NCBI GenBank assembly: GCA_003220435.1
Contig: QHSL01000039.1
Coordinates: 1 to 49,472, forward strand
DNA length: 49,472 nt
From: Candidatus Rokuibacteriota bacterium
GTDB taxonomy: Bacteria; Methylomirabilota; Methylomirabilia; Rokubacteriales; CSP1-6
Direction of reading: 5' to 3'
The notes beneath the pieces were generated by a model. The model saw nothing but the letters and a program-made list of their open reading frames with translations, was not told where the DNA came from and did not search any database. The position numbers were made by a program, and so were the translations under genes. The stretch's first letter is position 1, and each line of letters starts with the position of its first letter. Shown one piece after another: positions 1 through 49,472 of the stretch.

Positions 1-2
1 CG

Positions 3-449
3 GCGACCGCCGTCCCCGCGGGCGGATTCCACACCTGCGCGTCCCTATCGGATGGCTCGGCACAATGCTGGGGCCAGAACGACTATGGCCAGCTGGGTGA
101 CGGCACGACCAGGGCCTCGTCCAGACCCACCCCCGTCGCCGGGCTCGACTCCGGCGCCGCCGTCCGCACCGCCGCGTGGCACACCTGCGCCCTCCTACCG
201 GACGGCACCGTGCGGTGCTGGGGGCGGAACTTCGCGGGGCAGCTCGGCAACGGGACCACCAGCAACTCCTCCACGCCCGTCGCGGTCATTGGAAGCGGGC
301 CTGTGACGTGGACGAGCAGCGACACGGCGGTGGCGACGATTGATGCGGGGACCGGGCTCGCCAGGGCTGTGAGCGTCGGCGCTGCGACGATCACCGCGAC
401 CGCGAACGGCGTCAGCGGGAGCACGGTCCTGACCGTGGTGAACCGCTAA
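3..449 (+). CDS. RCC1-repeat / Big_2 protein, C-terminal part
   Basis: This is the 3' end of a gene that begins before the window; 148 residues are visible. They hold two RCC1-type beta-propeller blades, each with the pattern HTCA.L.DG...CWG.N..GQLG(D/N)GTT. A short Big_2-like immunoglobulin domain follows, with the motifs [13 protein letters not shown] and VGAATITAT, and the protein ends in VVNR. Such proteins are usually secreted or surface-exposed, and the propeller probably binds a partner rather than catalysing a reaction. The stop lies 29 bases before the next start on the same strand, so it may be co-transcribed with the beta-helix genes. The domain call is secure; the function is unknown. 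Confidence 0.85.
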
Positions 450-459
450 GCCCTCTCCG

Positions 460-474
460 CCTTCGTGACGAAGG
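460..474 (+). promoter_or_regulatory. hairpin overlapping the ribosome binding site of the 479 gene
   Basis: CCTTCG, a TGA loop and CGAAGG form a perfect 6-bp stem. Its 3' arm carries the AAGGA that serves as Shine-Dalgarno for the ATG at 479. Folding would hide the ribosome site, so translation may depend on ribosomes finishing the gene upstream. This is inference from sequence alone. Confidence 0.35.
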
Positions 475-478
475 ATCC

Positions 479-2128
479 ATGGTGACGTTGCGCGTGGCGG
501 TCGCTCTTCTTCTGGCGTTGCTCCTGCCGCTTGCGCTGCTGGCTCCCGGAAGCTCCGAGCATTCGCCGCGGCATGCGAGCGATCCTGAGCTCCCTCGCGT
601 CTGCGTCGACACCACGTCTGCGCCGCCCAATGGCCGGACCATTGCGGTCGCGTCCGGCAGCAACTTCCACGCGGCGCTCAAAGCAGCGCAGCCGGGCGAC
701 GCGATTACCCTCGAAGCCGGGGCGCGGATCACGGGCAACTTCACGCTCCCCAACAAGCCGGGCACAGGCTGGATCACCATCCGCACCGCGGCGCCGGACA
801 GCCAGCTACCTGCCCCGGGGACGCGCATCACCCCGGCCTACGCGAGCGCCTTGCCCAAGCTCGTCAGCCCGAACAGCCGGCCCGTCATCACCGCCGCCCC
901 CGGAGCGCATCACTACCGATTCATCGGCGTCGAGTTCACCGTCAGCCCCGAGGTCACCATCAACTACCACCTGATCCTGCTGGGCAACCGGCCGACCTCG
1001 GCGGAGGACGTGCCGCACGATCTGATCTTCGACCGCGTGTACATTCACGGCAACCCGCGCGTGAATCTGCGGCGGGGCATCGGCCTGAACAGCGCCCGGA
1101 CGGCCATCATCGACTCCTACATCGCCGAGGCGCATGAGGTGGGCGCCGACTCTCAGGCGATCCTGGGCTGGGACGGCCCCGGGCCCTTCAAGATCGTCAA
1201 CAACTACCTCGAGGGGGCGGGTGAGAACCTCATGTTCGGCGGCGCGGATCCCTCGATCCGCGACCTCGTCCCGTCCGACATCGAGATCCGCCGCAACCAC
1301 TTCTTCAAGCCGCTGACGTGGCGGATCGGGGACCCGAGCTACGCGGGCACGCCGTGGACGGTCAAGAATCTCTTGGAGCTGAAGAATGCGCGCCGAGTGC
1401 TCATCGACGGCAACCTCTTCGAGCACAACTGGGCCCACGAGCAAGCGGGGACCGCCATCGTCCTCACGGTCCGCAACCAGGACGGGACCGCGCCGTGGTC
1501 GGCGGTGGAGGATGTCACGCTCAGCAATAATGTCGTGCGGCACACGGGCGCGGGCCTGGGGGTGCACGGCATCGACGAAAAGCCAAGCCAGCCCACCAAG
1601 CGCATTCTGATCAGGAACAATCTGTTCGACGATGTCAGCGCCGCCCGATGGGGCGGCAGTGGGCGGCTCTTCCAGGCCGTTCACGGGGTGACCGATCTCG
1701 TGATCGAACACAACACCGCGTTTCAGGATGGGTCCATCATCTGGGCGGTGGGTCGGCCGCACATCGGATTCGTCTACCGTGACAACCTCGCGCCCCACAA
1801 CGACTACGGCATCCATGGCGTCGGTACGCAGCCGGGCCGCCACTCGCTCGAGACGTACTTCCCCGGCGCCATCGTGGAGAGGAACGTGATCGTGGGCAAT
1901 CCATACGTTGCGCAATACCCCCTCGACAACTTCCACCCGCTCTCACTCGCTGCCGTGGGATTCGTCGATCAGGTCGGACGCGACTACCGCCTCAGCAGCT
2001 CGAGCCGGTACCGGCGGGCCGGCAGCGACGGAAAAGGCATCGGCGTCGATTTCGACGAGTTCTCCGCCGCGATGGCGGCGGCCGAGGCCAAGGACCTGAT
2101 CGCCGCCTGCGCGAGGCAGCACCGATGA
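479..2128 (+). CDS. secreted right-handed parallel beta-helix protein (paralog 1)
   Basis: The 549-residue product has a leucine-rich signal peptide (about residues 1-26). A conserved module follows that all four paralogs here share: L.R...DTT..PP.GRTI, a GD.I.L.AGA turn and GNFTLPNK.G.GWI. The body is rich in Asn/Ile ladder strings (IEIRRNHFF, VLIDGNLFE, ILIRNNLFDD), typical of pectate-lyase-like right-handed beta-helices. No lyase catalytic motif could be assigned, so the substrate is unknown; a surface polysaccharide or adhesin role is plausible. ATG 479 is preceded by AAGGA four bases upstream. The protein ends after the helix and has no accessory domain, unlike its paralogs. Its stop overlaps the next start by 4 bp (ATGA). 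Confidence 0.85.
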   Translation: MVTLRVAVALLLALLLPLALLAPGSSEHSPRHASDPELPRVCVDTTSAPPNGRTIAVASGSNFHAALKAAQPGDAITLEAGARITGNFTLPNKPGTGWITIRTAAPDSQLPAPGTRITPAYASALPKLVSPNSRPVITAAPGAHHYRFIGVEFTVSPEVTINYHLILLGNRPTSAEDVPHDLIFDRVYIHGNPRVNLRRGIGLNSARTAIIDSYIAEAHEVGADSQAILGWDGPGPFKIVNNYLEGAGENLMFGGADPSIRDLVPSDIEIRRNHFFKPLTWRIGDPSYAGTPWTVKNLLELKNARRVLIDGNLFEHNWAHEQAGTAIVLTVRNQDGTAPWSAVEDVTLSNNVVRHTGAGLGVHGIDEKPSQPTKRILIRNNLFDDVSAARWGGSGRLFQAVHGVTDLVIEHNTAFQDGSIIWAVGRPHIGFVYRDNLAPHNDYGIHGVGTQPGRHSLETYFPGAIVERNVIVGNPYVAQYPLDNFHPLSLAAVGFVDQVGRDYRLSSSSRYRRAGSDGKGIGVDFDEFSAAMAAAEAKDLIAACARQHR

Positions 2129-4905
2129 GGGTGCCGGGGATCGTCGCGGCCGGACTCCTCACGGCAGCGCTCCTACTCCCCCCCGGCGTCGCCCTGGGCG
2201 TCGCGCCAGAGCTCCCCCGCACCTTCGTCGACACGACGTATGTCGCGCCGACGGGTCGCACGATCGCCGTGGCGGCAGCCGGCGACTTCCAGGCGGCGCT
2301 CGACGCCGCGCAACCGGGCGACCAGATCACCCTCGAAGCCGGGGCGAGCTTCATCGGGAACTTCACGTTGCCCAACAAATTGGGCGACGGCTGGATCATC
2401 GTCCGGACCTCGGCAACCGACAGCGCGCTGCCGGCCCCGGGCACCCGCATCACACCGGCCTACGCCGCCGTGTTGCCGAAGATCATCAGCCAGAACGCCA
2501 ATCCGGCGCTCACCGCCGCCCCCGGGGCGCATCACTACCGGTTCATCGGCGTCGAGTTCACCGTGAGCCACGGGGTCGTCTTGAACTACCAGCTCATCCT
2601 GCTCGGCAACCGCCCGGCCTCGCTGGCCGACGTGCCGCACGATCTCATCTTCGATCGGGTGTACATCCATGGGACCTCGTACGTAGATCTCCGGCGCGGC
2701 ATCGCGTTGAACAGTGCCGCCTCCGCCGTCATCGACTCGTACATCGCGGATGCTCACCAGGTGTCGTCGGACTCCCAGGCCCTTGCGGGCTGGGACGGCC
2801 CCGGGCCGTTCAAGATCGTCAACAACTACCTGGAGGGCGCTGGTGAGAACCTCATGTTCGGCGGCGCGGATCCCTCCCTCCAGGGGCTCGTCCCGTCCGA
2901 CATCGAGATCCGCCGCAATCATTTTTTCAAGCCTTTGTGGTGGAGGGCGGGCGATCCGAGTTACGCCGGAATCCACTGGACCATCAAGAACCTTCTGGAG
3001 CTCAAGAACGCGCAACGAGTCCTGATCGACGCCAATGTCTTCGAGAACAATTGGCTGGACGCGCAGAGCGGCACCGCCATCGTTTTCACGGTTCGCAACC
3101 AAGAGGGCACCGCACCGTGGTCGGTGGTCCAGGACGTCACCTTCACCAATAACATCGTGCGGCACACCAGCGGAGCGATCGGCATGCATGGCTGGGACGA
3201 CATCTACCCCAGCCAGCAAAGTGCGCGCTTCCTGATCGAGAACAACCTCCTGGACAACGTCGACAGCGCCACGTGGGGTGGAACCGGGTGGCTCTTCAGT
3301 GCCTTTCGGGGCCTCGTCGACCTGCAGATCGAGCACAACACCGGATTCATGGACCAGGCGATCATGATGGCCGGCGACGCGGCCCATACCGGGTTCATCT
3401 ACCGCAACAACCTCACTCCGATGGGCGTCTCTGGCTTCACGGGGGTCGACACCCAGCAGGGCGTCCAGACGCTCGACACGTACTTCCCGGGCTACCTCTT
3501 CCAAGGGAACGTCCTCGCGGGGGCAGCCCCGGCGCTCTATCCGGCCAACAACTTTTTCCCCGCCTCGCTCGCGACGGTGGGCTTCGTCGACCTCGCGGGG
3601 GGCAATTACCGCTTGTCCGCCGCGAGCCCGTACAAGAATGCCGGGACCGATGGCAAGGACATCGGCGCCGACATTGACGCGGTCGAGGCCGCCACCGCCG
3701 GCGTCCCTACACCACGGGACCCACCGCCACCGCCGACAGTGACGCGCTTTGAGGAGACGGAGCAAGCGGTGGCGTACACCGCGGGCTGGGTCAGTAGCTC
3801 GTCAGCGCGGTGGAGCGGTGGGGCGGCCGGGGTGTCGACGGCGGCAGGCGCACAAGCGATCTTCACCTTCACCGGGACGTCGGTGAGCTGGGTCGGCTTC
3901 CGCGGGCCCCAGGCCGGTATCGCTCGGGTCGTGCTGGATGGGGTGCTGGTTGGCGACGTGGATCTGTTTGCGCCCACTCAGGAATTTCGGGTGGTGGTCT
4001 TCACCGCAAGGGACCTGGTCGCCGGGCGTCACACGTTGACGATCGAGGTGACCGGCCTGAAGAACGCGGCGTCGACGGATACCGTGATCGTGGTGGATGC
4101 CTTCGACGTGCCGGCACCGATAGTAACGCGCTTCCAAGAGACGGATCCGGCCATAACCTACACGACCGGTTGGGCCGAGGACAGTAGTGCAGGGAGTGGA
4201 TGGAGTGGAGGGAGCGCCGCGGTCTCGAGGACAGTGGGCGCGAACGCGACCTTCACCTTCACCGGGACGTCGGTGAGCTGGATCGGCTACCGCGGGCCGC
4301 AGGCCGGTATCGCTCGCGTATCGCTGGATGGGGCGCTGGTCGGCGACGTGGATCTGTTTGCGCCGACTCCAGTAACTCAGGTGGTCGTCTTCACCGCAAA
4401 GGACCTGGCCGCCGGGCGCCACACGCTGACGATCGAGGTGACGGGCCTGAAAAACGCGGCATCGACGGACATCACGATTGTGGTGGATGCGTTCGAAGTG
4501 ACATCGACGTCATCCCAGACCACGGGGTCGTCCTTTGAGGAGACGCATCCATCGATCGCGTACACGCCGGGTTGGGCCCTTAACTCGTCACTGATGTGGA
4601 GCGGTGGGGCGGCTGGGTACACGACGACGGCGGGCGCGCGAGCGACCTTCACCTTCACCGGGACGTCGGTGAGCTGGATCGGCTACCGCGGGCCGCAGGC
4701 CGGTATCGCTCGCGTATCGCTGGATGGGGTGCTGGTTGGCGACGTGGACACCTATGCGCCCGCTGCCCAATTCCGGGCGGTCGTCTTCTCAAGAGCGGGC
4801 CTGGCGCCCGGGAGTCATACTCTGACGATCGAAGCGACGGGCCTGAAGAACCCGGCTTCGACCGATGTCTTCATCGTGGTGGATAGGTTTGATGTCTCCA
4901 ACTGA
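2125..4905 (+). CDS. secreted beta-helix protein with three C-terminal jelly-roll-like repeats (paralog 2)
   Basis: The 926-residue product starts inside the stop of paralog 1 (ATGA), which implies translational coupling. A signal peptide of about 28 residues ends near LGVA. The beta-helix module (about residues 30-525) closely follows paralog 1. A short proline-rich linker (about 531-537) leads to three tandem domains of about 125 residues. Each begins with FEET or FQET and carries FTFTGTSVSW, GPQAGIARV.LDG, VGDVD and HTLTIE.TGLKN, ending in IVVD.F.V. This resembles galactose-binding-like carbohydrate-binding domains of secreted glycan enzymes. I infer that the helix is held on a glycan by these three domains. 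No catalytic residue was identified. Confidence 0.85.
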   Translation: MRVPGIVAAGLLTAALLLPPGVALGVAPELPRTFVDTTYVAPTGRTIAVAAAGDFQAALDAAQPGDQITLEAGASFIGNFTLPNKLGDGWIIVRTSATDSALPAPGTRITPAYAAVLPKIISQNANPALTAAPGAHHYRFIGVEFTVSHGVVLNYQLILLGNRPASLADVPHDLIFDRVYIHGTSYVDLRRGIALNSAASAVIDSYIADAHQVSSDSQALAGWDGPGPFKIVNNYLEGAGENLMFGGADPSLQGLVPSDIEIRRNHFFKPLWWRAGDPSYAGIHWTIKNLLELKNAQRVLIDANVFENNWLDAQSGTAIVFTVRNQEGTAPWSVVQDVTFTNNIVRHTSGAIGMHGWDDIYPSQQSARFLIENNLLDNVDSATWGGTGWLFSAFRGLVDLQIEHNTGFMDQAIMMAGDAAHTGFIYRNNLTPMGVSGFTGVDTQQGVQTLDTYFPGYLFQGNVLAGAAPALYPANNFFPASLATVGFVDLAGGNYRLSAASPYKNAGTDGKDIGADIDAVEAATAGVPTPRDPPPPPTVTRFEETEQAVAYTAGWVSSSSARWSGGAAGVSTAAGAQAIFTFTGTSVSWVGFRGPQAGIARVVLDGVLVGDVDLFAPTQEFRVVVFTARDLVAGRHTLTIEVTGLKNAASTDTVIVVDAFDVPAPIVTRFQETDPAITYTTGWAEDSSAGSGWSGGSAAVSRTVGANATFTFTGTSVSWIGYRGPQAGIARVSLDGALVGDVDLFAPTPVTQVVVFTAKDLAAGRHTLTIEVTGLKNAASTDITIVVDAFEVTSTSSQTTGSSFEETHPSIAYTPGWALNSSLMWSGGAAGYTTTAGARATFTFTGTSVSWIGYRGPQAGIARVSLDGVLVGDVDTYAPAAQFRAVVFSRAGLAPGSHTLTIEATGLKNPASTDVFIVVDRFDVSN
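3738..4902 (+). repeat. three tandem coding repeats of about 375 bases
   Basis: Units run at about 3738-4118, 4120-4500 and 4528-4902. The core stretch CACCTTCACCGGGACGTCGG is found in all three, as is the region coding GPQAGIARV. The near-identical third positions point to recent duplication or continuing gene conversion inside this gene. Confidence 0.85.
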
Positions 4906-4943
4906 TATCCGGATGATCGGCGTCGTGCCCGCTGAGGTTCCGG

Positions 4944-6839
4944 TCAGAGAACGCTCTCGCCGGTGAAGGCGGTTGGCGTGGCCCGCGCAGAAGGGCCGTT
5001 GAGTACGTCCTGGAGCGCGCGGGCGGCGGCGCGGAGCTCGGTCAGATGCACCGCGTTCACGACGGTCTGGCCCGGCGTGGGTGTAGGGTCGGTGTAGATC
5101 GGGAGCGCCCGCCCAGCGGCCTGGTAGGCTTGGTTGAGCGCCGTCCTGAGCTCGCTGACGTGGACGACCTTGACCGAGGTGCTCCCGGGCGAGAGCGTGA
5201 GATCGGTCCAGGCAAAGGTCGCCAGCCCGCGGCTAACGCGGAGGCTATCGACGGCCGCCCGGACCTCCAGGATGTGCGCCGTGAGGAGCGTGCCCTGGGC
5301 CGTGAGCGGGTCGTCGGTGAAGGTAAAGGTCGCGGTCAAGGTCACCGTCACGGTAGCGGTCGCACCGTTGCCGGCGGCGTCCTGCGCGGTGACCGTGAGC
5401 ACGTTGGTCCCCAGCTGCAGGACGATGCCGCCCGCCGTCCAGCTCGTCGTGCCGGTCGCGGTGCCGCTGCCGCCGCGATCGTTCGTCCAGGTCACTGTGG
5501 CGACCCTCGTGTTGTCCGACGCGAGTCCGCCGAGCGTCAGGAGGGAAGCGCTCGTGCTGTAGGCTGAGCTGGAGGTGGGCGAGGTGATGGTCACGGCGGG
5601 CGGCGTGGCGTCGGCGTTCACGAGTGTCACGCTGATCCCAGCCGAAGTCGCGGTGTTGCCGGCCGCGTCGCGGGCGACGGCTGCAAGGAGGTGGGTCCCG
5701 TCGAGGACGTTTCTGGTGTTCCAGGAAACGCTATAGGGGGCTGAGGTGACTTCGGCACCGAGGTTGGCGCCGTCCAGTTCGAACTGCACACCCACCGTCC
5801 CGACATTGTCAGTCGCGCTGGCCGAGACCGTGATCGTACCGACGACCATCGCCCCCAAGGCGGGGGCCGAGATCGCGACGGTCGGTGGGATCATGTCGGG
5901 ATCACTGGCACAGACTCCGGAGCTCGCACAGGACGTCGCCAAATCCAGAAGGTTGAAATCGACGCCGATATCGTCGCCGTCCGTGCCCGCATTCTTGTAA
6001 GGGCTCAAGGCCGAGAGGCGGTAATTGCCGCCCGCGATATCGGAGGGCACGAGGTTGGGCACGGAGGGATCGGCCCCGCCGAACATGACGTTCTCGCCCG
6101 AGCCCTCGATGTAGTTGTTGACGAGCTTGAAGGGGCCGGGGCCATTCCAGCCCAAGATGGCCTGGGCGTCCTGCACCGTTGAATGGAAGTCGGCGAGATA
6201 GGAGTCGATGACCGCAGTCCGCGCGCTGTTCAGTTGAATGCCTCGTTTGTAATTCCCCGTCGGCGTACCGTGGATGTAGCAGCGGTCGAACACGAAGTCG
6301 GCCCCGGAATCGAGGGCGATGAGCCCGAATTGGGTCGCGGTCGTGTCGGCCAAGGTTCCGGTGACCTCCACCCCGATGAAGCGGTAGTGGTGGGCGTTGG
6401 TGGCCGTCGTGAGGGCCGACGAGGAGTTCGGGGTCACGATCCTCGGCATGAGCACCGAGTGCGCGGGGCCCACACGGGTATCCGCAGGGACGAGACTCGC
6501 GAGCGCCGAGGACTGGATGTAGATCCAGCCGGTGCCTGATTTATTCGGCAGGGTGAAGTTGCCGGTGTAGGTGGCCCCGGCCTGGAGCTCGATCACATCC
6601 CCCGGCTCCGCTGCATCCAGTGCTGCCTGCAAATCTCCGTTCGCCGAGACCGCGATCACTTCCCCAGTTGGTGGGACCAGGGTGGTATCCAGATAGACCT
6701 GCGGCAGCAGCGGCAACGTTGTCTGGGCGACGCCAGGAAGGGGGCGTACCAGGATCGTCGCGTTGACCGCAACCAGGAGAGCCAGGCCGCTGCGGGCCAG
6801 ACGACGACGGCTCCCGGAGGGCATTGCGGCCCCATTCAA
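4944..6839 (-). CDS. secreted beta-helix protein with internal deletion, Ig-like domains and VH..LR repeats (paralog 4)
   Basis: The 631-residue product has a signal peptide (about residues 1-38) and the shared N-terminal helix module (DTTLVPPTGE, GDVIELQAGA, GNFTLPNKSG). At residue about 267 the sequence jumps from NLVPSDI directly to AGGNYRLS. In its neighbour at 6866-11482 these two points are separated by about 230 residues, so most of the helix is missing in frame. Two Ig-like domains follow: one Big_7-like, with TVSASATDNVG and NVLDGTHLLAAVARDAAGN, and one with DNTRVATVTWTNDRGGSG. The end is a VH..LR repeat module. The start ATG at 6839 lies 26 bases after the stop of the upstream minus-strand paralog, so the two form an operon. 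Whether the shortened helix still folds is unclear. Confidence 0.8.
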   Translation of the reverse strand: MNGAAMPSGSRRRLARSGLALLVAVNATILVRPLPGVAQTTLPLLPQVYLDTTLVPPTGEVIAVSANGDLQAALDAAEPGDVIELQAGATYTGNFTLPNKSGTGWIYIQSSALASLVPADTRVGPAHSVLMPRIVTPNSSSALTTATNAHHYRFIGVEVTGTLADTTATQFGLIALDSGADFVFDRCYIHGTPTGNYKRGIQLNSARTAVIDSYLADFHSTVQDAQAILGWNGPGPFKLVNNYIEGSGENVMFGGADPSVPNLVPSDIAGGNYRLSALSPYKNAGTDGDDIGVDFNLLDLATSCASSGVCASDPDMIPPTVAISAPALGAMVVGTITVSASATDNVGTVGVQFELDGANLGAEVTSAPYSVSWNTRNVLDGTHLLAAVARDAAGNTATSAGISVTLVNADATPPAVTITSPTSSSAYSTSASLLTLGGLASDNTRVATVTWTNDRGGSGTATGTTSWTAGGIVLQLGTNVLTVTAQDAAGNGATATVTVTLTATFTFTDDPLTAQGTLLTAHILEVRAAVDSLRVSRGLATFAWTDLTLSPGSTSVKVVHVSELRTALNQAYQAAGRALPIYTDPTPTPGQTVVNAVHLTELRAAARALQDVLNGPSARATPTAFTGESVL

Positions 6840-6865
6840 GCACGAAAAGGACCCGTGAGATTCTC

Positions 6866-9800
6866 TTACTGGAGCGCGCGGGCGGCGGTGCGGAGGTCGG
6901 TCAGATGCACCGCTTTCACGACGGTCTTTCCTGCCGTGAGGGTGGGATCGGTGTAGGTCGGGAGCGCTCGCCCGGCGGCCTGGTACGCCTGGTTGAGCGC
7001 TGTCCTCAGGTCGCTGAAGTGGACCGCTTTGGCCTTGGAGCTCACCGGGGTGAGCGTGGGATCAGTCCAGGCAAAGGGTGTCAGCCCGTGGGCCACGCGG
7101 AGGCTATCGATGGCCGCCCGGAGCTCCACGATGTGCACCGTCTTGATGACGGTGGACTGAGCCACGGGCGGGTCGTCGGTGAACGTGAACGTTCGCGTGG
7201 CGGTCAGGGTGTTCGAGGCGGTGTTGCCGGCGGCGTCGCGGGCGGTGATCGTCAGCACGTTGCCGCCGGACTGAAGGACGATGGCGCTGGCGGTCCAGCT
7301 GGTCGTCCCGGTGGCGGTGCCGCTGCCGCCCCGATCGTTTGCCCACGTCACCTGGGTCACGCCGAGGTTGTCCGACGCGATGCCGCTGAGCGTTAGCGAG
7401 GAGCTGCCCGTCGTGTAGGTCGGATTAGAGGTGGGCGCGGTGATGGTGACGGAGGGCGCCGTGGTGTCGGTGAGGGTTACCGTCAGGGTGGCGGTCCCGG
7501 TATTGCCGGCGGCGTCCCGGGCGGTGACGGTGAGCACGTTTGACCCAGACTGCAGGACGATGCCGCCGGCCGTCCAGCTCGTGGTGCCGGTGGCCATGCC
7601 GCTGCCGCCCCGGCTGTTCGTCCACGTGACCTGGGTCACCGCGAGGTTGTCCGAGGCCGTGCCGCCGAGCGTCAGGGGGGTGGTGCTCGTGGTGTAGGTC
7701 GCGCTGGAGGTGGGCGCGGTGATGGTCGCGGTGGGCGCCGTGGTGTCCACCGGAGGTGGCCCACTGCAGGCTCCAGTGAGCGCACATAATGTCGCCACAT
7801 CGATAGTATCGATATCTGCGCCCGGATCCTTACCGTCGGTTCCGGCATTTTTATATGGACTGCCGGCCAAAAGCCGATAGTCGCCGCCCGCATAATTGAC
7901 GAAGCCCACATCATTCACGGTAGCCGGAAAGAAGTTGCCCGCCGGGAAGTTGCCAGGGCCGCCAATCTCGACGTTGTGCGTGTTCGTGCTCGGCGCCCAA
8001 CCGCCCTGGATGCCGCCCCCGACAGGCTGCAAATTGTTCGTAAAGGCGAACGGTCCTCCGCTGGAAGTCCAGATGGCGGCACCGTCTTGGAATGCGGTGT
8101 TATGGTCGATGATGATGTCATTGTCCGAGTACGACATGAACACGATCCCGTCGTTGATCGAAGAAGAAATGTCGAGCCAGAGATTGTTGCGTACAAGAAT
8201 ACGCTGCATCGCGCTGCCGCCCAGATTCGCGATCCCGATGCCGCGTCCCAAGTGCTGATTGATGTTGTTGGTGATTGTGACATCCTCCACTGGACACCAG
8301 CTGCACGTGCCCCACTGATTACGCGCGGTGAGCACCAAAGAGTTGGCCCCTTGCTGCCCGAACGCGGCATTCGGGTCGACCCAGCAGTTTTGAAGAATAT
8401 TGCCGTCGATAATCACCCGCTGGGCGTTCTTGAGCTCAAGGATGTTTTTTATCGTCCAGTGCTGGCCCGCGAAGCTCGGGTCGCCGACGCGCCAGGACCA
8501 GGGCTTCTCCATCAGATTGCCCCGAATCTCGATGTCCGCGGCGACCGTACTTGAGCTCGGGCCGAAGAGAATGTTGATGGCGGCCGCACGGACCGTATTG
8601 TTGACGATTTTGTAGGGGCCCGCTCCGTTCCAGGAGATGATGCCCTGCGCCTCGTCCGCGTCGACGTGGATGTCGTCGATCCAGGAGTCGATGATCGCCA
8701 CGCGGGCGGCCTCCAGCTCGACGCCCCGTTTATAGTTGCCGTACGGCTGACCATGGATGTAGCTGCGGTCGAGAACGAAGTCGTGGTTGCTTTGCCCGCC
8801 GAACATGACGAGGTTATTCTGCACGCTGCTGGTATTGGTCAGTGTGCCGGTGATCTCGAGACCGGCGAGTCGATAAAGCTGTGATCCGCCGCCACTGGTG
8901 ATCGCCGACGAAGAATTCGGTGTCACGATCTTCGGCATGAGGGCGGCCTGGGTTGGAGTGACGCGCGTACCCTCTGGCATCGCGGCCAGGGCTGACGACT
9001 GTATATAAATCCAGCCAGGTCCCGATTTGCTGGGTAGGGTGAAGTTGCCGGTAAACGTGGCTCCGGCTTGCAGCTCAATAATGTCTCCCGAATTTGCAGC
9101 GTTCAAAGCGGCTTGAAAGTCACCGCCGGAGTTTACAGTTCTCTTTACACCTCCGGTCGGCAACGAGTAGGTCGTATTGAGAAATATGCGGGGGCATTCG
9201 GGGATTCCCGGATTTGCAGAGGGGTTGGTGGTGCATCCGGTCGCCCCGGCGGAGGCCAAGGGAGTGACGGCCGAGGAGGTTGCGGTGGAGAGGGCCCGCC
9301 CGGCGCCGGCGGCATTCGAGACGGTCACGGAGAGCGCCGTGGACGTCGTCGCATTGCCCGCAGCGTCCCGGGCGACGGCGGTGAGGGTATGGGGCCCGTT
9401 GGGGGCGCCCGTGGTGTTCCACGAGACGGCGTAGGGGGCGGCCATGACTTCCGGGGCGAGGTTGGCGCCGTCGAGCTTGAACTGCACTCCGACAACGCCC
9501 ACGTTGTCCGTTGCGGTCGCCGACACGGTGACCGTGCCCGCCACCGTTCCCGCGGCCGGGGCCGTGATGGAGACCGCCGGCGGCGTCAAGTCGCCGTTGC
9601 GGACCGTGACGCTGATGGGGGCCGAGGTGGTCTCGTTGCCGGCGGCGTCCCGGGCCACGGCGCGTAGGGTATGGGCGCCGTTGAGGGCAGTGGTGGTGTT
9701 CCAGGAGACTGTATAGGGCGCAGCGGTGACTGCCGCCAGGTTGACGCCATTCAATTTGAACTGGACGCTGGCGACGCGCACGTTGTCGGCGGCGGTCGCC

Positions 9801-11482
9801 GAGACGGCGACGGTTCGGGAGATCGTCGCACTCGCTGCCGGTGACGTGATGACGACGGTGGGAGCCGTGGAGTCAGCGGTCGGCGCGGTGACGAGGCCGC
9901 CGGCGAAGGCGACCTCGATCGCGTCGATATCGGCACCGATGTCCTTGCCATCGGTCCCGGCGTTCTTGTAGGGGCTCGAGGCGGCGAGGCGGTAATTGCC
10001 GCCCGTGAGGTCGACGAAGCCCACGGCCGCGAGCGCGGCGGGGAAGAAGTTACCGGCGGGGTAGAGCGAGGCGTTGCCACCCGCCAGGACATTGCGCATG
10101 AACACCGCGCCCGGGAAGTACGCGGTGAGCGTATCGATCCCCTGGCTGGTGCCGGTCCCCGCGAACCCCTGGGCCCCGGCGGGGGTGAGGTTGTTCGTAT
10201 AGATGAAGCGCGTGTGGGGCTCGCCGCCGTCGGCATGCAGAACGGCCTGGTCCATGAACCCGGTGTTGTGGTCGATGACCAGATCGCTGATGCCGTGGTC
10301 GGCATGGGCAAGCCACCCCGGGCCGCTCGTGCGGGTGGTGTCGAGCAGGAGGTTGTTCTTGATCAGGAAGCGGGCGCTCGGCCGGCTCGGATGGAGGTCG
10401 TCCCGGCCGTGCATGCCGAGGCTTTCCCCCACGTGATGCACGATGTTGTTGGTGAACGTGACGTCCTCGACGGTCGACCAGGGCGCGGTGCCGTCCTGAT
10501 TACGGACCGTGAACAGGATGGCCGTGCCCGCCTGCACATCCGGCCAAGTGTTCTCGAAACGGTTGCCGTCGATGAGAACCCGGCGGCCGTTCGTGAGCGC
10601 GAGGAGGGTGTGCACGCGCCAGGGGATGCCGGCATAGCTCGGATCGTCCACGCGCCAGGCCAGCGGCTTGAAGAAATGGTTACGGCGGATCTCGATATCG
10701 GACGGGACGAGATTGGGGACGGAGGGATCGGTCCCACCGAACATCACGTTCTCGCCCGAGCCCTCCAGATGGTTGTTGACGAGCTTGAAGGGCCCGGGGC
10801 CGTTCCAGCCGACGATGGCCTGGGCGGCCTGCGTTGTTGAATGGAAGTCGGCGAGGTAGGAGTCGATGACCGCGGTCCGGGCGTTGTTCAGCTGAATGCC
10901 TTGGTTGTAGTTTCCGGTGGGCGTGCCGTGGATATAGCAGCGGTCGAACACGACGTCGGTCCCGGACCCGAGGGCGACGAGATTCGATTGGGTCGAGCTG
11001 GTGCCGGTCACGGTGCCCGTGATTTCCACCCCGATGAAGCGGTAGTGATGAGCGTGGGCGGCCGTCGTGAGAGCGGCGGACGCGTTCGGGGTCACGATTT
11101 TCGGCATGAGCGTGGCGTGCGCGGGGGCGACGCGGGTGCCGGCGGAGGGCAGACTCGAGAGGGCCGAGGACTGGATGTAAATCCAGCCAGGGCGCGTTTT
11201 ATACGGCAAGGTGAAGTTGCCGGTGAAGGTGGCCCCGGCCTGGAGCTCGATCACATCTCCCGGCTGCACGGCGTCGAGGGCCGCCTGGAAATCGCCGCCG
11301 GCCGCCACGCGGAGGGCGGCGCCCGTCGGTGAGACATACGTCGTGTCCAGGAACACGAGGGGGAGCTGGGGGAAGGTGGACTGAGCGACGCCCGATCCGG
11401 GGCAGCTCAGGGTCGTGGTGATGACCGCGAGGAGGAGAGCGAGTCCCGTGCCGGGTGGAGCGCGAAGGCACCCCGAAAACAT
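6866..11482 (-). CDS. giant secreted protein with two beta-helices, four Ig-like domains and VH..LR repeats (paralog 3)
   Basis: The 1538-residue product starts at ATG 11482 behind GAGGGGGA. Its order is: signal peptide (about 1-34); beta-helix 1 (about 38-535); two Big_7-like Ig domains (about 540-725, with SVQFKLNGVNLA and GVVGVQFKLDG); a linker; beta-helix 2 (about 764-1225, beginning PECPRIFLNTTYS); two further Ig-like domains (about 1235-1430, with VTWTNSRGGSG and NVLTVTARDAAGN); and a C-terminal VH..LR repeat region (about 1440-1538). The second helix is less similar to the other copies, and its DNA is visibly AT-richer. A surface adhesin or glycan-interacting role is inferred; no catalytic site was recognised. 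Confidence 0.8.
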   Translation of the reverse strand: MFSGCLRAPPGTGLALLLAVITTTLSCPGSGVAQSTFPQLPLVFLDTTYVSPTGAALRVAAGGDFQAALDAVQPGDVIELQAGATFTGNFTLPYKTRPGWIYIQSSALSSLPSAGTRVAPAHATLMPKIVTPNASAALTTAAHAHHYRFIGVEITGTVTGTSSTQSNLVALGSGTDVVFDRCYIHGTPTGNYNQGIQLNNARTAVIDSYLADFHSTTQAAQAIVGWNGPGPFKLVNNHLEGSGENVMFGGTDPSVPNLVPSDIEIRRNHFFKPLAWRVDDPSYAGIPWRVHTLLALTNGRRVLIDGNRFENTWPDVQAGTAILFTVRNQDGTAPWSTVEDVTFTNNIVHHVGESLGMHGRDDLHPSRPSARFLIKNNLLLDTTRTSGPGWLAHADHGISDLVIDHNTGFMDQAVLHADGGEPHTRFIYTNNLTPAGAQGFAGTGTSQGIDTLTAYFPGAVFMRNVLAGGNASLYPAGNFFPAALAAVGFVDLTGGNYRLAASSPYKNAGTDGKDIGADIDAIEVAFAGGLVTAPTADSTAPTVVITSPAASATISRTVAVSATAADNVRVASVQFKLNGVNLAAVTAAPYTVSWNTTTALNGAHTLRAVARDAAGNETTSAPISVTVRNGDLTPPAVSITAPAAGTVAGTVTVSATATDNVGVVGVQFKLDGANLAPEVMAAPYAVSWNTTGAPNGPHTLTAVARDAAGNATTSTALSVTVSNAAGAGRALSTATSSAVTPLASAGATGCTTNPSANPGIPECPRIFLNTTYSLPTGGVKRTVNSGGDFQAALNAANSGDIIELQAGATFTGNFTLPSKSGPGWIYIQSSALAAMPEGTRVTPTQAALMPKIVTPNSSSAITSGGGSQLYRLAGLEITGTLTNTSSVQNNLVMFGGQSNHDFVLDRSYIHGQPYGNYKRGVELEAARVAIIDSWIDDIHVDADEAQGIISWNGAGPYKIVNNTVRAAAINILFGPSSSTVAADIEIRGNLMEKPWSWRVGDPSFAGQHWTIKNILELKNAQRVIIDGNILQNCWVDPNAAFGQQGANSLVLTARNQWGTCSWCPVEDVTITNNINQHLGRGIGIANLGGSAMQRILVRNNLWLDISSSINDGIVFMSYSDNDIIIDHNTAFQDGAAIWTSSGGPFAFTNNLQPVGGGIQGGWAPSTNTHNVEIGGPGNFPAGNFFPATVNDVGFVNYAGGDYRLLAGSPYKNAGTDGKDPGADIDTIDVATLCALTGACSGPPPVDTTAPTATITAPTSSATYTTSTTPLTLGGTASDNLAVTQVTWTNSRGGSGMATGTTSWTAGGIVLQSGSNVLTVTARDAAGNTGTATLTVTLTDTTAPSVTITAPTSNPTYTTGSSSLTLSGIASDNLGVTQVTWANDRGGSGTATGTTSWTASAIVLQSGGNVLTITARDAAGNTASNTLTATRTFTFTDDPPVAQSTVIKTVHIVELRAAIDSLRVAHGLTPFAWTDPTLTPVSSKAKAVHFSDLRTALNQAYQAAGRALPTYTDPTLTAGKTVVKAVHLTDLRTAARALQ
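6869..7160 (-). repeat. C-terminal VH..LR repeat module (2.5 units)
   Basis: Three units of about 38 residues share VK.VH...LR.A followed by a helix and then (W/Y)TDPTLT. They begin TVHIVELRAAIDSLR, KAVHFSDLRTALNQAY and KAVHLTDLRTAARALQ; the third is cut after the helix. The same module ends the paralog at 4944-6839. I do not recognise it as dockerin, SLH, a type IX sorting signal or an autotransporter. A surface-attachment or oligomerisation role is a guess. Confidence 0.7.
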
Positions 11483-12066
11483 CGTGGTCCCCCTCTACGA
11501 GGAAGACCACCGTGTCCCGCGAGGTCGTTGCCCCCTGCTTCGGTTTCGGAAGGGGTCTTCCTTGAGAGGAGCCGTGCAGAGTGCGTGCCGTGCGGTCAAA
11601 ACCTGGAAATCGCTCAGGAGTGTCCGAGCGCGCGTCGTCAAACCCGCGAGAGGTTCGCCATTCTGTCTCGCGGCGCCTGCGTCCGCGGCCTTCCTGGTGA
11701 GGTGTCTGGCTCGTAGGGGTCTGCCGACAAGAGCCCGCGCGTGGGCTCTATAGTGCGTGCTCGGGACACTATTGGACCGCGGGCTCATGAGCCATCGCGA
11801 GGTCGAGCGGACCACGACCGGTACGTCATCGTGGCGTCGACGACCGCGGCAGGAAGCCGCGGCCCGGCCTAGCGACGGCATGAGTCGATGCTTGCCGGCT
11901 GGACTCGAGTCGGAGGAGGTCTGCGTGACCCATTGGGGGCAATTCATCCGTCTGATTCAGTGATTCTCCTGATTTCCCTCGTCGAGAACTTTGGGTAGCT
12001 GGTAGCTGCGATTTCGATTCTTCATCGACCTCGAGGTGGAGAAGGCTCAACGACTGCCTGATTCCT
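11483..12066. other. 584-base stretch with no supported gene
   Basis: Short open frames here lack a ribosome site, coding composition or recognisable motifs. A GAGCCC / GGGCTC stem with a 6-base loop lies at 11731-11748 and is followed at once by TATAGT (11749-11754), which could be a -10 element for rightward transcription. The stretch carries the leader of the giant minus-strand gene at its left end and the leader of the 12067 gene at its right end. Confidence 0.5.
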
Positions 12067-12318
12067 TTGGACTACCACGGACGATTACCACGGAGGATCC
12101 TCGCCAAAGACCGAGTCGCGGCCTTCCTGGTCACGCGTGAATCGACCAACTTCTGCGACCCATGTCTGGCGCGTACCCTCGGCATCGACCCCTCCACGGC
12201 GTATCGCGCTGCGGTGAAGGCCGGACGATCGGGCGGATTTGTCAGAGAGTACGGCGTCTGCTCGGAGTGTGGCGAGAGCCGGCTGATCACGCGCGCTGCC
12301 CTCGAACATCCGGCCTAG
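12067..12318 (+). CDS. small zinc-ribbon / helix-turn-helix protein
   Basis: The 83-residue product has four cysteines as two CxxC pairs (C30, C33 and C65, C68), the pattern of a zinc ribbon. Between them lies a segment like the recognition part of a helix-turn-helix (ARTLGIDPSTAYRAAVKAG, residues 35-53). The layout suggests a small DNA-binding protein. The start is TTG at 12067; there is no strong Shine-Dalgarno, so a different start is possible. It lies upstream of a TraR/DksA-like zinc-finger gene and a response regulator in the same direction. The family is not recognised by name. Confidence 0.6.
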   Translation: MDYHGRLPRRILAKDRVAAFLVTRESTNFCDPCLARTLGIDPSTAYRAAVKAGRSGGFVREYGVCSECGESRLITRAALEHPA

Positions 12319-12426
12319 CACGCACCTATTGGGCACGGGTCGCCCGGCGCGCCGCCGGGATCTCCTCATTACGATTTGCAGGGTTCACCGGATTTCCGCG
12401 TCTGCCTCCGGAGGGAGACTTGACGT

Positions 12427-12813
12427 GTGGAGGAGAGACGACAGCAGGTCGACGATGGACGCATCAAGAGGCGACTCGAGGATGCCCTGGGGGCGGCGGT
12501 ATACCGTCTGCGCCGGATGGGGGTGACAGTGGCGGTCGACGACGCGTTCGGCCCGATCGGGGACCGCTCGGCCTTCGTCATCGATAGTGACGTGATCCAG
12601 GTGACCGAGAGCCGGGAGATCGGGTTCGCGACGCGCGAGCTCCTGGTGGGGCAGGTCCAGCGGTTGTCAGCCGCGCTCGACCGATTGGACCGGGGTGAGT
12701 ACGGCACGTGCGCAGAATGCGACGAGCCGATTGCACCCGCGCGGCTCCGCGCCTTGCCCGAAGTCCAGACCTGCGTCCGGTGCCAGGCGCGGCTCGAGCG
12801 CAACTTCTTCTAG
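12427..12813 (+). CDS. TraR/DksA-family C4 zinc-finger protein
   Basis: The 128-residue product begins at GTG 12427 behind GGAGGGAG. Residues 71-119 match the DksA/TraR finger: a helix with LDRLDRGEYGTC followed by CAEC...C..C, with all four cysteines present (C95, C98, C116, C119). Family members bind in the RNA polymerase secondary channel and tune transcription, but true DksA also needs an acidic coiled-coil tip. Here the N-terminal region is short and holds DDAFGPIGD, so partner and effect are uncertain. PI.PARL.ALP is the conserved loop of the family. Confidence 0.85.
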   Translation: MEERRQQVDDGRIKRRLEDALGAAVYRLRRMGVTVAVDDAFGPIGDRSAFVIDSDVIQVTESREIGFATRELLVGQVQRLSAALDRLDRGEYGTCAECDEPIAPARLRALPEVQTCVRCQARLERNFF

Positions 12814-12999
12814 CAGGACCGCCGGCGCTCGGGCCGGGCCACGTACCTGAGCCCGGGCATCTCGCGGGCGGTCGTCCAGGCGTACCTGTCGAGGTCGGAG
12901 CTGCCGCGCGACCCGCTGACCTCCCGCGTGCGCGTGGTCCTCTAGCTCGTCGCGGCGGGAAAGTCGACGAAGGAGATCGCGCAGATCCGGCCATCAGGG
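12814..12999 (+). pseudogene. decayed LuxR-type response regulator fragment
   Basis: Directly after the zinc-finger gene, frame 12841 reads TYLSPGISRAVVQAYLSRSE, then DPLTSRVRVVL, a TAG stop, and LVAAGKSTKEIAQI. The intact gene at 13067 reads TYLSPRVSRTLVDAYLAKSE, DPLTPREREVLQLVAEGKTTKKVAE in the same place. The fragment covers only the linker and first part of the HTH domain; the receiver and the end of the HTH are missing and a nonsense codon interrupts it. It is most simply a remnant of a tandem duplicate or relative of the downstream gene. Confidence 0.75.
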
Positions 13000-13066
13000 A
13001 TTTTCCCGACCCCGATTTGCGGCGTCTCCCGATTTCCGGAAATGCCCGGCGCCGGTAGACTCGACA

Positions 13067-13702
13067 GTGATGGCGACGCGAGTTTTGTTGGCCGACGACC
13101 ACGCGATCGTGCGGCAGGGCATCCGGCTCCTCCTGCAGCGCGAAGGGTTCGACGTGGTCGGCGAGGCGGTCAACGGCCAGGAGGCCGTCCGGCTCGCGTC
13201 ACAGTCCTGCCCGGACGTCGCCGTGCTCGACTACGGCATGCCGGTCCTGAACGGCCTCGGCGCGGCACGCGAGATCATGCAGATGTGCTCGCGCGTGAAG
13301 GTGGTCATGCTGACCATGCACGCGGACGACCGCTACCTGCTGGAGGCGATCCGGCTCGGCGTCAAAGGCTATGTCGTGAAGACGCAGGCGCCCATGGATC
13401 TGGTCCGGGCCATCCACGAGGTCCTCCGGGGCCTCACTTACCTGAGTCCCCGTGTGTCGCGGACGTTGGTCGACGCCTATCTGGCGAAGTCGGAGTCGCC
13501 TCCGGACCCGCTGACGCCGCGCGAGCGCGAGGTCCTGCAGCTGGTCGCGGAAGGCAAAACGACGAAGAAGGTCGCGGAGACGCTCGGCATCAGCGTCAAG
13601 ACCGCGGAATCTCACCGGACGCGCGTCTTGAAGAAGCTCGAGATGCCAAACACCGCGGGCATCGTCCGCTACGCGATTCGCCATGGCCTGATCCAAATGT
13701 GA
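13067..13702 (+). CDS. NarL/FixJ-family response regulator
   Basis: The 211-residue product has a receiver domain (about residues 4-120) with the acidic pair D10-D11, phospho-acceptor D55 (VLDYGMP), a Thr at LTMHA and a conserved Lys (VVKTQAP). A LuxR-type HTH domain follows (about 146-207; LTPREREVLQLVAEG.TTKKVAE, then VKTAESHR). It is expected to activate or repress promoters after phosphorylation. The start is GTG 13067 or ATG 13070, next to each other. No histidine kinase gene is nearby, so the partner is unknown. A broken relative lies just upstream. Confidence 0.92.
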   Translation: MMATRVLLADDHAIVRQGIRLLLQREGFDVVGEAVNGQEAVRLASQSCPDVAVLDYGMPVLNGLGAAREIMQMCSRVKVVMLTMHADDRYLLEAIRLGVKGYVVKTQAPMDLVRAIHEVLRGLTYLSPRVSRTLVDAYLAKSESPPDPLTPREREVLQLVAEGKTTKKVAETLGISVKTAESHRTRVLKKLEMPNTAGIVRYAIRHGLIQM

Positions 13703-13815
13703 GGTAGAGCACGCGAGGACCACCGCGTGTAGGGCTGGGCGGGCCACGTCCCCGGCGCCTCCTGACCCCGCGAGCATCTTCGAGACTCCAAGATCGTGTT
13801 GACCGGAAGGTGCAG

Positions 13816-14742
13816 ATGGAGACAGCAAGACTCGTCGGTCTCGTGACGATGACCCTGCTCATCGTGGTCCACCCGCCGGCGACGGCGCAGAGCCCGACGT
13901 CCGCCCGGGAAGATGTGTTCGTCTCGCTGGAAACCGGGCTGGTGCAATGGCGAACGTCCGCGGGCGCCCTCCGCGCGGTCCTCGTCGGCGTCGTCTCCGG
14001 GCCGGCCTCGGGCATGAGGTTCGACGCCGCCGGTAACCTCTACGTCGCCCACCGATGCGCCGACGGCGCCTGCACCGCCGGCAATACCGTCGAGAAGTTC
14101 ACCCCCCGAGGCGTCTCCCAAGGGGCGGTGGGCGGCCCGTACCACTGCGACCCCCACTCGATCGCCTTCGATGCCGCCGGCGGCGCCTTCGTGGCGCAGG
14201 CCCATTGCACCACGCACGTCCTGAAGTTCACGTCGGGCCAGCCGCCGACCTCGTATCCGGTGCAGAGCGAGACGCGCGGTGCGCTCTGGATCGACCTCGC
14301 CGGCGACGGCTGCACGCTCTTCTATACGTCGCGGGGGCCAGACGTGAAGCGGTTCGACGTGTGCGCGAACAGGCAGCTTCGGAGCTTCAACCTGGCCCCG
14401 ATGCCGGGTGGCGAGACCCGGGGGATTCGAATCCTGCCCGACGGCGGCGCGCTCGTGTCGAGCGGCGCCGTCGTCGCGCGCCTCGATGCCGACGGCGCCC
14501 TCGTCCGGAGCTACGGCGTGGCGAGCGGCGAGCCGCAGGATTGGGCCGGCCTGGATCTCGGCGCGAACGGCACGTTCTGGGCCATCAACTCCGCCACGTC
14601 GAGCGTCTACCAGTTCGACCTGGCGACGGGTGAGGTGCGTGGCAGCGTCTACACCGGGACGGCGGCCAACACCGCGGTCGATGTCGCGGTCCGGCGCGTG
14701 AAGACGCCTCCGGCGCCGGTGGGAGGCCTGATCCTCCGGTGA
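13816..14742 (+). CDS. secreted beta-propeller-like (SMP-30/NHL type) protein
   Basis: The ATG at 13816 sits five bases after AAGG; a GTG two codons earlier is also possible. A signal peptide (about residues 1-25, ending ATAQ) leads to about 280 residues with repeated propeller signatures: MRFDAAGNLYVAHR, SIAFDAAGGAFVAQ, IRILPDGGALVSS and LDLGANGTFWAINS. These blades are typical of SMP-30/gluconolactonase-like or NHL propellers. Several paired cysteines fit an exported protein. Substrate and catalytic residues could not be assigned. It converges on the cupin gene with a 6-base gap. Confidence 0.75.
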   Translation: METARLVGLVTMTLLIVVHPPATAQSPTSAREDVFVSLETGLVQWRTSAGALRAVLVGVVSGPASGMRFDAAGNLYVAHRCADGACTAGNTVEKFTPRGVSQGAVGGPYHCDPHSIAFDAAGGAFVAQAHCTTHVLKFTSGQPPTSYPVQSETRGALWIDLAGDGCTLFYTSRGPDVKRFDVCANRQLRSFNLAPMPGGETRGIRILPDGGALVSSGAVVARLDADGALVRSYGVASGEPQDWAGLDLGANGTFWAINSATSSVYQFDLATGEVRGSVYTGTAANTAVDVAVRRVKTPPAPVGGLILR

Positions 14743-14748
14743 AGGCGA

Positions 14749-15099
14749 TCACTCCAGGGTGACGAAGATGCAGTTGCGGATCCGGCCGTCGATCGCCTTC
14801 GAGAGATGGCCCTTGCCGAACGTGTCCTCGACGAGCAGCACCTCGCCAGCGCCGATGCGGCGGGCCTCGCCGTCGCTCGCGGTGATCTGAACGCCGGCGT
14901 CGAGGTTGATGATGTACTGGCGTCGCGGCGCGGGGTGCCAGTCGAGGTCGTAGTCGGGCTGCACCTCGCGGAAGATGATCCCGTTGGCCGGGAGCCGCTT
15001 CGACAGCCGGCCGGCGCGCGTCGTCTCCGCGTATTCGACCTCCACGTCCTGGAAATGGGACTCGCCGTTCTTGTCCGCGTAGAGCCGATGGATCCTCAT
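14749..15099 (-). CDS. cupin-like protein
   Basis: The 116-residue product has one cupin barrel. The strand pair around YDLDWHPAPRRQYIINLDAGVQ matches cupin motif 1, and GAGEVLLVEDTFGKGHLSKA matches motif 2 with a histidine. Short single-domain cupins of this kind often bind a metal and a small acid, but the ligand cannot be told here. ATG 15099 is preceded by GAGGAGAG. It stands alone on the minus strand. Confidence 0.75.
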   Translation of the reverse strand: MRIHRLYADKNGESHFQDVEVEYAETTRAGRLSKRLPANGIIFREVQPDYDLDWHPAPRRQYIINLDAGVQITASDGEARRIGAGEVLLVEDTFGKGHLSKAIDGRIRNCIFVTLE

Positions 15100-15226
15100 G
15101 GGTCTCTCCTCAATTCCCTAGTCGCGCCCCAGCCGGCGGGGCCCCAGCCCCGCGACGGCCTGCGGCGCGCACTGCCGTCAGGGTGGACCGATCATAGTGA
15201 GGCGGGGGCGTGGTGGCAAGAACGGC

Positions 15227-15232
15227 TATACT
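15227..15232 (+). promoter_or_regulatory. -10 element of a probable leaderless transcript
   Basis: TATACT lies seven bases before the ATG at 15240, so transcription would start at or next to the start codon. No clear -35 box is seen. Confidence 0.5.
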
Positions 15233-15239
15233 CCCGCCG

Positions 15240-16148
15240 ATGACGGGAAAGCCGGCGGTCAGCCTCGTCGCCGTCGCCGGACGGCGCCGCGCGACACTCG
15301 AGCTGGCCGCACGGCTCGAGCGTGAGGGGTTCGCCGGGATTTACTGCCCGAGCCCGGGCGACGGCTTGGCACTCTGCGAGGCGCTGGCGCTCGCCACGCG
15401 CGAGATCCCGTTCGGCACCAGCATCGCGAACATCTACACGCGCCACCCCTTCGACTACGCGCAGACCGCGGCTGTCATCCACGAGTTGTCGGGCGGCCGC
15501 TTCCGCTTCGGGATTGGCGTGAGCCACGCCCCGACCCACGAGCGGCTCGGCCTCCACGCCGGCAAGCCGCTCGAGGACGTCCGGAAATTCGTGGCCGAGA
15601 TGCAGGGCTACGCGGCCCAGGTCGGCGCGCTGCCGCCGATCACGCTGGCGACACTGCGCGGGCGCATGGTCGAGCTCGCCGGCGAGATTGCGCGGGGCGC
15701 GGTGTGGGCGAACGGGGCGCGCTCGCACATGGCGGCATCGCTCGACCGCCTGCCCGGGCCCGCCCGGAGCGATCCGTCGTTCTTCATCGGCGACATGGTG
15801 CCGACCTGCATCGACGGCGATCGTGCCGCGGCGGCCGCCGTCATGCGCAAGACCCTCGTGTCGTACGTGCGGCTGCCGAACTATCAGAACTACTGGATCG
15901 AAGCGGGCTACGAAGCGGAGATGCTCGCGATCCGCCGGGCCATCGCGGGGGGTGAGACCGGGCGCATCCCCGAGCTCATGTCCGACCGCTGGCTCAGCGA
16001 CGTCACGCTGTTCGGCGGCGCCACGGAAGTCCGCGCGGGCGTCGAGGCCTGGCTCGCGAGCGGGGTGCGGACTCTGATCGTCGTGCCCTCGTCGACGCGC
16101 GGCGGCCAGATGGTCGCCTTCGACGAGCTCATTACAGCGTTCCGCTGA
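15240..16148 (+). CDS. LLM-class flavin-dependent oxidoreductase
   Basis: The 302-residue product is a bacterial luciferase-like TIM barrel. It shows the family patterns FAGIYCPSPGDGLALCEALAL, IPFGTSIANIYTRHPF, SGGRFRFGIGVSHAPTHERL and, near the end, LFGGATEVRAGVEAWLASGV. Relatives use FMN or coenzyme F420; the sequence does not decide between them. The ATG at 15240 was chosen over an upstream GTG at 15210 because TATACT lies just before it. A strong hairpin follows the stop, so it is probably transcribed alone. Confidence 0.88.
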   Translation: MTGKPAVSLVAVAGRRRATLELAARLEREGFAGIYCPSPGDGLALCEALALATREIPFGTSIANIYTRHPFDYAQTAAVIHELSGGRFRFGIGVSHAPTHERLGLHAGKPLEDVRKFVAEMQGYAAQVGALPPITLATLRGRMVELAGEIARGAVWANGARSHMAASLDRLPGPARSDPSFFIGDMVPTCIDGDRAAAAAVMRKTLVSYVRLPNYQNYWIEAGYEAEMLAIRRAIAGGETGRIPELMSDRWLSDVTLFGGATEVRAGVEAWLASGVRTLIVVPSSTRGGQMVAFDELITAFR

Positions 16149-16158
16149 GGACCGAGTA

Positions 16159-16185
16159 CATGGGGGGCTCGAAGGGCCCCCCATG
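16159..16185 (+). terminator. GC hairpin after the LLM gene
   Basis: CATGGGGGGC pairs perfectly with GCCCCCCATG over 10 bp around a 7-base loop. No T-run follows. It lies between the stop at 16148 and the SDR start at 16245, so it may end transcription or protect the 3' end. Confidence 0.5.
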
Positions 16186-16244
16186 GCCCCCGCGCTCGGA
16201 CGCGCCTCGATGTCGGGCAATCGTTCCCTGGAGGACACACACGC

Positions 16245-17024
16245 ATGCAGCTCGAGGGAAAAGTTGCGCTCATCACGGGCGCCAGCAAGGGCATCGGACG
16301 CGTGATGAGCCGGATGTTTGCCCGCGAGGGCGCCGCCGTGGTCTGCGCGGCACGCTCCCAGGGCTTGGTCGAAGAGACGGTCGCGCTCGTCAAGGCTGAC
16401 GGCGGCCGCGCGATCGCCGTCACCGGCGACGCCGCCACCGAGGCCGACGTGCAACAAATGATCGAGGCCGCTACGAAAGCCTTCGGCAAGCTCGACACCC
16501 TCGTGAACAACGCCGGCGACGGCGGTCCCACGAAGCGCGTGCAGGACTACACGAGCGAGGACTGGTTCTACACGATCAACTCCTGCCTCACGAGCTCCTA
16601 CATGTGCATCCGCTTCGCGGTGCCGGAGATGATCAAGGCGGGCGGTGGCTCGATCGTGAACATCGCGTCGGTCGCGGGCCGGCGCGGGCTCCCGTTCCGG
16701 ATCGGCTACTGCTCGGCCAAGGCTGGTCAGGTCGGGATGACGTACGGGATGGCGATCGAGCTGGCGCCCCACAACATCACGGTGAACGCGATCGCGCCCG
16801 GCGCCGTCGCCGGCGACCGGATCGATCGCGTCATCGCGGGCCAGGCCCAGGCGCGGGGGGTGCCGCTGGAGGAGATGCGCCGGAACCTCATCGACCGTTC
16901 GCCGCTCAAGCGGATGTCGACCGCCGAGGACATCGCGACGCTCGCGGTCTACCTATGCAGCGACGCCGCACGCAATCTGTCCGGTCAGTGCATCGCGGTG
17001 ACCGCGGGTGAACCCGCGGTCTGA
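16245..17024 (+). CDS. SDR-family NAD(P)-dependent oxidoreductase
   Basis: The 259-residue product is a classical short-chain dehydrogenase. It has the cofactor motif TGASKGIG (residues 11-18), NNAG (88-91), the active-site S142 and the YxxxK pair Y155/K159, followed by NAIAPGAV. FabG-like enzymes of this type reduce ketones or oxidise alcohols; the substrate cannot be told. The start at 16245 has GGAGG about 12 bases upstream. A 96-base leader with a strong hairpin separates it from the LLM gene. Confidence 0.93.
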   Translation: MQLEGKVALITGASKGIGRVMSRMFAREGAAVVCAARSQGLVEETVALVKADGGRAIAVTGDAATEADVQQMIEAATKAFGKLDTLVNNAGDGGPTKRVQDYTSEDWFYTINSCLTSSYMCIRFAVPEMIKAGGGSIVNIASVAGRRGLPFRIGYCSAKAGQVGMTYGMAIELAPHNITVNAIAPGAVAGDRIDRVIAGQAQARGVPLEEMRRNLIDRSPLKRMSTAEDIATLAVYLCSDAARNLSGQCIAVTAGEPAV

Positions 17025-17045
17025 GACGCGCCGTGCCGGCTCCGA

Positions 17046-17432
17046 TCACCAGGCCTTGCGGCGGTCCAGGCGATCCTCGACCCAGTCGAAGGAGAGGATC
17101 CGCACCCTATAGGACGCCGCGCCGGGCACGGCCGTCTCGAAGTAGCCGCGGTTGTTCGGCGGGACGTCTCGGATCCAGGTGAGCGTCTTGGCGACGACCT
17201 TGCCGGAGTTGTCCAGGCCTTCCACGACCAGCTGCATGTGCGCGGCGTGTCGATTCGCCGAGTTGTAGACGTAGCCGTTGACGTTTGGCCCGGCCTTCGA
17301 CCACTCCAGGCGGAAATAGCGGTCGAGGGTCTGGGGCGCATAGATCTCTGCGGCCCGAGCAACGGCGCCGGCGAACGCGAGCATCCCGATCAGCAGTGCG
17401 CCAAGCTTGCCCGCTCTGCGAGCTTTGCTCAT
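17046..17432 (-). CDS. small secreted protein, FxLYD-like domain
   Basis: The ATG at 17432 gives a clear signal peptide (about residues 1-27, cleaved near VARA-AEIY) and a 128-residue protein. A longer reading upstream lacks coding character. The mature part has an all-beta look: FRLEWSKAGPNVNGYVYN, MQLVVEGLDNSGKVV and VPPNNRGYFETAVPGAASYRV. It resembles FxLYD-type domains that describe a modified side chain or surface contact. It converges on the SDR with a 21-base gap. The function is unknown. Confidence 0.7.
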   Translation of the reverse strand: MSKARRAGKLGALLIGMLAFAGAVARAAEIYAPQTLDRYFRLEWSKAGPNVNGYVYNSANRHAAHMQLVVEGLDNSGKVVAKTLTWIRDVPPNNRGYFETAVPGAASYRVRILSFDWVEDRLDRRKAW

Positions 17433-17683
17433 GACCTCAGTGTGACACGCCGGCGGTCCTCCGGCCATCGAGAGCCCCCTTATGGATGACCTGGAGCCGA
17501 AAGTCCCGATCTGGGCCGTGAAATGACACGGCTTCGCCGTGTATGTGAACGGAACGATCCAGAATATCTGAAGGAGATTGGCGGCCACGGGCCTGGTCTT
17601 CTGCTGCAAGTCCTTAAGAAAATTGATCTGTCGAAAGCTTCGAGATTCTGGCACTTGCCGTGCTTAGAACAGCCCTCGTGGGG

Positions 17684-18034
17684 ATGCCTACGGTCGCACG
17701 TCGATTGATCCGAGCACTCGGTGGTCCGGAGCACGTCGAACTGGAAGTGCGCCTGCTCGCCGACGAAGACGCGGCGAGGTCGTCCGACGAGACGCGGGCG
17801 ATCCTCGAGCCACTGCGACGCTCAGGCCGAGCGCGGCTCGACGCCCTCGTCGACGCCGCCGCGAAAGCCCTCTACAAGAGCGAACTGGCCCGCGGCGGGG
17901 CACATCTCGACCTGGGACTGCTCGGCGCGCGGATCTTCGTGCCGGCAGTGCGGAGCGCCCTGGACGCCGGCCGCGACCGACTCTGGGAGATCCGCGAAAT
18001 CACGCCCCCGAGCGACGCTGCTCCGGCGCGCTGA
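17684..18034 (+). CDS. hypothetical protein
   Basis: The product is 116 residues from the ATG at 17684; a GTG at 17660 would add eight. It is mostly helical and charged, with few hydrophobic stretches and no recognisable motif. Third positions are strongly G/C as in its neighbours, which supports coding. No good Shine-Dalgarno is present. The 250 bases upstream are AT-richer and contain a small perfect hairpin (17526-17542). The function is unknown, and the call itself is uncertain. Confidence 0.45.
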   Translation: MPTVARRLIRALGGPEHVELEVRLLADEDAARSSDETRAILEPLRRSGRARLDALVDAAAKALYKSELARGGAHLDLGLLGARIFVPAVRSALDAGRDRLWEIREITPPSDAAPAR

Positions 18035-18095
18035 GGCTATCCGGGCTCCGTACGAGCGCGGCTGACTTTCCCGCCAAATCGACGCCGCGTTCGGG

Positions 18096-18120
18096 TATCT
18101 TCGACCCGTCTAAGGAGGAT
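18096..18120 (+). promoter_or_regulatory. -10 element and strong Shine-Dalgarno of the ThDP enzyme gene
   Basis: TATCTT (18096-18101) fits a -10 box and AAGGAGGAT (18112-18120) is a near-perfect ribosome site four bases before ATG 18125. The -35 region is weak. Confidence 0.45.
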
Positions 18121-18124
18121 CCCC

Positions 18125-19759
18125 ATGGCATCGATCGCGGGGTCGGACCTTCTCGCGAAATCGCTCGTGGCGCAGGGAATGGAACACCTCTTCTACGTCA
18201 TGGGCGGACCGATGATCGAGACCGAGAGCGCCCTCATCAAGCTCGGAGCACGGGCGATCGATACGCGCCACGAGCAGGCCGCGAGCCTGATGGCGCACGC
18301 ATACAGCCGCGTGACGCGCAAGCCCGGCGTGTGCATGGGCGCCTCGGGTCCGGGCACGACGAACCTCGTCACGGGGGTCGCCAACGCGTTCGTGGACGCC
18401 GCGCCGATGATCGCGATCGGCGGGTCGAGCCCGCGCGTCTTTCTCGAGATGGAAGCGTTCCAGGAGATCGATCAGGTCGCGGTGATGAAGCCCATCACCA
18501 AGTGGGCCGCGCGCGTCTACGACACCAAGCGCATCCCCGAGATGGTCGCCACCGCCTATCGCCAGGCGATGACGGGGAAGCCCGGCCCGGTCTACCTCGA
18601 CCTGCCCGGCGACATCCTCGGCGAGACGCTGGAGGAGTCCTCGGTGGCCATGCCCAAGCGCTGGACGCCAGCGCCCCGCACGATGGGCGATCCCGCCGCC
18701 ATCACCGAGGCGATCGCGCTGCTCGCAAAAGCGGAGCGGCCGCTGATCCTGGGTGGAAGCGGCGTCTGGTGGTCGGACGCGGCCGCCGCGTTCCGGGCGT
18801 TCGTCGAGGCGACCGGGATCCCGTTCTACACGACGCCGCTCTCCCGCGGCACCGTGCCGGAAGACCACGAGCTCGCGTTCCTCAACGCGCGCGCGAAGGC
18901 GTTCGGCGAGGTGGACGTGCTGCTCGTCGTCGGCACGCGCTTCAACTTCGTCATCCAGTTCGGGCGGCCGCCACGGTTCGCCGCCGGCGCCAAGATCATC
19001 CACGTCGACATCGACCCGACCGAGCTCAACCACAACCGTGAGGCCGACGTCCCGATCGCGGGCGACGCCCGCGCGGTGCTCGAGCAGCTCACGGCCGAAG
19101 CTCGCGGCAAGATCGACAAGGGCCGGTACGGCCGGTGGGTGTTGCGGCTCAAGGTCCTCGATACCGAGAAGGCCTCCGAGATGGACAAGCAGATGAGCTC
19201 GGAGGACACCCCGATCCATCCGCTGCGGCTCTGCAAGGAGGTCCGCGATTTCCTGCAGCGCGACGCGATCCTGGTCGTCGACGGCCAGGAGATCCTGAAC
19301 TACGGGCGCCAGTCGATCCCGACCTACGTGCCGGGGCACCGGCTGAACTCCGGCGTGTTCGGCTGCATGGGCGTCGGCCTGCCGTTCGGCATCGGCGCGA
19401 AGGTCGCGCGGCCCAACACGCAGGTGGTCGTGCTGCACGGCGACGGGTCGTACGGGATCAACGGGATGGAGATCGACACGGCCGTCCGCCACAACATCCC
19501 GGTCCTGGTGGTGATTAGCCTCAACGGCGGCTGGACGGCCGACCCGAAGCAGGACAAGCCCGGGCGCAACCTCGGCTATACGCGCTACGACAAGGTGGCC
19601 CAGGACTTCGGCGCGCACGGCGAGTACGTCGAGAAGCCCGCGGAGATCCGTCCGGCGCTCGAGCGGGCGTGGGCGTCCGGCAAGCCGGCGGTGGTCAACG
19701 TGAAGACCGACTACCGGGCTCGGGCCCAGACGATTCGCTTCTCGGCCTACTCCACCTAG
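18125..19759 (+). CDS. ThDP-dependent enzyme of the 2-hydroxyacyl-CoA lyase / oxalyl-CoA decarboxylase / acetolactate synthase group
   Basis: The 544-residue product has the three-domain layout of this superfamily. The N-terminal PYR domain carries the catalytic glutamate (E50 in DTRHEQAA) and SGPGTTNLVTG. The middle domain has LILGGSGV and HVDIDPTELN. The C-terminal PP domain has GDGSYGINGMEID with the Mg/ThDP ligand Asn retained in LNGGW. GSSPR...EMEAFQEIDQV and GCMGVGLPFGIGA are closer to the acyl-CoA lyase and oxalyl-CoA decarboxylase branch than to true acetolactate synthases. The CoA-transferase gene just downstream supports an acyl-CoA substrate. The exact substrate is not decided by sequence. 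Confidence 0.85.
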   Translation: MASIAGSDLLAKSLVAQGMEHLFYVMGGPMIETESALIKLGARAIDTRHEQAASLMAHAYSRVTRKPGVCMGASGPGTTNLVTGVANAFVDAAPMIAIGGSSPRVFLEMEAFQEIDQVAVMKPITKWAARVYDTKRIPEMVATAYRQAMTGKPGPVYLDLPGDILGETLEESSVAMPKRWTPAPRTMGDPAAITEAIALLAKAERPLILGGSGVWWSDAAAAFRAFVEATGIPFYTTPLSRGTVPEDHELAFLNARAKAFGEVDVLLVVGTRFNFVIQFGRPPRFAAGAKIIHVDIDPTELNHNREADVPIAGDARAVLEQLTAEARGKIDKGRYGRWVLRLKVLDTEKASEMDKQMSSEDTPIHPLRLCKEVRDFLQRDAILVVDGQEILNYGRQSIPTYVPGHRLNSGVFGCMGVGLPFGIGAKVARPNTQVVVLHGDGSYGINGMEIDTAVRHNIPVLVVISLNGGWTADPKQDKPGRNLGYTRYDKVAQDFGAHGEYVEKPAEIRPALERAWASGKPAVVNVKTDYRARAQTIRFSAYST

Positions 19760-19801
19760 CAGGGGGGGAGCGCCGCAAGGGAGTTGCAGGGGAGTCGAGA
19801 G

Positions 19802-19816
19802 GGGGGCGGAGCCCCC
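19802..19816 (+). terminator. GC hairpin between the ThDP enzyme and the CoA-transferase
   Basis: GGGGGC, GGA, GCCCCC form a 6-bp stem followed by TTCT. It could be a weak terminator or attenuator, letting part of the transcription run into the CoA-transferase gene. Confidence 0.4.
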
Positions 19817-19834
19817 TTCTCAAACGGAGGAGAG

Positions 19835-21031
19835 ATGGCCAGAGCGCTCGAAGGGATCGTGGTGCTCGACCTCACGGCGTATGAAGCGGGGCCGAGCTGT
19901 GCCCAGATGCTCGGATGGCTCGGGGCGACCGTCATCAAGATCGAGCCGCCCGGCGGCGAAGCCGGACGCCGCGCGCTGTCGGAGCGGCCGGACATCGACG
20001 CCTGGTTCTTCCTGCTGCTGAACGGCAACAAGAAGGGCGTCACGCTCGATCTCAAGGCGCCCGAGGGGCGCGCGTTGCTCACGCGGATGGTCGAGCGCGC
20101 GGACGTCCTCATCGAGAACTTCGGCCCCGGCTCCATGGAGCGGCTGGGGTTCGGTTACGACAACCTCCGGCGCATGAATCCAAGAATCATCGCGGCCTCG
20201 GTCAAGGGCTTCGGCAGCAGCGGGCCCTACGCCCACTACAAGAGCTTCGAGATGATCGCGCAGGCGATGGGCGGCGCGATGAGCGTCACCGGCGCGGCCG
20301 ACGGCCCGCCCGTTCGCGTCGAGGCCGGGCTCGGGGACACCGGTGCCGGGCTGCACCTCGCCATCGGCATCCTGGCCGCGATCGTCCAGCGCCAGACCAC
20401 CGGCGTCGGCCAGCGCGTCGAGGTCGCCCAGCAGGACGCGGTGGTCAACCTGGTCCGGATCCATTTCCGGGACCAGTACCAGACCGGAAAGCCCGTGTTG
20501 CGCCGCGGGAACCGCTCGCCGGGCGCCTCGCCGTCGAACATGTACCGCTGCCGGCCGTTCGGCCCGAACGACTATGTGTTCATTCACTGCGCCACGCTCG
20601 AGATGTGGAAGACGTTCTCGAAGATCCTCGGGCGCCCCGAGCTCGGTGACGATCCGGCGCTCGCCGATCGCCTGGGGCGGACCGCGCGTAACGACGAGCT
20701 CGACGCGCTCGTCGAGGCGTGGACCGAGAAGCGGACCAAGCACGAAGCGATGGAGGTTCTGGCGGGCGCGGGAATCCCGTGTGGCGCCGTCCTCGACTCG
20801 GGCGAGGTGCTCTGCGACCCGTCGCTGGTCGAGCGCGGCATGATCGTCGAGCTCGAACACCCGATGCGCGGCAAGTACCCGATGCTCGGCAACCCCGTGA
20901 GGCTTTCCGACTCGCCCACGGAGGTGAGGCGCGCGCCGCTGCTCGGCGAGCACAACGCCGACGTGCTGGGCGGATGGCTCGGCTGCAGCGCCGACGAGCT
21001 CAAGGCGCTCGAGCAAAAGCACGTGATCTGA
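19835..21031 (+). CDS. CaiB/BaiF-family (family III) CoA-transferase
   Basis: The 398-residue product has the hallmarks of formyl-CoA-transferase-like enzymes: VLDLTAYEAGPSCAQMLGWLGA.VIKIE at the start, NKKGVTLDLK, LIENFGPG, and the catalytic aspartate (D168 in GLGDTGAGLH). The enzyme moves CoA between organic acids through an aspartyl-CoA anhydride. ATG 19835 is set by GGAGGAGAG just upstream; a longer reading to 19784 has no ribosome site. It follows the ThDP enzyme by 75 bases, so the pair may activate and cleave one acid. The acid is unknown. Confidence 0.92.
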   Translation: MARALEGIVVLDLTAYEAGPSCAQMLGWLGATVIKIEPPGGEAGRRALSERPDIDAWFFLLLNGNKKGVTLDLKAPEGRALLTRMVERADVLIENFGPGSMERLGFGYDNLRRMNPRIIAASVKGFGSSGPYAHYKSFEMIAQAMGGAMSVTGAADGPPVRVEAGLGDTGAGLHLAIGILAAIVQRQTTGVGQRVEVAQQDAVVNLVRIHFRDQYQTGKPVLRRGNRSPGASPSNMYRCRPFGPNDYVFIHCATLEMWKTFSKILGRPELGDDPALADRLGRTARNDELDALVEAWTEKRTKHEAMEVLAGAGIPCGAVLDSGEVLCDPSLVERGMIVELEHPMRGKYPMLGNPVRLSDSPTEVRRAPLLGEHNADVLGGWLGCSADELKALEQKHVI

Positions 21032-21185
21032 CGGGTGGCCGCGGCAAGGCCGCGCTGTAAGGTCCGCGTTCCGGAAACCCGGCGCGAGTCTGATTGGCAA
21101 GCAGGCTGTCACAAACTCCCGCGGACAAAGACTTTCCACGTCGTGTAACGCCCCGAGAAAAATCATCAATTCGGTCTGATCTCTG

Positions 21186-21201
21186 TGGCATTTCGCTTGC
21201 T
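21186..21201 (+). promoter_or_regulatory. sigma-54 type -24/-12 promoter
   Basis: TGGCATTTCGCTTGCT has GG and GC separated by exactly ten bases, as in the TGGCAC-N5-TTGCW consensus. The start of transcription would fall near 21211, almost at the start codon (21213). Whether an enhancer site exists upstream was not resolved. Confidence 0.55.
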
Positions 21202-21212
21202 CTTATGCGCAC

Positions 21213-21644
21213 ATGCCGCCCATGGCGCCCACGAGCAAGCAGAAGGTACGGGTGCTGATCATCGACGACGAGGACACGATCCGGCAGGTCTTGTCGGAGT
21301 TCTTCGCCTCGTTCAACCACGGGTACAGCTACGTCGTCGAGACCGCAGCGAACGGAGCGGACGGGGTCATCGCCGCGCTCCGCTCGTCGCCCGATCTGGT
21401 GCTCCTCGATATGCGGATGCCGATGATGGATGGGCTGCAAGTCTTGAAGCAGCTGCGCGCAATCAACCTGTCGATGCCGGTGCTGGTGATCACCGCGAGC
21501 CGCGACAGCAAGGTCGCGGCCGAGGTGCTCAATCAGGGGGTTTTCGCCTTCATCCCGAAGCCGTTCGACTTCGGGCAGCTCGACCACCTCGTCGCGCTCG
21601 CTCTGGCGACCGTACGACGTCCGTCGGCGTTGAGCCGCGTGTGA
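21213..21644 (+). CDS. single-domain response regulator (receiver only)
   Basis: The 143-residue product is a CheY-like receiver with acidic D18/D19, phospho-acceptor D66 (LLDMRMP), Thr/Ser in VITASRD and the conserved Lys in IPKPFD. There is no output domain. It could act by protein contact or in a phosphorelay. Starts at 21213 or 21222 are both possible; neither has a good Shine-Dalgarno, which fits a leaderless message from the sigma-54-like site. No kinase gene is adjacent. Confidence 0.9.
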   Translation: MPPMAPTSKQKVRVLIIDDEDTIRQVLSEFFASFNHGYSYVVETAANGADGVIAALRSSPDLVLLDMRMPMMDGLQVLKQLRAINLSMPVLVITASRDSKVAAEVLNQGVFAFIPKPFDFGQLDHLVALALATVRRPSALSRV

Positions 21645-21660
21645 GGCGCCACGGGCGCCT
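21644..21660. terminator. hairpin between convergent genes
   Basis: AGGCGCC, ACG, GGCGCCT form a perfect 7-bp stem beginning at the last base of the response regulator stop. It lies before the end of the amidohydrolase gene on the other strand and could serve both. No T-run is seen. Confidence 0.45.
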
Positions 21661-21686
21661 ACGCCGCGACCGCGAGATCGCCCGCG

Positions 21687-22886
21687 CTATTGGATGAATC
21701 CGTAGAGCTTGCCGGCGTTCTCGCAGACGATCTTCCGGCGCACCTCGGGCGAGACGTGGCCGAGCTCGCGCTGGATATACTCGCGGGAATCGGGCCACAC
21801 GCCGTCGGGATGCGGGAAGTCCGAGCCCCACATCACCTTGCCCACGCCGAGCTCGTCGAGGAGCTTGATCCCGATCGGGTCGCTCTGGTAGGTCGCCCAG
21901 CACTGCCGCGTCCAGTACTCGCTCGGCGGCATTGAGAGGGCCAGGTCCTTGAACTGGTCCTCCCACTCGGCGTCCATGCGCCAGAGGACGTAGGGGATCC
22001 AGCCGATGCCGGACTCGCCGAGCACGAGCTTCATGCGCGGATGGCGCTCGAGGACGCCCGAGAAGATCATCGAGGTGAGGATGTTCGCCATGTTGATCTG
22101 AAACTGGGTGATGTTCGTGGCGAATGCCGACCGCGCCACCGCCAGATCGATCTTCGGGGCGTCGGGCGCGGCCGCGCGCGTGGGATCCGAGCCGATCATC
22201 ATGATCTTGCGGATGTGGTCGGGGACGTAGCCGCCGACCGTGTGGAAGTGCAGCGGCAGCCCGCAGCGATCGATCGCGTCCCAGAGCGGATTCCAGTACG
22301 GATCCCAGAGCGGCTTGAGGTCTGAGGAGTTCGCGATGTCGAGGCCGCGAAGGGCGCCGCGCTTGGCGACGCGCTCGACCTCCTCGACCGCCGCTTCCAG
22401 CGGATGGTTCGGGATCGACGCGAGGCCGGCATAGCGGTCGGGGTGCGTCGAGCAGAAGTCCGCCAGCCACTCGTTGTAGACCCTCAGCACCTCGACCGCG
22501 GCCTCGGGATCGCTCATGCGTCCGGTCGTGCCGAGGACCCCGTAGAGCACCTCGGCCTGGACCCCGTCGCGGTCTTGATCCTTGAGGCGTAGCTCCGGAT
22601 CGCTGATACGACGAATGCCGCGCTTACCGTCGTCGTAGAGCCCGGTGGAGGCCATCCGGTCCGAGCGGTGGATCTTTCCGGGAATGTATTCTCGGCCGGC
22701 CGACCCCATCCCGCACGCCAGCCCGAGCGCCGCACCCTTCTTCGTCACCCATGCCGGGCCCCGCGGCCCGTCCGTCACATGCGGCATCCGCTCCTTGAGC
22801 GCCGATGCGGCGTTGGACGTGAAGAGGTCAGGAGGAAGCCAGCACAGGTCGAGGTGACAGTCCGCGGAGATCATTTCGTATCGCAT
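21687..22886 (-). CDS. amidohydrolase-family (amidohydrolase_2) metal-dependent hydrolase/decarboxylase
   Basis: The 399-residue product starts at ATG 22886. An upstream frame extension was rejected because the promoter lies across it. It shows the TIM-barrel metal motifs of PF04909 enzymes: an N-terminal DCH (ISADCHLD), a histidine in LPLHFHTVGG, ERHPRMKLVLGESG, and GSDFPHPDG near the end. Relatives include ACMSD-type decarboxylases and hydrolases of aromatic or cyclic acids; the substrate here is not known. It is transcribed away from the SDR at 22982 and may take part in the same pathway. Confidence 0.88.
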   Translation of the reverse strand: MRYEMISADCHLDLCWLPPDLFTSNAASALKERMPHVTDGPRGPAWVTKKGAALGLACGMGSAGREYIPGKIHRSDRMASTGLYDDGKRGIRRISDPELRLKDQDRDGVQAEVLYGVLGTTGRMSDPEAAVEVLRVYNEWLADFCSTHPDRYAGLASIPNHPLEAAVEEVERVAKRGALRGLDIANSSDLKPLWDPYWNPLWDAIDRCGLPLHFHTVGGYVPDHIRKIMMIGSDPTRAAAPDAPKIDLAVARSAFATNITQFQINMANILTSMIFSGVLERHPRMKLVLGESGIGWIPYVLWRMDAEWEDQFKDLALSMPPSEYWTRQCWATYQSDPIGIKLLDELGVGKVMWGSDFPHPDGVWPDSREYIQRELGHVSPEVRRKIVCENAGKLYGFIQ

Positions 22887-22893
22887 GGCGGCG

Positions 22894-22922
22894 AGCCTAA
22901 CAGCAGCGACAACCCTAGGCAA
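22894..22922 (-). promoter_or_regulatory. promoter of the amidohydrolase gene, leaderless type
   Basis: Read on the minus strand: TTGCCT, 17 bases, TAGGCT, then 7 bases to the ATG at 22886. Transcription would start at or next to the start codon. Confidence 0.55.
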
Positions 22923-22932
22923 GTCGACCGGC

Positions 22933-22961
22933 TTGACGATGTCGGTCGCGGGCTCTACGGT
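22933..22961 (+). promoter_or_regulatory. promoter of the SDR gene at 22982
   Basis: TTGACG (22933-22938), 17 bases, TACGGT (22956-22961). It lies back to back with the amidohydrolase promoter in a 95-base divergent gap. A Shine-Dalgarno GGGAGGAG follows at 22968. Confidence 0.6.
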
Positions 22962-22981
22962 GCGGGCGGGAGGAGCGAGCC

Positions 22982-23752
22982 ATGAGATTCCAGGGACGGA
23001 CCGCGCTCATCACCGCGGGGGGGCGCGGCATCGGCCGGGCGACCGCGGAGATCATCGGTCGTGAGGGTGGGACCGTCGTCGCCGTCGACCTCGACAAGGA
23101 GAGCCTCGACCAGGTGGTGGGGGCGATCCGTGTCGCCGGCGGAACCGGGCACGCCATCGTGGCCGATGCGCTCGACGCCTTGCAGGTGGCAGGCGTGGTG
23201 CGACGGGTCGTCGAGGAGCACGGCCGGATCGACATCCTCGTGAACGCGGTCGGCGGCAGCACGATCATCTCGAAGCCGAGCGCCACCGTGGACGAGTTGA
23301 CGTTCGATGAGTGGCAAAGGCTGCTGAGCTTCAACCTCACCGGCACCTTCCTGTTCACCAACGCGGTCGTGCCCGTGATGAAGCGCCAGCGCGGCGGGAA
23401 GATCGTCAACCTCTCGTCGATCGCGGGCCGCGGCCTGAGCGCGACGAGCAGCAGCGCCTACGCCACCGCCAAAGGCGGGATCATCGCGTTCACCCGGAAG
23501 CTCTCGCTCGAGCTCGGCCCGTACGGCATCACCGTGAACGCGATCGCCCCCAGCCTCACGCTCAGCCCGCGGCTGCGCCCGCGCTGGGACGCGATGTCGC
23601 CGGAGGAGCGCGCGCGCCAGGCGGCGCAAGTGCCGTTGGGCCGCGTGGCGGAGCCCATCGATCAGGCGCGCGTCATCTGCTTTCTCGCATCCAGCGACGC
23701 CGACTTCGTCACCGGCGTCACGATCGACGTCAACGGGGGCAGCAGAGGCTAG
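22982..23752 (+). CDS. SDR-family oxidoreductase
   Basis: The 256-residue product is a classical SDR: the cofactor motif TAGGRGIG (11-18), the aspartate of VDLD that suggests NAD(H) preference, S145/S146, Y160 and K164, and VNAIAPSLTLSPR. The N-terminal motif has A in place of the usual G (TAGGRGIG rather than TGGGRGIG). The end FVTGVTIDVNGGS is the family tetramer-contact tail. It has its own promoter and a strong ribosome site. Confidence 0.93.
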   Translation: MRFQGRTALITAGGRGIGRATAEIIGREGGTVVAVDLDKESLDQVVGAIRVAGGTGHAIVADALDALQVAGVVRRVVEEHGRIDILVNAVGGSTIISKPSATVDELTFDEWQRLLSFNLTGTFLFTNAVVPVMKRQRGGKIVNLSSIAGRGLSATSSSAYATAKGGIIAFTRKLSLELGPYGITVNAIAPSLTLSPRLRPRWDAMSPEERARQAAQVPLGRVAEPIDQARVICFLASSDADFVTGVTIDVNGGSRG

Positions 23753-23818
23753 GCCGTCTGCACGACCTGCTGGGCGATGTCGGTGTCGACCAGGTCTTCG
23801 AAGCGGTGGGAGCGCGTG

Positions 23819-24283
23819 ATGAAGCCGCCGGACAGCAGAATCGACTGGAGCGTGTCGAAGCCCGTCCGCGTCAATATAGGGTCGGTAGCCCAGGTGCGTG
23901 GCGCCCAGACGATCCTGATCGTGGAGGACGAGGATGCCGTGCGCGGGCTCATGCACGAGATCCTGCGCGGTCTCGGCTACCGGGTGCAGGTCGCGCGCGA
24001 CGGCGCCGAGGCGCTCGCGCTGAGCCAACGCCACCCCGACCCGATCGATCTCCTCCTCACCGACTTGATCATGCCGGGTATGGACGGCCGCGAGCTGGCG
24101 GCCCGGCTACAGGCGGCGCGGCCGGGGATGCACGTCCTGTTCATGTCGGGCTACGCCGAGCCGCCGCTGCCCGAGGACGTTCTGCTCCAGAAGCCCGTCA
24201 CGCCCGACGTGATCGCGCGCAAGGTCGCCGCCGTACTGCGCCGATCGACGCCGGGTCGCCGCAGCGCCGCGCTCGCCGGTTGA
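23819..24283 (+). CDS. response regulator receiver protein
   Basis: The 154-residue product from ATG 23819 (GGTGGGAG upstream) has a non-conserved 28-residue lead, then a receiver domain beginning QTILIVEDEDAVR. The phospho-acceptor is D82 (LLTDLIMPGMDG), followed by FMSGYAE and LQKPV. The wording GGLGYRVQ-type, LLLTD.IMPGMDG.ELA and VLFMSGY is that of receivers at the C-terminus of hybrid histidine kinases. It could therefore be a detached receiver or a remnant of a hybrid kinase. Nothing kinase-like is left upstream. Confidence 0.82.
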   Translation: MKPPDSRIDWSVSKPVRVNIGSVAQVRGAQTILIVEDEDAVRGLMHEILRGLGYRVQVARDGAEALALSQRHPDPIDLLLTDLIMPGMDGRELAARLQAARPGMHVLFMSGYAEPPLPEDVLLQKPVTPDVIARKVAAVLRRSTPGRRSAALAG

Positions 24284-24302
24284 CATCGAGCGCCGGTCCT
24301 CC

Positions 24303-24520
24303 ATGATCGGCCGCCCCTCCGATCCGACCGGCGCGCCGCTCGAGCAGTACAAGTTCTACCGGTGTGTGCGCGAGAACTTGCTCTCGATGACCGAGGAGAA
24401 GGCGCTCGATCAGGCGGCGATCGCCTTCATGGGCGCCTTCTCGCGCGGCGCCTGCCCCACGATAAGGTCGTCCGCTCGATGCGCCTCTTCGCCGAAAAGG
24501 TAATCCCGCAGGTCGCGTAG
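24303..24520 (+). pseudogene. remnant with an LLM-oxidoreductase-like tail
   Basis: Frame 24303 reads 66 codons with coding composition (beginning MIGRPSDPTGAPLEQYKFY). A second frame from 24458 reads HDKVVRSMRLFAEKVIPQVA and stops at 24520. The latter looks like the C-terminal helix of LLM-class flavin oxidoreductases (compare KENLARFAREVMPAFK at 29500). The two pieces are in different frames, so this is best read as a frameshifted, truncated remnant. The identity of the first part is uncertain. Confidence 0.4.
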
Positions 24521-24551
24521 AGCGCGGGCGTCGAGGCCCCCATGTGGTCAA

Positions 24552-25838
24552 TCAAGGCACCCAGAAACCCTGGCGTCGCGCGAGCCGGCGCAGTCCCTCC
24601 CAGTCCGCGGCCGCGCTCGCCGGAGGCGGGCACGCGCCGCCGAACGGCCCGCTGGAAACGTCGAACACCGGCGCGTCGAGGTTGGCGTGGCTGAAGTCGA
24701 GCAGCTCGGCCAGGTTGTTGGCGGTCGAGTCGCGCACGGTGAGCGGCGGCAGGCTCCAGCGCCACTCGATCATTCTCAGGACCGACGTGTGGTCGTAGAG
24801 GCCGTGGCCGACGGTGCCGCGCGGTGTCCACGGCGAAATGAGGAAGACCGGCGTGCGGAACCCGCGCAGGCCGTCCTCGTTTCCCGCGCGCTCATCGGCC
24901 GGCGGGATCGGCGCGGCCGTCGGGGCCACGTGGTCGAAGAAGCCGCCCCATTCGTCGTAGTTGATGATTAGGACGGTGTTGGGCCAGTTCGGGCTGTTCA
25001 CGACCGCGTTGTAGATGGAGTTCAGGAACGCCTGCCCGTACCGGATGTCCGCGAACGGATGATCGTCCTTCGAGGTGCCGTCCGACTCGCTGAGGAACTT
25101 CGGATCGATGAACGAGACCTGCGGGAGCGTACCGGTCGCGCAGGCATCGAAGAACCGGTCGATCCGCCGGCTGATGGAAAGTAACTTGCGCCCCCAGAGC
25201 GCGGTGATCGGAAGGTCCGTGTAGTAGTAGCGGCCCTGCAGGCCGGCGGCGGCCAGACGATCCCAGATCGTCGGCAGGAACGAGATCTGGAGGGTGTTGG
25301 TGATGCGGTCGGTCTGCGCCGCGTGCTGGTAGACGCGGTTGGGATAGGTCGACGAGAGAATCGCCGCGTAGTATCCGTCGCAGGTCATCCAGTTCCGCAC
25401 GACGCCGGAGTGGAACGGGAGATCGGCTTCCGTGTAGTAGCCGATCGAGTAGATATCGCTCGAACCCGCGAGCAGCCATCCGTCGCAGGCGCCGCCGTCG
25501 TACTGAACACGCCCTCCCTCGTAGCTGTGATCGGGGTCGGCGTGGCCGCAGCCCTGGAAGTCGGGCGCCAGCGGGTAGGTCGGCTGCAGATTTCCGGAAT
25601 GGTCGGGGTAGCTGAGACCGGTCTGCCGCCCGTCGGCCCCCGGCACCCACCCGAGAAAATGGTCGAAGGACCGGTTCTCCATCATCACCAGGACGACGTG
25701 CTGGATGTCCAGCGCGGCTGCCGCCAGGGCGGTCTCGGGCCGGTTCGCGCCCAGTGCCAGCGCGGCCCCCGCGGAGGCGAATCCCTTGAGGACCTGGCGG
25801 CGATTGATGGGTTCTCGAGACCGATCGGGCTTCGCCAT
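24552..25838 (-). CDS. Tat-exported phosphoesterase (phospholipase C / AcpA family)
   Basis: The 428-residue product starts at ATG 25838 behind GAGAGGAGAAG. It begins with a twin-arginine signal (NRRQVLKGFASAGAALALG, RR at 13-14), so it is folded before export. The family signature VVLVMMENRSFDHFLGW (residues 48-64) holds the metal and nucleophile region of PF04185 enzymes. Further motifs are INYDEWGGFFDHV and GLYDHTSVLRMIEWRW. Such enzymes release phosphate or cleave phospholipids outside the cytoplasm. It fits with the TatA-like protein at 47007, although that gene is far away. Confidence 0.9.
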   Translation of the reverse strand: MAKPDRSREPINRRQVLKGFASAGAALALGANRPETALAAAALDIQHVVLVMMENRSFDHFLGWVPGADGRQTGLSYPDHSGNLQPTYPLAPDFQGCGHADPDHSYEGGRVQYDGGACDGWLLAGSSDIYSIGYYTEADLPFHSGVVRNWMTCDGYYAAILSSTYPNRVYQHAAQTDRITNTLQISFLPTIWDRLAAAGLQGRYYYTDLPITALWGRKLLSISRRIDRFFDACATGTLPQVSFIDPKFLSESDGTSKDDHPFADIRYGQAFLNSIYNAVVNSPNWPNTVLIINYDEWGGFFDHVAPTAAPIPPADERAGNEDGLRGFRTPVFLISPWTPRGTVGHGLYDHTSVLRMIEWRWSLPPLTVRDSTANNLAELLDFSHANLDAPVFDVSSGPFGGACPPPASAAADWEGLRRLARRQGFWVP

Positions 25839-25938
25839 GTTCTTCTCCTCTCTCGAGCGCTGCCGAGGGCGGACGGGCGCCCAACGCGTCCTGGCACTCC
25901 ACCACAAAGCGTCGGAGCCCGCAAGCGACGTAACCGGC

Positions 25939-25968
25939 TTGACACGAAGGCGACGCGGACGATACGTT
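25939..25968 (+). promoter_or_regulatory. promoter of the polysaccharide deacetylase gene
   Basis: TTGACA (25939-25944), 18 bases, TACGTT (25963-25968). It lies in the divergent gap between the phosphoesterase and the deacetylase. Confidence 0.55.
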
Positions 25969-26001
25969 GCGCCCGCTCCCCGAAAAGCGAGGACCCCAGC
26001 G

Positions 26002-26856
26002 ATGCGTTACACGTGGCCTGACGGAAAGCGATCCGCCGCGGTGCTCTCCTTCGACTTCGACGCCGAGTCGGGCTTCCTCTTCCGCGAGCCCGAGAAGGCC
26101 AAGCGGAGTCTCGCCGACCTCGAGGAGCGGCGCTTCGGTCCCCGCGTCGGCGTCGATCGAATTTTGAGGATGCTCGACCGGCTTCGGCTGCGGGCGAGCT
26201 TCTTCATCCCGGGCTGGACCGTCGTCAACCACCTGCCGCAGTGCAAGCGTATCCGCGACGCCGGCCACGAGATCGGCGCGCACGGCAACGTCCACGAGGC
26301 CGTGGGCTCGCTGGACGAGGTGCGGGAGAAGGCCGTGATGGCGGAGCAGCTCCGCATCCTCGCCGATCAGCTCGGCGTGAAGCCGGCGGGCTACCGGTCG
26401 CCGTCCTGGGACGTGAACGTGTGGACCCCGGGCCTCCTGAAGGCTCACGGGTTCCGGTACGACAGCTCGCTGATGGGCAACGACGTTCCCTACGACGTTC
26501 CGACGCCCGAAGGACCGCTGACCGAGGTGCCGGTCCAGTGGATCATGGACGACGCGCCGCTGTTCCGTCACGTCTACGGCTCGACCAACGCGATCGCCGA
26601 CCCCGGCCGGGTTCTCCAGATGTGGAGCAGGGAATTCCTCGGCATGCACCGTGAGAACGGCTGCTTCGTGCTCACGTGCCATCCGTTCGTGAGCGGGCGC
26701 GCCTCCCGGGTGGCGCTGATCGAGGAGCTGGTCGCTTACATGCGACGCCAGCGCGGCGTCTGGTTCACGACGTGCGAGGACGTGGCCCGCTGGCACGACA
26801 CGCGCGGGCGCTCGGCGCCGGCGCCCGCGGGTCGCCGGCCGCGCGCCAAACGCTGA
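26002..26856 (+). CDS. polysaccharide deacetylase (NodB-homology) family protein
   Basis: The 284-residue product starts at ATG 26002 (AGCGAGGA upstream); longer readings lie across the promoter. It has the NodB motifs: FDFDAES (D18/D20), the metal-binding HxxxH (H94/H98 in AHGNVHEA), YRSPSWD and LTCHP. There is no signal peptide, and this group also contains cytoplasmic amidases acting on allantoin-like or peptide substrates, so polysaccharide may not be the substrate. It may be the first gene of a run that continues with the Rieske gene, which has its own -10 box. Confidence 0.88.
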   Translation: MRYTWPDGKRSAAVLSFDFDAESGFLFREPEKAKRSLADLEERRFGPRVGVDRILRMLDRLRLRASFFIPGWTVVNHLPQCKRIRDAGHEIGAHGNVHEAVGSLDEVREKAVMAEQLRILADQLGVKPAGYRSPSWDVNVWTPGLLKAHGFRYDSSLMGNDVPYDVPTPEGPLTEVPVQWIMDDAPLFRHVYGSTNAIADPGRVLQMWSREFLGMHRENGCFVLTCHPFVSGRASRVALIEELVAYMRRQRGVWFTTCEDVARWHDTRGRSAPAPAGRRPRAKR

Positions 26857-26862
26857 TAGACT
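26854..26862 (+). promoter_or_regulatory. extended -10 element of the Rieske operon
   Basis: TGATAGACT overlaps the stop codon of the deacetylase; TAGACT is the likely -10 hexamer, 34 bases before ATG 26897. Confidence 0.4.
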
Positions 26863-26896
26863 ACGTCGACCAACGCGAGACTGTGAGGACACGCCC

Positions 26897-27205
26897 ATGG
26901 CCCGATTCGTGACGGTGGCGAAAGCGGACAGCATCCAGCCCGGGCAGATCATCAAGGTCGAGATCGACAACTTCCCGGTCGCAGTGGCGAACGTCGACGG
27001 CACCTTTCACGCGTTCGACGACACCTGCACCCACGAGGACTGCTCGCTCGCCGACGGCGATCTCGTGCGCACGGCGGTGGTGTGCCCCTGCCACTTCGCC
27101 GAGTTCGACGTCCGCACCGGCGCCGTGCTCGCTCCGCCGGCCACCGTGCCGGTCAGGGTCTATCCCGTGCGCGTCCAGGGCAACGACCTGCAAGTGGAGT
27201 TCTGA
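26897..27205 (+). CDS. Rieske [2Fe-2S] ferredoxin
   Basis: The 102-residue product is a complete small Rieske domain. The cluster ligands are C44 and H46 (CTHEDC) and C63 and H66 (CPCH), at the standard 16-residue spacing. It is of the soluble ferredoxin type that carries electrons between a flavin reductase and an oxygenase. Its TGA overlaps the start of the reductase gene (TGATG), so the two are translated together. No oxygenase large subunit is seen in the operon. Confidence 0.95.
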   Translation: MARFVTVAKADSIQPGQIIKVEIDNFPVAVANVDGTFHAFDDTCTHEDCSLADGDLVRTAVVCPCHFAEFDVRTGAVLAPPATVPVRVYPVRVQGNDLQVEF

Positions 27206-28443
27206 TGGCCGCGGCCTCGACGATCGCGATCGTCGGCGCGAGCCTCACCGGACAGTCGGCGGCGGCCACGCTGCGCGAGGAGGGCTTCGACGGCCGGGTG
27301 GTGCTCGTGGGCGCGGAGCCGCAGCTTCCCTACGATCGCCCGCCGCTCTCGAAGAACTATCTGCGGGGCGGGATGCCGTTCGAGAAGACGCTGCTGCGGC
27401 CGCCCGAGTTCTACCGCGAGCGCGAGATCGAGATGCGCCTCGCAACCACGGTCGTCCGCGTCGACATCGAGAAGCGGGCGCTCCAGCTCGCCGGCGGCGA
27501 CCGCCTCGAGTTCGACAACGTGCTCATCGCCACTGGCGGCCGGAACCGGCGCTTCCCGATTCCCGGGCTCGATCTGCCCGGCGTCTACGATCTGCGCACG
27601 ATCGCCGACGCAGACCGGATCCGGGACGCGATCGTCCGTGGCGGCCGCGCGGTCGTCGTGGGCATGGGCTTCATCGGCGCCGAGGTCGCGGCCTCGATGC
27701 GCCAGTGCGGGCTCGAGGTCACCGCGATCGAGCCGTTCAAGACGCCGCTCTACCGCGCACTCGGCGAGGACATCGGCCGGGTCGTCGAGGCGCTCCATCG
27801 CGATCACGGCGTCGCGATGATCCTGGGCGACGCGGTCGCGGCGTTCGAGGGGAAGGGTCGCGTCGAGCGCGTCGTGACCCGGGACGGCCGTCGCATCGAG
27901 TGCGAGCTGGCCGTCTTCGGCCTCGGGATCGAGCCCGTCACCGAGGTGGTCGCCGGCACCGGGGTGCGAGTCGACAACGGCATCGTGGTCGACGACCAGT
28001 GTCGCACCAACGTGCCCGGCGTCTTCGCGGCGGGCGACGTCGCCAACCACTTTCATCCCGTGTGCGGCCGGCAGATGCGCGTCGAGCACTGGCAGAACGG
28101 CGTGAAGCAGGGCGCGGCGGCCGCGCGCAGCATGCTCGGCCGCGGGCAGCCCTATGACGAGGTGCACTGGTTCTGGTCCGATCAATACGACGCGAACATC
28201 CAGTACGCCGGATTTCACGCGGCGTGGGACGCGGTCGTCGTGCGCGGCAGCCTGGCGGAGCGCAAGTTCCTCGCCTTCTACATGGCCGAGGGCCGGGTCG
28301 AGTCGGTCGTCGCGATCAATCAGGGGCGCGATTTGCGACGGACGCTGCCGATCATCAAGGCGCGGGTGGCGGTCGACCCCGCGCGCCTCGCCGATCCGAA
28401 CGTCGACCTGCGAACGCTCGCGCCAGCGGAGAGACCCGCATGA
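27205..28443 (+). CDS. FAD-dependent ferredoxin reductase
   Basis: The 412-residue product is a two-dinucleotide-domain reductase: an FAD-binding fold at the N-terminus (IAIVGASLTGQSAA), LPYDRPPLSK, a central NAD(P)H fold (VVVGMGFIGAEVAAS), and GVFAAGDVANHFHP. The C-terminal domain ends in the reductase-type region VESVVAINQGRDL. It matches the group that includes BphA4- and AifM-like ferredoxin reductases and should reduce the Rieske protein encoded just before it. ATG 27205 is fixed by overlap with the Rieske stop. Its own stop overlaps the next start (ATGA). Confidence 0.93.
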   Translation: MAAASTIAIVGASLTGQSAAATLREEGFDGRVVLVGAEPQLPYDRPPLSKNYLRGGMPFEKTLLRPPEFYREREIEMRLATTVVRVDIEKRALQLAGGDRLEFDNVLIATGGRNRRFPIPGLDLPGVYDLRTIADADRIRDAIVRGGRAVVVGMGFIGAEVAASMRQCGLEVTAIEPFKTPLYRALGEDIGRVVEALHRDHGVAMILGDAVAAFEGKGRVERVVTRDGRRIECELAVFGLGIEPVTEVVAGTGVRVDNGIVVDDQCRTNVPGVFAAGDVANHFHPVCGRQMRVEHWQNGVKQGAAAARSMLGRGQPYDEVHWFWSDQYDANIQYAGFHAAWDAVVVRGSLAERKFLAFYMAEGRVESVVAINQGRDLRRTLPIIKARVAVDPARLADPNVDLRTLAPAERPA

Positions 28444-29544
28444 TCAAGCGCTTTTCGACCCTCTATATCGGACACATCGAGCTGGAGAACTGCGGCCACG
28501 CCGGGACGCCGGCCGACGACCGCCGGTACTCGAACGAGCGAGTCATCGAGGCGTTCGACACCACGCTCGAGCTCGCGCAGACGATGGACGAGCTCGGGTA
28601 CGAGGCCCTGTGGCTCGCCGAGCACCACTTCCAGCACGAGGGGTACGAGTGCATCCCGAACATCCCGCTGCTGGCCGTCCACATCGCCAACCACACGAAG
28701 CGGCTGAAGATCGGCTGCGGCTTCAACATCATTCCGACGTGGCATCCGATCCGGCTGGCCGAGGACTACGCCACCGCGGACATCCTGACCGGGGGCCGCC
28801 TGATCTTCGGCGTGGGCCGCGGGTATCACACGCGCGAGGAGGAGAGCTTCGGCAATCCCATACTCGACGCCGAGGCCAACCGTGAGCTCTTCGAGAAGCA
28901 ACTCGAGATCATCCTCAAGGCGTTCAATCAGTCGTCCTTCTCGCACTCCGGGAAGTACTACACGATTCCGCCGGCCGTGCCGTACCGCGGCTACACGTTG
29001 AAAGAGATCACGCTGGTCCCGCGGCCCCGTCGCCTGCCGGTCGAGATCTGGCAGCCTATCGTGAGCGGAAGCGCCCGCGGGCTCGATTTCATGGTGAAGC
29101 ACGGCATCAAGGGCGTCGGTCGCCCGCGGCCACGGTCGGGAGCTCCAGCTCGGCGAGGATCTCATCCTCGGGTTCCGCATGAGCATCGACGACACTCAGG
29201 AGCTGGCCGTCCGCAAGGCGCGACCGTACTTCGAGGAGCACGCCAAGTTCATGGGGCCGCTCGGGATGCTTCGCTATAGCGAGGAGCACGTGAAGGCGGT
29301 GGCGGCGCGCCAGCCGCAGTCGCCGACCGCCGCCACGATCGAGAACGGCGTGCAGAACCGCACCTGGCTCTGCGGTCCCGCCGAGGAGTTCATCACCTAT
29401 CTGAAGGAAGTGGAGCGGCGCTACCCCGGGCTCGAGCACGTCATGGTCTCGTGCCCCCTGGGGACACCGAGGAAGATCATGAAGGAGAATCTCGCGCGCT
29501 TCGCGCGAGAGGTGATGCCCGCCTTCAAAGGAAACGCGCGCTAG
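28440..29544 (+). pseudogene. LLM-class flavin oxidoreductase, frameshifted
   Basis: From ATG 28440 the reading is a good LLM monooxygenase: MDELGYEALWLAEHHF, IGCGFNIIPTWHPIRLAED and ILTGGRLIFGVGRGYHTREE. After HGIKGV (near 29115) it leaves the family pattern. The other frame resumes with GHGRELQLGEDLILGF and runs to the natural end MKENLARFAREVMPAFKG at 29544. One extra base or two lost bases would explain the shift, and about 20 residues expected there also seem absent. The gene is probably non-functional unless this is an assembly error. It overlaps the reductase stop by 4 bp and the next minus gene by 4 bp. Confidence 0.8.
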
Positions 29545-30089
29545 CGAGCGGGCCCCGGCGGGGGCGGCGGCGGAGTGCCGGGCGGCGGCGGCGGAACGTT
29601 CACCGCGGGGGCGGCCGGCGGCGAGGTGTAGGTCGTCGGCAGCGATCCCTTCGCCAGCGGGATCTGGTTGCCCTTGGCGTACATGCACTGCATGTACGTC
29701 ATGTCGTAGCGGCGCTGCACCGTGTCCTGCGAGCTGCTGCCCGCGCTCGCGCCGATTGCGGTGCCGCCGAGCAGCCCGGCGCCGGCGCCCACCGCGGCTC
29801 CGGTGGCAGGGCTGCCGGCAGCGGCGCCGATCGCCGCTCCGGCCGCTGCTCCGACCGCGGTCCCGATGGCGGCGCCGCTCACGGTGTTTCCGACGGACGC
29901 TTGCTTCGTCGTCATCCCTGTCTGCTGGAGGGACCACTGACGGCACACCGCGTCGTCCGCCTGAAATTGCTCGAACGACTTTCCGTTCGCCGGAAGCACC
30001 ATGACGCTCGGCCCGGTCGGCACCGTCGCGCACGCGGTCATCAGCAACCCCACCCCCACGACGGTCACGATCGATGCGCTGCGCGCCAT
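29541..30089 (-). CDS. glycine-zipper lipoprotein
   Basis: The 182-residue product starts at ATG 30089; an ATG five codons earlier is possible. It has a lipoprotein signal with lipobox LMTAC (LLMTACATV), so it is lipid-anchored. The middle holds a run of G/A-rich small-residue zippers (SGAAIGTAVGAAAGAAIGAA), typical of glycine-zipper proteins that pack in membranes. MQCMYAKGNQIP follows, and the end is proline-rich (PPPPPGTPPPPPPG). It lies 41 bases after the WY-rich gene on the same strand. Its function is unknown. Confidence 0.85.
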   Translation of the reverse strand: MARSASIVTVVGVGLLMTACATVPTGPSVMVLPANGKSFEQFQADDAVCRQWSLQQTGMTTKQASVGNTVSGAAIGTAVGAAAGAAIGAAAGSPATGAAVGAGAGLLGGTAIGASAGSSSQDTVQRRYDMTYMQCMYAKGNQIPLAKGSLPTTYTSPPAAPAVNVPPPPPGTPPPPPPGPAR

Positions 30090-30130
30090 GATCGTTCCTC
30101 TCATTCCTCTGGTCGGGACTCTCGTCAGGC

Positions 30131-30436
30131 CTAGGGTGACCTGGGGGGAACCTTGACCCACGCCTCCCGACACGTCTGGACGTTCGGGTAGTACGCCTGG
30201 GCGCTCGCGCAGTAATACCAGTACGCGTGCGGAGGAGGCGGATCCTGCTGGATGTAAACCGGAGGCGACTCGACGACGACCGCGGGCGGCGGAGCGTAGA
30301 CGTAGTAGTGCGGAGGGTAATACCAGTATGGATAGGGCGGGCCCCACCAGCCCCGGTGCCACCAGGCGTGGCTCGGGACGACGGTGAAAAGCACCAGCGC
30401 CGTCGCCAGGATAGGGACGATCACCGAGCGTCTCAT
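30131..30436 (-). CDS. small secreted WY/proline-rich protein
   Basis: The ATG at 30436 gives a 101-residue protein with a signal peptide (about residues 1-24, ending SHA). The mature part is unusually rich in W, Y and P (WWHRGWWGPPYPYWYYPPHY) and ends with a conserved-looking C-terminal pattern: YWYYC, YYPNVQTC, EAWVKVPP. Two cysteines may form a disulfide. Similar short proteins are common in proteobacterial genomes without a known role. An alternative ATG at 30478 would add 14 residues. Confidence 0.75.
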   Translation of the reverse strand: MRRSVIVPILATALVLFTVVPSHAWWHRGWWGPPYPYWYYPPHYYVYAPPPAVVVESPPVYIQQDPPPPHAYWYYCASAQAYYPNVQTCREAWVKVPPRSP

Positions 30437-30477
30437 GGGGATATAGACGAGGTATCCGGCCGGACGATTTACCTCCA

Positions 30478-30506
30478 TTGACGGAAATCGTCGTCAGAGC
30501 TATCGT
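30478..30506 (+). promoter_or_regulatory. promoter of the solute-binding protein gene
   Basis: TTGACG (30478-30483), 17 bases, TATCGT (30501-30506). The Shine-Dalgarno GGAGGGAA precedes ATG 30550. Confidence 0.65.
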
Positions 30507-30549
30507 CCGCGCACCGACCTGACCGTGTCCCTCGGCGTGGAGGGAACCA

Positions 30550-32133
30550 ATGACCCCAGCACGGTTCGTCCCGGTGGCCGTCGGCCTGCTGTCCCTGTCG
30601 CTCGCGTGCGCTCCCTTCCGAGAGGCAGCGGCCCAGCCACGATCGCCGTCCCCGCCGCGGGCGGAGGCCGCCCAGATCAAGCCGGAGGGCGAGATGCGCT
30701 GGGCGATCTACGTGACGCTCGCGCCTCAATGGTTCGATCCGGCCGAGGTCATGGGCCAGATCACGCCGTTTTGGGTGCTCTACGCGATGCACGACGCGCT
30801 CGTGAAACCCATGCCCGGCAACCTCATGGCGCCGAGCCTGGCCGAGTCGTGGACGGTGAGCCCCGATCAGCGCACGTACGAGTTCAAGCTGCGCGAAGGC
30901 CTCAAGTTCCACAACGGCGATCCCTTCACCGCCGAAGACGTGAAGTTCAGCTTCCATCGCACCAAGGGCACCAAGATCCTCAAGGAGAAGGTGCGCGAGA
31001 TCACGGTCGTCGATCCCTCCCGCGTGCGGTTCCACCTCAACGAACCGTTCCCGGATTTCATGGCGTTCTACGGGACGCTGACGACCGGCGCGGGCTGGAT
31101 CGTGCCCAGGAAGTACATCGAGAAGGTCGGCGACGACGGCTTCAAGAAGCACCCGATCGGTCTCGGGCCGTATCGCTTCGTGAGCCACACACCCGGGGTC
31201 GAGCTGGTCATGGAAGCGAACGAGAGCTACTGGCGCAAAGTGCCCTCGGTCAAGCGGCTCGTCTTCAAGGTCGTCCCCGAACCCACCACGCGGGCCGCCA
31301 TGCTCAAGCGCGGAGAAGTCGACGTCGCCTACATGCTCGACGCTCCGCAGGCGCTGGAGCTCCAGAAGGATCCCTCGCTGCGGCTGGCCTTCTCCGGCGG
31401 CATCGGCATCGCCGCGATCGACTTTCTGGACATGTGGGATCCCAAGTCGCCGTGGGCCGACAAGCGCGTGCGGCTGGCCGCCAACTACGCGCTCGATCGC
31501 CGGGCGATCAGTGAGATGGAAACGCTCGGCGCCTCGAAGCCGACGGGAAGCATCATCCCCCGCACCTTCGAGTTCGCCTTGCCCATCGAGGCGTATCCCT
31601 ACGACCCGGTGAAGGCGAAGCAGCTGATGGCCGAGGCCGGCTATCCCAACGGCTTCGATGGCGGCGAGCTCCACGTGACGCCCCCGTTCTATTCGCGGGG
31701 TGAAGCGGTGATGAACTACCTCGGGGCCGTAGGGATCAAGTTCCGGATGCGGCCCATGGAGCGCGCCGCGTTCTTCGCGGCGTGGGCGGCCAAGAAGCTG
31801 AAGGGCCTGTGCGTGTGCGGCAGCGGGCTCTATGGCAACGCCGCCACGCGGATGTCGGAGATCGTGCCGAGCGATGGCACCTACGCGTACGGCGGCTATC
31901 CCGACATCGACGCGCTTTACAAGCAACAGGCCCTCGAGACCGACCGCAAGAAGCGCGAGGCCATGCTGCACCAGATCCAGCAGACGCTGCACGAGCGCGC
32001 GAGGTTCGCGCCGATCTTCGAGTTCCTCTGGCCCAGCGGGATCGGGCCGCGGGTGGAGGAGCCGGCGCTGCTGCTGATCAATCCGTACCCGTGGTCGGCG
32101 CCCCTCGAAGAGGTCAGGCTGAAGAAGAAGTAG
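30550..32133 (+). CDS. ABC transporter solute-binding lipoprotein, family 5 (SBP_bac_5)
   Basis: The 527-residue product has a lipoprotein signal with the Cys at LSLAC (residue 20). The family 5 pattern follows: MRWAIYVTLAPQWFDPAEV, LAESWTVSPDQRTYEFKLREGLKFHNGDPFTAEDVKFSF, and later KRVRLAANYALDRRAI. Such proteins bind peptides, nickel or other small solutes in the periplasm. No permease or ATPase gene is beside it, so it is an orphan that may work with the transporter at 38374-43754. It has its own promoter. Confidence 0.93.
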   Translation: MTPARFVPVAVGLLSLSLACAPFREAAAQPRSPSPPRAEAAQIKPEGEMRWAIYVTLAPQWFDPAEVMGQITPFWVLYAMHDALVKPMPGNLMAPSLAESWTVSPDQRTYEFKLREGLKFHNGDPFTAEDVKFSFHRTKGTKILKEKVREITVVDPSRVRFHLNEPFPDFMAFYGTLTTGAGWIVPRKYIEKVGDDGFKKHPIGLGPYRFVSHTPGVELVMEANESYWRKVPSVKRLVFKVVPEPTTRAAMLKRGEVDVAYMLDAPQALELQKDPSLRLAFSGGIGIAAIDFLDMWDPKSPWADKRVRLAANYALDRRAISEMETLGASKPTGSIIPRTFEFALPIEAYPYDPVKAKQLMAEAGYPNGFDGGELHVTPPFYSRGEAVMNYLGAVGIKFRMRPMERAAFFAAWAAKKLKGLCVCGSGLYGNAATRMSEIVPSDGTYAYGGYPDIDALYKQQALETDRKKREAMLHQIQQTLHERARFAPIFEFLWPSGIGPRVEEPALLLINPYPWSAPLEEVRLKKK

Positions 32134-32294
32134 GCTGACGCCGCCGTCACCGGCGCCGACGCGCGGACGATGAGCTGCGGCTCAAGAGCACGTCACGTCC
32201 TCGTCGGAGGCTGCCGAGCGCTATGACCAAAGGGTGGTGCCGCCCGGTTTGACCCCGGTGAGAACATGGGGCGCGTAAGGGCCGACGCCCGGCG

Positions 32295-32708
32295 ATGCGC
32301 TATCGACGACTGAGCTACCGTTACGAAACGGTCGTAGGCTCCAGCCACACGTGGGCGCTCGGCCACCTGTGGCCGAACGACCGGCTCCACCTGCTCGTGC
32401 ACGCTCGGTGGCGGCCCGACGCCGACACCTACGAGACGTCGACCGCGGTCGAGATCGTCGTGGACCTGGCGGGCGTCGACGAGGACGACTTCGAGGTCCA
32501 GCTCTTCGAGGACGTGCTGGTCGTCGAAGGGCGCCGCCAGCTCCCCGCGTGCCCCGAGAGGGCGATGTACCACACGGCCGGCATTCGCCAGGGACCGTTC
32601 CGTGTCGAGCTGCCGTTGCCCGCTCCCGTGGATGCCGAGCGCGTCGAGGCACGCTACGACCGCGGCCTGCTTCGCGTCACGCTGCCGAAGCGCGCGGAAG
32701 CCCCGTGA
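32295..32708 (+). CDS. Hsp20/alpha-crystallin family small heat-shock protein
   Basis: The 137-residue product shows the alpha-crystallin domain: VEIVVDLAGVDEDDFEVQLFEDVLVVEGRR and the end motif YDRGLLRVTLPKR, equivalent to the GVL-type A-x-x-x-G-x-L signature. It holds unfolding proteins for later refolding or degradation. It is followed by lon with a TGATG overlap, so the two are made together. The N-terminal arm is short. A TTGACC box lies upstream, but no convincing -10 was found. Confidence 0.92.
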   Translation: MRYRRLSYRYETVVGSSHTWALGHLWPNDRLHLLVHARWRPDADTYETSTAVEIVVDLAGVDEDDFEVQLFEDVLVVEGRRQLPACPERAMYHTAGIRQGPFRVELPLPAPVDAERVEARYDRGLLRVTLPKRAEAP

Positions 32709-35128
32709 TGGCCGCTCAGGCCGGCAGCCCCGCGGACCCGGTGATTCCGGATGCGCTTCCAGTTCTGCCGCTTCGGGACGCGGTGGTCTTTCCTCTGACG
32801 GCGGCTCCGATCGCCGTGGACGAGCCCCGCTCCGTTCGGCTCGTCGACGACGTCATGCGCGGCAACCGGCTGCTGGCCCTGGTGGCCCAGCGCGACGACA
32901 AGCCGGGGCAGCCGGCGAATCCCGAGGACCTGCACCGTGTTGGAACCGTGGGAGTGATCCATCAGCTCGCGCGGGTCCCGGATGGCAGCTTGCGCCTGAT
33001 GGTCCAGGGCCTCGAGCGGGTCCGGGTGCTGGACTGGATCGGGACGGAGCCGTACCTGGTCGGGCGGGTCGAAGTGGACCGGGAGCCGACGGTGCAGGCG
33101 ACGGAGCTGGACGCGCTGCGGCGCGCCGTCGTGGGAATCTTCCGCCGGCTCGTGGAGGCATCCCCCGAGCTGCCGCCCGAGCTGGCGGCCGCGGTGGAGA
33201 ACGTCAGCGATCCCCGTCACGTCGCCTACTTCGTCGCCTCGATCGTTCCCCTCGCGAAGGTCGCACGGCAAGAGCTCCTCGAGCTCGACCCGGTCACGGC
33301 CAAGCTCCGGCGGCTGGTCGACCTGTTGCAGCGCGAGCTGGCCGTGCGCGAGCTGGGCCAGAAGATCACGAGCGACACCGAGGAGCGGCTCTCGAAGAAG
33401 CAGCGCGAGTTCTTCCTGCGCGAACAGCTTCGATCCATTCAACGGGAGCTGGGCGAAGACGAGGGCGGCGATGGTCAGGTCGCCGAGCTCCGCCGCCGAA
33501 TCGAGGAGGCGGGTCTCCCCGACGAGGCCAAGCGTGAAGCGGAGCGCGAGCTCGCCCGGCTCGCCGGGCTGCCGCCGTCCTCGCCGGAGCACGGCATGGT
33601 CGTCACGTATCTCGAATGGATGGCGAGCCTGCCGTGGAGCAAGCGCGGCGGTGGCGTCATCGACATTCGCCGGGCCCGCGAGGTCCTCGACGAGGATCAC
33701 TTCGATCTTGAGAAGATCAAGGACCGGATCCTCGAGTACCTGGCCGTCAAGAAGCTCCGCCAGGAGCGGGAAGAGCAGGGAGCACCCGCCGGGGTTCCGC
33801 GCGTGACCGGCGACAGTCCGGCGCGCGAGCCGATCCTCTGCTTCGTGGGCCCGCCGGGGGTGGGCAAGACCAGCCTTGGCCAGAGCATCGCTCGAGCCCT
33901 GGGCCGGCGCTTCGGCCGCATGTCCCTGGGCGGCGTCCGGGACGAGGCGGAGATCCGGGGTCATCGGCGGACGTACATCGGCGCGCTCCCGGGTCGAATC
34001 ATTCAGGGGCTTCGGCGGGCCGAGACGCGCGACCCCGTCTTCATGCTCGACGAGATCGACAAGATCGGGGCGGACTGGCGCGGCGACCCGTCCTCGGCGC
34101 TGCTGGAGGTGCTCGACCCGGCGCAGAACAACACCTTCGTGGACAACTACCTCGGCGTGGCGTTCGATCTGTCGCAGGTGCTGTTCATCGCGACGGCCAA
34201 CACGCTCGACACCATCCCCGGGCCTCTCCGCGATCGGATGGAGATCCTGATGCTGTCCGGATACACGGACGAGGAGAAGATCGGGATCGCGCGAGAGTAT
34301 CTGGTTCCCAAGCAGCTCGCCGCGCATGGCCTCGCCGCAAGCGAGCTCTCGTTCGAGCCCGAGGCCATCCGCCAGATCGTCAGAGGCTACACCCGCGAGG
34401 CCGGCGTGCGGAACCTCGAGCGGGAGATCGCGGCGGTGGCGCGCAAGGTGGCCCGTCGGCTGGCCGAGGGCGAACGCGCCTCGATCCGGATCACCGACGA
34501 CAACCTGGTCGAGTACCTCGGCCGCCCCCGGTTCTTCGACGAGGTGGCCGAGCGGACCACTCGACCGGGCGTGGCGACGGGCCTGGCGTGGACGCCGACG
34601 GGCGGCGACGTCCTGTTCGTCGAGGTCACGATGATGCCCAGCAGCGAGGAGCGGCTCGTCCTCACCGGCATGCTCGGCGACGTCATGCGGGAGAGCGCTC
34701 AGGCCGCCGTCTCCTACGTGTGGTCCAACGCCGAGGCGCTCGACATCGATCCCAAGCTGTTCGAGGGCAAGACCATCCACGTCCACGTGCCGGCCGGCGC
34801 CATCCCCAAGGACGGGCCGTCGGCAGGCGTGACCATCGTGACGGCGCTCGCCTCGCTCGCCACCCGGCGGCCGGTGCGGAGCGAGGTGGCCATGACGGGC
34901 GAGATAACGCTGCGCGGCAAGGTGCTGCCGGTCGGCGGCATCAAGGAGAAGGTGCTGGCGGCGCACCGGGCGGGCATCCGCTCGGTGATTCTTCCGAGAC
35001 AGAACGAGCGCGACGTCGAGGACGTGCCGGAGGAGCTCCGCAAGCAGCTGCGCTTCGTCTTCGTCGACGACGCGGAAGAAGTCCTACGACATGCCCTCAC
35101 CGAACCGATCGCGGCAGCACCACGGTAA
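32708..35128 (+). CDS. lon: ATP-dependent Lon protease
   Basis: The 806-residue product starts at ATG 32708, overlapping the Hsp20 stop. It has the substrate-binding N-domain ([13 protein letters not shown]), a coiled-coil region, the AAA+ module with Walker A GPPGVGKT and [10 protein letters not shown] (Walker B), and the serine-lysine protease domain. The catalytic Ser is S705 (KDGPSAG) and the partner Lys is K748 (GGIKEKV). It is the usual size for bacterial Lon. Being coupled to Hsp20, it is probably part of one heat or folding-stress operon. Confidence 0.98.
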
Positions 35129-35176
35129 TCCGAGCGACCGACCCGTGCCGCTGCCCTACCGCATGCGTCAGGGGCG

Positions 35177-35190
35177 AGCCTCCGGAGGCT
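35177..35190. repeat. 14-base perfect palindrome
   Basis: AGCCTCCGGAGGCT lies between lon and the next gene. Its right half contains GGAGG, 13 bases or more before ATG 35204. It may affect translation or mark the 3' end of lon; neither is proven. Confidence 0.35.
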
Positions 35191-35203
35191 GAGACCGCGA
35201 GCG

Positions 35204-35542
35204 ATGCAGGGACCGACGGAAACTGCGACCCTGGCCGGGGTGATGGAGGACCTGGCGCGCCGGGGGTTCACCGAGCATTTCACCGCGGCACCCGGAGGGC
35301 TCCACGCCGTGGAGAGCGGGAAGACGTTTCTCGCTGACCAGCTGACGATCGCCGAATATCACCGGTTCGAGGGTGCCTCGGACCCCGGCGACATGGCGAT
35401 CGTCTACGCGATCGAAGCGCGGAGCGGCGTCCGCGGGACGCTGGCGGACGCGTTCGGCGTCTACGCGGATCCGCGCGTGGGCGCCGTCGTGAAGGACGTC
35501 GTGCTGCGGATGAACTCTCCGATCCGGTCCACCGCGCGCTGA
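35204..35542 (+). CDS. small conserved protein often misnamed phosphoribosylpyrophosphate synthetase
   Basis: The 112-residue product fits a family of about 100 residues found in Bacteroidetes and others, with the pattern [40 protein letters not shown] and [12 protein letters not shown]. Databases often label this family as PRPP synthetase, but none of that enzyme's motifs is present, so the name should not be used for function. The last 82 bases overlap the esterase gene on the other strand. Function unknown. Confidence 0.75.
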
Positions 35543-36366
35543 GCCTCGGCGAGCATGCCGAGGAACCAGTGCCAGACGTGGATCATCTCGGGCCAGACGT
35601 CGAGCGTTGCCTCGACACCGGCGGCGCGCGCCCGCGCGGCGAGCTGCCGGGCATCGTCGAGCAGGACCTCGTCGCTCCCCACGTGGATGAGCAGCGGCGG
35701 CAGACCGCGCAGATCGGCGTGGAGAGGCGAGGCGAGCGGTGTGCGGGGATCGGCGTCCGCGAGGTACCACGACGCCATGCGTGCGACGCTCTCGCGCGTC
35801 ACGATCGGGTCGCTCGCGGCCTTCGTCTGATACGACTCGCCGCTGCACGTGAGATCGACCCAGGGTGAGATGCAGACACCGGCCGCCGGCAGCGTTGCAC
35901 CGGCATCGCGGAGCGAGAGCAGCGTCGCCATCGTGAGCCCGCCGCCCGCCGAGTCACCGGCGACGACGATTCGCCCCGCCGTCCGGCCCTGTTCCAGCAG
36001 CCACCGATAGCCGGCGACAGCGTCTTCGACCGCGGCCGGGAACGGCTGCTCGGGCGCGCGCCGGTAGTCGATGAGGAGAGCTTGCGCGCCCGACGCCTTC
36101 GCGATCGCGGCGGCGAGATGCCGGTGAGACCTCGGGGACCCGATCGCATAGCCGCCGCCGTGGAGATAGAGCACGGTGGCGTCGGCCCGCGCGCCGGCCG
36201 GCCGCAGCCACTCCGCGGCCATCTCTTCGACCTTCACGGGCTCCACCGCGACGTCGGGCGGTACCTTGAAGAAGCGCTCCGCCTTGTCGTACTGATCCCG
36301 CTTGGCGTCGAGCGCATCGGGCGCCGGGTGCTTGGCGAGGTGTGCGCGGACGACCTGGATCGACAT
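35461..36366 (-). CDS. alpha/beta hydrolase, hormone-sensitive lipase-type esterase
   Basis: The 301-residue product has the HSL family features: the oxyanion motif HGGGY (69-73), the nucleophile S139 in GDSAGGG, D232 in GSDEVLLDD and H263 in MIHVWHW. It should cleave short esters, in line with its place after an enolase-superfamily gene. The ATG at 36366 has AAAGGAG upstream and lies 11 bases after the stop of that gene, so the two form an operon. The C-terminus overlaps the neighbouring gene. Confidence 0.92.
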   Translation of the reverse strand: MSIQVVRAHLAKHPAPDALDAKRDQYDKAERFFKVPPDVAVEPVKVEEMAAEWLRPAGARADATVLYLHGGGYAIGSPRSHRHLAAAIAKASGAQALLIDYRRAPEQPFPAAVEDAVAGYRWLLEQGRTAGRIVVAGDSAGGGLTMATLLSLRDAGATLPAAGVCISPWVDLTCSGESYQTKAASDPIVTRESVARMASWYLADADPRTPLASPLHADLRGLPPLLIHVGSDEVLLDDARQLAARARAAGVEATLDVWPEMIHVWHWFLGMLAEAQRAVDRIGEFIRSTTSFTTAPTRGSA

Positions 36367-36377
36367 GATGGCTCCTT

Positions 36378-37496
36378 TCAGGCTCGGCCGCGCTCGGCGC
36401 CCGGGACCTGGTAACGCTTGAGCGCGTCGGGATCCACCGTGGCCCCGAGACCCGGCGCGTCGGTGAGCTGGATCGCGCCCGCGTCCAGTCGCAGCGGCTC
36501 GGTCACGACGTCACCCGCCATCTTGAGCGGGCCCACCGCCTCGCAGCCGTCGATGACCGCCGCGTGGGTCGCCGCCAGCGCCGCCTCGGCCAGCGTCGAG
36601 AGCGTCAGACCGAAGCCGTGGCCGATGACGACCCGGAGCCCGGCCGCGGCCGCGCATTCGATCATCGCCTGCGTGCGCACCAGGCCGCCCTGCGTCATCG
36701 CCTTCACCTTCATGAGGTCGGCAGCCTCGCGGCGGATGATCTCGATCAGCGACGCCGGCCCCGTCACGCTCTCGTCGGCCATCAGCGGGACGGCGATCCC
36801 GCGGCGAATCGCGGCGAGGCCGGCGATGTCGGCGCGCGGCACAGGCTGCTCGACGAGCGTGAGGCCGAACGACTCGAGTCGGCGGATGAACGGGACGGCC
36901 CGATCGAGCACGAGGCTCTCGTTGAAGTCGACCCGCAGCGCCATCCGGTCGCCGACCGCCGCGCGGACGGCCGCGACGCGCGCGACGCCCTCGTCGGTCG
37001 CGCCGGCGACCTTGATCTTCGCCGTGCTGAAGCCGCGGCGGAGCCACTCGCTCGCTTCGCGCGCGGCCTGCTCCGGCGCCACCGCGCCGATCCACGCGTT
37101 GAGCGTGACCACGTCCTTCACCCGGCCGCCCAGCAGCGAGTGCACGGGCACGCCGAGGGCCCGGCCCTTGAGATCCCAGAGCGCCATCTCCAGCGCCGCC
37201 TTCGCCTCGAAGGCGCCGCCCAGCGTCGCGTCCATCACGGCGAGCGCCTTGCGGACGTTGAGCGCATCCTGCCCGAGGATCGCCGGCGCGAGCCGCCTGA
37301 CATCGTCGCGGATCTCGATCGTCGAGGCGAGCGAGTATCCGGGCGTGGGATCGACATTACCCCAGCCCTCGAGCCCGTCGGCTTCCGTCACGCGAACGAG
37401 GACGCTCTGCTGGACGCTGGTCGTGCCGTGGACGCCCTGCACCGGCGCGCGAAAGGGAACGTGGACGACGATGGGCTCGATCGCGACGATGCGCAT
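36378..37496 (-). CDS. mandelate racemase / muconate lactonizing enzyme family protein (enolase superfamily)
   Basis: The 372-residue product has the capping domain and the (beta/alpha)7-barrel of the superfamily. Visible active-site residues are K160/K162 (KIK), the metal ligands D190 (RVDFN), E216 (VEQP) and D241 (ADES), and K265 (MKVKAMTQGG). This is the muconate cycloisomerase-type KxK...D...E...D...K set. Substrate could be a lactone, dipeptide or sugar acid. It has a leaderless-type promoter and leads an operon with the esterase. Confidence 0.92.
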   Translation of the reverse strand: MRIVAIEPIVVHVPFRAPVQGVHGTTSVQQSVLVRVTEADGLEGWGNVDPTPGYSLASTIEIRDDVRRLAPAILGQDALNVRKALAVMDATLGGAFEAKAALEMALWDLKGRALGVPVHSLLGGRVKDVVTLNAWIGAVAPEQAAREASEWLRRGFSTAKIKVAGATDEGVARVAAVRAAVGDRMALRVDFNESLVLDRAVPFIRRLESFGLTLVEQPVPRADIAGLAAIRRGIAVPLMADESVTGPASLIEIIRREAADLMKVKAMTQGGLVRTQAMIECAAAAGLRVVIGHGFGLTLSTLAEAALAATHAAVIDGCEAVGPLKMAGDVVTEPLRLDAGAIQLTDAPGLGATVDPDALKRYQVPGAERGRA

Positions 37497-37504
37497 CGGG
37501 CCCG

Positions 37505-37533
37505 AGCATATCTCCCGAGCGCGGGCGCGTCCA
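37505..37533 (-). promoter_or_regulatory. promoter of the enolase-superfamily gene, leaderless type
   Basis: Read on the minus strand: TGGACG, 17 bases, TATGCT, then 8 bases to the ATG at 37496. Confidence 0.55.
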
Positions 37534-37589
37534 GAAGGACACGACGCGCCTGCTGGTCGTCGACGGTGGGTGCTGCCCGGCTCAGCGGG

Positions 37590-38111
37590 TCATTGACCGA
37601 AGAGCCGCTTGACGGCGCTGACCGCTCGTTCCGCGTGCTCGAGGGGGGACGACGAGCCTCCCCGGAGCTGCACGTGCACTTCCGCCGTCCGACCCTTGAC
37701 CACGTGGACCAGACGGGTTTCGGCGGCATAGCGCGGGTGGCTGACCCGGACGCGATACGGACCCTCCTCGAGCGAGTAGCGGGCTTTGCCGAAGTAGTTC
37801 GGGATCACCGTCGTGATCAACGCGTTCTGCGGTGTCAGGATCTCGACCTTGGCATCGGTGATCGCCTTGTCCGTCTTCGCCTCCTGGATGATCGCCACGA
37901 GCTGCCCCGCGTTGGAAACCGGCGTAGGCGTCAAGAAGTTCGTGACCGCGAAGAGCGCCCCGGCGATCGACACGAGGCCCGCGCCGAAGCCGACGATCGT
38001 CTGAAGCCTGGAGAGAGACGAGGTGAAGCTTCCCGGTCGCAGGCCGAGGAAGACGCGCCCTCCCTCGGCCGCGCCGTGATCCGTAGGCGGGCCTCCGCTG
38101 TTAGTCGTCAT
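37590..38111 (-). CDS. membrane-anchored protein with a carboxypeptidase-regulatory-like domain
   Basis: The 173-residue product has a polar N-terminus, one membrane span (about 38-60, TIVGFGAGLVSIAGALFAV) and then an outside domain. In that domain DAKVEILTPQNALITTVIP and YSLEEGPYRVRVSHPRYA, with VKGRTAEVHVQL, look like a PEGA or CarboxypepD_reg beta-sandwich. No catalytic motif is present. It is alone between the MLE operon and the divergent ABC operon. Function unknown. Confidence 0.7.
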   Translation of the reverse strand: MTTNSGGPPTDHGAAEGGRVFLGLRPGSFTSSLSRLQTIVGFGAGLVSIAGALFAVTNFLTPTPVSNAGQLVAIIQEAKTDKAITDAKVEILTPQNALITTVIPNYFGKARYSLEEGPYRVRVSHPRYAAETRLVHVVKGRTAEVHVQLRGGSSSPLEHAERAVSAVKRLFGQ

Positions 38112-38297
38112 GATTCGTGTGGTGAATATCGGCCACGTTTGCCCCGATGCAATCGATCAAGGAGCAAACGAAATGCCGAATGAGCTATCGACGATAGCGG
38201 GGGAAGAGGGCACGGTGCGGACGATGTGACACCGGCTATGACACTGTGTGCGGGCGTTTTGTCTTCGGGGCCTGCGAAGGCGGTCGTCCCCGGCCGC

Positions 38298-38326
38298 TTG
38301 ACACGGATGCGTCGCATTGGAAGAAT
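38298..38326 (+). promoter_or_regulatory. promoter of the ABC transporter operon
   Basis: TTGACA (38298-38303), 17 bases, AAGAAT (38321-38326). The -35 is perfect and the -10 is fair. Confidence 0.6.
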
Positions 38327-38373
38327 GCGGCGCCGGGTCAACGCTCATCGCGGGCCACTCGCGAGGGGAAACC

Positions 38374-40008
38374 ATGAACATACGTATCTTCTTGAATCTG
38401 ATGCTTGGCGGCTTTCTGGCAGTCGGCGGGGCCCCGGCCGCGCACGCCGCCGACAAGGACACGCTCGTCATTGCGCTCGACACCCTCGGCGCTCAAGTGA
38501 TGGACCCGATCATGGACACGCGAGCTCCCCACGCGCACTATCACGCGCCGGTCTGGGATTCGCTGGTGGGGTTCGACCTCGAGAAGGGCGGCATCGGGCC
38601 GGGAGTGGCGGAACGCTGGGAGGTCGCGGCGGACGGCAAGAGCTGGACCTTTTATCTCCGCAAGAGCCTGCGATTCCACAACGGCGATCCGGTCACCGCG
38701 CGCGACGTGAAGTTCAGTCTCGAGCGGAAGATGTCGCCGGAATCCATCGCGTCCGGTGCAGCCGCCCTCCGTCGCGCCGTGGACCGGATCGAGGTCGTCG
38801 ACGACCTCACGGTCCGCGTCCACACCAAGGGGGTTATCCCGTACTTCGCCGCGAGCCTCTCCCGGGCAGTCTTCATGGAAGGCTCGGTGATGCCGAAGAA
38901 GTACATCGAGACGGTCGGCGCCAAGGGGTTCCGCGAGAAGCCGATCGGCAGCGGGCCCTGGAAGTTCGTGCGGAGCGTCCCGGGGGACCGGATCGAGTAC
39001 GAGGCGGTCGACTATCCGCACTGGCGGGGAACGCCGCAGTTCAAGCGACTCACGCTTCTGCTGGTGCCCGAGCAGAGCACCCGCCTGGCCATGGTTCGGA
39101 CGGGCGAGGCCACGATCGGGAGCATCGGACCCGAGGCGATCAAAGAAGCCCGGGTGGGCGGGATGAAGATCGTCAGCGTCCCTGGCACGATGCAGGCGGT
39201 CTATCAGTTCTGGGGGCTTTACCGGCCCGAGGCCAAAGGGTCGCCCCTGGCCGACGTCCGGGTGCGTGAAGCGCTATCGCTCGCCATCGACCGGCAGCAG
39301 ATCGTCGACCACGTCATGGGCAAGCAAGCGCAGTGGCCGATGCCGTTCGCGACCTTCCGCTACTCGAGCGACATGAGCATTCCCCGCTGGGACGATTGGG
39401 CGCGGACGGCGCTCCGCTATGACCCGGCGCGGGCGCGACAGCTCCTCGCCGAGGCGGGGCACGGCGGCGGCTTCAAGCTCACATTCTGGAACACCGCGCT
39501 GCCCGGCACGCCCTTCATGGTCCAGATCGGCGAGGCGGTCGCTGGCTTCTGGGAAAAGATCGGGGTCAAGGTCGAGGTCAAGACGACGGAGTGGGGCGCG
39601 TTCGATCCGATGACCCGCGGCGAGCAGAAGGCGCTCGTGGGAACGGCGTCGATGTACCGGACGGCCGGGCGGCCGGAGCCCGCGCCCCGCTACATCGGGA
39701 GCTTCAACTCGAAGGGCGTCCAGCACCTCCTGGGCGATCCTCAGAACTGCCCGGCCATCTGCCAGGACGCGGACCGCGCGTACGAGGCGGTGGTGTCCGA
39801 GCGAGACGACGCCAAGCGGGCCGCGGCCGCGAACCGGATGATCGAGCTGGTCGCCAAGAGCTGGATCGCGGTCCCGATCATCGAGGGAATGGGCTACTGG
39901 GCCGTGAATCCCAAGGGCGTGGGCTTCTTCAAGCCGATCCCCGGACGGCACGAGTTCGGCGACGTGACCGAGCGGATGCCGCGCCCGGAGCAGCGCCCCT
40001 GGCCGTGA
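38374..40008 (+). CDS. ABC transporter solute-binding protein, family 5
   Basis: The 544-residue product starts at ATG 38374 (GAGGGGAA upstream). A longer reading to 38317 runs into the promoter. The signal peptide ends at AHA (about residue 25); there is no lipobox Cys. The family 5 pattern is present: VAERWEVAADGKSWTFYLRKSLRFHNGDPVTARDVKF and ADVRVREALSLAIDRQQI. It is the binding protein of the complete transporter encoded by the next four genes. The solute is unknown; peptides or similar are usual. Confidence 0.95.
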   Translation: MNIRIFLNLMLGGFLAVGGAPAAHAADKDTLVIALDTLGAQVMDPIMDTRAPHAHYHAPVWDSLVGFDLEKGGIGPGVAERWEVAADGKSWTFYLRKSLRFHNGDPVTARDVKFSLERKMSPESIASGAAALRRAVDRIEVVDDLTVRVHTKGVIPYFAASLSRAVFMEGSVMPKKYIETVGAKGFREKPIGSGPWKFVRSVPGDRIEYEAVDYPHWRGTPQFKRLTLLLVPEQSTRLAMVRTGEATIGSIGPEAIKEARVGGMKIVSVPGTMQAVYQFWGLYRPEAKGSPLADVRVREALSLAIDRQQIVDHVMGKQAQWPMPFATFRYSSDMSIPRWDDWARTALRYDPARARQLLAEAGHGGGFKLTFWNTALPGTPFMVQIGEAVAGFWEKIGVKVEVKTTEWGAFDPMTRGEQKALVGTASMYRTAGRPEPAPRYIGSFNSKGVQHLLGDPQNCPAICQDADRAYEAVVSERDDAKRAAAANRMIELVAKSWIAVPIIEGMGYWAVNPKGVGFFKPIPGRHEFGDVTERMPRPEQRPWP

Positions 40009-40016
40009 GCAGCTGA

Positions 40017-40934
40017 GTGCAGCGCTACATCCTCCGGCGTCTCCTCCAGGGCGCGCTCCTCCTCTTCATCGTCGCCCTGGTGGTCTTCGCCCTCGCCCGC
40101 GTGAGCGGGAACCCGATCGACCTCCTCGTGCGCGAGGACGCTACCGCGGAGGATCGCGCGCATCTGCAGAAGGCGCTCGGGCTGGACCGGCCCATGCACG
40201 AGCAGCTGTACATCTTTCTGACCGGCGCGGTGCGGGGAGATCTCGGCCAGTCGATTCGATATCGTCGTTCGGCGGCGGAGGTGTTCTTCGAGCGCCTTCC
40301 GAACACGCTGAAGCTCTTGCCGCTGGCGATGGCGGGGGCGCTCGCCATCGCGATCCCGCTCGGCGTCCTGGCGGCGGTCTACCGGGGCACTCTCGTCGAT
40401 CGTCTCGCCGGCGGCCTCGCCGTGCTCGGCATCGCCACTCCCCAGTTCTGGCTCGGCATTGTCCTCATCTACGTCTTCAGCATCCAGCTGGGCGTGCTCC
40501 CGTCGGCCCGGATGGGCGGCCCGAGCCACTACGTGCTCCCGGCGGTGACGCTCGGCGTGTTCTTGCTGGCGGGCATGATGCGCCTCGTCCGCTCGAGCCT
40601 CCTCGAGGTGATGGGCAGCGAGTTCGTCAAGCTCGCGCGGCTCAAGGGGCTGTCCCAGACGATCGTGATCTGGAAGCACTGCCTGCGGAACGCGCTGATC
40701 CCCGTGGTCACGCTGTTCGGCGTCTACTTCGCGCTGCTGGTGACGGGCGCGATCGTGACGGAGACCGTCTTCGCGTGGCCGGGCGTCGGCCGCCTGACCT
40801 ACGAGGCGGTGATCTTCCGGGACTATCCGCTCCTCCAGGCGGTCATCTTGTTGAAGGCCGTCATCGTGCTCTCCGTCAACCTCGTCGTGGACATCCTGTA
40901 CGCCTACCTCGATCCCCGGGTCAGGTACGCCTGA
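40017..40934 (+). CDS. ABC transporter permease (DppB/OppB type)
   Basis: The 305-residue product starts at GTG 40017, eight bases after the binding-protein stop. It has an N-terminal span (LLQGALLLFIVALVVFALARV), the SGNPIDLLV region and LGLDRPM, both typical of DppB. The cytoplasmic loop carries the EAA motif region FVKLARLKGLSQTIVIWKHCLRNAL. About six membrane segments are expected. It forms the transport pore with the next gene product. Confidence 0.95.
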   Translation: MQRYILRRLLQGALLLFIVALVVFALARVSGNPIDLLVREDATAEDRAHLQKALGLDRPMHEQLYIFLTGAVRGDLGQSIRYRRSAAEVFFERLPNTLKLLPLAMAGALAIAIPLGVLAAVYRGTLVDRLAGGLAVLGIATPQFWLGIVLIYVFSIQLGVLPSARMGGPSHYVLPAVTLGVFLLAGMMRLVRSSLLEVMGSEFVKLARLKGLSQTIVIWKHCLRNALIPVVTLFGVYFALLVTGAIVTETVFAWPGVGRLTYEAVIFRDYPLLQAVILLKAVIVLSVNLVVDILYAYLDPRVRYA

Positions 40935-40936
40935 CG

Positions 40937-41791
40937 ATGTCCACGGAGGCCTCCTCGCGCGGCGACCTGGCGCGGCTGCCGTGGATTTCGTTCTCCATCA
41001 TCGTGGTCCTGGTGGTCGCCGCGGTCTTCGCGCCGCTCCTGGCCCCGCACTCGCCGACCGAGCAGTCGCTGCCCGACAAGCTGCGTCCGCCCGCGTGGCA
41101 GGAGGGCGGGAGCATGAAGCACCTCCTCGGGACGGACGTCCTCGGGCGGGACGTGTTGAGCCGCCTCGTCTACGGCGCCCGCGTCAGCCTGACGGTGGCG
41201 GCCGTCGCGCTCATCGCGGGCGGAGGCGTGGGGCTGGCGCTCGGCATCCTGGCCGGCTATACGGGTGGCCGCGTCGACAACTTCATCATGCGAGTGGTCG
41301 ACGCCACGCTGACGTTTCCGACGATCCTCATCGCGCTGCTCCTGGCGGTGAGCCTGGGGCAGGGTCTCGGGACGATCGCCATCGCGATCACCGTGATCAT
41401 CTGGGCCCGCTTCGCCCGGATCGTGCGGGGCGAAGTGCTCAGCGTCAAGACGCGCGACTTCGTCGCGCTGGCCCGGGTCCACGGCTGCTCGCACCTCCGC
41501 ATCATGGCCGTCCACATCGTGCCGAACGTCCTGAACACGTTCATGGTGCTCCTGACCCTCCACATCGGCTTCGTCGTCATCGTGGAGGCGACCTTGTCCT
41601 TCCTCGGGGCCGGCATCCCACCGCCGACGCCCTCGTGGGGACAGATGGTGTCGGACGGTCGTAGCCACATCGCGAGCGCCTGGTGGCTCTCGGTGGTGCC
41701 GGGCGGCGCCATCATGCTGGTCGTGCTGGTCTTCAACCTGTTCGGCGACTGGCTCCGCGACTGGCTGGACCCGCGCCTGCGCCAGGTCTGA
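40937..41791 (+). CDS. ABC transporter permease (DppC/OppC type)
   Basis: The 284-residue product starts at ATG 40937, two bases after the first permease stop. It shows DppC features: FAPLLAPHSPTEQSLPDKLRPP, HLLGTDVLGRDVLSRLVYGAR and the EAA loop region DFVALARVHGCSHLRIMAVHI VPN. The end has FNLFGDWLRDWLDPRLR, a very typical tail. It pairs with DppB-type permease in the membrane. Confidence 0.95.
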   Translation: MSTEASSRGDLARLPWISFSIIVVLVVAAVFAPLLAPHSPTEQSLPDKLRPPAWQEGGSMKHLLGTDVLGRDVLSRLVYGARVSLTVAAVALIAGGGVGLALGILAGYTGGRVDNFIMRVVDATLTFPTILIALLLAVSLGQGLGTIAIAITVIIWARFARIVRGEVLSVKTRDFVALARVHGCSHLRIMAVHIVPNVLNTFMVLLTLHIGFVVIVEATLSFLGAGIPPPTPSWGQMVSDGRSHIASAWWLSVVPGGAIMLVVLVFNLFGDWLRDWLDPRLRQV

Positions 41792-41805
41792 GCGCTCAGG
41801 GCTTC

Positions 41806-42801
41806 GTGGCGTCTCCGGGGCGAGTCGTGCTCGAAGTGAGAGACCTCCACGCGTATCTCTACACGCGCTGGGGGGTCGTGCGGGCGGTGGACGGCGTGAG
41901 CTTCGCCCTCCGCGAGGGCGAGACGCTCGGTCTGGTGGGCGAATCCGGGTGCGGGAAGACGATGACCGCACTGTCGGTTCTTCGACTCATGCCGGAGCCG
42001 GCCGGGCGGATCGTCCAGGGGCAGGTGCTGCTCGAGGGCGAGGACCTCGTGACGAAGAGCGAGTCCGAAATGCGGCGCGTCCGCGGGCGGCGCATCTCGA
42101 TGATCCTCCAGGACCCTCAGACGTCCCTGAACCCGGTGTTCACCGTCGGCAGCCAGATCGTCGAAGCGCTCAGGATGCGCTACGCCGACGGCGTCGACGC
42201 CCTCCGGCGCCTGGCCGAGGAGGCCCTGCGCCGCGTGAAGGTCGCGGCGCCGGCGGAGCGACTGCGAGCCTTCCCGCATCAGATGAGCGGCGGCATGAAG
42301 CAGCGGGTCGTGGGCGCCATTGCCGTCGCCGGCGAACCGCGGGTGCTCATCGCCGACGAGCCCACCACGGCCCTCGACGTGACGATCCAGCTCCAGTACC
42401 TGGTCCTCCTCAAGGAGATCCAGGCGCGGACGCGACTGGCCATGCTCTTCATCACCCACGATTTCGGGATTGTCGCGCGCATGTGCGACCGCGTGGCCGT
42501 GATGTACGCCGGGCGGATCGTGGAGACCGGCCCTACCCGCGCGCTCTTTCGCGCTCCGCGGCACCCCTACACCGCGGCCCTGATGGCCTCGGTGCCCCGG
42601 ATGGAGGCGAGCGTCGAGCGGCTGCCCTCCATCGAGGGCCAACCGCCCCTTCTTCACCACATGCCCGTCGGCTGCCGCTTCGCGCCGCGGTGCAGCTACG
42701 TGGACGACCGCTGCCGCCGCGAGTACCCCCCCGTCGTGCCCATCGGGCCCGCGCACGAGGCCTCGTGCTGGAGAGTCGAGCCATCGCCGCCGAGCCGCTG
42801 A
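41806..42801 (+). CDS. ABC transporter ATP-binding protein (DppD/OppD type)
   Basis: The 331-residue product has Walker A GESGCGKT (45-52), the signature HQMSGGMKQRVVGA, Walker B VLIADEPTTALD and an H-loop FITHDFGIVA. The C-terminal oligopeptide-transporter extension (GCRFAPRCSY) is present. The start is GTG 41806 or GTG 41827; there is no ATG near. It overlaps the next ATPase gene by 37 bases. Confidence 0.95.
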   Translation: MASPGRVVLEVRDLHAYLYTRWGVVRAVDGVSFALREGETLGLVGESGCGKTMTALSVLRLMPEPAGRIVQGQVLLEGEDLVTKSESEMRRVRGRRISMILQDPQTSLNPVFTVGSQIVEALRMRYADGVDALRRLAEEALRRVKVAAPAERLRAFPHQMSGGMKQRVVGAIAVAGEPRVLIADEPTTALDVTIQLQYLVLLKEIQARTRLAMLFITHDFGIVARMCDRVAVMYAGRIVETGPTRALFRAPRHPYTAALMASVPRMEASVERLPSIEGQPPLLHHMPVGCRFAPRCSYVDDRCRREYPPVVPIGPAHEASCWRVEPSPPSR

Positions 42802-43754
42802 TTCGCGTCGAGAACGTCTCGAAGCACTTCCCGGTCACCCGCGGGCTGCTCGTCATGCGGACCACGGGCCAGGTGAAGGCCGTCGACGGGATCAGCTTCA
42901 CGATCGGCCGCCAGGAGACGCTGGGGCTGGTGGGCGAGTCCGGATGCGGCAAGACGACGACCTCGCGGCTCCTGCTGCGGCTCGAGCGTCCCTCCGCAGG
43001 GCGGGTGCTCCTCGACGGACGCGATGTCCACGCGCTCACGGGCGCCGCCCTCCGCGAGTACCACACCCGGGTCCAGGCCGTGTTCCAGGATCCCTGGTCC
43101 TCCCTGAACCCCCGGCTCCGGATCAGGGATACGATCGCCGAAGCGCTCGTCGTGAACCGACGTGTCTCGAAGGCCGGCAGGCTGGAGCGCGTCGAAGAGG
43201 TTCTGCACCAGGTCGGCCTCCCGCTGGGCGCGGGCGGTCGCTACCCGCACGAATTCAGCGGCGGTCAGCGACAGCGGATCGCGCTCGCGAGCGCGCTTGC
43301 CTCGTATCCGGAGCTGATCGTCCTCGACGAGCCGGTCTCGGCCCTCGACGTGTCGATCCGGGCCCAGATCATGAACCTCCTGAAGGACCTCCAAGCGCGG
43401 CAGAAGCTCAGCTATCTCCTCGTCGCCCACAACCTGGCCACCGTGCGGTACATCGCTCATCGCACCGCCGTCATGTACCTCGGGCGGATCGTGGAGCACG
43501 CGGACACCGAGTCCGTGTACCGGAATCCGCTCCATCCCTACACGAAGGCGCTATTCGCGGCTGCTCTGCCCGCCGACCCGGATGCCCCGCGGGACGACCT
43601 GATCCTCAGCGGCGAGGTGCCGTCGCCGATCGATCCACCCTCGGGGTGTCACTTCCATCCGCGCTGTCCGTTTGCCCTAGAGCAGTGCTCTCGGGTCGAT
43701 CCCGTCCTCAGGGCGATCACGTCCGATCACGCCGTCGCCTGTCATCTGTACTGA
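42765..43754 (+). CDS. ABC transporter ATP-binding protein (DppF/OppF type)
   Basis: The 329-residue product has Walker A GESGCGKT, the DppF-like VFQDPWSSLNPR, signature EFSGGQRQRIALASAL, Walker B LIVLDEPVSALD and the C-terminal domain SGCHFHPRCPFA with paired cysteines. The GTG at 42765 is the first start in this frame that includes the whole domain. It pairs with the DppD-type ATPase. It ends 13 bases inside the 3' end of the receiver gene on the other strand. Confidence 0.94.
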   Translation: MLESRAIAAEPLIRVENVSKHFPVTRGLLVMRTTGQVKAVDGISFTIGRQETLGLVGESGCGKTTTSRLLLRLERPSAGRVLLDGRDVHALTGAALREYHTRVQAVFQDPWSSLNPRLRIRDTIAEALVVNRRVSKAGRLERVEEVLHQVGLPLGAGGRYPHEFSGGQRQRIALASALASYPELIVLDEPVSALDVSIRAQIMNLLKDLQARQKLSYLLVAHNLATVRYIAHRTAVMYLGRIVEHADTESVYRNPLHPYTKALFAAALPADPDAPRDDLILSGEVPSPIDPPSGCHFHPRCPFALEQCSRVDPVLRAITSDHAVACHLY

Positions 43755-44149
43755 TCGGGTCCCGATCTCCTTGCCACGGTAGCTCTCAGGAACTCTCCGA
43801 TGAGCCCTGCCAGCGTCCCGACTTCGAACGGCTTTGGGATGAAGCCAATACAGCCAGCCTCGAGGAGCTTGTTCGCGTCTTCGGCCGTGCTCGATGTAAG
43901 TGCCACCACGGGAATGCGGCGGGTCGCCTCATCGGCCTTCAGACGCTCGGCCACCGCCACGCCATTCATCTCCGGCATGTGATAGTCCACCAGGATCAGG
44001 TCAGGGCGCTCGGTGCGAGCCAGATGCAGCCCTCGCGCGCCGCCGAGACCCGCGAACGCCTGATAGCCGGCCGCCTTGAGGAGATCGGTGATGGCCTCGA
44101 GGATCGGGGCGTCGTCGTCGATGATCAGGATCTTGAACGGCTCGGCCAT
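43742..44149 (-). CDS. single-domain response regulator (receiver only)
   Basis: The 135-residue product is a CheY-like receiver: acidic D11/D12/D13, phospho-acceptor D55 (LVDYHMPEMNG), Thr in ALTSST and Lys in IPKPFEV. There is no output domain. No kinase gene is adjacent. It lies between the transporter and the B12-regulated gene, and its 3' end overlaps the DppF-type gene by 13 bases. Confidence 0.92.
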   Translation of the reverse strand: MAEPFKILIIDDDAPILEAITDLLKAAGYQAFAGLGGARGLHLARTERPDLILVDYHMPEMNGVAVAERLKADEATRRIPVVALTSSTAEDANKLLEAGCIGFIPKPFEVGTLAGLIGEFLRATVARRSGPDQYR

Positions 44150-44365
44150 AGCTTCGTCCGGTTAAGACGACGACTCGGCGACGATCGTCTGGAGAATGGT
44201 GATCCCTTCCTCTCGGAGGCCTCGGCGCTGAGAGACCCGCAATGGCGCCGGGAAGAGCGTTGTGCATCCAGTGTAAGACACTCGGCGGTCCAGCCAGAAA
44301 CGACTACGTCGGCGCAGCACCGCGCGCGTATCTGGGAGGGAGGTTGCGGCCGTCGCCGCAGTTTG

Positions 44366-44503
44366 TTAGCCTCCGCCCGTCGCTTGCGCCAGGGTGTCCC
44401 TGAGGGCCCACGGAAGGCGGTACGAATCAACCCGCAACTGCCACTGGCGATGAGCCGGGAAGGCGCGGGCCGTAGGGCGATCCGGACGCCAGGAGACTTG
44501 CCC
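44366..44503 (+). promoter_or_regulatory. cobalamin (B12) riboswitch
   Basis: The leader of the cbiA gene contains the B12 box GCCAGGAGACTTGCC (44488-44502). Upstream are the other conserved blocks: CGGAAGGCGGTACGAATC, CCCGCAACTGCCACTGG and GAGCCGGGAAGGCGCGGG. Order and spacing fit an adenosylcobalamin-class riboswitch. When B12 is plentiful it should lower expression of the synthesis gene. The exact edges are approximate, and no separate terminator was seen, so control is probably at translation. Confidence 0.85.
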
Positions 44504-44542
44504 GGGCGCGCCCCTAATCGGTTCTCGCGGGAGGACCTGGGC

Positions 44543-44554
44543 ATGCTGTCGTGA
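44543..44554 (+). other. three-codon leader ORF overlapping the cbiA start
   Basis: GGGAGGA (44529-44535) is well placed for the ATG at 44543, not for the cbiA GTG at 44551. That ATG reads ATG CTG TCG TGA, and its stop overlaps the GTG (GTGA). Ribosomes may load on the leader and restart at cbiA. It may also be chance. Confidence 0.35.
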
Positions 44555-45945
44555 CATCGCCTCGTCTGCTGGTCGTCGGTGGCGTGGCGAGCGGCGTGGG
44601 GAAGACGACGGTCACGCTAGGCCTGCTCGAGGCGTTTCGCCGGCGCGGGCTCACCGTCCAGGCCTTCAAGGTCGGCCCCGACTTCATCGACCCCGGGTTT
44701 CACGCGATCGTCACCGGTCGCGGGTCCTACAACCTCGACGGCTGGATGTGCGGGCGTGAACACGCCCTCGCCACCGTGAATCGGCGGGCCGGCGACGCCG
44801 ACCTGGCGCTCGTCGAGGGTGTCATGGGCTGTTTCGACGGGCTCGACGGCACCAGCGAGGAGGGCTCGACCGCCGAGATGGCGAAGTGGCTGGACGCCCC
44901 CCTCGTCCTGGTGCTCGACGCCCGAGCTCAGGCGCGCAGCGCGGCCGCGATCGTGCTCGGTTTCGAGCAGTTCGATCCCGCGCTGAACCTGGCGGCGGTG
45001 ATCGCGAACTGGGTCGGCGGCGAGACGCACGCGCGCTGGGTTCGCGAGGCGGTCGCAGCGCGTTGCCGAGCGCATGTCGTGGGCGGGATTCCGCATGACG
45101 AGGGCGTGGCGCTGGCCGAGCGACACCTTGGCCTCGTGACCGCCGGCGAGGGCGGGCTGACAGTCGAGAAGCGGCAACGACTGGCCGAGCTCGTCGAGCG
45201 GTCGGTCGACCTCGATGGTCTGCTGAAGCTCGCAGCGCCGTTGCCCACGTCCGGCACCGCCGGGCCCACCGCCGTGCCCCGTTCGCCGCGAGCCCGGATC
45301 GGCATCGCCCATGACACCGCGTTCTGCTTCTACTACCGAGACAACCTCGCGTTACTCGAGGCCGCGGGCGCCGAGCTCGTCTACTGGAGCCCGCTGGGTG
45401 ACTCCGCCCTGCCAGCGGTCGACGGTCTCTACTTCGGCGGCGGCTATCCGGAGCTCCATGGAGCAGCGCTCGGCGCGAACCAAGCCATCCTCGGCGCGGT
45501 GCGGTCGTTCGCTGCCGCAGGCCGGCCGATCTACGCCGAGTGCGGCGGTCTCATGTACTTGGCCGACGCGATCGAGGATCTCGACGGCGCGACGCACGCG
45601 ATGGTCGGGCTGCTGCCCGCGACCGTACGCATGCGCCCCCGCCGCCTCTCGCTGGGCTACACGGAGGTCACGCTGCAGGGGGACTCGCCGCTCGGCGCCG
45701 TGGGAAGCGTCGCCCGTGGCCACGAGTTCCACTACTCCTCGCTCGATCCCGTGCCCTCGTCCATCCCACGCGTTTACCGACTGCGACGTCGGCGCGGCGA
45801 GGAGCGCGTCGAAGGTTACCGCATCGGAAGTGCGCTGCTGAGCTACGTGCACCTGCACTTCGCGTCGAATCCTGATCTTGCGCGCCACTTCGTGGCGGCC
45901 TGCGCCGGCGGGCGACGGGTACCAGGTCGCGGGCCCTCATCCTAG
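44551..45945 (+). CDS. cbiA: cobyrinate a,c-diamide synthase
   Basis: The 464-residue product (CobB/CbiA family) uses glutamine and ATP to amidate two side chains of cobyrinate in B12 synthesis. It has an N-terminal P-loop domain (GGVASGVGKTT, residues 10-20), KVGPDFIDPGFH, and a C-terminal glutamine amidotransferase-type domain with the nucleophile C331 (YAECGGLMYL) and His434/436 (SYVHLHFASNP). LYFGGGYPELHG is a family mark. The start is GTG 44551. It is the only cobalamin gene in the window and lies behind a B12 riboswitch. Confidence 0.96.
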   Translation: MTSPRLLVVGGVASGVGKTTVTLGLLEAFRRRGLTVQAFKVGPDFIDPGFHAIVTGRGSYNLDGWMCGREHALATVNRRAGDADLALVEGVMGCFDGLDGTSEEGSTAEMAKWLDAPLVLVLDARAQARSAAAIVLGFEQFDPALNLAAVIANWVGGETHARWVREAVAARCRAHVVGGIPHDEGVALAERHLGLVTAGEGGLTVEKRQRLAELVERSVDLDGLLKLAAPLPTSGTAGPTAVPRSPRARIGIAHDTAFCFYYRDNLALLEAAGAELVYWSPLGDSALPAVDGLYFGGGYPELHGAALGANQAILGAVRSFAAAGRPIYAECGGLMYLADAIEDLDGATHAMVGLLPATVRMRPRRLSLGYTEVTLQGDSPLGAVGSVARGHEFHYSSLDPVPSSIPRVYRLRRRRGEERVEGYRIGSALLSYVHLHFASNPDLARHFVAACAGGRRVPGRGPSS

Positions 45946-46007
45946 CTCGCGGGATGGTAACGAAGAAACGCAGGCCTCAAAGGCGCGTGACACGGACGCG
46001 TCGAGGG

Positions 46008-46745
46008 CTACGGGCCGAAAGTCACTTCCAAGCGTACGGTTGGAAACCCGACAGAGAGCTCGGTCGGCTGGACGAGGCTGAGCGTGCTGAGGTCATCACC
46101 GAGATAAAACGCCGCGTGCTTGCGGTCGCTCCTCACGCGTCTGGCGTGGGTGTCGATCGCGAACGGCATCCGGAACGTCCCCTTGAACGGCAGCACGACT
46201 GGCTGGGGGAGCGGGCCGAGCATCCCGGTGGCCGGGTCGGCCATCCGCGTGATCGTGAAGCTGCCCGCGAGTGAGCCGAGCGGCACGTGGTGGAGGACGG
46301 CCAGCGACAGATCGACGTTGCCGCTGAACGTCCCGCTGATGACCGGCAGATCCGGCACGTGAACCGAACTGTTGCCTGGCGCGTTGATGACGACGTCGAA
46401 GGTGCCGCTCACAGGACCCAAACCGGCCACGGTCGACACCGAATCCGTCCCAGTGGCGATGACGGTGCAGCTCTCGAGACGAGGGACCGAGATCAGGAGT
46501 TCCGACGGGCACAGGGGCGTCCCGACTTCCGCAAATCCCTGGAGCGGCGAGGTGGCGTTTCGCCGGATTACGCCGGCAGAACTGGGATCGGGGTCGAATG
46601 TGACCCGCTCGCTGATCTCGTACAGCGTGACGCCTGTCCCGCCAAGAGAGTCGGCCTGCATCTCGCGATCGCCGGCATGACTCGCGTCAGCGAGCACAAG
46701 CAGCAACACCGCGAGCCCCGCGACTGTCCAGAAATGCTTCACCAT
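46008..46745 (-). CDS. secreted protein of unknown function
   Basis: The 245-residue product starts at ATG 46745 (AAAGGGGA upstream), which gives a signal peptide (about residues 1-24, ending SHA). A longer reading to 46799 was rejected. The rest is beta-rich: LYEISERVTFDPD, GPVSGTFDVVINAPGNSSVH, VISGTFSGNVDLSLAVL. Repeated sgtf/GTF strands suggest a beta-sandwich or barrel. Two cysteines (LCPSELL, ESCTVIA) may bond. No known family was recognised. It converges on cbiA with a 62-base gap. Confidence 0.75.
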   Translation of the reverse strand: MVKHFWTVAGLAVLLLVLADASHAGDREMQADSLGGTGVTLYEISERVTFDPDPSSAGVIRRNATSPLQGFAEVGTPLCPSELLISVPRLESCTVIATGTDSVSTVAGLGPVSGTFDVVINAPGNSSVHVPDLPVISGTFSGNVDLSLAVLHHVPLGSLAGSFTITRMADPATGMLGPLPQPVVLPFKGTFRMPFAIDTHARRVRSDRKHAAFYLGDDLSTLSLVQPTELSVGFPTVRLEVTFGP

Positions 46746-46914
46746 GTCCGGTTCCCCTTTGGAGGAGGGATTCGTGGCAGCCCAAGCTCCCCCGGACAAC
46801 CAATCTGCAGGCGTCGTACCAGCGCTCGAGTATTCGGAAGACCCAGTGAAAACGGGCGGTTGGCTCTATGACCCGAAGCGCTCAGGCGATCAGCGACCAG
46901 TTTTTCGCCGGACG

Positions 46915-46920
46915 TATACT
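46915..46920 (+). promoter_or_regulatory. -10 element upstream of the TatA-like gene
   Basis: TATACT, about 86 bases before ATG 47007. No good -35 box was found. Confidence 0.4.
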
Positions 46921-47006
46921 ATTCACCTGATCATGCTTGGTCGTTCATCCAGAACTCCGTGGGATGGGTCGAGTCGTAGGGAGAACTTTGCAGAGGAGTT
47001 TCAGTA

Positions 47007-47318
47007 ATGTTTGGGCTTGGGACGCAGGAACTGCTCGTGATCCTGGTCATCGTGTTGGTCCTGTTCGGCGCGAACCGACTCCCGCAACTCGCTCGATCGC
47101 TGGGGTCGAGTCTCAAGGAGTTCAAGAAAGGCATCGATGAGGCCCAGGCGAAGGAGACCAGCGTTAGCCCGCCGAGTGCTGATCGCGGGGCTGCGACGGC
47201 CAGCGAGCGAAGCTGCGGGCAGTGCAAGAACCCACTCGCCGCCGACTGGACCCACTGCCCTCGGTGCGGGACAGCGGTGACCCAAGGGCCGAGCACGAGG
47301 ATTGGCCAGGGCACCTGA
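47007..47318 (+). CDS. tatA: TatA/E-like twin-arginine translocase protein with C-terminal zinc ribbon
   Basis: The 103-residue product begins with the TatA pattern: a short membrane span (residues 8-20, ELLVILVIVLVLF), the FG pair F20-G21, then the amphipathic helix ANRLPQLARSLGSSLKEFKKGI. It should form the translocation element for folded Tat proteins. Residues 70-87 add a complete zinc ribbon (C70, C73, C84, C87), not part of usual TatA. GAGGAG lies before ATG 47007. No tatC is present in the window. Tat substrates here include the phosphoesterase and probably the molybdenum enzyme. Confidence 0.9.
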   Translation: MFGLGTQELLVILVIVLVLFGANRLPQLARSLGSSLKEFKKGIDEAQAKETSVSPPSADRGAATASERSCGQCKNPLAADWTHCPRCGTAVTQGPSTRIGQGT

Positions 47319-47353
47319 TGACGCCCCGAGGAGACGGGAGCAGCCGCCACGGC

Positions 47354-47390
47354 GGCCGCTGCGACCGGATGCGCCTCGATCGCAGCGGCC
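47354..47390. terminator. hairpin between convergent tatA and molybdenum hydroxylase genes
   Basis: GGCCGCTGCGA pairs perfectly over 11 bp with TCGCAGCGGCC across a 15-base loop. It sits between the stops at 47318 and 47409 and could end transcription from both sides. No T-run is seen. Confidence 0.55.
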
Positions 47391-47408
47391 AGAAGCTTCA
47401 ACGTGCGC

Positions 47409-49472
47409 CTACACCATTTGGATGCCGTGGTTCTTCAGCGGGATCGTGCGGAGGCGCTTGCCGGTCGCGGCGAAGAACGCGTTGAGGACTGCCGGCGCGG
47501 CCACGCAGATCGTCGGCTCGCCGACCCCGCCCCAGGACCCGCCGGACGGCATGATGATCGACTCGACCTTCGGCATCTGCGCGATCTTCATCGAGTCGTA
47601 GGTGTTGAAGTTCGTCTGCTCCATGCGGCCGTCCTTGACCGTGCACTCCTGCAAGAAGAGCCCGGACAGGCCGTAGACGAACGAGCCGGCGATCTGCCGC
47701 TCGATCTGTGCCGGGTTGACGGCGTAGCCGGGGTCCGTTGCGGCGACGATGCGATGGATCTTCACCTTGTTCCCGCCGGTGACAGAGACCTCCGCGCACG
47801 CCGCCACGTAGCTGTTGAACGACATCATCTGCGCCAAGCCGCGATGCACGCCCTGGGGCGCCGGCTTGCCCCAGCCCGCCCGGTCGGCCACCGCGTTGAG
47901 CACCGCGAGGTGCTTGGGATGCTTGCTCATCAGCTTGCGCCGGAACTCGAGCGGATCCTGGCCGGCCGCGTGGGCGAGCTCGTCCATGAAGCACTCGAGG
48001 AAGATCGCGTTCTGGTTGATGTTCACGCCGCGCCAGAACCCGGGCGGGACGTGTGTGTTGCGCATCGCATGGTCGATGAGCAAGTTGGGAATGGTGTATC
48101 CGATCGAGAAGTCCCCACTCGGGTTGAGCCCCTGGAACACCAGCGGGTCCTTTCCGTCCTGCAGGGCTGCTGGCCGCACGTTGGCAAGGATCGATTGCCC
48201 GGAAAGGCGCATGTGCAGGCCGGTGAGGTTGTTGCTAGCATCCAGCGCGCCGACCAGCTTGCACTGCATGACCGGGTGATAGCGGCCGTGCAGCATGTCC
48301 TCCTCGCGCGACCACAGGAGCTTCACCGGCGTGCTCGGGATCTGCTTGGCGATCAGGACAGCCTGGGTCACGTAGTCTTGATAGGCCACGCGTCGTCCGA
48401 ACCCGCCGCCAATAGGCAGCTTGTAGACCTCGCACTTTTCGGCCGGGAGGCCGGACGCGGCGAGAGTGGCCGCAAACGCGGCCTCGCCGTTCTGCGTCGG
48501 GCCCCAGACCTCGCAGCGATCCGGGGTGTAACGCGCGGTGGCGTTCATCGGCTCCATCGGCGCGTGGTTCTGGAACGGGTAGGCGTACACCGCCTCGATC
48601 TTCTTCACCGCGCGCGCGAGGGCCCCCTTCGCGTCCCCGTTCTGGTTGCCGACGAAGGCCTGGTCGGCATCGAGACCTTCCTTCAGCATCTCGGCGATCG
48701 TGACGCTCGACACCTTGGCGTCCGGGCCTTCGTCCCAGACGATGGGCAGCGCGTCGAGCGCTGTCTTGGCCTGCCACCAAGTCTCGGCCACCACGGCGAC
48801 GGCGGAATCGCCGACCGGCACCACATGGCGGACGCCCGCCATGCCCTTGACCTTGGCGGCCTCGAAGCTCTTCACCTTGCCGCCGAACACCGGGCAGTCC
48901 TTGATCGCGGCATTGAGCATCCCGGGGAGCTTCAGGTCCGTCCCGTACACCATGGCGCCGTTCAGCTTGTCCATCGTGTCCAGGCGCTTCACCGGTTTGC
49001 CGATGAGCTTCCAGTCCTTTGGGTCCTTGAGGGTCACCTTGGCGGGCGGCGTGAGCTTGGCGGCAGCTTCCGCCACCTTGCCGTACGTGGTCTTGCGGCC
49101 GGAGGGCTGGTGCGTGATCACGCTGTTGGCAGCGCTGCACTCGGCGGCTGGCACCTTCCAAGCGTCGGCCGCGGCCTGGATCAGCATCGTCCGCGCGGCG
49201 GCGCCGCCCTCGCGAACGTATTGATGCGAGTCGCGGATGCCACGGCTGCCCCCGGTGGAGAAGTCACCCCACACGCGCTTGCGCTTGACGCTTTGGCCTG
49301 GCGTCGGATATTCGGTCGTCACCTTCGTCCAGTCGGCCTCCAGCTCCTCGGCGACCATCTGCGCCAGACCGGTGAGCGTGCCCTGCCCCATCTCGGAGCG
49401 CGCGACCCGGACCACGACCGTGTCGTCCGGGCGGATGACCACCCACGCGTTGATCTCGGGCGAGCCGTCCTG
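47409..49472 (-). CDS. molybdopterin-binding subunit of a xanthine dehydrogenase-family hydroxylase (isoquinoline 1-oxidoreductase beta-like), partial
   Basis: The gene runs off the window end: 687 residues, including the C-terminus, are visible and the N-terminus is missing. It matches the IorB/aldehyde dehydrogenase large-subunit group: INAWVVIRPDDTVVVRV, EMGQGTLTGLAQMVAEEL, a GGGFGRR Mo-cofactor motif (LPIGGGFGRRVAY) and the active-site Glu in SWGGVGEPT. It hydroxylates N-heterocycles or aldehydes with a small iron-sulfur subunit, expected to be encoded outside the window. Family members often carry a Tat signal. Confidence 0.93.
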   Translation of the reverse strand, partial: QDGSPEINAWVVIRPDDTVVVRVARSEMGQGTLTGLAQMVAEELEADWTKVTTEYPTPGQSVKRKRVWGDFSTGGSRGIRDSHQYVREGGAAARTMLIQAAADAWKVPAAECSAANSVITHQPSGRKTTYGKVAEAAAKLTPPAKVTLKDPKDWKLIGKPVKRLDTMDKLNGAMVYGTDLKLPGMLNAAIKDCPVFGGKVKSFEAAKVKGMAGVRHVVPVGDSAVAVVAETWWQAKTALDALPIVWDEGPDAKVSSVTIAEMLKEGLDADQAFVGNQNGDAKGALARAVKKIEAVYAYPFQNHAPMEPMNATARYTPDRCEVWGPTQNGEAAFAATLAASGLPAEKCEVYKLPIGGGFGRRVAYQDYVTQAVLIAKQIPSTPVKLLWSREEDMLHGRYHPVMQCKLVGALDASNNLTGLHMRLSGQSILANVRPAALQDGKDPLVFQGLNPSGDFSIGYTIPNLLIDHAMRNTHVPPGFWRGVNINQNAIFLECFMDELAHAAGQDPLEFRRKLMSKHPKHLAVLNAVADRAGWGKPAPQGVHRGLAQMMSFNSYVAACAEVSVTGGNKVKIHRIVAATDPGYAVNPAQIERQIAGSFVYGLSGLFLQECTVKDGRMEQTNFNTYDSMKIAQMPKVESIIMPSGGSWGGVGEPTICVAAPAVLNAFFAATGKRLRTIPLKNHGIQMV

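Follow-up and report, generated by a model that had tools for sequence, protein, structure and literature searches.

A three-unit helical domain on unrelated secreted proteins of Rokubacteria and Acidobacteria as a candidate surface or matrix tag

A domain of about 105 residues, made of three complete loop-helix units, was found at the C-terminal ends of two secreted proteins encoded in the window, i.e. the whole 49,472-nucleotide stretch of Rokubacteria DNA analysed here. One domain that ends dozens of unrelated secreted proteins in soil bacteria of two phyla, with a c-di-GMP riboswitch ahead of several of the genes in one phylum, looks like a new surface or matrix tag. Our reading, which we hold with about even confidence, is that it is a non-covalent module that keeps unrelated proteins, once exported, on the cell surface or within the matrix. 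More tentatively, and at clearly less than even confidence, the domain may be the substrate tag of an undescribed sorting or anchoring system of soil diderms, with a putative receptor or outer-membrane machine and with part of the Rokubacteria cargo switched by c-di-GMP riboswitches. Rokubacteria and Acidobacteria are common in soil and mostly uncultured, and to our knowledge the surface retention of their secreted enzymes and adhesins is largely uncharted.

In carrier 1 (6866..11482 (-), 1538 aa, secreted) a signal peptide is followed by two beta-helix regions, by four Ig domains of the Big_7 type and finally by the three-unit domain (6869..7189 (-), 107 aa). The cores of its units 1, 2 and 3 are FTDDPPVAQSTVIKTVHIVELRAAIDSLR (7097..7183 (-)), WTDPTLTPVSSKAKAVHFSDLRTALNQAY (6983..7069 (-)) and YTDPTLTAGKTVVKAVHLTDLRTAARALQ (6869..6955 (-)), with helices at domain residues 17-33, 55-71 and 93-106, the last directly followed by the stop codon. 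Carrier 2 (4944..6839 (-)) is a paralogue with a beta-helix shortened by an in-frame internal deletion, and its start is likely the ATG at 6824, with a signal peptide. Its domain (5010..5327 (-), 106 aa) is followed by a tail of 21 aa (4947..5009 (-), DVLNGPSARATPTAFTGESVL) that lies outside the domain. The initial annotation was right in recognising a C-terminal repeat in both minus-strand beta-helix proteins, but its count of about 2.5 units, with the last one cut at the protein end in one protein and extended by a tail in the other, has to be corrected. Three complete units are present, carrier 1 stops as its third helix finishes, and nucleotide comparison of the paralogues at the stop-codon site gave CTCCAG-TAA-GAG for carrier 1 and CTCCAG---GAC for carrier 2. 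Since carrier 1 keeps the TAA and carrier 2 is without it, the tail is the product of a lost stop codon and not an extension of the domain.

The two carriers share 78-79% nucleotide identity across their common stretches, and their domains are 73% identical (E 8.6e-44). Being paralogues, they do not constitute independent evidence for the domain; this is provided by the other six of the eight copies in the window's genome, and by copies on unrelated bodies elsewhere. A neighbouring beta-helix paralogue without the domain (479..2128 (+)) serves as a contrast case, and in another one (2125..4905 (+)) the C-terminal repeats match CE2_N instead.

The units of the domain, each about 27 residues long and 38 residues apart, follow the motif [FWY]TDPxLxxGxTx[IV][KR]AxHxxELRxA[IVL]. 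Repetition within the domain is far above chance (hhalign E 1e-21 for units 1/2, 1e-16 for units 2/3 and 7e-18 for units 1/3), and exactly three units, mostly spaced 38+38, were observed in 111 of 114 distinct domains. The predicted fold is compact and three-helical, with three helices and no strands in the AlphaFold models (pLDDT 85-88 across models), and column statistics over 84 domains showed that polar H/E/R positions are conserved together with structural residues.

No Pfam or NCBIfam model reached its cut-off for the domain, neither a sequence nor a fold match was obtained in the PDB, the PHROGs search gave no usable match, and a literature search for the motif found nothing. DurN (PF19375) matched 7 of 84 members at best with E 8e-5, the individually shown matches lying under the 23.9-bit cut-off, and phrog_16011 matched 9 of 84 (best E 2.7e-7), where the matches with coordinates span only a helix motif of about 20 residues. 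There is no PDB counterpart to the single-chain three-unit helical fold, and the domain is undescribed. Phage and plasmid collections and viral contigs contained no relatives of it; Foldseek against viral models returned weak matches to functionally uncharacterised proteins of phages and rod-shaped viruses (best E 7.6e-3), which we do not take as homology.

Relatives of the domain occur sporadically in Rokubacteria and Acidobacteria MAGs, yet in many copies per positive genome: 11 of 59 related genomes and 13 of 297 Acidobacteriota genomes contain it, with up to 53 copies in one genome. Within the window's genus there are both genomes that carry it, such as G000, G003 and G006-G008, and genomes that lack it, such as G001 and G004. 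The carrier bodies are unrelated and include Ig/Fn3, beta-helix, GSDH, subtilase (S8), M36, apiosidase and CBM6/9, and further LRR (13), M12 reprolysin (10-12), astacin, Kelch, GH44 and RHS proteins; a signal peptide was predicted heuristically in 67 of 85 carriers. The domain has been swapped between bodies, as the best domain match differs from the best body match in 45 of 57 carriers.

Whether the repeat always ends its protein, a question raised by the initial annotation, can be answered with yes for 107 of the 114 distinct domains, which lie within 30 residues of the stop (at most 3 residues in 96, and 4-30 in 11). The exceptions include copies directly behind the signal peptide (L016 and L115) and internal copies inside RHS proteins. 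N-terminal and internal copies indicate that the module is portable and is not a processing signal bound to the C-terminus, and the two copies that directly follow a signal peptide suggest that the domain functions at either end, as expected for a binding module. Among Rokubacteria the placement is C-terminal in 46 of 48 cases, an extreme bias that speaks against the retention reading insofar as it could equally mean a sorting signal.

A cap without a partner, guarding the C-terminus of extracellular proteins by promoting folding or stability, would account for the location at chain ends, for the compactness of the three-helix fold and for the conservation of its structural residues. It would not be expected to have a fixed three-unit architecture with conserved polar H/E/R positions, nor to be placed N-terminally or internally and distributed very unevenly over genomes, and we regard it as improbable.

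The retention module that we favour resembles the SLH domain (PF00395), which likewise has three tandem helical units and is found on many unrelated exported proteins, N- or C-terminally; SLH domains bind secondary cell wall polysaccharide. However, SLH units comprise about 55 residues and carry the motif TRAE, as compared with 27 residues at a spacing of 38 and HxxELR here. The curated SLH model did not match the domains, and SLH was found in 2 of 18 carrier genomes and was absent from the other 16, in line with the initial annotation, which did not recognise the repeat as SLH.

Dockerin type I (PF00404) is similar in its short loop-helix repeats and in its mostly C-terminal position on extracellular enzymes or adhesins, and by eye also in the loop-to-helix spacing [IV]-x-A-x-[H/D]-[LIV]-x-x-L, but it has two units and a DxNxDG calcium loop, whereas the present domain has three units and no such loop. 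These shared habits would suit an assembly module, in which surface complexes of several proteins form because the domain binds a matching domain of another protein by dockerin/cohesin logic, or binds itself. A degenerate dockerin was considered and rejected: hhalign against seven dockerins aligned the loop-helix stretch, though not significantly (E 0.81, probability 0.05%), Dockerin_1 was matched neither in hmmscan of the domains up to E 10 nor by the 84-member alignment, and the column statistics over the 84 domains showed no DxNxDG loop. Calcium ligands are absent, and cohesin was missing from 16 of the 18 carrier genomes, the two weak matches being in Acidobacteria. Moreover, domains on unrelated Rokubacteria bodies score 97 bits within a genome versus 99 bits between genomes, and since similarity within genomes is not above that between them there is no sign of genome-specific pairing in this group. 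Taken together this makes an assembly module quite unlikely. The initial annotation likewise did not recognise the repeat as a dockerin, which agrees with these results. Because no family reached its cut-off, the predicted fold is all-helical, the dockerin comparison was non-significant and SLH and cohesin are mostly missing, the possibility left by the initial annotation, that the repeat would turn out to be a known family, did not materialise.

A C-terminal sorting signal, read as a folded domain by a putative dedicated outer-membrane secretion or processing machine that would move the carrier out and either cleave off the domain or leave it in place, following type IX-like logic but with no homology to it, would explain the strong C-terminal bias with its fixed end and the all-or-none, multi-copy distribution over diverse secreted carriers. 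PEP-CTERM was recognised by the same profile (PMC1569441). We nevertheless judge this reading to be rather unlikely, since, apart from the copies behind signal peptides and inside RHS proteins, the known tags and the distribution of exosortase do not fit. The type IX sorting domain (PF18962 / TIGR04183) is also a C-terminal domain of many unrelated secreted enzymes and adhesins, but it is a beta-sandwich as opposed to the all-helical prediction here, and its models did not match the domain. A type IX signal, which the initial annotation did not recognise either, is therefore unlikely; SprA_N was found in 0 of 18 carrier genomes, with the control genomes equally silent. PEP-CTERM and MYXO-CTERM proteins of diderm soil bacteria share with our carriers a sporadic, multi-copy and C-terminal occurrence on signal-peptide proteins with diverse bodies, but that the domain has this habit of the PEP-CTERM class denotes a common habit and not membership. 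These tags and others of their class are tripartite, with a short motif, a transmembrane helix and a basic tail (PMC1569441, PMC11980579), whereas here a folded domain of about 105 residues is observed that is sometimes not C-terminal, and no 19-residue window above 1.6 Kyte-Doolittle was found in 107 C-terminal carriers. At two loci, L045 and L052, the domain genes adjoin XrtA-type polysaccharide genes, but exosortase/XrtA was rejected as a partner after comparison of gene positions over genomes, which gave few coincidences and no co-distribution; exosortase is absent from the carrier genome G012 and present in many domain-free genomes.

Clustering of neighbour genes grouped paralogues, regulators and genes for polysaccharides but brought up no gene of a dedicated machinery, and neither this nor the SprA, cohesin, SLH and exosortase searches yielded a candidate ligand, receptor or export gene. 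The early suggestion of a role in attachment, export or assembly holds up, but the export or partner gene belonging to it was not found.

Nine Rokubacteria carriers begin 41-64 nt after a c-di-GMP-I-GGC riboswitch (RF03167), where 0.005 would be expected, with covariance-model scores of 63-77 bits (gathering threshold 59); one of these upstream riboswitches lies at L022:1080-1159. These nine represent about four body types, and several have a common Fn3-type body and are thus not independent. Other riboswitches of this class lie ahead of genes for type IV pilins, for a membrane protein resembling glycosyltransferases and for sigma-54 regulators, and some also lie upstream of paralogues without the domain. 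No riboswitch was found for the window's own carriers, nor in 25 Acidobacteria carrier loci scanned. As no riboswitch was seen at these carriers, and some domain-less paralogues have one, it marks a class of surface proteins and not the domain itself, which counts against the retention reading, and from the sequences we infer c-di-GMP control for a subset of the Rokubacteria carriers. CbpA of B. thuringiensis is a precedent for a surface-binding protein controlled by a c-di-GMP riboswitch (PMC7423583), and in C. difficile multiple targets are under such control (PMC6200980). The likeness to CbpA lies in a surface-type protein immediately downstream of the riboswitch; the bacteria and proteins are different, and here the link is read from sequence for the Rokubacteria subset.

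For the retention module we propose that carriers are exported via Sec in soil Rokubacteria and some Acidobacteria, whereupon the three [FWY]TD-loop-helix units of the domain would fold together compactly. The folded domain might then bind a component of the cell surface or matrix, such as a glycan or an outer-membrane receptor, and could in this way, without being an SLH domain, do what SLH does and prevent enzymes and adhesins from leaving the cell or the matrix. Some of the Rokubacteria carriers would be switched by the upstream c-di-GMP riboswitch alongside pilins and polysaccharide-synthesis genes, and may be used in a sessile programme.

Marking dozens of exported proteins per genome, the domain offers a way into the surface proteome of Rokubacteria and Acidobacteria and a query for a partner search by phylogenetic profiling. 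Through the riboswitch link, part of this proteome is connected to c-di-GMP and, by way of it, to attachment.

Two minus-strand ORFs encoding beta-helix proteins, at 6866-11482 (1538 aa) and 4944-6839 (631 aa, likely start 6824), carry the same domain, which lies at the C-terminus of the former (window 6869-7189, minus strand) and in the C-terminal part of the latter (window 5010-5327, minus strand). It consists of three complete units with the consensus [FWY]TDPxLxxGxTx[IV][KR]AxHxxELRxA[IVL], separated by short spacers and mutually similar (E 1e-21, 1e-16 and 7e-18 in unit versus unit profile comparison); the 2.5 units counted in the initial annotation arise if the spacer is included in the unit. 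The tail described there for the 631-aa protein is present, but it originates from a lost stop codon (CTCCAG---GAC versus CTCCAG-TAA-GAG in the paralogue) and not from unit extension. Part of the beta-helix is also missing relative to the paralogue, and this protein may be a decaying copy. Since the two carriers are paralogues, the pair by itself is weak proof. Two further beta-helix paralogues, devoid of the domain, are encoded on the opposite strand (window 479-4905, plus strand), one having terminal repeats that match CE2_N instead.

No usable match to the domain was found in Pfam (2025), NCBIfam (2026), PHROGs or PDB sequences, those to DurN and phrog_16011 being too weak to use, and a literature search retrieved no paper containing the motif. 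The domain thus apparently constitutes a new sequence family. An AlphaFold model built with 84 related domains (pLDDT 87.8, pTM 0.83) predicted helices at residues 17-33, 55-71 and 93-106, each beginning at the AxHxxELR motif. Foldseek gave no match below E 0.001 in the PDB, within which the modeled fold would be unmatched. The earlier view that the domain is neither dockerin nor SLH was borne out, with no model matches, no calcium loop, and cohesin and SLH each lacking in 16 of 18 carrier genomes.

Among 114 distinct domains (48 from Rokubacteria, 66 from Acidobacteria), 111 have exactly three units. The domain ends within 3 residues of the stop in 96 and 4-30 residues from it in 11; the other seven directly follow a signal peptide (L016, L115), lie within RHS proteins (L070, L076, L087) or are mid-chain (L073, L088). 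A signal peptide was indicated in 67 of 85 carriers, a fraction that is only indicative as the heuristic was crude and had no negative control. The carrier bodies are mutually unrelated, and in 45/57 carriers the best domain match differs from the best body match, showing that the domain moves between bodies. Two Acidobacteria ORFs (L113:8664-9896 and L119:6628-7311) have only two units or one, with cysteines flanking the motif (e.g. CTWTDDPIVAGETPIKAEHINEIRRC), and are perhaps disulphide-stabilised variants of the unit.

Eight copies were found in the window's genome, and 11 of 59 relatives have 1-9 each. Two strict patterns, the sole probe of wider breadth, matched only Rokubacteria and Acidobacteria MAGs among 84,980 species genomes. 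Contigs of the closest relatives belong to the Rokubacteria matches, so that the window falls in that group. Thirteen of 297 Acidobacteria genomes were positive, and single genomes hold up to at least 53 copies, the Acidobacteria copy counts being lower bounds; most sampled genomes are MAGs, and contig ends cut several carriers. The distribution is thus sporadic yet multi-copy. A mere stability cap would leave this distribution unexplained, and is unlikely. The same pattern (median 8, maximum 65 per genome) led to recognition of PEP-CTERM as a sorting tag (PMC1569441). In its habits the domain resembles PEP-CTERM and MYXO-CTERM tags (PMC11980579), and it fits the known class of multi-copy surface-targeting domains; however, those tags are tripartite, a definition that the carriers fail, and none of the carriers ending in the domain has a C-terminal hydrophobic helix. 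The main rival reading, a sorting signal for an outer-membrane machine of an unfamiliar kind, is possible but distinctly less probable than the retention discussed below: the domain also occurs at N-terminal and internal positions, and, of the known machines, exosortase is not co-distributed with it and SprA was not seen in 18 carrier genomes, the control being likewise silent.

In nine Rokubacteria carriers (L016, L020, L021, two in L022, L025, L036, L037 and L038) Rfam identified a c-di-GMP-I-GGC riboswitch (RF03167) 41-64 nt upstream of the start. The window's family includes ten carrier genomes, which together contain about 37 such riboswitches; the number expected by chance in the 150 nt preceding a carrier is 0.005. 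An Fn3-type body is common to six of these nine carriers, so independent origins number about four. Other riboswitches in the same and related genomes precede, as read from sequence, type IV pilins (directly before a pilin-like gene in L186 and L189; G011:C27 and G032:C287), a membrane protein resembling glycosyltransferases, sigma-54 regulators and carrier paralogues that lack the domain. One in the window's genome precedes a beta-helix paralogue of the window's own carriers, which runs off its contig (L182). None was seen upstream of the window genes or in 25 Acidobacteria loci, so the link concerns the Rokubacteria surface-protein class rather than the domain everywhere; c-di-GMP-I riboswitches are rare genome-wide in Acidobacteria. 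Riboswitch control has precedents in a surface-binding protein, B. thuringiensis CbpA (PMC7423583), and in numerous targets in C. difficile (PMC6200980).

The domain is a compact folded module found on a wide range of unrelated exported proteins, mostly at one end with the other tolerated, and in one phylum it shares its regulation with attachment functions. These features are best fitted by surface or matrix retention, which we favor with moderate confidence. The domain would hold exported carriers at the surface or in the matrix, working like SLH or dockerin modules while belonging to neither. A protein-protein assembly module is unlikely, as no partner was found among the candidate families and neighboring genes searched and no genome-specific co-adaptation was evident in Rokubacteria.

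Several neighboring features were also observed. At L045:5147-11512 and L052:7311-13753, a carrier and a domain fragment, respectively, lie directly upstream of an XrtA-type exopolysaccharide locus that includes a sigma-54 response regulator, a chain-length determinant (TIGR03007), an ATPase (TIGR03015) and a UpxY antiterminator. A UpxY-family antiterminator gene (L006:3077-3640) adjoins a carrier (3908-7030), and the orthologous locus in L041 looks similar. Within the window, ARAGORN called a tRNA-Leu (23383-23473, minus strand) inside a likely SDR-type coding region on the other strand; Rfam did not report it at its cut-off, and it is therefore perhaps a false call. A cobalamin riboswitch (44390-44496, plus strand) precedes a gene (44518/44551-45945) that appears to begin like cobyrinic acid a,c-diamide synthase.
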